This document shows positions 1 through 64,000 of a stretch of 64,000 bases of DNA, one piece after another (the first letter of the stretch is position 1; every line of letters starts with the position of its first letter). The DNA is from Collybiopsis luxurians FD-317 M1. Its lineage: Eukaryota; Basidiomycota; Agaricomycetes; Agaricales; Omphalotaceae. The translations under genes were made by a program, and so were the position numbers. The DNA is taken from contig KN834764.1 of NCBI GenBank assembly GCA_000827265.1, positions 811,449-875,448 of the forward strand, read 5' to 3'. The notes under the pieces are model-generated. The model saw only the letters and a list, made by a program, of their open reading frames with translations. It did not search any database and was not told the DNA's origin.

Positions 1-703
1 GTTCATTACAATGTGAAAGGAGTTGTTAGTGAATTTCTTCAATCACAGAACTCGAGCCCAAGCGGAGACTTGTTGACATGGTCCATCCTCTCCACTGGAG
101 TGTACATGGAAAATCTCCGCGGCGTATGTTCTTTGTGCTCCATTACTCTTTCCTCTAGATGATTCATTGAGTGCTCTCCAGCCTCTTTTGGGACCTCTGG
201 CCAAGCGAGAGAATGGTGCCGTGGTCTGGGCCCTTCCCACTGGAGATGGTCATATACCCGCAATTTGCCTAGAGGACTTTGGTTGGTGGGTCCGATATAT
301 CTTTGATCATCGGTCGGAAACTTCCGGGCAAGAATTGAAAGTTGCCACCGAGATGATGACTATGGACCAGCTAGTTGAAACTTTCACTCGAGTAACAGGA
401 GTGCCTGCTATTCATAAACGTATTTCGATTGATGAATATCTGGCCTTTGATCCTGCTCGGAGCAATCTGCCCTTGCCCAATGGAGAACCGTATGTCAAAA
501 CTTTTGGAGATACATATCGTGCAGTGTACACTCTTTGGCATGACAATTTGGTAACGCGGGACATGGAATGGGTCAGGCGGATTCATCCTACTGGTTATAC
601 GCTAGAGAGTTTTATCAGGGAGAAAGGTATTGATGGAAACCTTGATAAAAATTTCAATCTTCTTGAAGATCCACAACATCTGTATGCCCACCGAGATACG
701 TAG
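1..703 (+). CDS. NmrA-like NAD(P)-binding protein, 3' part (5' end outside window)
   Basis: C-terminal part of an NmrA-like (atypical short-chain dehydrogenase) protein; such proteins bind NAD(P) and act as redox sensors or reductases in the cytosol. Exon 1-123 reads VHYNVKGVV...STGVYMENL. An intron with GTATGT...CTCCAG ends occupies 124-181 (58 nt), and the exon 182-703 continues in phase 0 to TAG at 701-703. Family-like segments are VVWALPTGDGHIPAI, the LKVATEMMTMDQLVETF helix and the C-terminal YTLESFIREKG. The N-terminal Rossmann half lies upstream of the window. Two decayed relatives follow at 854-1275 and 2879-4110. This copy keeps its CpGs and has no internal stop, so it is probably the functional member. 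The substrate is unknown. Confidence 0.75.
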
Positions 704-853
704 TTACGAGGAAATTTATTTCTAAACTTGGTAAAAAAATTGTAGAAATAAGAATACTTATAGCTTCCAAGTGATCCTCTGATTAAATGTAGATGTCTTT
801 ATTTGATTTGATGTCCCAAAACTAAGATACAAATTTTACCTTGTTCTTCTTCA

Positions 854-1275
854 GTGTAAATACTGGCATCCACTAAATGTTTGCGCCAAGGAAAACGCGT
901 TTATGCGAACATCGATTACCATACTGTTCGTCCACAAACCGAGATCTACTTGGGAGTCAAGATGTTTGAATATGCTCATTCGGCACGAGTTAAACATTAC
1001 ATCTGGAGCGGGCTCGATTACGCCAGCAAAGTCAGCGTTCATTCCGTCAGCTTTCCGAAGCATTATTAACTAACTTCCACCTGCTTACAGCTTGGAAATT
1101 TTAATCCAAAGTATCACCAAGCTGTTCATTACAATGTGAAAGGAGCTGTTGGTGAATTTAGAAATCAAGCCCAAACGGAGACTTGTTGACCTGGTCCGTC
1201 CTCTCCACTGGAGTGTACATGGAAAATCTCCTCGGCGTATGTTCTTTGTGCTCCATTAATCTTTCCTCTGGATGA
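854..1275 (+). pseudogene. NmrA-like fragment (middle part only)
   Basis: A second, degenerate NmrA-like copy. A 3' splice site (TTCTTCAG, ending 855) precedes damaged sequence. From 881 the frame reads RVYANIDYHTV, then QTEIYLGVKMFEYAHS and VKHYIWSGLDYASK, matching residues of the 2879-4110 copy. An intron-like stretch ends at CTTACAG near 1090, then LGNFNPKYHQAVHYNVKGAVGEF. After about 1157 the frame is lost by a small deletion compared with the copy at position 1. Bases 1123-1270 are a diverged direct repeat of bases 1-165, including the start of the same intron. Both N-terminal Rossmann and C-terminal exons are missing, so it cannot make a whole enzyme. Confidence 0.7.
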
Positions 1276-2304
1276 TTTACCAAATGCTGAGGGTCAGGAG
1301 TTGCCGCTTGTAGTTGGGAGTCAAACAATTAGACAGATCCACTTTGATTGGGACAAAGGGCCAACGAAAGGGATCAATGGTCCTTCTATTGATACAATTG
1401 CTAAGCTCGCCATGAGTCATGGGCAAGATTACGGGTCTGGGGTGGGAAACTTGATGCGGCAGTTACCCGTGCCTACGCGGTGGCGCCTCAGATGCCGCTG
1501 CCCCAACTTCAATCGGCTTCAAATGGTAGCGCAGGGCCGAGCCGAGCCGAGCTGTCTATTTATAGCTCAGCTCAATTGAATCTGAATAGGCTCCAAAATA
1601 TAGTCCTGACTTGCCAAACTTACCCCGAGTCAAGTTCACAGGCTGTGGCTGGGTCAAGTAAACAATTTTCTATGCTCGCAAACCTGCTGCAAACTGATTT
1701 ACCTATAACATTGCTAACGCTAGAATTGAGTTTGTGACATGCAGATATCATCTTACACTTTGAGAACGCTCTTTTTCAATCACCGGAATTTCGTTTGATG
1801 CCTCGTTTAGGTCGAAAATAATCAGTTGGGGTTGCATAACATGGCTCCATCAGGTAAGTGCCTTAATTTGACTGTCGCTGGGCATCAATACTTAAGGCAA
1901 TACGAATGCGGGACCCCGCTCCCTTTGCTTGAGATGAAATTTAAATTAAATTGAGCACTATATGAGAAAAAAGTTATAGCCTGTCTTTGAGTCATAAATA
2001 ACCCCGTCTTTTGAGCATGCAGTTAGAAAGAGCGTAGGATGCCGTACTCTATTTGTAGATTAATGCATCCATATATGCAAGAAGGTAACCTCTCGCAGAT
2101 AAGCTGAATGGAGACATGACCTGCAGTGATGTCTCGAGATCAAATCTGAGGCCGATAAATACATAATGTCAAAGTGAATTGCGACCCAGTCCTGTTCTGG
2201 ATCACCGCAGATAGCGGACTTGCCTCTTTTTCCCCGTAGATATTCAAAATACACTGAGTTTCTGTGGTGTCAACTAGAGGTTTGCGCTGCCAGGTTTTAA
2301 GGAA
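1276..2304. other. Stretch without a recognisable gene
   Basis: Only short open frames are present and none resembles a known family. An isolated ATG followed by a good 5' splice site occurs at 1841-1858 (ATGGCTCCATCAG then GTAAGT), but no downstream partner exon could be joined to it. Confidence 0.5.
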
Positions 2305-2770
2305 TGAGCCCCTGCAACAGATATTGTGCATAATTTGACTGGTGCTACCAAATGAATGTTTGTGCACAATCCTTTGGTCGCACCAGTCGAGGCCACCCTA
2401 AAATATATAAGATCAGATGTAACTACCCTAAACCCTAACCTAACCCTAACCCCTAACCTTTCGCGCTTCGCGCAAGCACCCTGTGGGTGCACCTAACCCC
2501 TACCCCAGCGTGCCTTTGGCACAAGCCTAACCCCTAACCCTAACCCTAACCATCTAACCACCTAACCACCTACCTGACCCCCCAATAGAGCCATTTGTTG
2601 GCAATGTCGCAGACAGTTCCCACATGTTAGGGCTAGCTCTGCTAGCCCTAACAGGAACTGCTTGCAACATTGCTTGATCTTAGGGTAGTCACTGGTAGTT
2701 ACCAAAGGATTGTTCACAATTGTTTGTCTGGTAGCACCAAAGATTGTGAACAATAGCTGTGGCATTGAGT
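2305..2770. mobile_element. Inverted-repeat (MITE/foldback-like) element with telomere-like interior
   Basis: The left arm around 2315-2392 and the right arm around 2687-2766 are imperfect inverted copies of about 75-80 bp. Shared blocks on the right-arm strand are ACCAAAGGATTGT, TGGTAGCACCA and CACAGCTATTGT (left variant ACAGATATTGT). Inside lie telomere-like CCCTAA repeats and several perfect small hairpins. A second inverted repeat at about 2601-2675 has a perfect 13-bp stem (2625-2637 with 2641-2653) around a TCT loop. No transposase is present, so it would be non-autonomous. No clear target duplication was seen, so the exact ends are approximate. Confidence 0.65.
2427..2575. repeat. Interstitial telomere-like CCCTAA/CCCCTAA repeats
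   Basis: Degenerate runs of CCCTAA, CCTAA and CCCCTAA occur at 2427-2458, 2491-2505 and 2523-2575. The complement, TTAGGG, is the usual fungal telomere unit. The runs are separated by short perfect hairpins: CGCG-CTT-CGCG at 2462-2472, GCACCC-TGT-GGGTGC at 2476-2490, and GTGCC-TTT-GGCAC at 2510-2522. Unique genes lie on both sides, so this is not a chromosome end. Confidence 0.8.
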
Positions 2771-2878
2771 GAAGGAATACCCGTAGTACCTAAGCTTTAG
2801 AAGTAGTATAAATATTGTAACCCACCAGCAGGTCCTTGTTCAGGACAAGCTTGTCTTTTTAACCATTCCATATACCAA

Positions 2879-4110
2879 ATGACCACCAAAGAGCTCATTC
2901 TTATCATCGACATGACTGGTGTGCAAAGAAGACCGGTTATTGCATCTCTCTTGGCACTACAAGATGATGGAACTCCATCCCCATACTCTGTTCGAGCACT
3001 TGTCTCAGATCCAAACAGTGAAATTGCCAAGCTTCTCGCCTCCTGGGGAGTTGAATTATTTAAAGGTATATACTCTATTCCGCAAGATTTCAAGTATAGT
3101 TTTCACTACTTTCACCTGCTCTACTTTTTCAGGCCAAGTGGACAATCTGGACAACATTGCCGCAGCGTTCAAGGGATGTTACGGCATTTATGCCAACTTC
3201 GACTACTATGCTATTGGTCTGCAGACTGAGATCTACCTGGGAATCAAGTTCTTTGAATATGCACATTCTGCACAAGTCAAGCACTACATTTGGAGTGGGC
3301 TCGATTATGCTAGCAAGGTTAGTGTCATTTGTTGGGCATGAGTGAGTGATTGAATCCTCACCTTTTTACAGCTTGGAAACTTTGACCCAAAATATCACCA
3401 AGCTGTCCATTACAATGTGAAAGGGATTGTTGGTGATTTTCTTTGATCACAGAGCTCGAGTTCTAGTGGAGACTTATTGACATGGTCCATCCTCTCCACT
3501 GGTCCATACTTGGAAAATATCTGTAGTGTAAGACTTTATCTCTGTTTGATCTTCCATTGAGGTTTATTCATCGCATGCTCTCCAGCCACTTCTGGGGCCT
3601 CTTTCAAAGTGTGAGAATGGCGCTGTAGTCTGGACAATTCCTACAGGAGATGGTCATATACCTGCAATCAGTCTGGAAGACATTGGTTGGTGGGTCCAGT
3701 ATACCTTTGATTATTGGTCAGAAACTTCTGGACAAGAGCTTAAAGTTGCCACCGAGATGATGACTGTTGATCAGCTGATGAAAACTTTCACTCAAGTAAC
3801 AGGAGTTCCTGCTATCCATAAATGAATCTCCATTGATGAATATTTAACCTTGTATCCTGCACAGTTTAATCTGCCCCTCCCCAATGGGGAGCCATATGCA
3901 AAAACCCCGGGAGATACATATTGTGCAGTGTATACTCTTTGGGCTGACAATTTTTTAACTTGGGATATGGAGTGGGCTAGGCATATTCATCCCACTGGGT
4001 ATACCCTAGAGAGTTTCATCAGCGAGAAAGGTATTGATGGAAACCTTGATGAAGATCTTAATCTTCTTCGAGGCCCGCAGCATCTGTATAGCTGTGGAAA
4101 CAGTGCCTAG
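2879..4110 (+). pseudogene. NmrA-like gene, full length but interrupted by stops
   Basis: A near complete NmrA-like copy. The start at 2879 gives MTTKELILIIDMTG, a degenerate Rossmann strand. An intron begins near 3065 and ends before GQVDNLDNIAAAFKGCYG at about 3133. Then come EIYLGIKFFEYAHS and VKHYIWSGLDYASK, a second intron (about 3319-3371), LGNFDPKYHQAVHYN, and a third intron ending TGCTCTCCAG near 3584. The last exon matches the copy at 182-703 and ends at TAG 4108-4110. Two in-frame TGA stops break it: one after IVGDFL near 3445 and one after PAIHK near 3823, where the intact copy has an Arg codon beginning CG. Many CpGs of the intact copy are TpG or CpA here. Confidence 0.75.
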
Positions 4111-4440
4111 GTGCATGGGCATAATAGTGGGTAAAAAAAAGAACACAGGAAGATCCAAAATATCTTTGTAACACTGACAGTTTCTTAAAAAGTTCCAATG
4201 TATCTTTTTCAAATGTGTCTGAAAGTTTCAATAGATCTTTCTTGAATACCATGACAAGCAGACTAATGTGCTTATTCCTAGTTCAAATGTGAACAGGAGT
4301 TTGCATGAGTAAGGTGAGGCAGTCCAATGGTTCGTATGGACTGAACGAGAGGGGAGTAAGCAGACCAGGCTCGTCTCTTTATTCATTGTAAGGTTTACTT
4401 ATTGTTAGACTCTTTTGTCTTTGAAAATGGATCATTGGTA

Positions 4441-5014
4441 AGGTAGGGCTCATGCAAATCCCGCTCACCTCATGTGCCATGACAGGGCTGTGACTAACAC
4501 ACTGAAGCATCTTGTAAGTTGTAATGTACTTAGAGAATAATATATGTATCACTTTATACCTTCTGCTTTTGCATTTCCTCTTGTGCCTTTGCCTCCTCCA
4601 TATCTTGCATCAAAGCCTTATCCTACAATTCTAGCCTTTCCTGGGCTTCCTGTGCCTCCTTTGCCTTTTGTTTGCAAAGTGTGGTACACTTGGTATTGGG
4701 ATTAGCATGTGGCACACCTTTTGCATTGAGATTCATTAGATTTTTTAGCTTTCGATGCATTTTGTGCCAGGGAGATGCAAAAGTGTATTGAATTGGTATG
4801 TATTCTGCTAATACCACCTGTAAAATGGCTGAACTTCCAAATCTGGTCCTGTAAAAAGTTTTTGTACATTATTTATTGAATATCTGCGGGAATCGATTCC
4901 CAATAAAGCGAGGGTACAAAGTGGTATTAAAGATTTAGTCCTGAGGAGGCACTATCATGCCTGTGTCTCTTTTTCATCACGTGAGGTGAGCGGGATTTGC
5001 ATGAGCCCTTACCT
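4441..5014. mobile_element. TA-flanked MITE, about 574 bp
   Basis: Terminal inverted repeats of about 36 bp: the left end starts AGGTAGGGCTCATGCAAATC and the right end is its inverse with a one-base insertion. TA dinucleotides at 4439-4440 and 5015-5016 flank the element and fit a TA target duplication, as made by Tc1/mariner/pogo-type elements. The interior has no intact transposase. On the minus strand around 4560-4815 a short, stop-containing stretch encodes a charged helix (KAKEAQEAQERLEL, then QDMEEAKAQEEMQ) like the C-terminal tails of some fungal pogo-type transposases. That link is an inference from composition only. Confidence 0.75.
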
Positions 5015-5281
5015 TATATATGAACCAGCTGATTAGGCCATTTCGATGCTGCTTCTTGCCGCTTCTTGCTGCTGGTAGGCATGGCAATAAGTGCTCACTG
5101 TGTTTCCAGCCACATGAATGGAGTCTTTATCACAAAGGTGATAGGTGACGTCGGTACCTGCTGACTGCAATGTGTTTATGTGGCAGTACTCCTTGATAGG
5201 CCTTAGCTTTCTTGTACTCCTACTCGACTCTTGACCCCATTGAGAATATTTACCTCAGGCTGCTAGCTTTTAAATTTACTT

Positions 5282-5518
5282 GTGGTTCCTAACATGAATC
5301 AAGAAAATATTCAAGAATTTGCTGGATCATCTGAACTTAATGGAAACATTGAATATTTTTGGAATGCGGCCAATGTTCAAGTGCATGGGTCTAGGTTTAC
5401 AAGCGTTGGGGACAATCTTATTCAAAACAATAACTATTGGGGTCCAAGTGAGCTCTGGCACTGTTCATTGATAGCCTCCATGTCTAAATCTCATTGCCAG
5501 AGGTATGATTCACAATAA
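5282..5518 (+). other. N-terminal fragment with the glycine-rich motif of mushroom NLR-like proteins
   Basis: An open frame with ATG at 5294 (MNQENIQEFAGSS). It contains FWNAANVQVHGSRFTSVGDN followed by LIQNNNYW. The pattern 'N-A-x-x-x-x-V-x-G-x-x-F-x-x-V-G-x-x' is the short motif found near the N-terminus of many agaricomycete NACHT/NLR-like and kinase-like proteins. A related version (FAINGGQF, VINGGQF) starts the protein at 48713. After the motif the frame runs to a stop with no recognised domain. A possible continuation at about 5590-5685 (SIQEGNPGERVDIIHKFDKK) is closed by TGA. It is probably a decayed or partial gene. Confidence 0.4.
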
Positions 5519-6771
5519 TTTTAAAATGAAATGAAAACTGTAGGATTAGATCACATATGACATGAAGTGACCTCTGAAAATGTTTGTATGCAAGCTCAAG
5601 GACTATTATCTCATCACTTCTATACAAGAAGGAAATCCCGGCGAGAGGGTTGATATAATCCACAAGTTTGACAAGAAAGAAGATTGAGACATATGGGAAT
5701 CTTGCTTGCAGAGATCTAGGTGTGCCTTTATTCACTATACTCAGTGGTATGTTTCATGATGGATTTATGCAAACACAGATGGGCTCCATTTAGCATTCAA
5801 CAACTTTGGAAGCTGAAAATTGGGGGTTCCCCATGTCTGGCTATATCTTCTGCATGTGAGCTGTTATTGAACTCAAATCAGATTATTGGTATTACTTGTG
5901 GGATGGGCCATTGCGCTTCGTGCGTGGCATGTACAAGTCCGGACATGTATAATGAGACAATCTTGCAAATAGGTGTTTTTTTGAGTAGAACATATCTGAT
6001 ATATTGTAGCGGCGTGTCATGATCTTTGTTGTTGCATTACTTCCCACTCACTTACCATTCACTCGCTCATCTCCTTCTTTATCTTATCAATAACTCCTTT
6101 TAGTTCTCCATTACATAACCCTTGTACTACTATTTAAGCCAGCAAGTATGTAGAACTAGGGTAACCTTTTTTAAATCAACCCCTTTACCTTATCACTCAT
6201 CTGAACACTAAGCTCAGTGCTCACTCAACTCAGCAAGCCTTCCCCTTTTGTGACTGCGCTCTCTGTAACTCTGTCACTGTTGCGCAGCACATATACACAT
6301 TTGACATATACACATAGCAGCGATTGTCATGACCAGTGATGAGGTGATATATGCAAGGGATATTAGCAGCAATTGCACATGCCAGCACTGAGGTGTTACA
6401 TATGACTAATCTTGCTCAATCGGAACCAGGAGGGGAAAAAAATTTTAAAATAAAAAAAAAAAGAAAAAGAAAAACAGAAAGGAAGATTGAAGGTGTTAAA
6501 GGCCAAAATTATGAGAAGTACATTGACCGAAAGACAGCAAGAGCTCAAAAAAGGGACAGAGCAATGGTACGGAGATGAAAGCAAGGAAAGCGGAGATGGT
6601 AGTTGAAAAGATCACACATAACATGACAAATGTCACAAAAGTGACAGATCCGTATAAGGGGATAAAACCTGCATACAAACGGCAAAAAAAAAAGTGTGTG
6701 AGAAATGTGGGAAAAAGGACAACTTCACCGCAAGACGATTCCTTCATTTCATTCTGGACTTGTAACTTAAG
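5519..6771. other. Gene-poor stretch, possible solo LTR
   Basis: No recognisable coding exon. At about 6016-6300 the sequence has LTR-like features: it starts TGTCATGATC, has a TATTTAAG box near 6132, then CT-rich DNA. No second copy in this window confirms it. Bases 6431-6478 are strongly A-rich. Confidence 0.35.
6316..6404. repeat. Direct repeat of about 40 bp, two copies
   Basis: Two diverged copies, 6316-6353 and 6365-6404, share AGCAGCRATTG, a CATG(A)CCAG core, TGAGGTG and a final TATG. Role unknown; it lies about 370 bp before the start of the single-codon-exon gene. Confidence 0.5.
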
Positions 6772-9415
6772 ATGCCGGTAATAGCTGTTTATACAATTCA
6801 GGAAATTTATGACGGCAATATACCTGCCATCATGAGACAGGAAATCATAGTGAATTTGGATTCTTTCTTTGTTTGCAATATACTCATGATATATATATAA
6901 GTACCTCAAGCTCATGGTAAGACTAACCTGGGGATATGCTCTTAATCTACTTAGAATACTCTATTTCACATTCAGGTATTTTTTCTGAGGAATTCCTCTG
7001 TGTATCCCGGAAAATGGGTTGGACCTCAGTTATGGGCTGGTCAAGGGATATATAAGAAGCTTAGGCTTTTTGATGAAGCAGGGAATTTGTCCGTAGACCC
7101 GGACTACCTGAAATCTTTGGGATTGCTTTATGAAGAATTCTCAGAATACAAGGTTTGAGTTTGCACATTTGTTGTCAGTTTAAATCAACTGACAAAGCTT
7201 TGCCAGATATACGGAGATGTTGAGTTCTGGTTAGATGCTGAGTCTTATCAGAAAGACGGGTAAGATTACTAAATTGGCCACTATGTTGTTCTTATACAGA
7301 CAACTTACGGGGATATATGAAGGTGAAATTGAGGTAAATAGGATCACAATGTTACACATCAAATCCAATGAGGTAGGTTATTTGGCGAAAATGAGAAGAA
7401 TTATTTTTTACTGTGCATTGTCTGCTTTCACAAGCTGCCATCGGTGAGATGCTGTCTTAATACTCTTCCAAGGTGAATGACTATTGGATCATCCTCTCTG
7501 TTAGCATGTGAGTGTCTATAACTTGTTTTGCTTTTGAATTCCTCTGAGCTACTTTGGCACCTGATCTGTTTTATGACTAGGATGTAAGTTTTTCACTTGA
7601 CATCTGTATACATGACTGCATCAATTTCTTACTTTCGCCTTGCTAGTTGGTAAGCTGCTAGGAGAAAATTCTCTTAGCTTGCAACTAATTCAAGTTGCCC
7701 ACTGCCCTGTCCTTTTGTAATGGATACTCTGAATTTAGTGGGTCAGTAGACCAATCTACATTCAAATGTTTGAGTTCATACAAAGATAGCTAAAATTGAT
7801 GCTTTGGATAGGATGTAAGTCAATCAATTCACTTTTCAAACTCAAATGCCTAGTAAATGATTTACTATTTTTGCTACAAGGGGGTGGGTTAATTTACAAT
7901 TGCTTGTATGGGTCTCTGTTCATTGCCTTGGACTGATGTCCTTTGTCAGAATGTAAGTTCAAGACCATTATGCTACAATTGAAACGGGTTCTTATAAACT
8001 GTCTGGATATTTCACGCCACTAGCCGGTAAGTTCTTCTGCTGACAGTTGATTACCATGAGACTCAGTTGAGTATCTTGTAAATTTCCTATACCAGAAGGT
8101 ATGTCCATCATTTGTACATTTAGATTTTATATGGTATAATGTCTTTTGATTGTTCAATTATTTTGATCATTTACCAGTGGGTCAGTGTACCAATCGATGA
8201 TTAATCTATAAACTTTCTTTAATCAAGCTCACAAACTTACCTTCTTTGCAGTGGGTGAGTTGACAGTTTGCATACATTGTTGTATACATATATGTCAACT
8301 GTGACATTCTATGTCTTTGAATTTCAGAATGTAAGTTAATAATTTATCTGTGTAAAAGATTCAGGTTGTTATCTTTTTGCTAGCGAGTAGGTCAATTTTA
8401 CATGGTTGCAACTCAAGCCCTCGTTTACCTGTTTTTTTCTTCTTCTCCAACCCATGGGTGAGTTATTAACATACTGTTTTCAAGCAATTACCCCTGATTA
8501 GTACTTCCTCCACTTGCTAGCAAGTAAGTTAGTTGGTATTAATTATAGAAGCTTTTGTTTACTACATTCTAGCGAGTTAACTATTCAATTTTTACATTGG
8601 CAAACTGACACAAGCCGACTTTTATGGAACTCTTCTTTTGGTAGCGAGTAAGTCATTACATTAGGACCAATCTCTGAATCTCTTCTGATTGTCCCTTCTT
8701 AGTTTGCAAGTTGATCAACTGCTGTCTACTCAAATGTTCCATTAACTCTTTTTGGATCTTTTCTATCCTTTCAGCTCGTAAGATATGCAATTTACTTTGT
8801 ATTTGAATAAATGACCTAAATATTTCTAATTACTTAGACAGTAAGCAGTCAAATTCCATTTGCATAGTTCAATGGAGCCATTTTGGTCTTTTTCTTCCCT
8901 TTACCAGAATGTAGGTTATCCTGGCCTTTAACTGTCATATTGTAACAGATTGGTACTTTTAGAATGAAAATGCATACAGAACATTGGAACCCAATCACTC
9001 GGAAATTACAGAAATCAGATGTACAGAAGTTGAAGACTTAGTTCCATTGCCAAGCTCATCTCCCATCGCCCCTGGGCCCTCTGTGTCCCCTTTTTCAGTT
9101 CGTGTTCAAGATGCACCTGCTTCTATTATGGAGCAGCCTAGTTCCATCAGGATTGCTAATGCCCTTCAGGATGGTTCTGCAAAGAGTGTTTTTGAGCACT
9201 CAAAACTACAGATCTCACAGTGGCTGCAGAGACTCAAATGCAAAATTCCAACAGCAGTTCATTTGATCCCAAAGGCTAAAGCTACTGGACGATCAGGTAT
9301 CAGTGGATGGACCAGGTCTTTAATAACTCGGGTCCGAACACCCGGTACCCGGGCCTCTGATGCAGAACCAAGTACCTGCGGAACAGAGCCAACTGGTAAA
9401 AGAGCAAGGGCGTGA
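6772..9415 (+). CDS. Unknown protein encoded by a gene with a train of single-codon exons (predicted 306 aa)
   Basis: The product is not recognised. The predicted exons are 6772-6849, 6902-6916, 6976-7152, 7207-7259, 7300-7372, 7435-7443 (9 nt), then 21 exons of 3 nt each between 7505 and 8910, and a last exon 8963-9415 ending in TGA. ATG 6772 is chosen because TAA lies in frame just upstream. The exons join in one frame: MPVIAVYTIQEIYDG at the start, then FLRNSSVYPGKWVGPQLWAG, YGDVEFWLDAESYQKDG and LTGIYEGEIEVNRIT. The microexon-coded segment is Trp-rich (HDLWDGNPKW then WNRWQRRFLTN). The final exon encodes NENAYRTLEP and a Ser/Pro/Arg-rich tail ending GKRARA. No signal peptide or membrane helix is evident. 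One 5' site (7153) is GTTTGA, one (8576) is GTTAAC and one (8706) is GC. The long exons are convincing by phase; true splicing of the short ones is untested. Confidence 0.6.
7505..8910 (+). other. Array of 21 consecutive 3-nt candidate exons (AG|NNN|GT units)
   Basis: The triplets and their first bases are CAT 7505, GAT 7581, TTG 7647, TGG 7739, GAT 7812, GGG 7881, AAT 7950, CCG 8024, AAG 8096, TGG 8178, TGG 8252, AAT 8328, CGA 8384, TGG 8455, CAA 8521, CGA 8573, CGA 8645, TTT 8703, CTC 8775, ACA 8838 and AAT 8908. Each except 8455 is preceded by a pyrimidine-rich tract and AG. Each is followed by a 5' splice site, mostly GTAAGT, GTGAGT, GTCAGT or GTAGGT. The introns are 49-89 nt, the normal size for this genome. 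None of the triplets is a stop, and they keep phase 0 between exon 7435-7443 and exon 8963-9415. At 8455 the 3' site reads CCCA instead of CCAG. The intron after 8703 starts with GC (GCAAGT). Confidence 0.7.
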
Positions 9416-9976
9416 GCAGTAAGTGCCTTCAATTTGACCAGTTTCCATACCATCTTCTGACCTTAGCTGACTTGACTCGTGTTCATGATTGAATAGCGCT
9501 GAGAATAGGAGCATTGGCGAGGTATTGATCAATGACTCCACCAGTCAATGATATTAACGATGGGATATAGTCAGAAATGTTTGCGACACACTCTGGCTGG
9601 TGGAAATGTATACTAGTTAGGACCGTCGGTTTCTTTTGTACACCCTATGATCCTCAGCCCTTTACATTTGTAAATGAGAACCATCTTATCACTAGTAGAG
9701 GATTGATCTTGGAACTTTGAGAATTTCCTTGCCCAAGTTCACAACATAATATTTAGAAGCATGCACTATGTACATCTTCCAAAGTCTTCGTGTTCTCTTG
9801 CAAACTCAGGCAGAAGGTATTTAGACTGATAAATATTTTTGCACTCAACCATGTATCAGACAAGGCTATGAGAAAGATGTCCAGTACAGTGACAGGAATC
9901 TTCTGAAAAAGTAGCTACTATACAACTTACGAGTACATTTAGCATCCTTACAAAATGACCAAGCCATGAAATAAGA
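9416..9976. other. Intergenic, convergent 3' ends
   Basis: No gene seen. It separates the single-codon-exon gene (plus) from the RNase T2 gene (minus), so both 3' untranslated regions should lie here. Confidence 0.5.
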
Positions 9977-12087
9977 TCAAGTTGAAACAATTGCAAGGGT
10001 AAACTGCTGGGTTTCACTAGAACCTGTGAAAACAGTTTCCACAGTCTCACCGCTGGGCATTGCGGAGCTGGAAAAGGCAGTAGATCCACTTGATGCCAGT
10101 AGGAGATTACTACCAGAGGATACCTGTATAGAAGGATTAATATAAGAAAACAAAAAGGCACAGTAAATAGAGTTTTTGTGCCATAAATTCAATCAAAGAA
10201 AGAAAAAGAGAAGAGTCCAGATGAATATACAACAAAATAACTTACAGCTGAAAACTTGGTTGCGGTGACGCCGCTCCCACACGTCAACTCCCCGCCACTA
10301 ACTCCACAACTACCTTTGGACGAAGTCATGGTAAAGCTCGAAGTCGTTCCGGCAAGCGTCATGGTAGCCAAGGTCTGCGTGCTCCAAGTCCCAGCAGTCA
10401 ACAGTCCTCCGACTTGAGAACCACTCTGAACGGCGTGGATCAAGGCTTTACTTGGGAGCGCACCTCCAGTTCCAGTGGACTAGGAAGCAATTAACAATCA
10501 ATTTTCGGTGTGAAAACGATGAAATAACTTACAGTGCTGCTCTAAAGAAACGGGGTTTAGTGGGAGGTAGAATCGGCAATGATTCAATGATCAACTCACC
10601 GGTGTTGTGCTGGTCTTTGTCCCTGTACCAGTGGCAGAGGTGGAGACTGGAGACCCAGTCTTCAGAGGGTATTTAATGCCACTTGACGGGCAATCGCTGT
10701 CTTCCGGAGAATCTGCGTAGATGTCCGACCCAGTAAGTACAGCAACGTTCGATTTTTATATCCAGACTCACCAATAGGCACGAACGTTCCATCCATCATC
10801 GATCCTTTCAAGTTAAAGTACCAAGAGATCTGATTTAAATTACTGCTCGAACACGTCAACATCGGCTTGACCCCAGCTTCAGCGGCAAGAGCATTTTCCA
10901 AGGAGGTGAGTGTATGGGTCGTGGATGACGAGGGTGTGATGCCTTGATTTTCGAGCCATGTGTATGTGGGAAGAGTCTGTTATGAACGACTCAATAACCA
11001 TCATCGCATGACATCGAAAGACGTAAAGACTTGCCTGGAATAGTCGAACCACAGTCTCATAGAAAGCCACCGCCTGTCAATCGAAACGGAGATAAGCAAT
11101 GAATAACACGGATGAACGAAGATCTCATTTACGTCTGTTCCGTCAGCACTTCCACTGGGAAGACAAGATGGACGCAATGTACTGTAGCATGTACCATGCG
11201 TATTCCACTCATGCTAACGATTGATTGATTTCAGTGATTTGATATGATATTCGAAAGTGCAAAGCACTCACCGACCAAAGCTCTTCATCACTTCCGTCGT
11301 CCGGATCGTTCTTCCAGTACTGGGTTGAGGTGTATGAGTACGTACAGTATTTTTGAGTTCAAGTTCACCCACCGTTTGCATGAAAGAGAGGGTGGACGTA
11401 GCGCCAGCGTTTTGAAGCAACTACGAAGAGAGCGCGAAGAGGTCATCGAGACGAGCAGAAGCATTAACGTTGTGGGTACTAACTGAAGTGATTTCGCTTT
11501 GATCTCGCGAAGAATCACAATTCTCCGAGAAAGTTCCATCACAGCTAAGTAGAAGCCCGTTCAGAGCCATTTTCGGGGGAAACGCAAAATGTAGACTGAC
11601 TTATCCGGCCATAAACCTACACCGGTCGTCAGCGCTGGTGAGAAAAGAAGAAGGTGCAGTGAGCGACGTACCGTGAATGGTCCAGCTGTTACTGGGTCCC
11701 GTGGAAGGATCCGTATCCCAGAACTATGATGGGCAATGGTGACACGTCGAAAACAATGAAAGACAGTCAAGAGAGCGCATGCATACCTGAGTTTGCAAAA
11801 TCAAACCCTACAGTGAAAAGGCATGAGATTAATAGAAAAGGAAAGGCGGGATGAACACTGACTCCAGGCGATTCGAAACAGCAAAGATTTGAGACTGAGG
11901 ATGTGTTGTGGCAGGAAGCGGTCCCAGTGGTTGAACAACCGGAAGAAATTGCAACATCTCTTCCAAAAAGGTCAAGGCGACCTCCGAGTCCGAGCGGATT
12001 GGGGGAAGCAAAAGGTGTTCCCAGCACAAGCTGAGAAGAGGTAGCGATGATGAGAGAAAGAGCGAGGGGAGAACCGGCGATAGTCAT
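9977..12087 (-). CDS. Secreted ribonuclease T2 with C-terminal extension
   Basis: An endoribonuclease of the RNase T2 family, which cuts single-stranded RNA through a 2',3'-cyclic phosphate and is normally secreted or vacuolar. The start at 12087 gives a signal peptide (MTIAGSPLALSLIIATSSQL); an upstream in-frame ATG at 12114 is possible. The Cys-rich N-terminus (CSTTGTASCHNTSS) and FWDTDPSTGPSNSW lead into the first catalytic motif IHGLWPDNCDG, which is assembled across introns. The second motif is HEWNTHGTCYST near 11160-11215. Then come YETVVRLFQ, the GVKPMLTCSS segment, a Ser/Thr-rich linker (TSATGTGTKTSTTP), and a C-terminal domain with Cys residues (GSCGVSGGELTCGSG) ending FTLAIVST. It has many short introns. 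Both active-site His residues are present. A TATAAG-like box lies at about 12141-12147 on the minus strand. It is probably active. Confidence 0.9.
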
Positions 12088-12934
12088 CTCAAGCAATGGT
12101 TTCCAGGACTGCAAAACCGAAGGTCGCCTCGAGTCCAGTACTTATAACCAGTATAGCCAGCCATTATCGACCTCATTTCCGTTTCAAGGGAACTGTGTGA
12201 TAATTTGATATAGAGCATGGATATCAGCTGTGTGGATCGATGATAGCGCCAAATCAGCACATGGATAGAACCTAACAACGAGGAAACGACTCACAAATTG
12301 CTTCGATAATTTAAATGGCAATAATGAAGCACATGCAATCATTTGAGCGTTCAACAAGCACCGCGGAAACAAAGATAAGAGGCTTGCAGCTCAAAATTCA
12401 ACAGGAACAATGCTGCTCTATGGGAACTGAAATTACTGAGCAGATCACAGAAACCGAGACGAGATGTATGTCAGTTTCAAAGAAGCTTCTGGGGGGCTCA
12501 ACAATGCCATTACAAGCGCTCCAACACAGCAAAGCTTAGATCGAGGGAGAACCGAGATCGGAAGCGAGAATCCTTCGCCAAGCAAGGTCTAAGAGAGAAC
12601 AATTGGGCTCATGGAGCATTCCGGAGCCGGACCGAGGAAGGAAGGAAGTTTTATTAAAAATCTCGTATCACTTACTTTTGCCCACAACTTGCCTCTGTAT
12701 ACATGGTAGACGGGTCTTTACGCTGTACTTTCCGCGTATCATTGCGCAATCTCAGCCAGGTAAATGCATGGCAACTTAATGGCGAATAGAAGCTTACCGC
12801 CAGTGGAAATACGACTTGCGATTTTCATTGCCTAGGCTCGCGGTTATGACCGTCAGTGGTTTCTCCGACTAATGATGATTCCCCTCTGCGACTTAATAAA
12901 CAGTTACATATAAGATAGAAGAGAAATTCATGCC
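12088..12934. other. Intergenic, no gene recognised
   Basis: Upstream region of the RNase T2 gene and downstream region of the DUF6534-type gene. Only short open frames without family features are present. Confidence 0.5.
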
Positions 12935-14269
12935 TCATTGGCGCTCAGCGTCAACCATAGTGCTACTTTTGCGTCCCAACTCTCCAAGCGGTACCGACTC
13001 AATATCAGTAGAGCGAGTCCACTCCTCCTTAGTCGGGGTAGAAGTCAAACCTCCTAATCCATGACGCGCTGGTTGAAATGGCCCGAGCGTCCCAGATCCA
13101 TCCGAAACGTAGTGTATATGCTCACGTTCTCGGATGAGGATTCGGTTGTTGTATAGCACGAGCAAGGTATTGCTATACAGCTTGCACAAAATGACGCCGG
13201 ATACTTGATGCAGACCATTATGCTCCTTGAGGAAGAAGACGAGGTCGACAATCGCAGCGATGGCGGTGACAGTGCCCGTTTCGATGGTTAGTCGAATGAC
13301 TAAAAAAAGTTGTTCAGACCTATCAAGAAAGCGATTGTTGGCGAAGGATTTACGCACGGCGGGTGACGACGTTATTCATACTTCCCATTGCCTGTGATTT
13401 ACTTCGTACAAGCTAAGTAAAAGCAGGTTTCAGATTAGATTCCTCATGATAATCTTTTCACTCACAAAATAGGTCATGCTAATCGCAATAACTGTGTCCA
13501 CAAATCCACTCCCAGCTAATCTGATCCCTACCGCCCAAACGAGCCCATTCGAGCGCGAAACCTCTGAAGAATCTTGCCATAGCTGCAGGTAGATGAGCAT
13601 GAATATATGTGACTATAAACATGTGGAAGAGTTGAAGGGCAACTCACCAACACTCCAACAGCGATTCCACCTCCCAGTTGTAACAGTGCAAGTATAGTGA
13701 CCAAGGCAAAGATAATTCGAGATTCTGAGAATTTCCATATCCTCCAACCAAAAAATATCTACGTCAACGCCGGTCAGAAACTTTACGCAGGTATTTTGAT
13801 CGACCATCCAATACCTACTTGTACAATTGCGGCGATCACGCTAGAAAAGATTGGAACATTTAAGAAGGTCGAATAGAGATCGTACAGGGCAGGGACGTTT
13901 CCCCACTCCCAAACAAACCATTGGAAAGCATCGTATGTCGCCGAACAAGTTTGGGCCCAATCTAAGAGGTAAACGAGACAAACTAGACCGGATTTCGCTT
14001 AGCCAATTATATAGTTACATTTATTGACAAACAACCCACCGAGCACCTTATTCAAGCGTCTATCTTTGGGGAAATTCAGGTAATAGATGTAGATCTGCGT
14101 GGTCAGAATGCCCAATAATGCCCAATTAAAGAGAACGCCTATGAAACGAGGTCCTGCGCTGTTTGGAGCTGAGTTGATTTGACGGTCACTGCGAGTAAAA
14201 GCATACTGACAGCCAAATAATGTCCGATCGACTGGGGTTCGTGGGAGGGGGAGTGGTTACATGCACCAT
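12935..14269 (-). CDS. DUF6534-type multi-pass membrane protein
   Basis: An integral membrane protein of a large family expanded in Agaricomycetes; its function is unknown. The start at 14269 gives MVHVTTPPPTNPSRSDI. An intron from GTCAGT to CAAACAG restores frame into GPRFIGVLFNWALLGILTTQ, the first helix, followed by YYLNFPKDRRLNKV, which is typical of the family. Later exons give SATYDAFQWFVWEWGN, the helices around IFSSVIAAIVQIFFGWRIW and FALVTILALLQLGGG, then RLAGSGFVDTVIAISMTYF. The last exon (from about 13357 down) has FLVIRLTIETGTVTAIAAIV, DLVFFLKEHN and LCKLYSNTLLVLYNNR, the conserved C-terminal part. It ends with a cytosolic-looking polar tail and TGA at 12935. About seven helices are expected. 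Confidence 0.85.
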
Positions 14270-15866
14270 TCTGAAAGCTCGGCTGAGCACAAAGCTGAAA
14301 ACCAACGGTCGGTAATTTGCAGATGACCGAAAAGCTCTGCTTATATGCGTTGAAAATGATCGCGGTGCCGCTGTGTGTGTATTACTTACCTCAATGGAAA
14401 CTAAAACATAACATTTTACATGCACTCAAGCACCGCGTCATGGGGACAGGACAGTATCATGATAGCCCGCTCGGTGCCCCCATCATGATAATTTAGCGCC
14501 AAGGTACACAGTCGTGAAAGTATGCGAGAGCGACAGGAACAAGAAAGAATCGTGCTTTGACTTTTCTACCACTGGCCGCTGAAGGTAAACACACAGTATT
14601 TCCAGAGTATACGACGATGCAGCAGGAGAAGGGATTTGAATAGGTAAAAGTCTTGGAGTTAGCGTGGTGTCGACCCAAGTCTCCGACATTCAGTTCAAGA
14701 CAGACGCTGTTCAATTGAAAGCACATGCTCCCGTGGAATAATGGAATTATTCCACTGACTTTTGAAAGCTTGTACAGCTCTTTATTGTATCTAGCGTCAT
14801 ATTTTGATATTTTGCAGTGGAGAATGGACGTACATAGGCCAGTTCAGTATTGTGAGTGTAGAATGCGAGGCTATTCGGGCAGAGTGAGAACGGGAGAAGA
14901 CTGTCGAATATTGACATATTAGATATTGCGTCCATTCTGTCTGTTTGCTGCCGCCTTCAAGTTGCCCGATCCGTCTCTATAGTCTCACCGAGTTAGATTT
15001 TAGCAAAGTATTGTCGAATCGTGTCGCCTAGGTGTAGGTGAGAGTGGGGTGGAAGGAAATAGGAAGGAAACAACAAGTGAAGTTTACTACGCAGCCAACT
15101 TCACGATATGGTCTATGGGCAAAGCGCGGAAACTAAACCTGACACCTGAGATTCACCACAGAGGCCGACCGAGTCGGGATGACAATAACCCCGCACCACA
15201 CATTTTCTCGAATTTCAATTCAGGTACAATTAGAATTTAGCACACTGCCGAGCCTGATCGCTCCCTTCACATTTTACATTTCTCGAACCGCTGCTAGCCC
15301 TGAAGGTCTGAAATTTCGTTTCTAGCGATTTTCCGCAGCCTCCGACGTATAAACCAGTGTCGTAGCGAATAGATTCGAAATCTGGGACAACGATTGGACA
15401 GCATGAGCTTGGCGTCCCCGAGAAGTGGGGATTGTGGCAATAATTGTCTGCCAATTTTGAACCACTTTATGAGGAGATCTTTAAAATTAAGGGCTGATAT
15501 CCAACCTCTTAGGAGTGCCAGTCAACACGCTGAGTCAAGTTTCAATTTTTGGTCTCATCACCCAGAAAGCACAAGGATTGGAGGTATCATAAGCTGAATA
15601 CTGAACCATTGCTTTCTGGAAGGCAGTAAGGGTTTGGCCTGACTCCGCTGGGATGGCCTTTGTTTAACTTTGGCTTTAGACAGCTCGGTTAAAAACCGGC
15701 TGCGTGCGTAGGCCGTCGGGCGGGATATTCAAGTCTTTCATAGACAGTATATGCCATGCTATATGCGGCTAACTTTCCCTTTCTCTAATCAGAATTTGCT
15801 TTATTTTTTCTCGCAATTACAAAGGGTAATTATAATACACATATCTACATCGTTAACGACAAAGAT
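14270..15866. other. Intergenic, no gene recognised
   Basis: Several short open frames occur on both strands, none with family features or a convincing exon chain. Confidence 0.5.
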
Positions 15867-15942
15867 TGACCAAGCTGGGAATTGAACCCAGGCCCCTGCC
15901 ACTTTCCGGGGACAGTGCTCTAACCAACTGAGCTACTTGACC
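15867..15942 (-). tRNA. tRNA-like sequence with an abnormal anticodon loop (possible pseudo-tRNA)
   Basis: A 76-nt cloverleaf on the minus strand. The acceptor GGTCAAG pairs with CTTGGTC (two wobbles) before discriminator A. The D arm is GCTC...GAGC with A box TAGCTCAGTTGG. The T arm is CTGGG-TTCAATT-CCCAG. The best anticodon stem is CTGTC with GGCAG, but its loop is CCCGGAAAGT, 10 nt instead of 7, with no U33. No anticodon can therefore be assigned. The CCA end is not encoded, as normal for nuclear tRNAs. It may be a decayed tRNA, a tRNA-derived repeat, or an atypical gene. Confidence 0.6.
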
Positions 15943-16493
15943 CCAATGGATGTGGATTCAATCTCAATCCAACATACATATTGCATACCCATTTTCTGCT
16001 GCTCCTGGCATCTTGATATAAGTCAACCTTTGCAAAATTCAAATTCAACCTGGTGTTGCCACGGCTTACTGGCAATGTATAGCCTGTAGTCTACAGCCAT
16101 TTGCAGTTCTGAATTTTTCATTGTGTTCATTCATATTTGATATTTTGGTAGGGCTTCTATAATCAAAGAACCGGAAACAGAGTCAATGCCTAAACAAACC
16201 GTTGAATTCAATACTTGTTGTCGATGTACTAGAGTCGACACCGGACCGAATTGAAGTTGATGCTTTTTCAGAACTTTGTTTCTTCTGAGTGCATTTCTCA
16301 ACTATTCACCTTCAAAATTTGAAATTTTATTTAGTGGGTAGTGTCGAGAATATTCATCAGCTTTTTATTAAGAGCGGTTAAGCGAGGTCTTTTGATAACA
16401 CTCAGCCATCTCAATGCCACTAGATTTCAACTTTATTCCTGCATTCTAGAGAAACAGAAATCACTGCATTGCAATTAATCATCTGCCATAGTA
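15943..16493. other. AT-rich intergenic stretch, no gene recognised
   Basis: No long open frame or exon chain is visible between the tRNA-like sequence and the MITE. Confidence 0.5.
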
Positions 16494-16817
16494 CTGTATA
16501 ATTACGACCATAAGTTCATGCGGTTCAGTTACGCGTTACGGTACCTTCAGATCAGTTCATGCCGCACTGCAGTGGGGCAATCTATGTCATTATGCAGGTG
16601 TACTCTAGTGATACTCATTATAATTGTGTAGCCAGTGGACTCTCAATTTTGAAGTAGAAGTGGTACATCTCAGAGGGAGTGATGCTAACCACGTTGTCGC
16701 GCTGTGTTACACAAATCAATAGTTCAGTTGTACCTGTTATGTGTTATGAATTTGAAAATGGCCTAGTTCATGGGGTAGCGTTATGCGTTACGTGAACTTA
16801 CGGTCGTAATTATACAG
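16494..16817. mobile_element. TA-flanked MITE, 324 bp
   Basis: Terminal inverted repeats start CTGTATAATTACGACC and extend with one mismatch through RTAAGTTCA (about 26 bp). More diverged pairing continues inward (TTACGCGTTACGG against the inverse of GCGTTATGCGTTACG). TA at 16492-16493 and 16818-16819 fits a target duplication. It has no coding capacity. Its ends differ from those of the 4441-5014 element, so it is a separate family. Confidence 0.75.
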
Positions 16818-17943
16818 TATACTTGAGTCCTATTCATTCACTTTTACGAGGTATAGAGCGACGGGACGCTGCAATAACCGGTTCGAGAGAGCTGTGACAA
16901 TTTTGAAACTCCGCTCACCGGCATTTCGGCGTGCCGCATTCCTTGCCTTATTCACTCAAGCGACACAATCATGATCGTCATCATCCAGTATATATACGTA
17001 TACGTGTGAGCAGCAAGTGCCGGTTGAAGCGCATAGTGCTGTCAAGTACTTGTCACAGTTCTGTCACAGTATCAAGTACCGCCATTTAACCAGCTTCACT
17101 CGGCTGCTTTCTGGCACGACATCCAGCGTCTTTTAAATCGCAAAAGTTGGTGAGACCAAAGCTTAAGATGTGCATTGACTAAATTCAAAGTTAAACGGAA
17201 TATAGCAAGAAATGCAAAAGTTTCACCATACCGACATTTCCGGTCTTTCATCGATTAGTGAATGACCCCCGTCGTCGTTCGGTGCTAGGCCCACCAAAAG
17301 CTATTACCTGTAATTGTAATTGTCTAAATGAAGGTCCACCAATATTGCGGGCTAAATATAAATAGTTCCGTTATCAAGGTCCGAGAACTGCTCGTACTTT
17401 GACAAGTTGTTGGATCGACAGTCTATAATGATAGTTTGATAAGTTTCACATGCACAAATGACAAATATGCCACCCGACTTCGACTTCCTCGCTCCAGCCA
17501 GAAAAAAGTCGAGAAGGGAATTGACTACTGAAGTATTCCGTAGTTGGGTCACGAGATGTGACCTAAATGCGGTGAAGCACAACTTTGAATCTTAGAAATT
17601 AGGTATAAAGCTAAGTCGACTTGAAGTTGATAACTTGACCACTCGTCCAAAAATTCAAACGGAATTTGTTTAAGGAAACCGCTTGCGCTTCAAGAGTCAA
17701 GTTGTTTCGTTGCTCAGGGATATATCTGTCGAAGGGACTAGATAGGGACCAAGCCAAATCGAGCAGAAAGCAGGCCCTGAAGTCCCTGAATGCTGGGTCC
17801 AAGTTATCATAAATTTTTTAGGAACGAATAATTAACATTCAATGAATACCATTGGTTCTCAAAATAGAATCATGGAAGGATATAAAGGCAGCAAGCAAAC
17901 CCGACGAGAACCATCTCTCCTTTGATCTTCCGACTACATTCTT

Positions 17944-19277
17944 ATGGGGAATACAATTACAGACGAACAAGAGTCAATTGCCTTTCTTGGTGAAGAGTTC
18001 TTGTTTGACGCAGTGAACCTTGCCATACAGGCATTTGGGTGTGGTTAGTATAGAGATGAGATGAATTGTTTCGTCTCGCAATTTTGCTTTTCGGTAACTG
18101 TTCGATTTAACAAAATATGTTGTCTTTTAGGAGTGTTTCTTGCGGGATTTGGTGTCGCAATACAATTAATGCTGTGAGTAATCTTAATACTTATGCAGCC
18201 CGCATGCAGTCTGATTTCCTACTAATTTTCCTGGCCATTTTCTAGAACGAAAGCTTGGACGCGCTCAGTCAGGGTTCTGTTCATCTGCCTTGTGGTCATA
18301 TTTATTGCTTTCGCTTGCGAACTCCTGGTTGTAGCTGGGAGCGACCTCAATCAAATTTCGGGCATACTCATCGCCACATCTCAAAACGAGCTTTCTGCTC
18401 GAATTGATACCGATAACACCTCTTTTCTTAAATGGGAATACCCATATTCATGGCCATTCAACATTAATGTAAGGTTCATACGAGTATGATTTTGAATAAT
18501 ACTAAACATTTGCTTAGCTCCTTCTAAGTGATTCCATAGTAGTCTGGCGAGCATGGATTTTGTCAGAGGAGAAGAAAATTTGGCGAGTTATTCTTGTAGC
18601 CCTTCTGATTATCAACATAGGTTGGATCGAGGATTCGAGAGTCATTAAAAATCTTCTGAACCCAGTTTATTACAGGCATTAATGTAGCCGACTGCATCTT
18701 CATTGATATTGAAATCACGCAAGAAATTGAAGGCTCCTCAGTCATAGATTGGGCCTCAATTGGATTTTCATTAGCAGTCAATGCTTGCGCAACCTCGTTG
18801 ATTGCTTGGAGATATTGGTGAGCAATTTCCGTCTTTGGTTCTTCTTAACAGTATTAAAGATAAAACTAGGAATTATCACCACTTCTTGAAAAAACACTGG
18901 CAAAAGGCTGAAAGCAATAAGAGGAGCCACGCTCAAAACATCCTGCTTCTTTTGATAGAATCAGGTGCAATATTTTGTGGAGTTCAGCTACTCAGCATGA
19001 TTATGGTAATTATTCGGTCCACGAGAGGGCAGGACCTTAATGTCGAGATAGCCGATGGGATAGTGACGACGGTGTTATCGGTTGTCACTGTAAGTCTCAG
19101 GAGGCTCTGAACTGATCATTAGCACAACTCACACAAACTATGCAGTCATGGTATCCGGTTGCAGTGATCATCTTGGTCTCCAAAGATTACCTAGTGGGAG
19201 TAGAAACTTTCCACCATGCCGCTGAAACCCAGATGGCCAATAATTTTACCCCTTCTGCTCAGCCGACTCCGGATTAG
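17944..19277 (+). CDS. Multi-pass membrane protein, paralog A (320 aa)
   Basis: The family is not named; it is a fungal integral membrane protein with about seven predicted helices. The exons 17944-18043, 18131-18173, 18246-18468, 18518-18620, 18676-18817, 18870-19089 and 19146-19277 total 963 nt in one frame. The protein starts MGNTITDEQESIAFLGEEF. Helices include GVFLAGFGVAIQLML, VLFICLVVIFIAFACELLVV, VILVALLIINI, IGFSLAVNACATSLIAW, LLLLIESGAIFCGVQLL and WYPVAVIILVSK. It ends SAQPTPD, TAG. Fungal seven-helix receptors have a similar layout, but no diagnostic motif was seen. TATAAAG lies at 17881-17887, about 60 nt before the ATG. Its close paralog is at 21662-22982. Confidence 0.8.
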
Positions 19278-19459
19278 TTCATATGCTTATAGTGTTTGTT
19301 ATATTATCCACAAATTTGGCGAATGCATCGGACCTTGATATTTATCCTCTCTCCTATGGAAGGAAAAACAAGTATTTGCCAATCGCCACTGTGCTGCCTA
19401 GATAATTACAAGAGAAACAATGAGATGAAACAAAAACTAAATAAGTACAATAGTACATC

Positions 19460-20671
19460 CAAATATGATATCTCTTGCGTGTCCACCGCGAGAGCTAACT
19501 GCAGCTGCAGCCTGTGCCGCACCGCGTAGTGTCGATCCTGCTCCAACCTCGATATCGCTTTCGACTTCCGTCTCTGCACCATCCCGGGGTTCTCGCGGCA
19601 GTCTCCCAGCTGCAGATGACACGGGTAACGATGATGCGGAAAACTCTCAACTTCCACCTCACGACGGACCGAAAATGCCACTTGGGAGAAGAAGCGAAAA
19701 AGATAAGAGAAAAGGTCTTCTTTTTCAATAAATTTTTCCAGTGAAAAAGTATAGTTTTGCCACTCGAGAAACACAAAGGAATAGATATTCTTTTTCACTG
19801 ACTTTCGCGTCTGTAAAAGGCGCCGGTCCGACCGTTACGGCGCGGCCCCAATCGGACCGATACGTTTTTCGGGTGGATAAAGTAATGAAAAACTCAAACT
19901 TTCTCTTTGTCTTTCTCGAGTGACAAAAGTTAAATTTCTCATTCGAAAAAACTGCCGAAAAGAAAAGCTTTTTCTTTACCTTTTCCGCTTCTTTTTCCCA
20001 ACAGTGTTTTTGGCCAGGCGTGAGGTGTTCCGTCTCTGCGCCATTCCGGGGTTCTCGCGGCAGTCTCCCAGCTGCAAATGACAAGGGTAACGACGATGCG
20101 GAAAAGAAAAAGGGTGAAGGGGGGTAGGAGAATAGGATGAGAGAGGAAAACAGCAAGTTGTTAGCGGTTCCTTAATCAAAGCAGGCGAGTAAAAGACGCA
20201 CTCGAGATCATATTCACAAAGGGATTCGTCGAATTGCTATTAGCATTATCATGATTTGCTCTTTCTTGAGTGGCCGCCTCAACCCTCGAAACAAGTATCG
20301 CTGCTCTAAAATCCGGATCATTCTCCAGTTCCGGGTCATCTAGTCCATCTTCGTCAACTGCCGAATCATCGTCCTCTTCAACGGCAGCGCCCTCGTCCGC
20401 CTCCCGCGGCGGATCTAATGGCGCAGTGGTGCCATTAGTGTGTGTTTCTGCAGCTTCTACAGCTTGTGCAATCTCCTTGACCTGCTGGTCACCATCGCCC
20501 CAATTGTCGTCTTGATTCACTTCGACGTCCTCCTCTAGATCAGCGTAAGACTGACAAAGAGGACACGAGAAACTCGGGTAGTGAGCTTCGATTAACGGTC
20601 GGATACATTTGAAATGGAAAGAATGTGAGCAGGGCAAGACAAAGAGTGATTGAGCGATTGCAAGGGGAATA
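19460..20671 (-). pseudogene. dma1 3' fragment (duplicated RING half), split by a foldback element
   Basis: The duplicate of the 3' half of the dma1 gene at 23389-25691. It begins inside the RING exon at LFPLAIAQSLF, continues with PCSHSFHFKCIRPLIEAHYP and SCPLCQSYADLEED, and has the acidic Asp/Glu region to about 20202, where the same 5' splice site (TCGA then GTGCGT) is used. The FHA domain and first RING cysteines are absent. The last exon starts at two places: GRLPREPRNGAETE near 20070, where the frame runs into the foldback element, and again near 19610, where STLRG and a Gly/Ala-rich piece remain. It should not give a working ligase. Confidence 0.8.
19671..20015. mobile_element. Foldback/MITE-like element inside the dma1 fragment
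   Basis: Long imperfect terminal inverted repeats of about 95 bp. The left arm begins near 19682 (TTGGGAGAAGAAGCG) and runs to CACTCGAGAAACACAAAGG. The right arm is its inverse and ends near 20001 (CTTCTTTTTCCCAA). The centre is GC-rich and palindromic (CGGTCCGACCG and CGGACCG). About 75 bp of dma1 last-exon sequence is present on both sides (19573-19645 and 20030-20104), much longer than a target duplication. Unit B lacks the insert, so it arrived after the segmental duplication or was lost from B. Confidence 0.7.
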
Positions 20672-20689
20672 GGTTGTATTGTCGTTCCT

Positions 20690-23600
20690 TAACATTCAAA
20701 AATCACAGCAAAACTTGGCTGCGCGTGACTAAATTCCAGGTTAGAACAGAATATGGCAAGAAATGCAAAGGTGTCACTATACTAACATTTCCGGTATCAA
20801 CTCTAGTGCATCGATGGTAGTGATTAGCCCACAGGTGCTGAGGTGGCGTCGTCGGATGGTGGTTTGGTACGATTTGGTGGGCCTGGGCCCCAAAATGTAA
20901 AGGGCAAACAAACCAACTAAACAGGTGTTGAAAAAATCGAAGCCGCAAAATTTTTTTACAAACGGCTGTAACTGTCTAAATGAAGGTCCGCCAATATTGC
21001 AGGCTAAATATAAATAGATCCGTTATCAAGGTTCGGAAACTGCTGGTACTCTGACAGGTTGTCGGATCTACAGTCTATATTGCCAGATCAACAGTTTATC
21101 ATGATAGTTTGAACTTTGATTTTTAAGTTTCATCTGCACAAACGGTAAACATACCACCCGACTTCGACTTCCTTGCTGCAGCCAACAAAAAGTCAGAAAG
21201 GGAATTGACTGCTGAAGTATTCTCTGTAGTCAATCTGTTGTGCATACTGTACTCTAGCATTGAGCAGCATTCTATCCAGTATCCTTTTAGTATTCGGAAC
21301 TTTAAATCGTAGATTGATTATTGATCTTAAGTCTAAAGCTAAGTTAACTTGAAGTTGACCACTCGACCAAAACTTCGAACGAAACTTGTTTAAGGGGACC
21401 ACTTGCTCATTGCTCAGGGATGTATCTGTCAAAGGGACTAGATAGGAACCAAATCAAGTCAAGCAGGCCCTGAAGTCCCTGAATGCTTGAGTGACTTTTC
21501 GTGGAATTTTTTAGGAACATGCTCAATGAATACCATTGGTCTTCAAACTTGTAGAACGTTGGTCTGTGTTCATGGGATCAAGACGATCCATGAAAATATA
21601 TAAAGCCAGGAAGCAACCCGTAAGAGAGTCATCTCTCCTTAAATCCTCCGACTACATTCTCATGGAGAATACAATTACAGACGACCAAGTGTTAATTGCC
21701 CTTCTTGGTAAAGATTTCTTGTTTGACGCAGTGAACCTTGCTATACAGGCATTTGGATGGGGTTAGTATAGAGATGAGATGACATATTTTGTCTCGCAAT
21801 TTTGCTTTTCGGCAACTGTTCGATCTAACAATTCTTTTGTCTTTTAGGAGTGTTCGTTGCGGGCTTTGGTGTCGCAATACAATTAATGCTGTATGTAATC
21901 TTAATACTTATGCGACTGGCCACACACGGCCTGATTTTCTAATTTTGTTTTTCTAGAGCGAAGGCTCGGACGCGCTCACTTACAGTTCTGTCCATCTGCC
22001 TTGTGGTCATCTTCATTGCTTTCGTTTGCGAATACGTGCTTTTAACTGGGACCATCCTCAGTGAAGTTTCGGAATTATTCATCGCAACATCTCAAGACGA
22101 ACTTCAAGCTCGACTTGATGCTAACGATGCATCTTTGATTAGATGGGAATACTTCTTTTCATGGCCAGACAACGTTAATGTAAGGTTTTATGCATGTATA
22201 ATTTCAAAAAATTCTCAGCATTTGTCTAGCTTCTTCTAAGTGATGCCATAGTAGCCTGGCGAGCATGGGTTTTGTCAGAGAAGAAAATTTGGCGAATTAT
22301 TCTTGCAGCCCTTATGATTGTTAATATAGGTTGGATCAGTTAATGATTTGACCGTCATTAAAAGTTTTCTGAACCCAGTTTGATACAGGCTTCAATGTAG
22401 CCGACTGCATCTTCCAGGATATTGAGATCAAGCAGGAAGTTGACGGCTCCTCAATCGTTGATTGGATGTCAACTGCATTTTCATTAGCAGTGAATGTTTG
22501 CGCTACCTCGTTGATTGCTTGGAAATATTGGTGAGCGGTTTCCATCTTCGATTCTTCTTACCAGTAGTTAACACTTAAGATGAAACAAGGAATTATCTTC
22601 ACTTCATGAAAAAACACTGGCAAAAGGCTAAAGGCACTAAAAAGAGCCACGTTCAAGACATCCTACTTCTTTTGATAGAATCGGGTGTAATATTTTGTGG
22701 AATTCAGCTAACCTGCGTCATCACTGTGATTCTACGGACCATCAGAGAGCAGGACCTTAATATTTCGATAGCCGATGGAGTAGCGACGACGGTGTTATCA
22801 GTTATCACTGTAGGTCCCAAGAAGCTTTGAACTGACTATTGGCATAACTTATAAAAACTACACAGGCATGGTATCCGGTTGCAGTGGTGATCTTAGTCTC
22901 CAAAGATTACCTAGTAGGGGTGGAAACCTTTCACCATGTCGCTGGAAGCCAGATGGCCAATGATTTTACCCCTTCTGCTTAGCCGACTCCGGATTAGTTC
23001 ATATATACCATCCCCAAAGTTGACGCGTTGATGCGAATCGGACCTTGATATTTATATATTATGGGCCAAGGAAATACATATGTAGAAAAACATATTTGCT
23101 ATTTGCCAACCGCCACTATGCTGCCCGGAAAATTACAAGAGAAACATTGCTTTGAAAACACGATAGCAAGAAAATGGAACAGAAACTAAATAAGTACAAT
23201 AGTACATCCAAGTATGATATATGTCTGATGCGAGAACAGGAGGGAGAAATACAATGGAGACCAAAATAAACACACCGCACAAAGACCAATCAAGGGCATC
23301 TAGAATGATATTGGAGTAAATTACTGAAATGCACCTTCAAATCTTCCACTGCGAAGTTCTTCCTCACCAACACCACCCTGCTCCTCTTTCACCGTTTCCG
23401 CTTTGCCCCTGCACCTCCAGCGGCTCCACCGTCAGCCTCTCTGCTCTGAATGAAATCATGCTCGTCATCAATGTCAATATCCGCCGCATCCACCAATTCC
23501 GCATCTTCCTCCATCGCATCTCCCTCTCCATCTCGAACGTGTTCAACAGGGCCAGACGCATCGACCATATCCACATCGTCCTCCTCGTCTTCTACTACCT

Positions 23601-24386
23601 CATTCATCCCCTCGAGCCCGGTATGACTGGCAGAGAGTTCTCTTGCATGTCCACCGCGAGAACTAGCTGCAGCTGCAGCCCGTCCCGGACCGCGAAGTGT
23701 CGATCCTGCTCCGACCCCGATATCACTTTCGACTTCCGTCTCTGCGCCATCCCGGGGTTCTCGCGGCAGTCTCCCAGCTGCAAATGACAAGGGTAACAAC
23801 GATGCGGAAAAGAATGTTGCAAGGGTGAAGGGAGGTAGGAGAATAGGATGAGAGACGAAAACCGCAAGTTGTTAGCGATTCCTTAATCAAAGCAGGCGAG
23901 TAAAAGACGCACTCGATATCATATTCACAAAGGGATTCGTAGAATTGCCATTAGCATTATTATGATTTGCTCTTTCTTGAGCGGCTGCCTCAACCCTCGA
24001 AGCAAGTATCGCTGCTCTCAAATCCGGATCATTCTCCAGTTCCGGGTCATCTAGTCCATCTTCGTCAACTGCCGAATCATCGTCCTCTCCACCGGCAGCG
24101 CCCTCGTCCGCCTCCCGCGGCGGATCTAATAACGCAATGGCGCCATTAGTGTGTGCTTCTGCAGCCTCTACAGCTTGTGCAATCTCCTTGACCTCTTGGT
24201 CAGCTTCGCCCCAATTGTCGTCTTGATCCACTTCGACGTCCTCCTCTAGATCAGCGTAAGACCGACAAAGAGGACACGAAAAACTCGGGTAGTGAGCTTC
24301 GATTAACGGTCGGATACATTTGAAATGGAAAGAATGTGAGCAGGGCGAGACAAAGAGTGATTGAGCGATTGCGAGGGGAAAGAGAC
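20690..24386. repeat. Segmental duplication, unit B
   Basis: Homologous to 17180-20671. It holds the paralog B membrane gene and the 3' end of dma1, but here dma1 continues to a full gene ending at 25691. This suggests that unit B is the original locus and unit A a derived copy. Confidence 0.85.
21662..22982 (+). CDS. Multi-pass membrane protein, paralog B
   Basis: Tandem paralog of the gene at 17944-19277 with the same seven-exon plan. The start gives MENTITDDQVLIALLGKDF. Matching segments are VFVAGFGVAIQLML, SICLVVIFIAFVCEYVLL, IVNIGFNVADCIF, STAFSLAVNVCATSLIAW and LLLLIESGVIFCGIQL, then AWYPVAVVILVSKDYLVGV. It ends at TAG 22980-22982, five codons earlier than paralog A because CAG became TAG (SAQPTPD shortened to SA). 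TATATAAA lies at 21597-21604, about 60 nt upstream. Both copies are open, so both may work. Function unknown. Confidence 0.8.
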
Positions 24387-25691
24387 CTGCGGGCCGGGAA
24401 TGTGAGTATTTGGAATAGACAGGATGTCGAATGATCTATGGCTTGAATGAACTTACATATACAACAATCAGGTAGGCCGGCAGAGCCTGTCTTCTTCCCG
24501 GCAGGCTTGGAAGAGCCGTCTTTCTGCGGCGTAGATACGACCTGAGCGAGGTTCTTGAGGTTCTTAATGGCGTTGGTGCTGTAAGGTCAAAGTTAGTTCG
24601 ACGAGTTCGACCAAGCACAACCGACTGCGAAAACACGCCGCTAAACTCACTTGAACTCATTCCGCCCTCTCATCCACTCCCTTCCAACCTCTACACGGAT
24701 CTTCACGCTCTTGTATATATCCTCACTCCCGCCTTGATAGTCGACTCCGAGTTGGAGAATATCTCCATCTTTGATTTGAAAAGGTCGGCTAAGAAAGAAT
24801 GGAACGTAAGTAACACATGTCTAGCTAAAGATCGCCGCTACAAAGCAAATCCCAAACGCACCTATCTGCTCCTGCTGCCGCAAGCCGGAGATGATTAAGA
24901 AATGTACCCGAAGACGATTTCGTGTCTCGTATGAAGAACTTGGGTTGATTCCCTTCCGCACCCAACTCGACCCATAACTCCGCATGCGCCCTGCTGACCA
25001 CCTTGCTTTTGAAAGCAAGCTTGAATGAATTGGGATTATTATTGTTGATACCCCCATTCGAACCTCCGTTGTTATTCCCTGACCGATCCGTGAATCTCCC
25101 TATCCTGAGGACAGGGTCACCTACTCGCATATCGCGAGTAATAGCATCGAAACGGAGAGAGCGACGGGACTCGAGGTGGGGGACTAGGCGCAGGCGAAAA
25201 GGGCCTGCGGTGGAAGTGCCGCCTGGTGCAGTGGCTGGTCGATGAGCGGTTCTGTTTGCACCTGAGGGCCCCGTCCTCGAAGACGCTGACCCTGTTGCCC
25301 CAGCTGCTGGTACTGGCGGTAGACTAACGTTGTTGTTATTGACAACATTCCCAGCTGACCTCCGCCTCCTCAACATTCCGAATCCTAGTCCTGACCCGCT
25401 GCTACCGTTCCCGTCCGTAAGAGCAGCGACTGGAACACCAGTAATGGGGTGCGTAGCGGCAGCACCTCCAGATGGCCGACCCCGTCGGCTATGATTTTGG
25501 GGATGGGTCTGAGCAGCGTTCTGGTTGGGTCCGGTCGGTGATGGTGGCCCCGAGTGAGGTGAAGGTGAAGCTTCTCGAATAGGACCTTGTGTATGTGATT
25601 GTGACGAGTTTCTAGGTCGGCCTCGACCAAGAAACGAACCGAGGATGGTTGAACGAACAGGTGGAGAATCAGATGTGACCGCCGGATCCAT
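23389..25691 (-). CDS. dma1: Dma1/CHFR-like FHA-RING E3 ubiquitin ligase (650 aa)
   Basis: Dma1-type ligases bind phosphothreonine through an FHA domain and ubiquitinate septation, spindle-checkpoint and DNA-damage targets. The exons 25691-24862, 24788-24651, 24578-24457, 24386-23913 and 23777-23389 sum to 1953 nt, an exact 651 codons. Residues 1-170 are low-complexity Ser/Pro/Gly/Asn. The FHA domain follows: LRIGRFTDR, FKSKVVSRAHAELWVE (SRxH), SSSGTFLNHLRL. The RING-H2 is CCICLFPLAIAQSLF, PCSHSFHFKCIRPLIEAHYP, SCPLCRSYADLEED. The tail is Asp/Glu-rich and ends in a basic KRKR. The intron 23778-23912 is long (135 nt); without it the protein would end at TGA 23887-23889 as ...SSASFTRLL. Its 3' half is duplicated at 19460-20671. 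Confidence 0.88.
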
Positions 25692-28214
25692 GGCAATTTA
25701 TTAGATGAGATGCGCTGATATTCTAGCGTAATAGAAGAGTCTGCGCTTCCAATGCAACCAGTTAATCATAAGCAAAAGAGTAGAAATTCTTTCGGAACTC
25801 ACTTGGAGTTATAGTTCTTACGTTGAAGAACCAAGTGCTCCCGCTTGCAGTGAGTGGAAAATTCACTGAAAGTAATGTCAGTTTGGTGATGGCGATGACT
25901 GACAATTAAACCTACCTTGCTCGCCCTGAATGTTCCCAAAAGAAAGTTCAATTGAGCGCGAGCGGTGAACGTGATCTCGAATGTATGCGAGATAGTTTCC
26001 GTGAGTCCGCTTCGCCTATAAATCGTGAATACGTCTGTCTAGCTTCCAGTCACTCTTCTTTCAACCTGATACAAGCGTTTGTCACAAGTTGATCCAGTGC
26101 TTAGCCGTCGTTTTCAATCCCTCTTCCTTCGTACGTGGATCACAGGGTGATATGCGAGAGAAACTGCTTGAAAATAGATGGGCTTTAGAAGTGAGATATC
26201 AGCGAAGCAGTTCAAATTCGTACAAGTCACAAAGGCTCACAAAGCGACTAGAACCCCAAGTAATTCACCTCTGGATGAGAGTTGAAACCGAAATCAAGAG
26301 CTAAAGCCGGTTGCCAGAGACAATTGCTGATGAAAAAGGCTCGCTGATGTTCTTCCGTGTCCGTCGTGAGCGCTGACAGAGACAGCGATGATGATGGAGA
26401 AAGGTTAAGTCGAACGGAAAAGGAAATTCAAAATGAGCGGCGGTGATCACGCGTGATGAGTCACTGCGACCCAAGGTCGAGCTTGGAAAATTCTTTTCGT
26501 TTCCTTTCAGTTCCAAAGCATAGTCTTCCAATTCCTTCCTAGCTATCCATATTTCCTATCCCCGTCGATTCACGGCAAGAAAATTCCCGAGTTATTCTAT
26601 AGTTTGATCATCATCGGACGGTAACTTTCATTGAACTTCCATCTTCTGAATCAGTCTGTTACCCGCTAACTACGTAGCTAGCATTGCCTTTGGTTCAATA
26701 GGGCGCCGTTCTTGACTTGATGCATTTGAAGATAAGCGGAAGCTCCAACAATTCGGTGTCTATACAGAAAGGCTCGGTCCTTGGCGCAACAAAGGCACCG
26801 CAACTAACTGACAGGATGTACACTGATGTACGTCCGACTCTCAGGAGAAACTGAAAAGCTTGAGAATTATCATTCAGGTCTGTACTTTATTTGGCTCAAT
26901 GACTTGCTGGGATAGGGATTCTCTGCAGGCACATGTTCAATATGTCCATCCTCCGGGACGATCAAACAGCACTGTTAAAATGATCTACTTATAATAAACA
27001 GCAATTCCTCAAGAGGTTAGGGTTCGACGTCCTTCAGGTTCCTCGTGCCCAGACACTACGTTTATACCCTACAGCAAACTATATCCTCAACGGTAGCCAG
27101 GGTTCCCATGAAGCCCTTCCGCATTTCATCTTGGAACATTCCTCCTCTTCAAAACACGCACAGCCAAATCGCGGTGAAAAATTTTTCTGACTCTTATTGG
27201 TCAATGCTCAGAGCAGCACATAAATACTCAACGGGCAAAGATCACATCCGTCTTCGAACATTTATTAACATAATTCAAGTTCGATCTGCTGCGCAACGTA
27301 TACATAGGCCCAATTTTGTAAACTTCTATCTCCTCGATCAGTCTACTTTATACTGCACCCAACTACTGCAAGCCTCATGTTTCATTTCGGCGCGCATCGG
27401 TCGAATATCTTGTTTATCTAGGAAGCAATGCTAAATGTGCTATCAAATTGAATCTCGAATCTCCTTGTGTGGGATATCTCGTAATTGGAAGGCCTCACGC
27501 AAAATATCTTCAACCACAAATCAAAGGTCACACAACATGGCTTTACGATCCTATTGTATTGCTCTCAGATCCTTCTTCAAAGTATGATCAGTGACAACAT
27601 ACACGGGATGCAATCATTGCGCCGATAAGATACCATACCAATCAACATGGTACCTCCTGGTGCCTTCCAAAGCAATTAGTGACAAGAGTAATTGGCGTTT
27701 TCCGGCGTGCGATCCGGATGCCGCTTCATCACTCTCTCGACTGACGCGGTCAATCCCCCTGCATCTCGTTGGATAGTGAAGAGGTAAGACTGAGAAATTT
27801 CCATCGAAACTGCCATGAGAGATGATGATAGACTCAGCATTCCATGGTGTCTTGATTCAGTAAGCCTGCATTCCATTCTTTCACAAGCTTCTCCAACATC
27901 CTCAAAGTAGAGAACAGCACCACGGTGGGAGCGCACCTGTGCAAATGTGAGATGGTGTAATTTCCCTCTTGTCTTTCCTTCACAAATTTCTGATACTCCG
28001 TTCTCTTTCGCATCCTGTTCACCTTACGCTCCCAGATTTTACGAACAATAATATTTCTCAAATCGATATGACGCTACATATATTTACATACCCTGACTAT
28101 AATCAAACGGTGTGGACATTTCGGAATCAGTATCATCTTTTCCTTCGGTATCTCATACAAGTACTTGTTCTGCCTCTTTGGGGATCACTTTTTCCTTTTC
28201 GAATCCATTTTTCA
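25692..28214. other. About 2.5 kb without a recognised gene
   Basis: It contains the promoter and possible 5' leader introns of dma1 (25700-26100). Open frames near 27045-27434 (plus) and 27676-28061 (minus) show no known family. The minus-strand one lies just downstream of the first EF-hand gene. Confidence 0.4.
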
Positions 28215-31200
28215 TCAGTCCCAGTTCCCATTCTCGTTCGACAAGCTAACCGAGCTCCCATTGGACAATGAATAGCCGTCGTTACCTTGCTCACTCTCTT
28301 GTTCCCTATCTTCATGCTCCCTCTGTCCCCAATCTTCACCCCCCCTCTGTCCCTCACCCTTGCCCTCGTCTTCATTACCATCCACTCTTTCACTATCTGT
28401 ATCGTCAACACTGCCAGCCGCATAGAGTCGATCGGGCGTATCATCAACATCATCCTGTGCTCGCTGAATCTGTGTGGACATTCTGTATTGCTGCTCGGGA
28501 TCCTCTGAATCTTGGAGCTGGGTCTCTCCACTCTGATACATAGGTCGTTGGTTCTGGACACCTTGCCTGCCATTCCACTCATCCTCAGATTCCGAGTCAA
28601 TATCCTCTTCCGATTCAGTGTCAGGCTCCTCATAATGTTTCTATTCACAGGGTCAGTACTGGGGAATGGTGCGAAGCCACACAGATATAGTGGATTGCAG
28701 ACCTTGAAATAGTCCGAGAAAAGTCCATTGACATAGAATTGTATTTGTGCATTTATGTCCTGTCACTGCCGAATCCAGATGCGTAACAGGTCATAAACTC
28801 GATATTTAACAACCCCCAAAATACTGAGCATGGTGCTCCTGGCTGCTTCAATATCCTCATCCTCGATATCTACTTGTTTCATGAGATAGTAGTGACGCGA
28901 GAGGAGAATAGAAAGCAGTGGAAGCAAAGTCTGAGTAATTGCCATGATTAAGGAAGCTCAACTTTGATGTGTGCAACAAAAAGAGACATACAGCTTCGAT
29001 ACGGTCGCTCTTACAGATAGTAGCCATGTCGGATTCAGATTGAACCTGGAATTCCATTGTTTCCAAACTCGATTGAATTATCGTTTTTATATCAGTACGC
29101 CTTTTGTCTTGCAGTTTCTTCATCTGTGTACTGACATTTGTGTCAAGTTCATCCAGTTCGGTAAGACTGTTGGCAATGGTCATGATGCCATCTTTTGTGC
29201 CATCGAGGTACATCTCGATTTTTTCTTTCTTTGAGACATCATTCTGGCATAAATTTTCGAGCTTTTTGCATAATTTGTTGATTCGTCGCTGATAGCTAAG
29301 GACACATCAGACACCATTAATCCGGTAGTCAAGGGGGTTCATACTAAATATTATCCGAATCCCATCCGTAAGCCCAGCTTAGAGGAACATGAGTGACGGC
29401 GAGAGCCTTTCTACCTGCACACTCACTAAGCTACCCATTGAGGAGTGGACCAGGTCGGTGGCTTCAATTTCATAAATTCGTTGACCTCCTCGATGGAAAT
29501 ATAACCACTAGCATCTATACAAGGCCCCATTAGAGTCCTTCTCAAGACCTATCAGAGGCAAGAAGGTTAGTTACCATCATCAATTGCATCACCGATTGCT
29601 TCACTGTTTCTTTAGACCATAAAGAGCATGAAGAACTTCTCAACCTACCCGGCTGATCTGAACGGCCAAGTTAGCTTCAATATGCCAAAATGGTGATAGA
29701 TCTTTCATACAGTGGGTCTTGGTTATTATGGTGCTCGTCCAGTAGTCATCTCTGTTCACATTGTTGGCGACTCTGTATTCCTTCCATATCGTGTTGAAGT
29801 GGGAGACAATCGCTATGCGGTACGTAAGCACTCGTATTGTTCAGATCCCGAAGCTAAGGAAAAAAGGGTACCATCGATGAACTGCCTTCTCTTCAAATTT
29901 GATGCTTTGGGTGCCTTTAAGACCGTTAGAATTATAGAAAAGAGCAGTGCGTTGAACCCACAATTCCTAAAAGAAGAGGGCATATATTAGCAGTTGCTTT
30001 TTGCCAGAACGATCAACCACTCTGCTCACCCTGCCAGACCGTCTTCATATCCTCATCCTTAATGAGCTCGTAAGGGCCATTATGCAGCTTCGGTCTCACA
30101 GAGTAAGCTAAGTGAAGGTCAGAGGAAGAGACCCACCGACCTCTTTCAATATCAGCTCAGTTGAAAGTTCAACGCGATTTTCGAATTTCTGAATAGCAAA
30201 GGCGTACTTCAATTCGAACCGCTCGCTTTCAGAAAGCCAATTAGTGCCTCCATAATCAGACCGCATGATGCAAGCTTACTGGATCTGTTTGAACGACTCC
30301 TCTGCACTCTCTTTTACGGCTCGCAAGAGACTGGGCGTCAATTGCACGTCTAGTTTCTTAGCCAACTCGCCTATGAGCGCGTCGTTCTGGAAACACCGTC
30401 AATCATGGTGATACCGTATTGCCTCCGTAGAATCTACCTCTAGCACGCGGCCCTCGCCACCATTGTGATCAATAAAGGCTGTCGCAATCGCTTCTTGCTC
30501 ATCCTGGATTTTTGCAAAGACAGGATATAAATTTTTCAACTTTTCATCCACTCCGCGCAGCGTCGTTGTGTTCGTAGAGGAGATAAGGAGAACTTGACCA
30601 GTCAACAGGTTATTGAAACTGGTCTTCCAGTCGGCCAGACGTTGATGGAAGTCAGCTAGCTTCTCTGCGTTGCGTTTGAAGTGCAAGTAATGTTCTTGGT
30701 TCTTTTAGTTGTATGATGAACTCGTAGACAGGTCAGAAGCCTCACTGAGTATGATCTTAGGACCCTTGCCTTCATAGAAATACCTAAAAGACTTGTTCAA
30801 GATATAAGTAGCATTCGGGTCTAACAGCCGTACTGGCAAAACTCTCCAAACTCCCTCATTAATGCAGTCATTTTAGAGAGTAATCCTTCTAGCGGTGCTA
30901 GCAACGTGCTCTCGTCTTGAAAGCCGGGTTTCAGAAAGCGCAGTGGGATCAGCGTAGTAGCCTGTACACATAGCCATCAACAGTTTCCCAGTACATGTAT
31001 TGTTAAAGTAGACGCGTAAGGTATGCGACTGGTCATGTGGGCGTGGTGTCCTGTGGCACCGCGACAATGCATTCTGGGTAAAAGATGTAAGTTACAACTT
31101 TGCCTCCGTGCGGGTTCCAAGCATATCCGCTCCGCACTCCAATCTCCTTTATGTTATTCCTAATCCTTTATCCACCTCTTCACTATTTATACACTTTAGG

Positions 31201-34200
31201 TATCTTGTCCACCCTCAGAACCTTTCCGTCGTTCTGAGGGTACATCTTTCACTCTACTATTTCCTATTTTATAGTATACTGATCATACATACTAAAGACC
31301 TGTGTACTTACTTAGGAGATAGGTAATACAGAACCTTTCCGTTGTTCTGAGGACCTGTGTACTTACTTAGGAGATAGATTTAACAGATTCGCAGTCAGAA
31401 TCGCGTTTGTCCTAGACTGACACAATAAACTTGTCCTCGAAATATGACTACCAATCCAAATGCCCTTCCCAATCTTATCATCTTCCCCGAAGATCGACAG
31501 CTCGCTGGACTCAGTAATTGGGCCATTTTCCGCGACCATATGCTGAGCGTTGCCCGTTCTACAGGATTGGGAGGGTATCTCAATGGCACCATCTCTAACC
31601 CTACGACGACTGCCTCTCCCGCTGCTGGAGCACCTCCTAGTACCCCTATCGTAACTCCAATCAACTCTCGTAATCCCTCTTCTGAGGAATGGGACCTTCG
31701 TGATAGTCAGCTTGCCGGGATTGTATACCAGAACATAAAGGATCCTCGCTCCATTGGTGTTACTCAAGACATGACTTCGAATGTTATGTGGACTACTCTT
31801 ACTGGACAGTATGAAACAACCTCCGCCGCTGCACAAACGCTTGCCAAAGAAAGGATTCAACAATTTAAGTACACCCCCGGTACTCCTTTCGAAGAATATT
31901 TCAAGCATCTCGAGGGTCTGCGTAAAGCTGCTAGTGACGTAGGATGTACTATCTCCGACAATGATCTCCGTTCCCGATTCCTCACTTCCCTGTCTACAGA
32001 CTATCTGTGGGTCTTGCAAACTCATGGCGCATGTACCTATGCTGAGCTTAAACGTGCTCTAATGGAATATGACATGATGGTTGAATCGGCCAGCGCTGGT
32101 CCAGGAAACTCTGTTGCTCAAAACGCGTTGACAGTTATGAACCGAAATGGCTCAGGGGTCACTTGTGATAACTGCAAGCGCATTGGCCATGTTAAAAAAA
32201 ACTGCTGGGCATGCGGGGGCGGTAGTGAAGGGAAGGCACCACACTGGTATAACACGCCCAAGGGTATGGAACTGAACAAGACTTTGTCCAATCCAACTGT
32301 GGCATCCATGTCCTCTGAATCAGCTTCTACATCTGACACCCCTACGGCCGCAGCAACCGTCTACGATTTCAGTGACTTTGGCAACTTTGAGCCCAGAGGT
32401 ACGGAGCTACCTATGGATCGCACTTCCCTATCTAATTCCTATATTCATAGATTGAGAAGAGAACCTGTTGCCCTTCTAAATGGGATCAGACGCAATGCCA
32501 CTAGTGTAGTTCCGTCCTCTGTAGTACCTACGTCAATTGGCAATAATATTGTTCCTACATTCATTGATAGCGCCGCCTCTCATTCCTGCTTCTGAAATCA
32601 TCAGCGGTTCATTAAATATACACCAGCTTGTACTTTGGGATGTATGGCAGCTGAAGGTAGTGGTGGTTCTTTCGTCATAGAAGGCTTTGGAATAGCAGAG
32701 ATCGTCATAAGGACTGACGATAATATGGTACACCGGCTTCATCTTCCTGCCTCGCATACCCCATTGTTTGCGATGAACTTGCTGTCGCTGCCGGCCATGG
32801 ATCGAAAAGGGTGCTGAGGTAACTGGGGAGCTGGGAAGCTGGACATTCGTGACCGGAATGGCAAAGTTATCGTCGATGGTCGGTTGACACGAACTGTGCA
32901 AGGCCGTGGCTTGTATGAGGTGACTGTTGTTGACAACATTGATCAAGAACTTACCGCAATGAATGGCTCGCCATCTGGCAAAATAGACTCGACCTTTGTT
33001 CTGGCTTCATCCAGTCGTTCTTGTTCTAATCCATGCTCCTTGGAAATGTGGCACACTCATTTTGGACACGCTGACATTAACATGGTTTGACTCATGGCTA
33101 AACAAAAATTGGTAGATGGTCTGGATGTTTCGGACTTCTCAGTTTGCGGAAAGTGCGAAATTTGCCTATTTGCTAAAGCGAAACGCCGACCATTTGATGA
33201 TGTTGTTATCCCTTCTGTGGAACCTTTGGATAGAGTCAGCTTGGACCTATGGGGGAGAGCTCGTACACAGAGTTTAGGAGGAGCGTACTATATGCTACTC
33301 GCATGCGATGACAGTACTGGGATCCCGTTCCCTTATTTCTCTTTGAACAAGGAGGCCCTGACGGTGTTAAGCCTGGTCAAGGAGTTCACCGCTATGGCTG
33401 AGCGGCAGACTGGCCGTCGTATTTGAGTCTTTCAGATTGATTTAGGATGGGAGTTCGATAATCAGTTATTTGATGAATGGTGTGCTGAACACGGAATCCT
33501 TGTTGAGAAGGTTCCAAAATCTTCTTCAGTGGCAAACGGTCAAGTGGAACGTGCTAATCGTACTGTGATTGAAGGGGTTCGTGCGATGCTGGAGGATTCT
33601 GGACTGGATTTGAGGTTTTGGGCTGAGGCTGCAAATGCATATTGCTATATCCAGGGGATGATACCTACAAACCGGCATCCTGGAATTGTCCCATGGGAGA
33701 AGTGGTTTGAGGTGAGGAAGGTGAAGGTCAACGTGTCTCATCTTCGCCATTGGGGCTGCAAGGTCTGGGTGACAGATCTTGACAGGGTAAATGGCAAGTT
33801 GGGGAGACAGGCCTGGGAAGGCCGTTTGGTTGGCTACATCGGTCGCCGTGGGTATCAGGTTTGGGATATTAACCGTAAGTCAGTTTACCCTGTTCGGGAC
33901 GTCGAGTTTGAAGAAGGAACCCCAAGACAAACGAGGGATAGGGGGGAAATTCATTTCAAAAATGATTCCACTGATCCTGATCTCGGATCGGTTGGTTCGG
34001 ACCAGATCGAGGACCCCTCAATGGAAACAAATGGGGAAACTGAAATTAATTCATCCAATGTTCCATCTGCATCTCGCCCTGCTGCTGATACTCCCACTTT
34101 ACCTGCTGTTCGATGATCTGCTCATCTCCGGAACCCATCTGCATCGCTCCTACGGTCTCAGGCATATGAAGAAGATGAATATCGAGCACGCAACGAGGCA

Positions 34201-36687
34201 GAAGAATGGGCGAACGTAGTGGTTCTGGCAAGTACAATTAAAGGGGGAGGATCTGTCGCTATTCCGAAATTGTACTCCGACGCAATGAAGAACCCAGAAA
34301 CCTGGCTACCTCCCATGAGGGCTGAAATAGATTCCCTGATTCAGCGGGGTTGTTGGACTTTGGTTGATCACCCAATTGGGGCGAGGATACTTAATGGTAT
34401 GTGGGTTTATGATCTCAAGCTTGATGGAGAAGGCGTGATCCTTAAGCACAAGGCACATTATGTCGCTCAGGGTGATATGCAAATTCCAGGTATCGACTAT
34501 GATAAAAGCTGGTCTATGGTGGCGCATTTCAAATCTGTCCAGCTTCTCATTTCGATTTGTGCACATAAATGTTTACGTTCACGTCAATGGGACTTCTCTG
34601 CTGCATACCTGAATGGCAATTTACCCAAGGATCCTCCTGTCTACATGTTTCAGCCAACCGGTTTCACTAGAAAGGGGGAGGAAGATAAGGTTTGTCTCAT
34701 GCATAAGCCTTTGTACGGAATGGCTCAGGCTGGTCATATCTGGTACAAAAGGCTTGAGAAACAGTTTCTAGCTCTTGGTTTTAAATCGTCTAGAGCTGAC
34801 CCATGCATCTGAGTTCATCACAGTCCAGCTTCTGGCAAATTTTCTATCGCCTCTGTGCACACAGATGATGTATTTAGTGCCTCCTCTTCAGACACAGAGG
34901 CTGACAAGGTTGTCAAAGGCTTCACCATTTGGGACCTCAAAGATGTAAAAGACAAAAATTTCCTCATTGGACTTACCATTGACCACCTGGCCAATGGGTC
35001 AATTGCCATCTCCCAATCTCCCTTCTTCCAGAACGCATTCCGATATTTCAATATCCTCAATCTTATGTTGCCTATCTACACTCCCTTACCCCCCAATTTC
35101 TCACTTTCCTCTGACAAAGTCTGCACCGAGGACGATATCCTATTTATGGAAGGAAAGCCATATCGGGGTATCTTGGGGTGCTGTTGGTGGGGTGCCAGTA
35201 GCACTCGACCCAACATTGTATCCACTTGCTCTGTGTTATCAACTGTCCAAAATGCTCCGACCCGCCGACATTGGGAACTTCTCATCAAACTCTGTCGCTA
35301 CATCTATAGCACTATTCATTATGGAATTGTCTATTGACCGGGGACCTCGGATTGGGTGAAGCCTGTTGGTTACATCGATGCTGATTGGGCTGGTGACAGG
35401 TCTACGCGAAAGTCTATGTCAGGTTATATATTCCTCCTAAATGGAGCCCCGGTCTCATGGTCTTCCAAGCGTCAGGAGGGAGTTGCGCTATTGTCGACTG
35501 AATCGGAATACATATCGCTCTCTCAAGGCATACAGCAGGCCCTGTGGATGCGGAGTTGGTTGGATGAGGTTCATCTCAGGTTAGGCGAGGAACCTTTGGA
35601 TCTCCTATGTGACAACATAGGTGCAGTCAGCCTTTCCAAAATGAACAAGGCTCATGCTCTTTCCAAGCATATCGATATTCAGTATCATTTCTTACGAGAG
35701 GTGGTAGCGGATCGAAGTGTTGCGGTTCACCCTATTCCCAGTTCGCAGAACCTCGCAGACATAATGACAAAGTCACTTCCTAAAGACAAGCACCGTCACA
35801 TTGTTACTGCCCTGGGCCTGGACTGGTGGTATCAGGACACCAGGGGGAGTGTTAAAGTAGACGCATAAGGTACGCGACTGGTCATGTGGGCGTGGTGTCC
35901 TGTGGCACCGCGACAATGCATTCTGGGTAAAAGATGTAAGTTACAACTTTGCCTCCGTGCAGGTTTCCAAGCATATCCGCTCCGCACTCCAATCTCCTTT
36001 ATGTTATTCCTAATCCTTTATCCACCTCTTCACTATTTATACACTTTAGGTATCTTGTCCACCCTCAGAACCTTTCCGTCATTCTGAGGGTATGTCTTTC
36101 ACTCTACTATTTCCTATTTTATAGTATACTGATCATACATACTAAAGACCTGTGTACTTACTTAGGAGATAGGTAATACAGAACCTTTCCGTCGTTCTGA
36201 GGACCTGTGTACTTACTTAGGAGATAGATTAACATGTATAAAGGAGACTAACAAATTCAAGGTGTATAACACCAATGCGAACATCAGAATCGCGCCTTTG
36301 AGTCTCGATATTCACGATTGCCTGGCCTCATGAGCATCGACTGTCTGAGAGCCTGGCAGTCTGACTCACCTGCAAGGCGTTTCCCGCCTCTAAGCAAGGG
36401 TGATAGAAGGTACCAATAAACTTCAGGACATCTGCAACCCTCGCAGCAGGCTCAAGCAGAGTATTGACGACTGAACTGGCCCTGGAAACCAGCTTATTCC
36501 TCCCCTCTTTGGACTCTTGAGCCTTCTTAATCACAGGTTCTGCCTCATTTAGGCTGGCTTCGGCGTCTTCGATGCTTCTCATAGCATTCTTGAATATCTC
36601 ATCTAAAATAGAAAATGAGCACAAATTTTTAGCAGTTGTAGTAGGTATACCAAAGCCCATGGGATGTTCTGGTTCAGTGCTCGCCAT
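28215..36687 (-). CDS. EF-hand protein, paralog 1, carrying a copia element in an intron
   Basis: A multi-exon gene, paralog of 40637-43969. It starts MASTEPEHPMGFG, followed by a helical N-terminal region (DEIFKNAMRSIEDAEASLNE, LLEPAARVADVLKFIGTFYH). Exon ends ...HLEF, then GTTAGT opens an intron holding the whole copia element (31001-36234). The exon after it resumes ATTLIPLRFLKPGFQ. Further exons give FKRNAEKLADFHQRLADWK, the EF-hand AIDDDASGYISIEEVNEFM near 29470-29620, TPQWVA, a coiled-coil-like MKKLQDKRRTDIKTIIQ, and VDIEDEDIEAARSTM. The tail is acidic, ending SNENGNWD and TGA 28215. The EF-hand has D-x-D-x-S-G and Glu at position 12, so calcium binding is likely. A 5.3 kb intron is very large for this genome; splicing may be impaired. 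Confidence 0.7.
31001..31385 (+). repeat. copia 5' LTR
   Basis: It differs from the 3' LTR only at CpG-type positions and two single-base indels. It holds an internal duplication of ACCTGTGTACTTACTTAGGA. Confidence 0.93.
31444..35868 (+). pseudogene. copia gag-pol, one frame with seven TGA stops
   Basis: A single reading frame from ATG 31444 to TAA 35866, broken at 32593, 32815, 33088, 33424, 34114, 34810 and 35335, all TGA. Gag starts MTTNPNALPNLIIFPEDRQL. A zinc knuckle CDNCKRIGHVKKNC is followed by protease FIDSAASHS. Then come the pre-integrase finger (WHTHFGHADI and CGKCEICLFAKAKR), the integrase core (SLDLWGRA, VERANRTVIEGVRAMLE), reverse transcriptase (WDFSAAYLNGNLP, LYGMAQAGHIWYKRL, VHTDDVFSAS), and RNase H (YIDADWAGDRSTRKSMSGY, DNIGAVSLSK, SKHIDIQYHFLRE). 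Several stops fall where Arg is expected, such as after GIVY and ADPCI. It cannot make active products. Confidence 0.9.
35850..36234 (+). repeat. copia 3' LTR
   Basis: 385 bp, directly after the polypurine tract; the gag-pol frame runs 19 nt into it. It is followed by the target duplication TGTAT. Confidence 0.93.
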
Positions 36688-36740
36688 CTCGCAGTGCCGA
36701 ATCCTAAGGATGAGTGAAGCAGATTCCTTCTGAAGGAGAC

Positions 36741-36748
36741 TTTATATA
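36741..36748 (-). promoter_or_regulatory. TATA box of EF-hand gene 1
   Basis: TATATAAA on the minus strand, about 55 nt before the ATG at 36687. The paralog has a TATA box at the same distance. Confidence 0.5.
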
Positions 36749-38372
36749 GACCGCTGACTGACGCCGCGGAGAGAGAAGGCTTGTGAGCTTAATGCACTTG
36801 CATATAGCATTTACATTGTGTTCGATCAGTGATCGGCAATGGAACTTGGAGCTTGAAGCCTGAAGGTGGAGTGCAATTGCAATCGGCCGCTGCGGCTTCG
36901 TTGGTCGCCTTCTAGAGCTTACAGGCGCCAACAGAAGCAATCAAACATCAGGTGCTAGTGCAAGTGATTGACAAGTCAGATCTTGGGAAGCTTAAGACTT
37001 GTATGTAAAAGTTGAAAAATATATCTTCATACCGAGGGAAAAAGGAATGATATATCTTGGATTGGCTCTGGGTCCGAGCGCTGGATCTTTCTACATTGGA
37101 TTTGAACTGAACTTATCGCAAGTAATACTGCTGATGTTCTTAGTGTGAATGAGCTGGTGGCGAAGCTATATGAAGGGGGTATTGGGTAATTTGTACCTTA
37201 TTTTGCATATGTATCATGTAATTTTTCTTCCCTCCTCGCTACTTCTAGCTGTTCAGCCTATTCCGAAAGCGGAATTCCGATGCGTAATATCTAATAATAT
37301 TTCTATCTATCTATCTTAGATCTAGCCTTTAGGCATCACAAAACACAATGTTTTAGCTGGCACCAAAGCTACAAGCACTATCATTAAAGTGTGGGTATTG
37401 CTTAGTTTGCCATTTTTGGCACCCGAAACAATCGGAAGAGAGGAAGGAAGGAAGAGCTTTTACACAATTTTTACATGGCATGATTCAAATCTGAACATAA
37501 GTTTCCACCATCCAGACGTTGTTTCGATGGTGATACCCGCCTCTAGGACATAACAATCAACTCTAGCGGTGTCTGCAATACAAGTAGTGCCAATTTTTCT
37601 CAGAGGAGTGAGTGAAGTTCCTATCGGGTGACTTTAGCTACCACATCCTCTGAATAAGTTTCAATAAATAATTACAGCATAAGTACTTATTTGATAGTAA
37701 GATACTGCCAAATCCAGTTCAGCTCAAGCCTCGCTGACAATCAAGTACAACGAATCACGAGCGAGCTTATTCGAGCACGGATAATTTCAACTATTCTCAG
37801 AGCTGTCAAAATTCAACCTGTCGCTTGTGCAAAATTTTCCAAAATCGCTATCATATATGAAAATCATATCTGCTACCCTCCCTGCACATCAAAGTATAAC
37901 TGTTACAGACGCCAGGAGTCAAAGATGATGCATTGTGCAATCTTTGAGCATTATAAGAATACCTGAAACGACAGGTTTTTCACAAGTTTTTCACTTGCGG
38001 GAATCAAAGATGTTTACAGCAGACTATGAAACAAATTCAACTCATTGATGACTGTCAGCGCCAGCTATCTATCCGTCACATAGATCAAACGCAATACTTA
38101 ATCGACCTCGACCATTGTACCCACTGGCATTTGGATTTAGATTGAAGCTCTTGTGTCTGCACAAGATGGTGAAGCTACACAGTGGATTTCTAATTTCGCA
38201 GGTCAAAGACACATACTCGCTCTGTCACAATAATATTAAGGGACTGCCAACTACATACAGTAAGTCACTGCTTGCCCCGAGCTTTCTGGGTTTTTGCCGT
38301 CCGCTCTCTTCCTTTTGTTGTAAATGTGAAGGACCTGATGTTAATTTCAAGTGCCATATTTACAGATACAGG

Positions 38373-38700
38373 AGCTTTAATCTGCACCCAAATGGCAAGT
38401 GAATTGTTCAAGGTCAATTTTGGGGTTTTTGGATGGGTAACAGCAATCAATGAGTTGATCTTTGTGATGCTGAAAGATGGACACACAAGAGCTTCAATCT
38501 GCACCGAAATGACAGGCAAACAGGTCACGGTTAATTTTGGCTTTGATTCATGTGCTGGATAGGTAGCTGGCGCCGAAGGTGAAGATTGAGCTGATCTTTG
38601 TGATGCTCGAAGATGGACATAAGAGCCTCAATCCGGCAGGCAAGATCGACTTTTGATGTTGATGCATGTAATAGCCTATACTCGTGGTCACCAAAAGTGA
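38373..38700. repeat. Degenerate tandem repeat, period about 117-134 bp
   Basis: Units begin with AGCTTTAATCTGCACC (38373), AGCTTCAATCTGCACC (38490) and AGCCTCAATCC (38624). Each is preceded by, or ends with, TTGATCTTTGTGATGCT-like sequence. A further piece (GTTGATCTTTGCGATGCTC) lies near 38940. Function unknown. Confidence 0.55.
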
Positions 38701-40510
38701 CCATGGTTTTATAACCAATGCATCGAAAATTTTGCAGCATTACTGAGTACTAAATTGGAATTAAGCAATGACATGCTACTAGTACATTGGACTGACCTAG
38801 AGCTATATATACTTGAGATATTTTAGAGAAAGAATGGGTGTAGTGCAAGCAGGACAGGAAAAAAAATTTTGCACAGAAGTCACATAGCGGTTACTTTTGG
38901 TAACCCCGAGTAGTTGGCGCTAATAAGTAGTGATTAATAAGTTGATCTTTGCGATGCTCAAAGATGCATATATTCTCAACTCCTGGGCCAGGAGTCGGTC
39001 CTAGTATCTGAGTCTGTTATATTTGAAGCACAAACACAAGGGGGATGGCGCCGACAATTTTGATAGCGGTTTTGGAAAACCTTGCAAGAGTCAAATTTGA
39101 AGTTCATAACATAGAAATAGTCCGTGCTCGAGCAAGCTTGCTTCTTGTACACCCTTTATTCAAGATAGCCAGGGAAATGGATTTGGAAGTCTCTAATATG
39201 GTGTAAACAGTCATGGGAATTTTTCAAGAACAGCTTTGACTGTGGCAGCCTCGGTAGTGGTATTACCTGTTTCGTGGATAAGTACTACGTTGGGGGTCAT
39301 CAGGGCAGGGAGATCTACAGCAGTGGCATAATCATCAGTTGGGAGCTTGTCTTCTCATTCTGCGGGAGTCCCAGAGGCAGTGGTTTCAGAACCGAGATAA
39401 CCTCTGAAAACCTACATCCAAACTTATTGCAAATTTACACCACGCCATGTTTGTGCCATGTACAGATCTTCTTTCCTCCCTTCCGATTTCTATGGATGAA
39501 AGGTCAACGAAACGTGGCAAACCAGTAAGGAATACCCACACTTTCATGATACTGGTTGCACCTTTGATGGCCCCCAAAATACCACTGAGTACATCGTGTG
39601 ATGCTGAAAGGTTGGATATATTTTTCCATTACATATAAGTCTTAACTTTCCCAATATCTGACCATTGGGATCTATACGCTCCACGATTGCTTATGAAGGC
39701 AGGCAACGACGCGAAGCGCCCGATTGTAATTGTGCTCCACCTTCAACGTTCAACCTGTAAGCAACCTGTAACTTCCATCGTTGATCAAACAAAAATTTAA
39801 GTTTATGAGAAAGTGCATTGAGCTCATAAGTCGTTCTTGTGTAACCTGGAGTCAGGACTCGTGATTTAGCGATCTAAATAGAGGCCCTTCCAAAAAAGAT
39901 CCGCTTCACTCGTCCTTCCCTGAACAAGACAACTTTGTTGGCGGTAGTTTGGAAGACTCGATTCTAGCAAATTAAAAAGCCTTACATGACTTTTACAATG
40001 ACGTAATGAGTCGCGTTCTTCGCGCTTGTCAAACTTTAACTCGCTCTTGAGACGATTTAGAGATCTCCCAGCGAGTCCACTAGATCTCTCTTGCTCTATA
40101 GGCCTCTGGAATTCTCACTTGAAAGACATTGCACATACTATTTCGTGACCCCAAGGCTCTTGCCTGCGGTGCATCATCATACACGCATACACATTTCTTT
40201 CTACCGCCTCTCATGTTGAAACTGTCATTTGCTATAACTACTTTCTGACTCCCCAACATGGCCTTTTTGTGGAATAAGATAGAGTACGTCGAAACGAGTT
40301 TGATAACATATAGAAAAGAGTGTAGTGGCGGCACCTACGCAAAATTCTCCTCTCCTCCTCTCCATGTCCTTTTTGTTTTCTGTTCATCTTCACGTGCCCT
40401 CAACTCTAACTGACAACGATTCACAGTTCAAGGTCATAATCGCAATGGTAATGCACTACACAGATGTGGACATCAGGCGTAACTTGTTTTTCGCTTAAGC
40501 ATATTGTGTA

Positions 40511-40570
40511 CCTCTCTCTCTCTGTCTCTCTCTCTGTCTCTCTCTCTTTCTGTCTGTCTGTCTCTCTCTT

Positions 40571-40603
<33 letters not shown>
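40511..40603. repeat. CT/TCTG microsatellite
   Basis: About 93 bp of TC dinucleotides interrupted by TCTG units, 34 bp beyond the stop codon of EF-hand gene 2, so probably in its 3' untranslated region. Confidence 0.9.
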
Positions 40604-40605
<2 letters not shown>

Positions 40606-40636
40606 CGAACTGGATATTATTCGAAACCAGATGACC

Positions 40637-43600
40637 TCAGTACTCGTCGTCCTCATCCTCACCGTACCCTGGGTTTTCATCCTGTGCTTCACCTTCGTCG
40701 TCATTCACTGGGTATTCTTCCTGGTGTTCTTCACCCTGCTCACTCCCTTGCTCATCTTCGTCATTCTCTCTCTCGTCTTCTCTCTCGTCCTCTCTCTCGT
40801 TGTCCTCTACATCGCCAGCATTGCCAAGTGAATTGTATCGGTCACGCGCATCCTCCTCCTCCTCCTCCTCCTCCTCCTCATGGTAAGATGGCTTGAAGCT
40901 CCTAGGCTTCGGTTGCGCTCGCTGTGTCTGTGCTGTAGTCCCATATGGCTGCCTTAGATCTGCCGAACCTCGATATTGGGGCCCTTGGCTCTGAGATATA
41001 GAACGGGTTTGCGTTGCGCCGATCGACTCTTCAACGCGGCGATCTGGTTCATCGTGCTGCTCACTGGGATTCTGCTTGTCATCTTCTGAGCCCCACTCGT
41101 CCTCGCTATCCCAGTCACTATATTCTTCTTCCTCATCTGAATCAAACTCCTTGTAATGTTCCTATTCACAAGAGTCAGTACTAGCGCAAAGCCAGAAAGA
41201 TATGTAGAAAATTTGCAGACCTTGTAATAGTCCTGGAAAAGACCATTGACATAGTAGCGTATCTGCACATCCACGTCCTGTCGTTGGCGTCTCCAGATAC
41301 GTCTCAGGTCGGAAATCCGATTAAAGACGACGCCCACAATATTGTTCATAGTGTATATTGCTTCTTCAATGTCCTCATCCTTGACAGTCGCTTGACTCAT
41401 AAGATAGATGTGACGCGAGAGGAGGACGGAAACCAGTGGAAGCAAAGTCTAAGTGAATGGTACAATAATGAAGTTCAACTTTTTTGTATGAGTCGAAAGA
41501 AAACATACTGCTTCGATGCGGTCACTTCCACAGACAGCAGCCATGGAGTCATATTCGATCCTAAAGTTCACCGTCTTCAGCCTTGTTTTCATTGTATTTT
41601 CTATCTGAGTGCGCCTTTCATCTTGCAGCTTCTTCATCTGCGTATCCGCCCCTGCGTCAAGGTCATCCAATGACCAAAGACTGTTGGCAATCTTTTTAAT
41701 GTTAGCTTGCGTCTCGTCGAGGTATTCCTTGATTTTTTCCTTCTTTAGGCCATCTTTCTGGGATAAATTTTGGATTTTGTTGTAGGACTTGTTAATTCGA
41801 TCCCGGTATCTAATATCAATAACTCATCAACGCCCAGGATACAGTGATCAACGGAATTCATACTCAAGATTATCCGCATCCCATCCATAAGCCCAACTTA
41901 AAGATTAATCAGTGACAACAGGAGCCTCTTCGAGCTGCGCACTCACTAAGCTACCCATTTTGGAGTAGACCAGGATGATGGCTTCTGCTGCATAAACTCG
42001 TTGACTTCCTCAATAGAGATATAGCCACTCGCATCTACATTCGAAGGCCCCGTCAGACTCATTCTTGAGACTCAAAAGGACAGTTACCATCATCGATTGC
42101 ATCGCCGATTGCTTCACGGGTTCTTTAGATCATAAAGAGCATAAAGAGCTTCTCAACCTACCCAGCTGATCTACATGGCCAAGTCAGCTTCAGACCGTTA
42201 AAACGATGACAAATTCTTCATACAGTGGACCTTGGTTAATATGGATCTTGTCCAAAAATCTTCTCTGTCAACTTTGCAGTCAACTTTGTACTGCTTCCAT
42301 GTCATGTTGAATTGGTAGACTATCGCTATGTGGCGTGTAAGCAATGCATTTTTTGATTAGCTCAAAAGGCCAAGAGTTGAAATGGGTACCATCGATGAAC
42401 TGGCGTCTCTTCAAATTTGATTCTTTGGGTGCCTTTGAGAGACTGTTAGAATGGCAGAAAAGAGTAATGCTTTGAACCCACAATTCCTAAGGGATGAGGT
42501 ATATCCCATCAGTTGCTTCCTTCCACGTAGATCGAACCCTGGCCCACTTACCCTTCCAAACCGCCTTCATATCGGTGTCTTTGATGAGCTCGTAAGGGCC
42601 ATTTCGCAGCTTAGGCCCACAAAGTAAGCTAAGCCAACATAAGGGAAAGAAAGCAACCGACCTCTTTCATTATTGTCTCAGTCGAAACTTCAATGCGATT
42701 TTCAATAGCAAAAGTGAGCTTGAGATGGAACCGCTCGCTGTCGATCCAACCAATTAGTATCATTACGATTAGACCCAATAGTGGCAAGCGTACTAGCTCT
42801 GTCTGAAAGACTCGTCAGCACCCTCTTTGACGGCTCGCAAGATACTCGATGTCAATTGCAAGTTCAGCTTCTTGGCCAACTGGTCAATAAGCGCGTCGTT
42901 CTGAAAGCACAGATCAGTATGATGCGGCATCGCACGTGTATGACTGACCTCCAGCACATTATCCTCGCCACCATTGCGTGCGATAAAGTCTTCAGCAACT
43001 GCTTCTGGTTCATCCTTGAGCTCGGCAAAGAAGTGAGACAATTTATCTATCTTTTCCTCGATTCCTCGCAACGTGGTCGCATTAGCGGATGCTATCAAGA
43101 CGCCTTGATGAGTCAGGAGGAGATTGAGGTTTGTCTTCAATGAAGCTAGACGTGTACTGAAGTCGGTTAGCTTCTCCGCATTGGGCTTAAAGTGCATGTA
43201 ATGCTCTTGATGGAGTTCGTTAGCTCATGATCAAAATTTTAGACAAGCAGTAGCCTCACTGAGTTTGTTTTTGAGACCCTTCCCTTCATAGAAAGACCTA
43301 GAGACTTTGTTAACAGCGGCTGTAAGTAGGACTCAGAATTGACAGTCGTACTCGCAGAACTGTCCAAATTCCTCCATCAATGACTTCACACCTGAGAGTA
43401 GGTCTTCCAGCGGTCCTTGCAACGAGCGTACGTGTTGAAAACCAGGCTTCAGACAGCCCAATTGGATCAGGGTAGTAGACTGTACACCTCATCAGTGATT
43501 GCGGTAATCATGCAGTGTAAATGAGACCAACAAATTCAAGGTATATAATACCAACGCGAATATCAGAGTCGCGCCTTCCAGTCTCGATATCCACAATACC

Positions 43601-43969
43601 CTGGATTTATAAGCACCGAGTTTCTCAGAGCCTAGCGGTTGCACTCACCTGCAAGACATTTCCCGCTGCTGAGCAAGGTTGATAGAAGTTGCCAACAAAC
43701 TTCAGGAGGTCTGCAACCCTCGAAGCAGGTTCAAGCAGAGCATTAACGACTTCGCTGGCCTTGGAAACTAGCTTGCTCCTCCCCTCTTTGGATGCTTTGG
43801 CCTTTTCAATCCCAGGTTTCGCCTTGTTCAAGAAGGCTTCAGCATCTGCGATGCTTTGCGTAGCATTCTTAAATATTTCGTCTGCGATCGAAGATGAGTA
43901 GAATTTTCGGCACTCTTTAGTGATATGTTTACCAATGCCTACAGCGATATCTTGTTCGGTACTTGCCAT
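40637..43969 (-). CDS. EF-hand protein, paralog 2
   Basis: Uninterrupted paralog of 28215-36687 with the same exon order. It starts MASTEQDIAVGIGKH, then DEIFKNATQSIADAEAFLNK and LLEPASRVADLLKFVGNFYQ. After an intron GTTGGT...GTACAG comes STTLIQLGCLKPGFQ. Later exons give LKPNAEKLTDFSTRLASLK, an EF-hand AIDDDASGYISIEEVNEFM (about 42005-42100, split by an intron inside the loop), STPKWVAYWAYGWDADNLEY, and IEEAIYTMNNIVGVVFNR. The tail is very acidic, with ten Glu codons from a GAG run (rev-comp of 40851-40879), ending DEDDEY and TGA 40637. It is likely a calcium-binding cytosolic protein; the pathway is unknown. As the intact copy it probably carries the function. Confidence 0.75.
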
Positions 43970-44021
43970 CACGCACTCGCGAGTCAAGGGGACAGTGAAA
44001 CAGCTCCCTTCGAAGGGGGCC

Positions 44022-44029
44022 TATATATA
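44022..44029 (-). promoter_or_regulatory. TATA box of EF-hand gene 2
   Basis: TATATATA about 55 nt before the ATG at 43969, matching the position in paralog 1. Confidence 0.5.
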
Positions 44030-45278
44030 GATTGCTGAGAGCGGCTCGTGAGCTCAATGCGCCTGCAAAATTTCCGCCCTAGATAGAATGATGATAGTCA
44101 TATCCGGAATAATCAAATCAGAGGCAATGAAAGGTAGCGTAGTGTGCAATTACGTGCCATGCAAAACCCGGGTACGGCTGGGCGCTTCGATGAGAGAAAG
44201 GGTCATGTCAACCCAAACTGCTTAGAAATCGGCCTTGAGAATCGGGAGACGATATGTAGAACAACTATACTAAGTCAGGGAGGTTCAATTCCTCAACCAC
44301 CTGCCTACCGTGCATTTTCGGTATCGATCGATGATCGTTCATATATATAGAATATAGGCGCTCGCAGACTATCAAGGGCCGGGTGTCAACTGATTGGTTC
44401 GATTGGAGCCTGGAACGTGTATGATCAACGTACCTATCACAGACCGTAGGGTCTGGCCCGACAAAGACTGAGTACAATTCCTCCTCGATCATAAAAGAAG
44501 GGCGTGCAAACAGACGAGCTTGCTCGAATCGCGTGTGGACCATTTGCGTAGTTTAAAGAGAAAAATCCCAAGGTTCTCCGGGACCCGCGGCAGTAATAAG
44601 CGCCTGCGCCAATCTACATGACCATCAGATTACAACCACAGACGCCATATAACTGGTCTTTAAATGCTAGCTAAATGCTAGCTGACCTCGAGGATCGCAA
44701 CGAGGCCAAACCAAATTCAGCTCCAACCAAAACCGTGTGCTTTTCATCGATCAGTCTATTTGCTCTTCGAAGCACCGCAAGCCGAACGTAATTGTTTGCA
44801 CGAATTTCCATTCAAACGGCCTACAGAGGCGCGCACACTGGTCCGACGCCTTGAAATAATCAATCTGCATTCACAGGAGGTGCGGTCGGAAAGGGTGTAG
44901 TATGAAAAGACTGCAGAACTCATCGGAGGTCAAGGAAGCAATACCTGTTTATGAATTGTAACCAAGTCATGATCAACTTGTACGGTACATCTCGCAACTC
45001 ATAAAAATAATCTTGTTGAAAAATGGAGAGTTAGTTCCTCCTGTCCGGATAAACAGAACTTGCCACCGGCCATTAGCATAAAACGTCATCTCCGATATAA
45101 CGGTATGTACCGGTGACGCCAGGTGACGCCGCTCGCCTAGCATCCCTGCACCCTCGTCCTAATATCCAGAATATATAGTTTGCTTATAATAGATGTATTA
45201 CTTTACCTATGTATGTCTTTAAGAAATTGTTAGAACAACGAATGAAACTATCAGTTCTTAGTCTCAAATCGTTAACGG
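44030..45278. other. Intergenic, no gene recognised
   Basis: Between EF-hand gene 2 (upstream side) and the 3' end of the MFS gene. Short open frames only. Confidence 0.5.
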
Positions 45279-47206
45279 CTACTGCTCTCTCGCCACACGA
45301 CGTCGTTCCGGTTCGCTTCTCACTCGTTGCATAACATCTGCACTCCATCCTAACAAAGCAATCAACGCCGCTCCAGCGAAACACCCCCCAACATACAGAA
45401 TCATTTTTTCGAACTTCCCTCCGTCTACGTGGAAACCAAGATGATCGTCAAGATTGTTCATCGAAGAGGGAATCGAAGTAGAGTTCGAAGAGCCTGATAG
45501 GGCTGAAGAGATGGGTGTTGAGAATATATTACCCATTCCACGGGAGAATAAGAGGACTCCGAAGAGAGTCGTGGACAGATTTGGATCGTTAGCTAAAGAT
45601 TAACGATCAAAGATTTCACGCACATTCAGTACGTGAGGATGACGACTTAAGCAAGAGTAAAAGTATTTACCGGTCAGTGGTTTCATAAAGCCGGTCCATG
45701 AACTCGACCATCCTCCAGCGAGGGTCCCATAAACCATATCAAAGGATAGCAGTCCGACGAGGTTGTACGATAAAACTCCCCAGAGTATGAACGTAGCAAC
45801 GGAAGTGGATATCAATGTCATGAAAGCTAGCAGCCACGGATTCACTCTATCGGAAAGATAGCCTATTGAGAGTCGACCTAAGAGGGATCCGACTGCAGAG
45901 AAGTCAGTACCACCGTGATATGCACAAATACGAAGAATGAGATCTACAATTGAGCAAGATGAGTGCGATTGAAGACGCCGTTCCATTAAGATGCAGCTCG
46001 CCGGCAAACGCTGTGCAAAATAGATGATTAAATGAAGTATTAAACGCGATCAATGCTCCTTACTAGGAAGCCACACGATAGGGACAAAATAACCAAACCC
46101 TTGGAACGTATTGGCGATCAACAGAACCCAAAACGATCTACTCTTTAGCCATTTCCTATTTCCTTGCCCTCGCGGCGCAGGTGCATGAGCGCGATTACGG
46201 GATACTGGCAGACGGCCTTTAATAAATGGAAGCAAAGGAACAAGGAGAGCAGTCGTAGCGATGGATAAAATGCGTAGAGTTTTGGGCGGGCCATAAGCTG
46301 ACAGCAGGGGAGGGAGAATGAGGGGCAATAAAACTCCTCTAACCGCAGTACCAGCAAAGATTGCTCCGCTAGCAAAACCACGCTTGGCATTGAACCACTC
46401 AGACAGGTAGGAGAGGCAGGGGAAGTAGAGAAGAGCTAAACACGAAGAGAAAACTTGGCTGAGACAATTTTTAACCGAACGATGATTTGTATTTACATCC
46501 TCCAATAGCGTAGAGAGCGCCTAGCAGCGCGATTAGCAGTGTGACCTGATTGGAAAGATGAGGTAAAAAGTAACGTTGTAATCGCGCAGTCGGTACCTTG
46601 GTTGTGTAACTAGCCAAAAATAGAGATGTAAAACAAAGGATTGCGCCGATATATAGAAAAGTTTGTTTATGACGCGGATACCTGGTAATGACAGGATTTA
46701 TAACAGGTCCTTGGGTGCGGTAGGCTATCAGCAAATATTGACGAATTATGATGCATGCGGCCCTTACCCGAGCAGTAAATGATACCAGTTCCCACTGGGC
46801 CAATCAGCGGAAGGAGCTGTGACGCATTAGCCTGAGAGGCGTAAGTTGGGTCATTTAGATTGACTATTTCCTGCATTCAGGAACATTTGACGATGTGGAG
46901 AAAAAGGAAGGCACTGACCTTTCAGAAAGATGCCAGATGAGGTCGGGAATCCCCAGACAACTGCTTGCACGACAAAGGCGGCAATCAGCTAGACTCCGTG
47001 GAGAGATGAAATATGACCGTCAAACTGAGCAAGGATAAAATGCATACAAAAGACCAAGCGTGAAAACCCTTGTCCATTGCAGGAAGAGAAGATTCGTTTC
47101 TGTTCGTAGGGATCGTGTTCAACGGGTGGTCGTGAGGAGAAGAGAGGGATAGTGTAGAGCTCGAAGGAGGTAATGGAGTCTGCATAGCTAACTCGACAGT
47201 TTCCAA
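45279..47206 (-). CDS. MFS transporter, monocarboxylate-porter type
   Basis: A plasma-membrane major facilitator resembling fungal monocarboxylate-permease-like proteins; the substrate is not known. The start at 47206 gives METVELAMQTPLPPSSS, a polar N-terminus, then GFHAWSFV. Exons follow with short introns: VQAVVWGFPTSSGIFLK, NDPTYASQANASQLLPLIGP (family-typical), CLSYLSEWFNAKRGFASGAI, FAGTAVRGVLLPLILPPLL, RPKTLRILS-like helix region, WLKSRSFWVLLIANTFQGFG and YFVPIVWLPS. The second half has SLLGRLSIGYLSDRVNPWLL and LLSFDMVYGTLAGGWSSSW. The last exon is MGNIFSTPISSALSG with a final helix ILYVGGCFAGAALIALLGW and a basic tail, TGA 45279. About 12 helices. No frame break was noticed. Confidence 0.85.
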
Positions 47207-48712
47207 ATTTGTATCTCAGCGAAATTCATAATGGTCAAAAGATTTAGAGCAAGTCCGCGAACGCCTAGGTGGGTCAATTGCAGATTTCGAACACGTAGGT
47301 GAAGCAAAAGAATGGTCTCAATTAGCGGGCAGATCAGGAACAGCTGAAAAACATACCTCAGCAGCAAAAGAAATCTCACGCCGGGGATGTGCAGGCTATT
47401 TAGAGTCTGTGTATCAGTTTTCTCAATAGTTTCTGTTCATTTGAGCCTTGGACGAATGAACAAAACCAAAGGGATCCTCCAGCGTTACACAGGTACTATG
47501 CCGTAGCTCGGCAGTTTGAACCGAGCAGCGGGGACTTGTGAGTTTCCGATCAATTCACAATCTGCTTCCGAGTTTCCGACTCTGATCCCTGTTTTTGCTC
47601 GGTCATTGCCCGACATTTGCAGTCTTGTTACGAGTGCATGGAATGGAAAATGCCGAGTTTCTGCGCTGGTGATTTTGTGCCTGATCCAAGACAGGCAATT
47701 TTGAATTGATCTAAATTTTGTAATTTATATATTTTTAGCTTAGTGGATGACTTCCCGTAGGCATTAATTGTCAAAAATCTGACAATTAATCGAGTCGGAG
47801 AGCTCGAAATGAGGTCCGGATGACAGGAATTTGAAATTTCAGAGGTGCTGCAAGTTCGCAACAATAGAGCAAAAATGTTTTCGACGAGCTCTGGATTTTG
47901 GTGCTCATACTTATATTCTTTTTGGACATAGGGCAGTTGGAATTTCGTAAATGAGAGACTCGGTTGTATTCGTAAAAAAAAAGGATCTTTTTAATATCAG
48001 CGCAGTGATCCTCTCTGGCATCATGTAGCGCCACTATGACTCTCATCGACCCAGTGTTCCAGGTTCGTGGACATGACGGCAATCTAGGAGAATGGACAAA
48101 CCGCGCGAAACTGCTAGGATTTATCACCCGTGAAGAGAAATGGAAATTGCCTTCCAGTCGAGCTGATCATTATGCATATTCATACGGCTTACGGCTCATT
48201 AGCTATCAGATAACTTGGCATTGAGGCAGATCAAGGGTGACGACTCATGAGATTTGGATGAATACACCGATTTTGGAGTTGTTCTCGGAGATCGCCAGAG
48301 ATTCTTTGAGAAATGTGCATACGTTTCCAACTTCGCACTTCTTTCATAGTGCACTGTCATGGGTTATTCTATTCTAGAGATTTATTTATCTGATTATCCA
48401 TCAATATCTGAACAGCGAATCTGGATCATGGAAAAAAATGCAAAATGACCAAATCAAGTACATCAGTGCCCTCATTCTGACCCGCGTCAAAGCCGCTATT
48501 TCTGTCACTGAATTTGGTCACTATACAAATAGAAGACAAGTGATCAATTAAACCTTACTACTCAAAAACATATAAGGTGTCAAAAGCTTGATCATTCTTT
48601 TTTCCCTGTCCTTCATCTCCGTCTTTGGGCATCAGAGATTTACTGAGGAAATTTCAAGAGCAATGTCAGGTATTGAAAGTCTAGACAGTCATGTGTTGAA
48701 CAGGATACTGAT
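47207..48712. other. Intergenic with a perfect hairpin
   Basis: No gene recognised. A perfect inverted repeat ATTAATTGTCA / TGACAATTAAT with a 6-nt loop lies at 47763-47790. It could be a protein-binding site or a terminator-like fold; its role is unknown. Confidence 0.5.
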
Positions 48713-51311
48713 ATGCAAGAGATAGGAAATATATTTCCGAATGCACGCCATTTTGCCATTAATGGTGGCCAATTTACAGTCATCAATGGTGGCCAATTTG
48801 AAGTCATCAGTAGGTTCTCACTCAAATATAATGTTGAATACTCTACAATATTAATATTCAACAGCGCGCAATGAAGTCCGCGACATCCGTGATTGGCTTC
48901 AAGCACCAGACTGTTCAGCTAATCGTGCAGACGCTACTGACAAAAAAACTGAAGGAACTGGACAATGGATACTGAACCATCCTGAATATCAGAAGTGGAA
49001 AGGTAAACCCAGCATCCTTTGGATCCAAGGAAAAGGTAAATAGCTTTTCTCAACATCTATTGAAACTCATGTTCATGCTTGAAAACTGTAGCTGGATCAG
49101 GAAAAACAGTTTTAAGGTTAGTAATTCAAGAGTCCAAGTTCATGAAATAAATTCAGGAAAAGCTTATCATTTGAAAAGCACTACAATTTGGGAAGATCTC
49201 TTTGACATGAAAAATGATGCTTTTTGGTATCATTATTTTGATATTCGAGATAACACAGGGAATAAATCCACCTATCGTGGATTTCTCCTATCCCTTGTCT
49301 CACAAATGGGACTTGAAAATGAAGGTATCAATCTAGACTTGTACAGTCTGTACAACAAGTTCAAAGGACATGGAAAACCAGCAGTTAAAGAATTGGAGGA
49401 GATTCTAAAAGCCATACTTGTGCAGAGAAATGGAGGATATCTCCTTGTAGATGCAATGGATGAATGTACAGAAGATGCCTCAAAAGTCATGGCTTGGTTA
49501 TGCCAATTCTCACAGAAATTGTGGATTGTTTTGACTAGTAGGAATTTTGTTGATGCTGGAGTTGAGCCAAGTGCACTCAGAATCATACTGGGCAATGAGA
49601 CTTCACATACTGAAGTTGATATTGAGAGATATATTCAGTCTAAGATACTCAGTGCTGAGTATAACTTTGATTCAAAAGAAACATACTGGAAACAGGTACA
49701 GGAGACTTTAAAGAATGGCGCTGATGGACAGTGAGTATTTGTATTACACAAAAAAAGGGTAAGGCTACTGATACTGAAGGAATATACAGATTTCGGTGGG
49801 TTGAGTGTCAGTTAAAGGCACTGAAAGAGTGTGTTAATGCAGAAGCAGTGGAAGAAGTTTTGATGAATTTGCCTAAGGACTTGGAAGATATATACTCAAA
49901 AGCTATGCAAAAAGTAGAAAGGGGAAAGCAAGCAAAAGATGCTCATCATTTGCTGCTCTGGTTGCTCTATGCATATGAACCTTTGAATATGTTCCAAGTA
50001 GGAGAGGTTATTGCAATAAATGTCCAGAAGCAGACTGTAAAAAAAAACAAAGGCATGACATTAAGACTGGATGCTATTGTGGACTCTAGCCTTGTTATCT
50101 TAGGAAGTGACAATATGGCCCAGTTTGCACATGCATCAGTTAAGGAATTCCTAATGAAATATCATATGTTGATTCAAGTCAAAAATATGTTTGATATTAA
50201 TAAACTCCTTGCTAATAGTATGATAGCTCAAGCATGTATTATATACATAATGCATTTGGCAGATGGAAAGGATGAGAGGGATGGACATGAGGAATTGCCT
50301 CTATGGAACTATGCATGCCAATACTGGCCAGTTCATGCAAGGTGTGTTGAAGGGAAGCAACAAGGTGGTCCACTTGAAAGCTTGACAAAAAATATATTGG
50401 CGGACTCTAGCCATGGCTTTTTATTGTGGCGAGAGGAATATGAGATGCAAAACATTGTTTGGTATAAGTGGGAAATGGGCACAGCTCTATACTATGCTGC
50501 AGAAAATGGATTAAAAAACAGAGTGGGCAATATCTTAATGGAGAAAAGGTGGGCCTGTTATGAAAATGGAGAGTCTAAATCAGATGTACTGTCATATATT
50601 AATGCAAAATGTGGAAGATGGGGAAATGCACTGCAAGCTGCTGTACAGCAGGATCATAAATTGATGAATGGGTTACAACATGAGGTTGGCAGTGAATATT
50701 TAATTGCTCAAGGAGGTCAATATATTAATGCAGATCAGGTAGACTTAAGGGATATTACTAAAGCAGTTGTACAGTTACTGCTTGAAAATGGTGCAGATGT
50801 AAATGCCCAGGGTGGTGAATATGGGAATGCACTCCAGGCAGCTGTGGAGAGAGACAATGAAGCTGTTGTCAAGTTACTGCTTGGAAATGGTGCAGATGTG
50901 AATGCCCAGGGTGGTTTCTATGGGAATGCACTCCAGGTAGCTGTGCAGAGAGGCAATGAGGCAATTGTAAAATTGCTGCTTGAAAATGGTGCAGATGTGA
51001 ATGCCCAGGGTCATTTTGATGGGAATGCACTCCAGGCAGCTGTGGAGAGAGACAATGAAGCTGTTGTCAAGTTGCTGCTTGAAAATGGTGCAGATGCAAA
51101 TGCCCAGGTTGGTAAATATGGGAGTGCACTTCAGACAGCAGTGCAGGGAGGCAGTGAAGCAGTTGTCCAGTTGCTGCTTGATAACAGGGCAGATGTGAAT
51201 GCCCAGGGTGGTGTCTGTGGCAATGCACTCCAGGCAGCTGTGCAGAAAAGCAATGAATTGGTTGTCAAGTTGCTGCTTGAAAATGGTGCAGATCTCACAG
51301 AACAAACCTGA
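48713..51311 (+). CDS. NACHT-like NTPase with ankyrin repeats (fungal NLR-like)
   Basis: Fungal NLR-like proteins sense non-self or stress and can trigger cell death. The start MQEIGNIFPN is followed by FAINGGQF and VINGGQFEV. Introns lie at 48810-48864 and about 49036-49091. The P-loop GKAGSGKTVL follows near 49094, then FDMKNDAFWYHYFDIRDNTG, a Walker-B-like GGYLLVDAMDEC, and LWIVLTSRNF. The intron 49731-49789 joins ADGQ to FRWVECQLKALKEC. A winged-helix-like region (LPKDLEDIYSKAM, FAHASVKEFLM) leads to about five ankyrin repeats, ending NGADLTEQT, TGA 51309. I could not join the P-loop exon to the next exon (about 49110-49160) without a frame break, so a small frameshift or an unseen splice is possible. 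An alternative first exon ATGTCAG lies at 48663. Confidence 0.75.
50755..51300 (+). repeat. 99-bp ankyrin-coding tandem repeats
   Basis: About five and a half units of 33 codons, each with GNALQAAV...AVVKLLLENGADVNAQ. They are nearly identical at the DNA level (for example AATGGTGCAGATGTGAATGC recurs), which points to recent unequal exchange or gene conversion. Confidence 0.85.
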
Positions 51312-53372
51312 AGTAAGAATTATAGCTCCACAGCACAAATTTAATCAAGCTTGTAAATCTCCAGCAGTTTTAATTAAAATTCTATTCTTCTTATTCTACT
51401 TTAGAATAAAGATGCAAAATATGCTTGTTACACAAAGGTGAAATCCCTGAAATTTGACAGCATGCAAAACTCTGTAATTCCAATATTGTAATGATGAATA
51501 CAGTAGGCAGCAAGTTGACCATTTTGCAAGGGTAAGGTACATGATTGAACAGAGTCAAAATTAACAAGGAAATCCATTGGGCCTTAAGACACAGTGGGAG
51601 GGCACAACATTTATTGAACAGGAATATGAACCAAAATTATATCAGCTTACACCAGCATGTTAATGCAGCAGAGCTTTAATAACACAAAGTTCTCCCCATT
51701 GTAAATTTAGGTAAGGATAATTCATATTAGATTGGAAAAATTCACCTTGTACAGCTTTGGAAGACATTAACTCTACAGAACTGGGATGAAATCTTCAGGA
51801 ACCTGTAGATTACTTCTCCAGACCATCTGGACCGCCCGGATCGCTCGAAATATCGAACATATTTTGGCCGTGATATCAGTGGCGCTATACATTCTTTATC
51901 CTTTGATGTACTTTGCATATATCCTTAGAAATAAAATACCTATAAATACAGAAAAATTCATGCTATTTCTCAGGCAATATTAGGTAATAACAGCACCTAT
52001 TTTACTTAAATATGTACTGGAATATCCAATATATCTCAAAACATTTTCTAGTGCAATATTTAATATTTTTCACTGGAGAAAAAATTGGAAATATTCCTGG
52101 AAATATCAAATATATTGCTAAACCCTTTTTGGCAGATATATATTGTGTTTGACCATCTAATACCTCCAGGTTGAGTAAGAAGCATTAAGGGACTGGGAGG
52201 TGGTGTAAACATGCCTGCTGGCAATAGGAACTTAAGAAACAGCTGTGAGGAACCCTGTGAAAAGGCAGAAGGAAGAAATGAATGATTCTTGAAATATGTT
52301 CCAGCTGATTGATTTAGAATGGAAAGCAGGACAAGATATCGCCTAGGGTTGCCGCCTTGCGATTTAGCCAACTGATAGCCGGAGCTGAACAGTGGCTTAC
52401 ACCCGAGCTGACAGCCGGTTCCATTCAGCTGACTTCTACAGCTTCAAGCCACAATATTTGGCTTAGTACCAGCTTGAGGATAAGAAAACCAGGTAAATGT
52501 CACTGCCAGTACTGACTCACTGGTGTGATAGTGGCAGTTAGGGTCCTTCCAAGTCCCAGATTGTCTGTGGCAACCTACTTGCAATGCTGCCGCCTACGGC
52601 AAGCATATTTATGCTTATTTTTTCTGGTTTGGTGCACTTTAGTTTAGCTAGTAGCCACAGCTGATCGAGTCAACTTGCACGCGGCAACACTAAATATACC
52701 ATGATAAATATTTCAAATCAGGTGGGAACACCATTTCAAAAAGAGAGGGATGTTCATAGGTCTTTCGGGAGATGAACGGATTGGATGATAAGAGCCGGGT
52801 TGGTCGGGACCACTCGATTTTCCTTTTCTCTTAAATTAGGGGTTTGTTTTTTTGGGCAATCTGCGCGAACGCATAATACATAGTTTCTTTGCAGGGTAAT
52901 CAATGCTCTGATGAATCTTGATTCTCGCAGTGAATACAGGCCCGGAATGTATTCAATGTGCATACTGTATAAATAAGGTTCATAAACTATTCATAATTTT
53001 GCCAGAGGAATGTCAGGACCTATCTCCTCATGTTTTCTTTGGACATTAACCTTCTGCTGCACAGCGTCCGAGTCAGAATTTAAACGTTAAGCGCTGGCCT
53101 GGTCAGCTGGAGGCATCTTGGGTGTCTAATGTATTTTTTCTTTGCTGCCGACATTGCTCATGCTGTTAGCCTGCCTTTACATTCTTTCAGCTAAGGATAT
53201 CTGATGAAGGTTCAAACTCGGTATCAACCTCATGAATGATCATTTACATTCTTAAAATCTGCAGGTTCATCAAAGGCTTTTCCTTGTAGCTCATAAGCAC
53301 GCAATCCCTTTTATAAGCTTGGGCTTCTAGAGTTGTGGTTTCCCCTCATTGACATCTTTCGCCAATACCAGC
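51312..53372. other. AT-rich intergenic, no gene recognised
   Basis: Two kilobases with only short frames. Bases 52330-52460 are locally GC-richer and carry CAGCTGA/GCCGG-like repeated words, possibly a transposon remnant. Confidence 0.45.
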
Positions 53373-53703
53373 CATGAACAAGAATGGTAATCCAGTTTCA
53401 GTAAATGGTGTTCCTATCAAAACGAGGGGTAATCAGCAGGAAATGCTCGAAGAGCCTGCAGAAGAACACTATCATTGCAATGGATACAGGTTCCGGGAAG
53501 ACTCACATCACTGTTCTGCATTTGAAGCACAAAGGTGAAAGGAAACTTGAAAAAGTGCGTTTCTCTCAGTATGCAAAAATTGGTTTTTCTCAACTTTTCC
53601 GTCTACAGCTCTCGTGGTTTCTAGCACCTACCGCCGCCCTTTGCGAACAGCAGTGCAATGTGACCAAAGACACTCTCCATGTCTCTGTCGGTCTCATATT
53701 GGG
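53373..53703 (+). pseudogene. Dicer-like helicase, N-terminal exons (frameshifted, cut by gypsy element)
   Basis: Dicer enzymes cut double-stranded RNA into small RNAs for RNA silencing. ATG 53373 reads MNKNGNPVSVNGVPIKTRG, then NQQEMLEE, the usual Q-motif region. The frame then shifts near 53450; the second frame gives NTIIAMDTGSGKTHITVLHL, helicase motif I. An intron begins GTGCGT near 53554 and ends CTACAG, followed by WFLAPTAALCEQQ (motif Ia) and HVSVGLILG, where the gypsy LTR starts. The frameshift fits a 2-base loss. With the insertion it makes this gene non-functional as read. Confidence 0.8.
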
Positions 53704-53937
53704 TGTAACGAGTACAAGTAGTCTACTTCCCTTATCGTATGTACCTATAGTTTACTGGTAGATTAGATAAGGCCTTTTTATCTTTTTACTCTTGAACCAC
53801 CATCCGACACACTTGATACTGTATACTTGCGACATACACTACACGCTACATACAAAACTATATGTAGGGCTTGATAATAAAACCCTGTATAGACTCGCTT
53901 GGTTGGAATCGAGGGTAAGAGATCACTGACACTTACA
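53704..53937 (+). repeat. gypsy 5' LTR
   Basis: 234 bp. The copy differs from the 3' LTR at several sites, mostly C to T and G to A, and this LTR carries the TpG or CpA form in most of them. Confidence 0.92.
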
Positions 53938-54116
53938 CTTTTTTGAGTCTGCAGTTGTTGAGCCCAACAACCGTAGTCTTTGTACTGGCCCAAAATTATT
54001 CTAATAAATTTGAGCGACCCTTTCAATATTTCACATAACCTACGCTACCATACAAGAGCTACTGCTAGACACGAAGTGCTAGCTCTGTACAATGAATTGC
54101 CATTTAACAACGTAGA

Positions 54117-57100
54117 AATGTCTACCACTACGGAAAGACCTAGAGTTACAAAGGTTAGACTACCTAGTCAGCCAACAAGATACTCTCCTGAAGAAGGAGA
54201 AGTTGTACCAAAAATGCAGTCTCAGGCGGGACCGAGCAGCAGACCTGCAGACAATAATTCTATTGTTGGATATGGGCAGGCAAGTAATGAGCCATTGGTG
54301 CTCAGCACTAGACCCCGAAAGGCTGCAGAGTCATCGGGTAAAGGTAAAGACCATGAACAGCCCCCTGTGGATGAAGTTGGTCCTGACAACTCAGTATCCA
54401 ATGTAGACGGATCTAGACCTAAATCGAGCACTGAATCGCACTTCTCTACAGCTTCGGAGATCAAGTGAAAAGCTTTTGTTAAGTGGGTAAAATGAAATGT
54501 AACAATGAAAATCCTCCAAGATGAGGATGTAGAAAAGTTTGGGTTCTCTGACATACAGGAGAACGATGCTGAATATAATGAAACTCACGGGTGGATGAAA
54601 TCTCACCCATTCAATAACATATGACTCGAGGAAATCACATATGAGGATTTCGAGGAAATGCACAAAGCATTACCTGAACCGGAACTCGAGTATCCTAATG
54701 CGCAACCAAAAACGTCGGTCACATGCAATCAAGGGGGTAGAGACACCCCTCCACATCAGGCGCAAGATTCCCCATCATCCCAACAATGGGATAGACATGG
54801 TCAGAGGCATAAACGAGAATGAAATTGATCAGGAAGATGGGGTCGGAGAGACCAGTCACTGCCTGAAAACCCTTCCCAGTGAGAGGTATCTCCACCAGTA
54901 GCTGACCCAAACTGAGGTGGAGCTAATGGAGGAGGTAATGGACCACCTGATGGAGGTCCTCCGGATGACAATGATGACAACAACAATCATGATCATGGAA
55001 AGCGAGGCAAGGGCCCACCTAACCTGAGATCTCCTGCGAATCCAGTAAGATACCGATCCGAGGACCCTCTAGCAGATCTGAAGGAAGTGTATGAGTACGA
55101 CTCAACACCTCGGAGTGAAGAGGAGGTACTCAAAGCTTCATTTCAACAATACGAACAGCTTATAAAATTTTACTTATTTGGGCTGCCAATGAATTCAACA
55201 TTGGCGGTGCAGAAAGCACTGTTACAATCTGTACCCAAACCAGGCAAATACGGCGGGAGTATGGATTACAGTAAGTTCGATGACTGGGCAGTGGATTTAA
55301 TTCAGTGGTTAAATATTGCCGATCAATGTGGACCACCTACCCGCTACAGTGGTATGTGAGGAGGATATGTCTTATCCTCTGTAGACATGACTAGGACTAA
55401 TACACTGGGGTCCTTCTTGGAAGGCGAAGCCCAGCGTTGGTTCCGCCAAGAAGTACAGTGCGTACCTGATGCTTTTGCTGAAAACCCAGATCCATTAGCA
55501 TACCACTGGACATTCATGCAAGTGATGAATGGACTGTACCAACAGTTCGTCCACGATGCATCGATATCGCAAATAGCTGATAGATTTCATGCTGTGGTAT
55601 ACACCCAATCTGGGGGAGTAAAAAGTCTATTTAATGAGTTAAAAAGGTGGGCTACATGTATGCCAATCCCACCTGATGTGTATACCTTCAAACAAAGGTT
55701 ACTGCTACTCATACCAGAATCCATGTGCGATCATCTAACGAGAATAGAAAAAATATCTGCGGAACGCTCGTCAGTTGACAACATTATGCAGGCAGCTATA
55801 GAATGTGAAAGAAGCATACATACCGGGAAATACTATGCATCTGCTAGGTCTGTTACTGAACAGAGCCAACAAATGATGAAGGACAGAAAAGCAGATTCGT
55901 ATCTATCGAACCATCATAAGGATGGGCATACTCCTAAATGAATGCAGGTAGTTGATAGCCATAGATATCAGGTTACCAACCAACCTGCATACCAAGCTGA
56001 TCATCGAAGCCGGGAGGTGCACACTGAAAAGGATGCAGATAAATCCCGAGCTGAGGCCCAGGATGGAAATTGTCAATTCAGAGCATGCCATGACTGCGGA
56101 GAACTTGGACACTGGAAAGGTGATCCAAAGTGCAAAAAGAATAAGGCTTCAGGCAATGATGGACCAAAGTATACCGCTTACCAAAAGTCCAACAAGCCAA
56201 AGCTATATTGGATGGCTGAGGAAGTATCCGAGGAAGGAGAAAAACTCTTCCGGCTGGAAGAGGTATCAGAACCTGAGTCTGAGCCTGAAGCTGAGGCTGA
56301 ACCGCCAAGTGGTTCCCCAGACCCATGGGGCGGTTCTCAGTATGAACCTGAAGCCACTGATGATGAGTACCTGGCTCCACCAGCTGATACTGACAATGAG
56401 CGTGTTGGATTTATGCGGGATCCTTCAGATTTGGAATATGAGACTGCAAGTGAAGAAGATGAACTTCACCTTGACATACAAGAATTTATGCGCACCATGA
56501 GTGGGACTGAGGATGGTGGATTTGTAGCCACCACCGCCCCACAGCCTAAACTCAAAAGAGGATTGACGATGAGCCACACTGGCCATAGACCTGCACATAC
56601 CCGGGATGAAAACTGGTGTCTTAGTACCTTCATTGAGATCAACGGCATGCAAGCTTATACATTATTTGATAGCAGTAGCATGTCTGATGCATTAAGCCCT
56701 GACTTCACCTGAGTTGCTCATGCCAAGGTTTTCCAGTTGGAAAACCCTATCACCTTACAGCTTGAGACAAAAGGGAGCTGCACGAAGATAGTATTTGGAG
56801 CCAACGCCAAATACCGTCTGAACCATGGTGATGGAAAGCATATCGAAGGCAACGAATACTTTGATGTTGCCAATATTGACCGCTATGATATGGTAGTGGG
56901 CACAGTATTCATGCAAAAGCATGGTATAGCCCTAGATTTTGAAAAGAATGTTATTCAAGTTCAGGGAAAACCTATCCCTACACTTACTGAAGGTGAGGAC
57001 ACTGGAGAAATTGCCCGCCGTGCGGCCAAATCAGTGTCCACAGACTTCCACCTCAAGGCTAATGAGTCCGTCCCTATCAAGCCACGCCCAAAGTGACTAC

Positions 57101-60100
57101 CTCAGGGCAATCAGCTTGCTCAACCTGATCGAGTCGAGCCCCCATGGCCAAAGGTTGGGATGTCAGTGAGTTCTGTCAAAGATGAAGATGATGAAAACAT
57201 TCGAGTTTCATTGGATCGAAACTTACCAGTGTTGCTTGACCCCAATGATGAGATATCAATTGATGATATTGAAGCTCTCATGGACGATGTGGTAAAGGGA
57301 TCTTATTCAGGCCCTGAGTACAATAAACAACTGCATGAAGTAAGCCATTTAGTTGATCAATTTGATAAAGAGAAGTATGGATGAAATGTACCTGTCAATG
57401 CTAAACTTGACATTGATGCAAAAGAACAATTCAATGTGGTAATGGACAACTATAGAGAAAAAATCAGTAATGCCTCGCTGTTGTTGGAGCAATGCAAGTA
57501 CATCGAGACAGATATCCCACAACTCCGAGCACAATGGCTCGAGAGTTGCAAGGACATCATGAGTGGAGTACCTGAAGAACTACCACCTTTCTGTGAAGTG
57601 AACCATGCAATCCCACTCATAGATGAGAATGTAAGGTATAAGTATTATATGCCTTGGTGTCCTGAGTTGCTGAGGATGCAACTCACTGAGAAGATTGCTC
57701 GATATACTCGAGCAGGGTGGTGGAAACCTATGACAGTTCCCCAAGCTGCACCCATGCTGTGTATACCAAAGAGGGACAATATCCTTCGATGTACTGTCGA
57801 TCTTTGTCAACAGAATGCAAATATGGTGAAGGATGTAATGCCATTACCAGATCAAGAGACCTTGAGGATGGATGTAGCCAGAAGGAAGATCAGGTCTAAG
57901 ATCAATCTATCCGATGCCTATGAACAAGTCCGAGTTGTTGTTGAGGACATATGGAAAATGGCATTCGCCACTGTGAGTGGAACATTTGTGAGTAATGTTA
58001 TGCAACAGGGAGACTGCAATGCACCATCCACATTCCAATGCCTGATGAATACAATATTCCGTGACTACATTGGAATATTCATGCATGTATACCTGGATGA
58101 TATTTTTGTATTCAGCAATACGATTGAGGAACATGAAGAACATTTACGTCTGGTATTTGATAAGCTACAGGAACAACACCTGTTCCTAAAGGCAAGTAAG
58201 GTTCAGCTGTATGCTGAACTCATGGACTGCCTGGGTCATGTCATTGATGACCAGGGCCTACATGCGGACAAGGATAAACTCAAACGCATCATCGACTGGC
58301 GGACACCTCAGAACTATAACAATGTTCAGAAATTCCTTGGTCTGGTGAACTATATCTCACACTTCCTACCTGATGTCTCATTGTACACCACCCCATTATC
58401 GGAGATGTCCAGGAATGAACAGCCATTCTATTGGCATCCAGTACATGATGTCTGCTTTCAACAGATCAAGGACCTATGTCAAAAGACTCTGATCCTTAAG
58501 CCTGTTGACCCTAGATTGGATACTCCCATCTGGATTATCTGTGATGCCTCAGTATCAGGTGTTGGCGCAATGTATGGCCAAGGGGACACTTGGCAGACCT
58601 GTTGTCCTGCAGGCTTTATGTCAAAAAAGTTCACTGACGTGCAACGAAACTATTGCGTGTTTGAGTATGAAATGCTTGCCATACTCGAAGCATTACTGAA
58701 ATGGGAAGACAAATTAATTGGTTACAAGATTAATGTTGTGACGGATCATGAAGCACTCACCTTTTTCCAGATGCAAAAGCGACTATCATACTGCCAAATG
58801 CATTGGATGGAATATCTTGCCTGTTTTGATGTAAACATTACCTATGTGAAGGGCATAACCAATAAAGTGGCGGATGCCCTGTCAAGGTACTATGAGAGCA
58901 ACACTATTGGGGAGGAACACCCTATATATGAGTATGTCAGTGCAGACATATGACTGGACAAGCTAGCAGAGGACTTACCATTTGGCCGCAAGGAGGAGAT
59001 TGCTTGACAGCTCGAACAACTGGCTGTTCAAAGGGAAGCTACTGACAATGAGCAATCACCTGGTAACACTGAGAGGGCCACTGTTAATCTGAGGATAGGC
59101 GATTCATGCCAGAATGATAATGACACACCACCAAATGAAGTCAAGGAGGACTCATTTATTTTGGATGTCAAGGAATACTACAAGCATGATACTTTATTCA
59201 AGAAGATATTACAATGTCTGCAGGACCACCCTAGGTTTGAGATTAGTGATGGGCTCATATGGACAAAGAACTTGAGCAATACCAAAGTTCTATGTATTCC
59301 TGAAAGCCCAGGAGGTAAATGTTCACTCTGTGGACTCATTCTGGAGCAAGGGCACCATGTTGTTGGTCACTATGGTCCACAATGAACCAGCGATTATGTC
59401 CATTGATGGTACTGGTGGCCACAAATTTTTGGAATGTGTAAAAAATTTTGTGACTCATGTGAGTGGTGTCACTGCGCAAAAGGGAACTATCATGCACCTT
59501 CAGGGAAATTGCACCCACTACCTATACCCACTTGCCCATGGCAATCCATAGGAATGGACTTCATTGGACCATTCCCAGAATCGAAAGGATATAACTACCT
59601 TTGGGTAGTCATTTGCCATCTAACATTGTTAGTGCACTTGATCCCCTGCCATGTGAATGATACAGCTACAGACTTATCATTAAAATACATGCAGGAGATT
59701 GTACAGTTACATGGATTACCAGAAAGCATAGTCTCTGATAGAGACCCAAAATTCACCAGTGTATGGTGGCGGGAACTCCATTGTTTGCTTGGTTCGAAGC
59801 TGCTGATGTCAACTTCTTTCCACCTGCAAATGGACAGAGTAACTGAATGTGCTAATCGTTCAATTGGCCAGATCTTCTGTACAGCTATACATGATGACCA
59901 GATGGACTGGCTGGTCAAAATCCCATTTGTGGAATTCGCCCTAAACGCCAGTATCAATCAGTCCACTGGTTTTGCACCTTTTGAATTAACCTATGGATAT
60001 GTACCTTCAATGCTATGGGAGTTTTGCCAGGAGGCTGTATATCCTGGTCTTCGAGCCTTTGGTATACAGGCTATGCAGAGTCTATATGATGCTCACGATG

Positions 60101-60642
60101 CAATAATCGAATCACATGTATTCCAGACTCATCAGGCAAATAAAAAGCAAAGTCCAGAACCTTTGATCAGTGTGGGATCAAAGGTGTACCTATCAACAAA
60201 GAATTTAGCACTACTGGAAGGGAGGATCTCAAAACTCATACCTAGGTACATCGGCCCATACAATGTAACCATGGCTAATCCCAAGACATCAACTTACAAA
60301 TTGAACCTGCCGGATGAGCTACAGAGGCATCGCTTGCACGATTGGTTTCATGTCTCACTTCTGCGTCCATTTGAAAATTCAGATATGGTACTGTTTCCCG
60401 ATCGCTCTAAGCCTGAACCATATGACTTTGGTGCTCCAGGAGATGCTGAGGAGTTCGTAGACGCTATAAAGCATCACCAGTGGAAAGGAAAGAAAGTCTT
60501 GTTCAAAGTATGGTGGTCCCTGGGGGACATTACTTGGGAAACATATGAAACTGTGAAGAAGTTGAAGGTTTTGGATGATTATTTTGCTCTTCATGGGGTC
60601 AATCGGTGGCAAGATCTTCCAAAGGAAGATTGTAAACACTAG
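54117..60642 (+). pseudogene. gypsy gag-pol, one frame with sixteen TGA stops
   Basis: One frame (ATG at 54118 in the same phase; MSTTTERPRVTKV) runs to TAG 60640. Internal stops are all TGA: 54466, 54493, 54622, 54820, 54826, 54880, 54913, 55357, 55939, 56710, 57094, 57382, 58951, 59005, 59383 and 59404. Gag has SFLEGEAQRWFRQEVQ and a zinc knuckle CHDCGELGHWKGDPKC. Protease is LFDSSSMSDAL. Reverse transcriptase has YLDDIFVFS (58090 on) and FLGLVNYISHFLPD. RNase H has CDASVSGVGAM and TDHEALTFF. Integrase has WYWWPQIFGMCKKFCDSC, MDFIGPFPESKGYNYLWVV and FALNASINQSTGFAPFEL. The end, KVLFKVWWSLGDITWETYE, looks like a chromodomain. After CAT at 59401 the TGA replaces an expected Arg. Confidence 0.9.
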
Positions 60643-60992
60643 AGGCCTAGATAAATATGGAGCAGGTGGACTGCAAAAAAGAGTGTACCCGCCTAATGAA
60701 CTATCCAAATGGCTTCTATGCTCCATATGCCCCTCCTCCTTACTATTGGACTCAAAGCACTGGAGGCTTTGATCAGAACAGAGGGGGAACATTAGGCAAC
60801 GTTAATAATACAGCCCCCGCAAAGAACATATCGTGAGAAGACCAACAAGTCAACAATCTCCAGCAGGAGATAGCTGGCTTATGTGAGTCTGTACACCATC
60901 TAACACAACAGATCCAAGGTCCTATGAACTTCCCAATGAGATCCTTTGGGATATGAGGAAGGGGCCGCGGCACTTACCATGGTAGATCGACG

Positions 60993-62585
60993 TTGTGGCA
61001 TAGGACAATGCTGTACGGGCATACACCTGCAACCACTCACACCAACGAACGAGTTCAACCTACCGCCACCTCCAGTATGGAAGTGAGTACGAGTACCCCA
61101 TCGACCAGCAGGAACGGATGGACTGACTGTTCATTGGATGCGTCAGCTCACGCTCCCATTCTCCGTAATCCTCCTCCTCCTCCCTACCCAGCAGCAATAC
61201 AAAACCAAGCCATCGCTGCAATAGTGACCAGACCCACACCTTCTGTCCACTTTCCTAGAAACAAAAGACCCCCTGCCGTCACAACCGACGCCACCGTCTA
61301 CTCATCTCCCAAGGAAGTCCCAGCTGAGGACCCCCTATACCCCACAAGGGATGAGGCGTTACTCGCCACTGCATTGTTTCACTATGGTCCAGGCAACGAA
61401 ACCAACTTCCCAGATGAGTTCGACTTCTGTGTAAAGATGGGAGCCCTCACGACCAGCTCGAGTCCTATCTTGGACAGCCTCTGTGTGGCTGTTGTACCAG
61501 TGGTGCTGGCCAATAGCTCTGAGGATGGTGGAGACAAAGGACTCGAAGAGGGTTCTGCGGTAGGGAATGCAGAGAGGTTGATTGAGAGAGCTAGTGAGGT
61601 AGGGAATTTTGATAGTTTATGGGCACTTACCTTTAAGGTGTTCGAAGTACAGCGAAAAGAATACCAGGAAGGTATCCTTGGTATCACCGCTGAAAACACA
61701 ACTATATCGGCCGAGCTGGCAGCTGTCAAACAGCTGTACCGAGAATCCGTAATCGCTTGGGCGGCAAGGCCTGTCATGGAAGAAACTGCTCCGGCCACAA
61801 ATTCTAACCCCTGGGTGTCCCTGAATATTCCTCGACTCACTGTTCCCCAGCTGGGGGACAGCATCAACGAACATGCGTTGTGGTACTTCCTCCACGCTCA
61901 CCCCAAGGCAAACCCTGGCATTACTTACATTCGAAGTGGACATGTGGATCTAGCCACTGTCTGCACTGCACTCCTACTCAAGAGTATACTCTAGCTTACA
62001 TTCCCGCAGATCAACCCTATGCCGGAATGGATCCGACAAGCCAAACGCAGCTTTACCGAACATTTCGTGCATCTTGCAATTATCCCATATATGTATGGTC
62101 AGTGCCTACAACAGCTAGAACTTACCGTCAATGCCACCTACTCCATCATACCATCCAACTCCCGATTCAATGAACTCGAGGATGTGGTGACACACCTCGC
62201 CGCATGTGGAGTATCCGTCCCTGCAATGGGAAGCGCGTTGTACTTTGGCCTTCAGTACGCGTCGGACATTATGTCCACTGTTCCCCTGGGATCTGAGAAG
62301 TGGATCAGATACCGAGACCTAGCCAAACGCGGAATTGCACATATGCAATTCTGCCAGCCCCTTCAATCGGATGACCGTTACTGGAAGCTGCCCGAAGCAT
62401 ACAGCCTTGCGGACGTACTCGAGGACCGCCGTCGTCGCTTTACCATTGCCCGTAAACGCGACGCAAAGATATTACCTATAGAAGAATATTGGAAGTTCGG
62501 TCGCCGTAGTGGGATTACTGCTCCGGTGTTCACCTCCACGGTAACCAGCATTACCAATGGTATGGCTGCCCTTTCATTGGTTTAA
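60993..62585 (+). pseudogene. Extra ORF downstream of integrase in the gypsy element (one in-frame TAG)
   Basis: Same-frame open stretches 60993-61994 and 62019-62585, separated only by TAG at 61992, would give a protein of about 530 residues. It has a Pro/Ser/Thr-rich N-terminus (STSTPSTSRNGW, NPPPPPYPAAI), a middle helix AELAAVKQLYRESVIAWAAR, SLNIPRLTVPQLGDSINEHA, and a basic C-terminal region EDRRRRFTIARKRDAKIL. No signal peptide, fusion-type or transmembrane segment is seen, so it does not look env-like. Family not recognised. It may be a captured host or element-specific gene. Confidence 0.6.
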
Positions 62586-62687
62586 TCCTAAATTGCTATT
62601 GCTTAGACGAAGCAATGGTTGTTATATAAGTATTTACTTACCTATTGATTTAAGATTAAGCCGTAGGCTTAATCTAAAGGGGGAGGG

Positions 62688-62921
62688 TGTAACGAGTACA
62701 AGTAGTCTACTTCCCTTATCGTACGTACCTATAGTTTACCGGTAGATTAGATAAGGCCTTTTTATCTTTTCACTCTTGAACCACCATCCGACACACTCGA
62801 TACTGTATACTTGCGACATACGCTACACGCTACATACGAAACTATACGTAGGGTTTGATAATAAAACCCTGTATAGACTCGCTTGGTTGGAATCGAGGGT
62901 AAGAGATTACCGACACTTACA
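62688..62921 (+). repeat. gypsy 3' LTR
   Basis: 234 bp. It retains several CpGs (GTACGTACC, CACTCGATAC, CATACGAAAC) that read TpG or CpA in the 5' LTR. Confidence 0.92.
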
Positions 62922-63618
62922 TCGGGAGCCCTAGCCCTGTACCAGTGGAAGGATGCTTCGCTCTGGAAGAGCGTCCTCTCCGCTCATCAAGTCATGGTTT
63001 CCACTCCGCAGGTTCTACTCGATGCCCTGCGCCACGGCTACATCTTAGTGGGTATGGATATTGGTCTAATAATCTTCGACGAGGCTCATCATGCCGTCGA
63101 CAACGATCCGTATAACCGAATTATGCAAGAATTTTACCACAAGTTGCCCCCTATGGATCCTAGCCTTACCGGTATCGTGTCTAGCCAGAGACGGATGCGG
63201 AGGCCTATGATCATGAGCCTTATTGCGAGTCCTATTTTTGGTGGAAATGTTGATAAAGCTTTTCGGTAAGTCCATGTCATTCATTACTGTGTTGCTTGCT
63301 CATATTAATCAACAGTATGATAGAAACAAATTTAGACTCAGTCATCGTATCTCCCTGTCAAACCCGCTCCGCACTCGCCGAATTCGTCCACCGTCCAACC
63401 TTCAAACACATCGTCTAAAGCGTACCCAGCACTGCACCTCTCCCCTTCTCCACTTACATTGCCGCTCTCGAACACACGTCCAATGGGCTCGACATTGAAA
63501 CTGACCCCTACATCCAATCCCTCCGCGACCAGCTCTCCCAAAAGGCACCCGGTACCCCCGGGTATGTGTGCCCGGACCAGAGTCTGTCAAAGACAATCGC
63601 GAACCAATGGATGAGCTG
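62922..63618 (+). pseudogene. Dicer-like helicase, continuation after the gypsy insertion
   Basis: Removing the element and one target duplication joins LILG to ALALYQWKDASLWKSVL in frame. Next are VSTPQVLLDALRHGYI, motif II LIIFDEAHHAVDNDPYNRIM, and a degenerate motif III SLIASPIFGGNVDKAF, where the family has T-A-S-P. An intron 63266-63315 leads to NLDSVIVSPCQTRSALAEF, closed by TAA at 63416 where Tyr is common. The same frame then continues as TYIAALEHTSNGLDIETDPY to TGA at about 63617. The helicase core is therefore broken independently of the transposon. Confidence 0.85.
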
Positions 63619-64000
63619 AACCTGCATCATCCTTTCCTGGTCACGCTTGACATGAGGATAGAGCCTGTAGGTCAGATGTATGCGTCAGATAAAGAGGCGC
63701 AGGAGTACACGATGAGGCTGTTTGGGAGTATCAGTGGGTTGAAGATGAAGTGGGATGAGGTGAATCCAAAGTCCTGGAGCGGTATCCTGGCTTCAATGAT
63801 GCCCGAATTTGATATCCCCATCCTCAAGTCTGCCCTTTCCACCCTCTCACCAATTTTCTCTTACCTTGTCTGGCTGGACCCACACCTCTACCCCCGTTTC
63901 TCTTCATTTTACCCTAATATGCAAGTATCCTCTCATATCCCAAATGGAAACCCTCGATGCCTTCCTCTATCCCCTCCATCCTCCACGCAATCACTCTCAA
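63607..64000 (+). pseudogene. Probable later Dicer-like segment (runs off the window)
   Basis: An open frame from ATG 63607 that starts MDELNLHHPFLVTLDMRIEP and continues GQMYASDKEAQEYTMRLFGS. Position and tone suggest a downstream part of the same Dicer-like gene after an internal deletion, because the helicase C-terminal domain is not seen between. The identity is an inference. No stop is seen before the window end. Confidence 0.4.

Follow-up and report, generated by a model that had tools for sequence, protein, structure and literature searches.

The genome of Collybiopsis luxurians FD-317 M1 carries a family of genes, present in at least 26 copies, in which a set of constant upstream exons is mostly followed by a train of predicted one-codon exons. 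These trains probably provide each copy with a variable peptide of its own, likely to serve in recognition. One of the copies lies in the window, i.e. the stretch of 64,000 nucleotides of contig KN834764.1 that was analysed here. The initial annotation had read this locus as one gene with consecutive exons of a single codon, all in one phase. The one-codon units and their common phase are strongly supported, by 17 of the 25 paralogs and by the absence of stops among 433 units, their splicing being predicted. The locus is not an isolated oddity, however, but one member of the family.

The array in the window

A pattern scan detected 20 triplets standing between an AG and a donor-like GT or GC at 7505-8910. 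The first ten units start at 7505, 7581, 7647, 7739, 7812, 7881, 7950, 8024, 8096 and 8178, and the further ten with an AG at 8252, 8328, 8384, 8521, 8573, 8645, 8703, 8775, 8838 and 8908. The scan gave 30 matches, the remaining ten of which either overlap these units or stand alone. In unit 14 (TGG, 8455-8457) the triplet is preceded by CA in place of AG. The 22 introns of the array (7444-8962) measure 49-89 nt each; 21 of them start with GT and one with GC, and 21 end with AG. The triplets translate as HDLWDGNPKWWNR(W)QRRFLTN, with no stop, and their predicted spliced order contains for example CATGATTTGTGGGATGGG. The terminal exon, open over 150 codons in the phase of the array, has a single match in the C. 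luxurians genome at the protein level. The 20 units and the 21st with its damaged AG, the intron lengths, the sense codons and the phase carried to the last exon were all recovered as the initial annotation had described them (Table 1).

That the pattern arose by chance, or from the base composition of an AT-rich stretch resembling an intron, can practically be ruled out, nothing having been found in favour of this view. A relaxed form of the pattern has 18 matches within 1519 nt, versus a mean of 0.50 (s.d. 0.70, maximum 5) in 2000 dinucleotide shuffles. The densest other 1519 nt of the window, on either strand, contain three. When exon lengths of 0-30 nt were scanned in the array, 3 nt (18 matches) was the sole outlier; the second most frequent length, 7 nt (7 matches), likely results from overlapping GTAAGT sites. 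The arrangement furthermore recurs in the paralogs.

Table 1. Exons and array of the family copy in the window
Feature	Position	Strand	Basis
Constant exon e1 (MNQENIQ...WGPSE), N-terminal segment common to many paralogs	5294-5452	+	tblastn projection, 34% identity; ORF match to four paralogs
Constant exon e2, two in-frame TGA in the window copy	5550-5720	+	Projection of family exons
Constant exon e3 (RWAPFSIQQLWKLKIGGSPCLAISSA)	5777-5854	+	Projection, 73% identity to L011
Constant exon e4 (KMPVIAVYTIQEIYDGNI)	6769-6822	+	Projection, weak match (44%, E 0.07)
Constant exon e5 (VFFLRNSSVYPGKW...EEFSEYK)	6976-7152	+	Matched in 26 of 26 loci
Constant exon e6 (IYGDVEFWLDAESYQKDG)	7207-7259	+	Sequence, projection
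Constant exon e7, ends MLHIKSNE, last before the array	7300-7372	+	Sequence, projection, public-model mapping
Predicted 9-nt exon CTG CCA TCG	7435-7443	+	Sequence
Array of 21 three-base units (predicted one-codon exons) with introns	7505-8910	+	Pattern scan, intron check, shuffles
Terminal exon, 150 codons and stop, phase as set by the array	8963-9415	+	Sequence, mapping of public model

A family of at least 26 loci

The same 26 loci, the window included, were obtained with three protein queries (one taken from the exons that precede the array, one from a different exon of L011 and one from the corresponding exon of L029), and these counts are lower bounds. Exons e2, e3 and e5 are present in all 25 paralogs and e1, e4, e6 and e7 in most of them, some of the matches to constant exons being too weak to count. 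Exon e7 typically ends in HIKS-E and was not detected in L013, L016, L023, L027, L030 and L031. The copies are clustered, with six on contig 21 and five on contig 23; L028 and L029 are cut by contig ends.

Ten or more three-base units were found in 17 of the 25 paralogs, where they spell different peptides, and the largest arrays comprise 60 (L025), 44 (L019) and 36 units (L032). Two paralogs, L013 and L030, have no array to speak of. Fewer than ten units were counted in six others (L017, L018, L020, L026, L028 and L029), each of which is interrupted by an assembly gap or truncated at a contig end. Since assembly gaps (N) lie inside seven arrays (L010, L017, L018, L020, L024, L026 and L027), the unit numbers of these loci are lower bounds.

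A profile of the constant region, in a search restricted to proteins that share short words with the query and have 0.55-1.75 times its length, retrieved 14 proteins, 11 from C. luxurians and three from Gymnopus androsaceus JB14. The family was found only in these two species. In a Pfam scan of the 14 constant regions and the predicted window protein, no domain reached the curated cut-off, and neither NACHT nor ankyrin was found. Comparison of the constant region with solved structures gave no match beyond noise (best E 0.39), and the structure predicted for it (P0002 with 13 relatives) had a mean pLDDT of 44, too poor for a fold search. A weak match to EF-hand (E 8e-4) was obtained with one of the 14 constant regions.

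A separate array, L038 on contig C190, runs into a different C-terminal domain that has seven copies in the genome. A second array family reached through this domain was considered and rejected, no array being present just upstream of the two copies examined among the six others.

The three-base spacing across loci

In the 125,642 bases that follow the constant exons in the 25 paralogs and the window, a YAG separated by three bases from a donor occurs 596 times. The other spacings between 0 and 30, with 3 and 7 set aside, occur 34.3 times on average (s.d. 8.5, maximum 58), and a spacing of 7 occurs 55 times. When the family loci were segmented by splice sites only, with no exon-length preference, 360 of 425 internal exons were exactly 3 nt long, in runs of up to 24, and eight and two were 6 and 9 nt long, respectively, a result that is partly circular since the weights were trained on 3-nt units, which is not the case of the spacing counts and the window shuffles. 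The segmentation is poor on old arrays, from which three (window), seven (L016) and four (L031) 3-nt exons were recovered. The family introns have a median length of 73 nt (504 introns taken within 40-120 nt).

Are the triplets codons?

None of the 433 units flanked by an intron at either end, which include 13 from the window, is a stop codon versus 35 expected from position-wise base frequencies; of 658 decoy YAG-NNN sites within these arrays, 12.3% are stops. Two of the 436 candidate units would read as stops, but each overlaps a neighbour four bases off that scores better and was resolved to that neighbour. The two alternative frames of the concatenated triplets contain 8 and 49 stops in 372. 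In the relaxed set a single unit in 484 is a stop, a TAG of L025, where TTTAGTAG before GTGAGT allows a 0-nt exon reading instead. If retained, 98% of 472 family introns would shift the frame or introduce a stop.

The arrays of L017 and L020 are followed by terminal exons of 120 and 125 codons that are open in the array phase and alike; the terminal exon of L018 is cut at 64 codons. Six of 22 loci (L017, L018, L019, L020, L023 and L031) showed an in-phase terminal exon of at least 60 codons at no more than 260 nt from the last unit. Under the same rule no terminal exon of at least 25 codons was found for L011, L012, L014, L015, L016, L021, L025 and L033. The rule is strict, as it misses the 150-codon exon of the window because the acceptor at 8963 falls below the score cut-off. 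Overall, the evidence that the triplets would be spliced and translated as codons is strong but indirect.

The AG-N3-GT motifs could also be recursive splice sites, acting as stepping stones in the removal of one large intron (7444-8962 in the window and its equivalents elsewhere). The codons would then be mostly skipped, and in the mRNA the terminal exon would directly follow e7 or the 9-nt exon. Stepwise removal is compatible with the terminal exons of L017 and L020 being open in the same phase, with the L025 unit that works as a 0-nt exon, and with the fact that skipping any number of 3-nt units preserves the frame. It is nevertheless unlikely: recursive sites need no sense codons, yet stops are absent from the units, and no exact length of 3 nt, as 0 nt would do, and the diversity of the codons described below is left unexplained.

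Alternatively, the arrays could be non-coding minisatellites of about 75 nt, with AG-N3-GT as part of the repeat, and the genes upstream of them would end in the intron directly following e7. Such an end is seen in the public models P0002, P0003 and P0006, shortly past the HIKS/HIKA/QINS segment of e7, repeats were detected by Tandem Repeats Finder in L025 and L023, and the scarcity of in-phase terminal exons under the above rule would also be in keeping with non-coding repeats. In young units, however, the three bases vary amid a conserved remainder and never form a stop, and the repeat of the window array is eroded, whereas its splice sites persist at the exact 3-nt spacing. This makes a non-coding origin of the arrays highly improbable, and the triplets are regarded below as predicted codons.

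Codon diversity and intron likeness

Young arrays combine introns that are up to 97-98% identical over 74 nt with adjoining codons that differ. In 68 pairs of units of the same locus with introns 94-97% identical, the mismatch was 0.049 in the introns and 0.54, 0.76 and 0.56 at the three codon positions. The codons are identical in nine of these pairs and differ nonsynonymously in 59. The lack of any synonymous pair adds little, since random codon pairs from the pool (identical in 5.1%) are synonymous in only 2.2% of differing pairs. In 12 non-overlapping pairs within loci, introns mismatch at 4.5% and codons at 58%, and two codons are identical versus 10.5 expected at the intron rate.

The same contrast is found between aligned arrays of different loci. 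Codon bases differ at 13/18 positions versus 43/659 intron bases between L018 and L020 (counted without assembly Ns), 10/15 versus 20/533 between L017 and L018, 8/15 versus 28/535 between L017 and L020, 10/15 versus 48/540 between L024 and L029, and 9/12 versus 38/437 between L027 and L028. In L011 and L012, the one closely orthologous pair, only 6/63 codon bases and 157/2253 intron bases differ over 21 aligned units, so that codons and introns diverge at similar rates there. Across 18 non-overlapping pairs between loci, seven of them from L011/L012, eight codons are identical versus 15.9 expected. These last two comparisons argue against a general hypermutation of the codons, whose diversity seems tied to the birth, exchange and selection of units and not to a hot three-base site. 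Judging by the contrast with the introns, selection would be the cause of the diversity. On their sequence, the arrays thus form a string of hypervariable codons on a homogenised intron scaffold that would be spliced out; this combination is absent in the pair L011/L012 and in the old array of the window.

Identical codons are found in 45 of 372 pairs of adjacent units versus 341 of 5097 non-adjacent pairs of one locus, and adjacent introns are also more alike, which fits a tandem duplication of the codon together with its intron. Near-identical introns beside differing codons could also be explained by an introner-like element inserted between the successive codons of a once contiguous coding stretch, the codons being old and the introns young copies. 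Introner-like elements, i.e. multiplied spliceosomal introns, are known in fungi according to excerpts of the literature (PMC4457414). Random insertion would however produce many exon lengths, where 360 of 425 exons were found at 3 nt and only ten at 6 or 9 nt, and the more frequent identity of adjacent codons speaks for duplication of units. With one 75-nt intron as the query, all 106 matches (a lower bound) fell either within family loci or within fragments of arrays located on C61, C153 and C190, so that this intron does not have the appearance of a genome-wide introner. Insertion between old codons is accordingly judged improbable and multiplication of whole codon-intron units is preferred.

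State of the window copy

Two in-frame TGA interrupt e2 in the window copy; one other copy contains a single TGA and the other 24 of the 26 contain none. The distance between e3 and e4 is about 900 nt greater than in L011. The window introns no longer resemble one another or the paralog introns, and a search for this kinship by profile gave a sole match inside the window array with an E of 9.6. The CTNAY branch motif shows no clear excess in them (0.41 versus 0.35 in shuffled sequence), the family values being 0.73 versus 0.44. The exact AG-N3-GT/GC arrangement is kept in 20 of the 21 units despite this divergence of the introns, which suggests a long constraint on splicing. Given the two stops of e2 and the lost AG of unit 14, the window copy is probably an old member that is decaying, or one that now starts later as in the public model. 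The upstream stops suggest that it no longer makes the full-length product.

This public model is GYMLUDRAFT_57686 (P0001). In its fewest-intron parse, ten of the 21 units (7581, 7647, 7812, 7950, 8024, 8178, 8252, 8328, 8521 and 8838) are exons of exactly 3 nt. In the model, the gene caller also picked one-codon exons at the window locus. The model keeps intron pieces between them, and most of the peptide proposed in the initial annotation is absent from it. A protein search with the 276-aa spliced prediction retrieved GYMLUDRAFT_57686 of C. luxurians FD-317 M1 only (one match among 484 candidates), identical to the prediction over 55% of the query. The predicted peptide, which the initial annotation had proposed to look for in relatives, is not conserved there. 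It is the part that is hypervariable among copies, which explains the single match, and its conservation elsewhere is for this reason no suitable test of the reading.

A possible mechanism

The repeat unit would consist of a codon and an intron of about 75 nt and multiply by tandem duplication. Each unit contributes exactly one codon, so that the reading frame is preserved whenever units are gained, lost, exchanged or skipped. The introns, which in young arrays are similar enough to recombine, would be homogenised within and between copies and then removed by splicing, and the diversity of the codons would be maintained, most likely through diversifying selection. In the product, a constant domain of about 270 residues would precede a variable segment, some 10-60 residues long and rich in Leu, Trp, Asp, Phe and Ser, and a tail of low complexity. 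Because a 3-nt exon cannot carry two splicing complexes simultaneously, splicing would proceed intron by intron; established splicing mechanics point to intron definition, with one intron removed after another. The clustering of the copies, the diversity of the codons and the parallel with the repeats of fungal NLRs suggest a role in self/nonself or host-microbe recognition. More tentatively, the introns might be a disposable recombination scaffold bearing one codon per exon, and skipping might produce up to 2^n in-frame isoforms from n codons. The arrays would then be a generator of diversity at single-residue resolution, in the germline and possibly also at the transcript level, an extension of the model that is less probable than not.

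An extreme exon size, 3 nt with tens of exons in a row, would thereby become the property of a whole family, which offers a direct test of exon definition, of the order of splicing and of the lower limit of exon size. The suggested mechanism would couple the concerted evolution of repeats to diversification at single residues, on a scaffold free of cost to the protein. The public paralog models examined stop ahead of the array or shortly past its first part, so that comparable arrays in other fungi may have escaped notice.

Comparison with known systems

Several gene families with very short exons, multiplied introns or hypervariable repeats can be compared with the C. luxurians family. Schistosome micro-exon genes are described in excerpts as having very short exons of 3-81 bp, introns of up to 5 kbp and secreted products (PMC10526429). 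By this description they share many very short exons with the present family and differ in their long introns and non-uniform units, the C. luxurians introns having a median of 73 nt. Aphid bicycle genes, according to a partial text, evolve fast, have a gene structure that is used to find relatives missed by sequence, and are implicated as effectors in plant galls (PMC9168663). The likeness lies in a fast-evolving family traced through its gene structure, and the difference in their being animal genes. The bicycle genes reportedly have a microexon structure with exons that are not one codon long.

Near-identical intron copies, a feature of introner-like elements, are present in the C. luxurians arrays. 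These copies are found in one kind of array and not in many unrelated genes, as judged with one intron query, and their exons are mostly of 3 nt where insertion leaves varied exon lengths. The TAL effectors of bacteria consist of near-identical repeats with a hypervariable pair of residues. Hypervariable residues in near-identical repeats are thus common to both systems, but the TAL scaffold is translated.

The closest parallel in exon size is provided by the nank genes of Tuber melanosporum, which contain tens of codon-sized microexons according to papers that cite them (PMC3689799, PMC4986451, PMC10197012). The initial annotation had held that a long run of one-codon exons is not a described gene architecture. 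This is only partly right in view of the codon-sized microexons reported for nank. In a literature search, largely outside subscription journals, neither the present family nor arrays of one-codon exons in Basidiomycota were found described. As far as the citing papers describe them, the nank genes resemble the C. luxurians family in their tens of codon-sized exons, in being an expanded family of fungal paralogs, in their frame-neutral units and in a supposed diversification of recognition proteins. The rows of codon-sized units are encountered here as sequence units with predicted splicing. The C. luxurians family lacks a NACHT or ankyrin match and is therefore not a member of nank; it belongs to Basidiomycota and nank to Ascomycota. 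Its introns are copies of a repeat with hypervariable codons between them, which may be a further difference. Alternative splicing of the microexons is a further trait of nank and might also occur in C. luxurians.

The closest parallel in mode of evolution is found in the NWD genes of Podospora and in other fungal NLRs with WD, ANK or TPR repeats of high internal conservation. In excerpts of the literature, these repeats are reported to be homogenised by concerted evolution, both inside a paralog and from one paralog to another, with diversifying selection acting on a few codons of each repeat (PMC4986451). Translated WD, ANK or TPR repeats behind a NOD domain were not found in the C. luxurians family, where reading through the introns mostly leads to a stop or a frame shift, as described above. 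A homogenised scaffold with diversity at specific codons is nevertheless common to both. In the NLRs this scaffold is protein, whereas in C. luxurians it consists of introns that would be spliced away, leaving the variable codon. Overall, the C. luxurians family is like nank in exon size and like the NWD repeats in evolution, but its scaffold would be spliced out.

Array fragments and array ends

Stretches bearing units, i.e. the predicted one-codon exons, also occur in the C. luxurians genome outside the family loci (L036 to L039, see table). No recognisable constant exons were found in L036, L037 and L039. The sequences past the arrays of L036 and L039 are similar to each other.

Features outside the family loci and beside the window copy
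Feature	Location	Strand	Units	Match
L036 array fragment	C61:82000-91500		8	
L039 array fragment	C61:1-5000		2	
L037 array fragment	C153:1-9000		3	
L038 chain, at contig start	C190:1-6000, 21-1081		8	
Exon with RNase T2-like C-terminal domain	window 10189-10479	-		PF25488, E 7.7e-21

In L038, the chain continues into a C-terminal exon of 260 codons that is different from the others and whose domain is present in seven copies in the genome. At the two examined of the six other copies, an array is absent from the DNA immediately upstream. In the loci L011, L012, L014, L015, L016, L021, L025 and L033, an in-phase terminal exon of at least 25 codons was not found within 260 nt past the last unit. 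In the window, the RNase T2-like exon lies shortly 3' of the array gene, on the opposite strand.

Triplet composition

The third base of the array triplets is biased (C 1%, T 47%; n = 427, all loci), perhaps because the splice site limits which base may end an exon. At position 5444 of L025, the unit is TAG (TTTAGTAG followed directly by GTGAGT); it would function as a 0-nt exon, i.e. a recursive splice site.

Constant region

In the constant exon e5 (e.g. window 6976-7152), segments such as LFDQNGNFIIDPEEL appear to resemble a degenerate EF-hand loop; an EF-hand match was obtained in one of 14 members (E 8e-4). Three proteins of Gymnopus androsaceus JB14 (P0013-P0015) share the portion of this region that corresponds to e2/e3.
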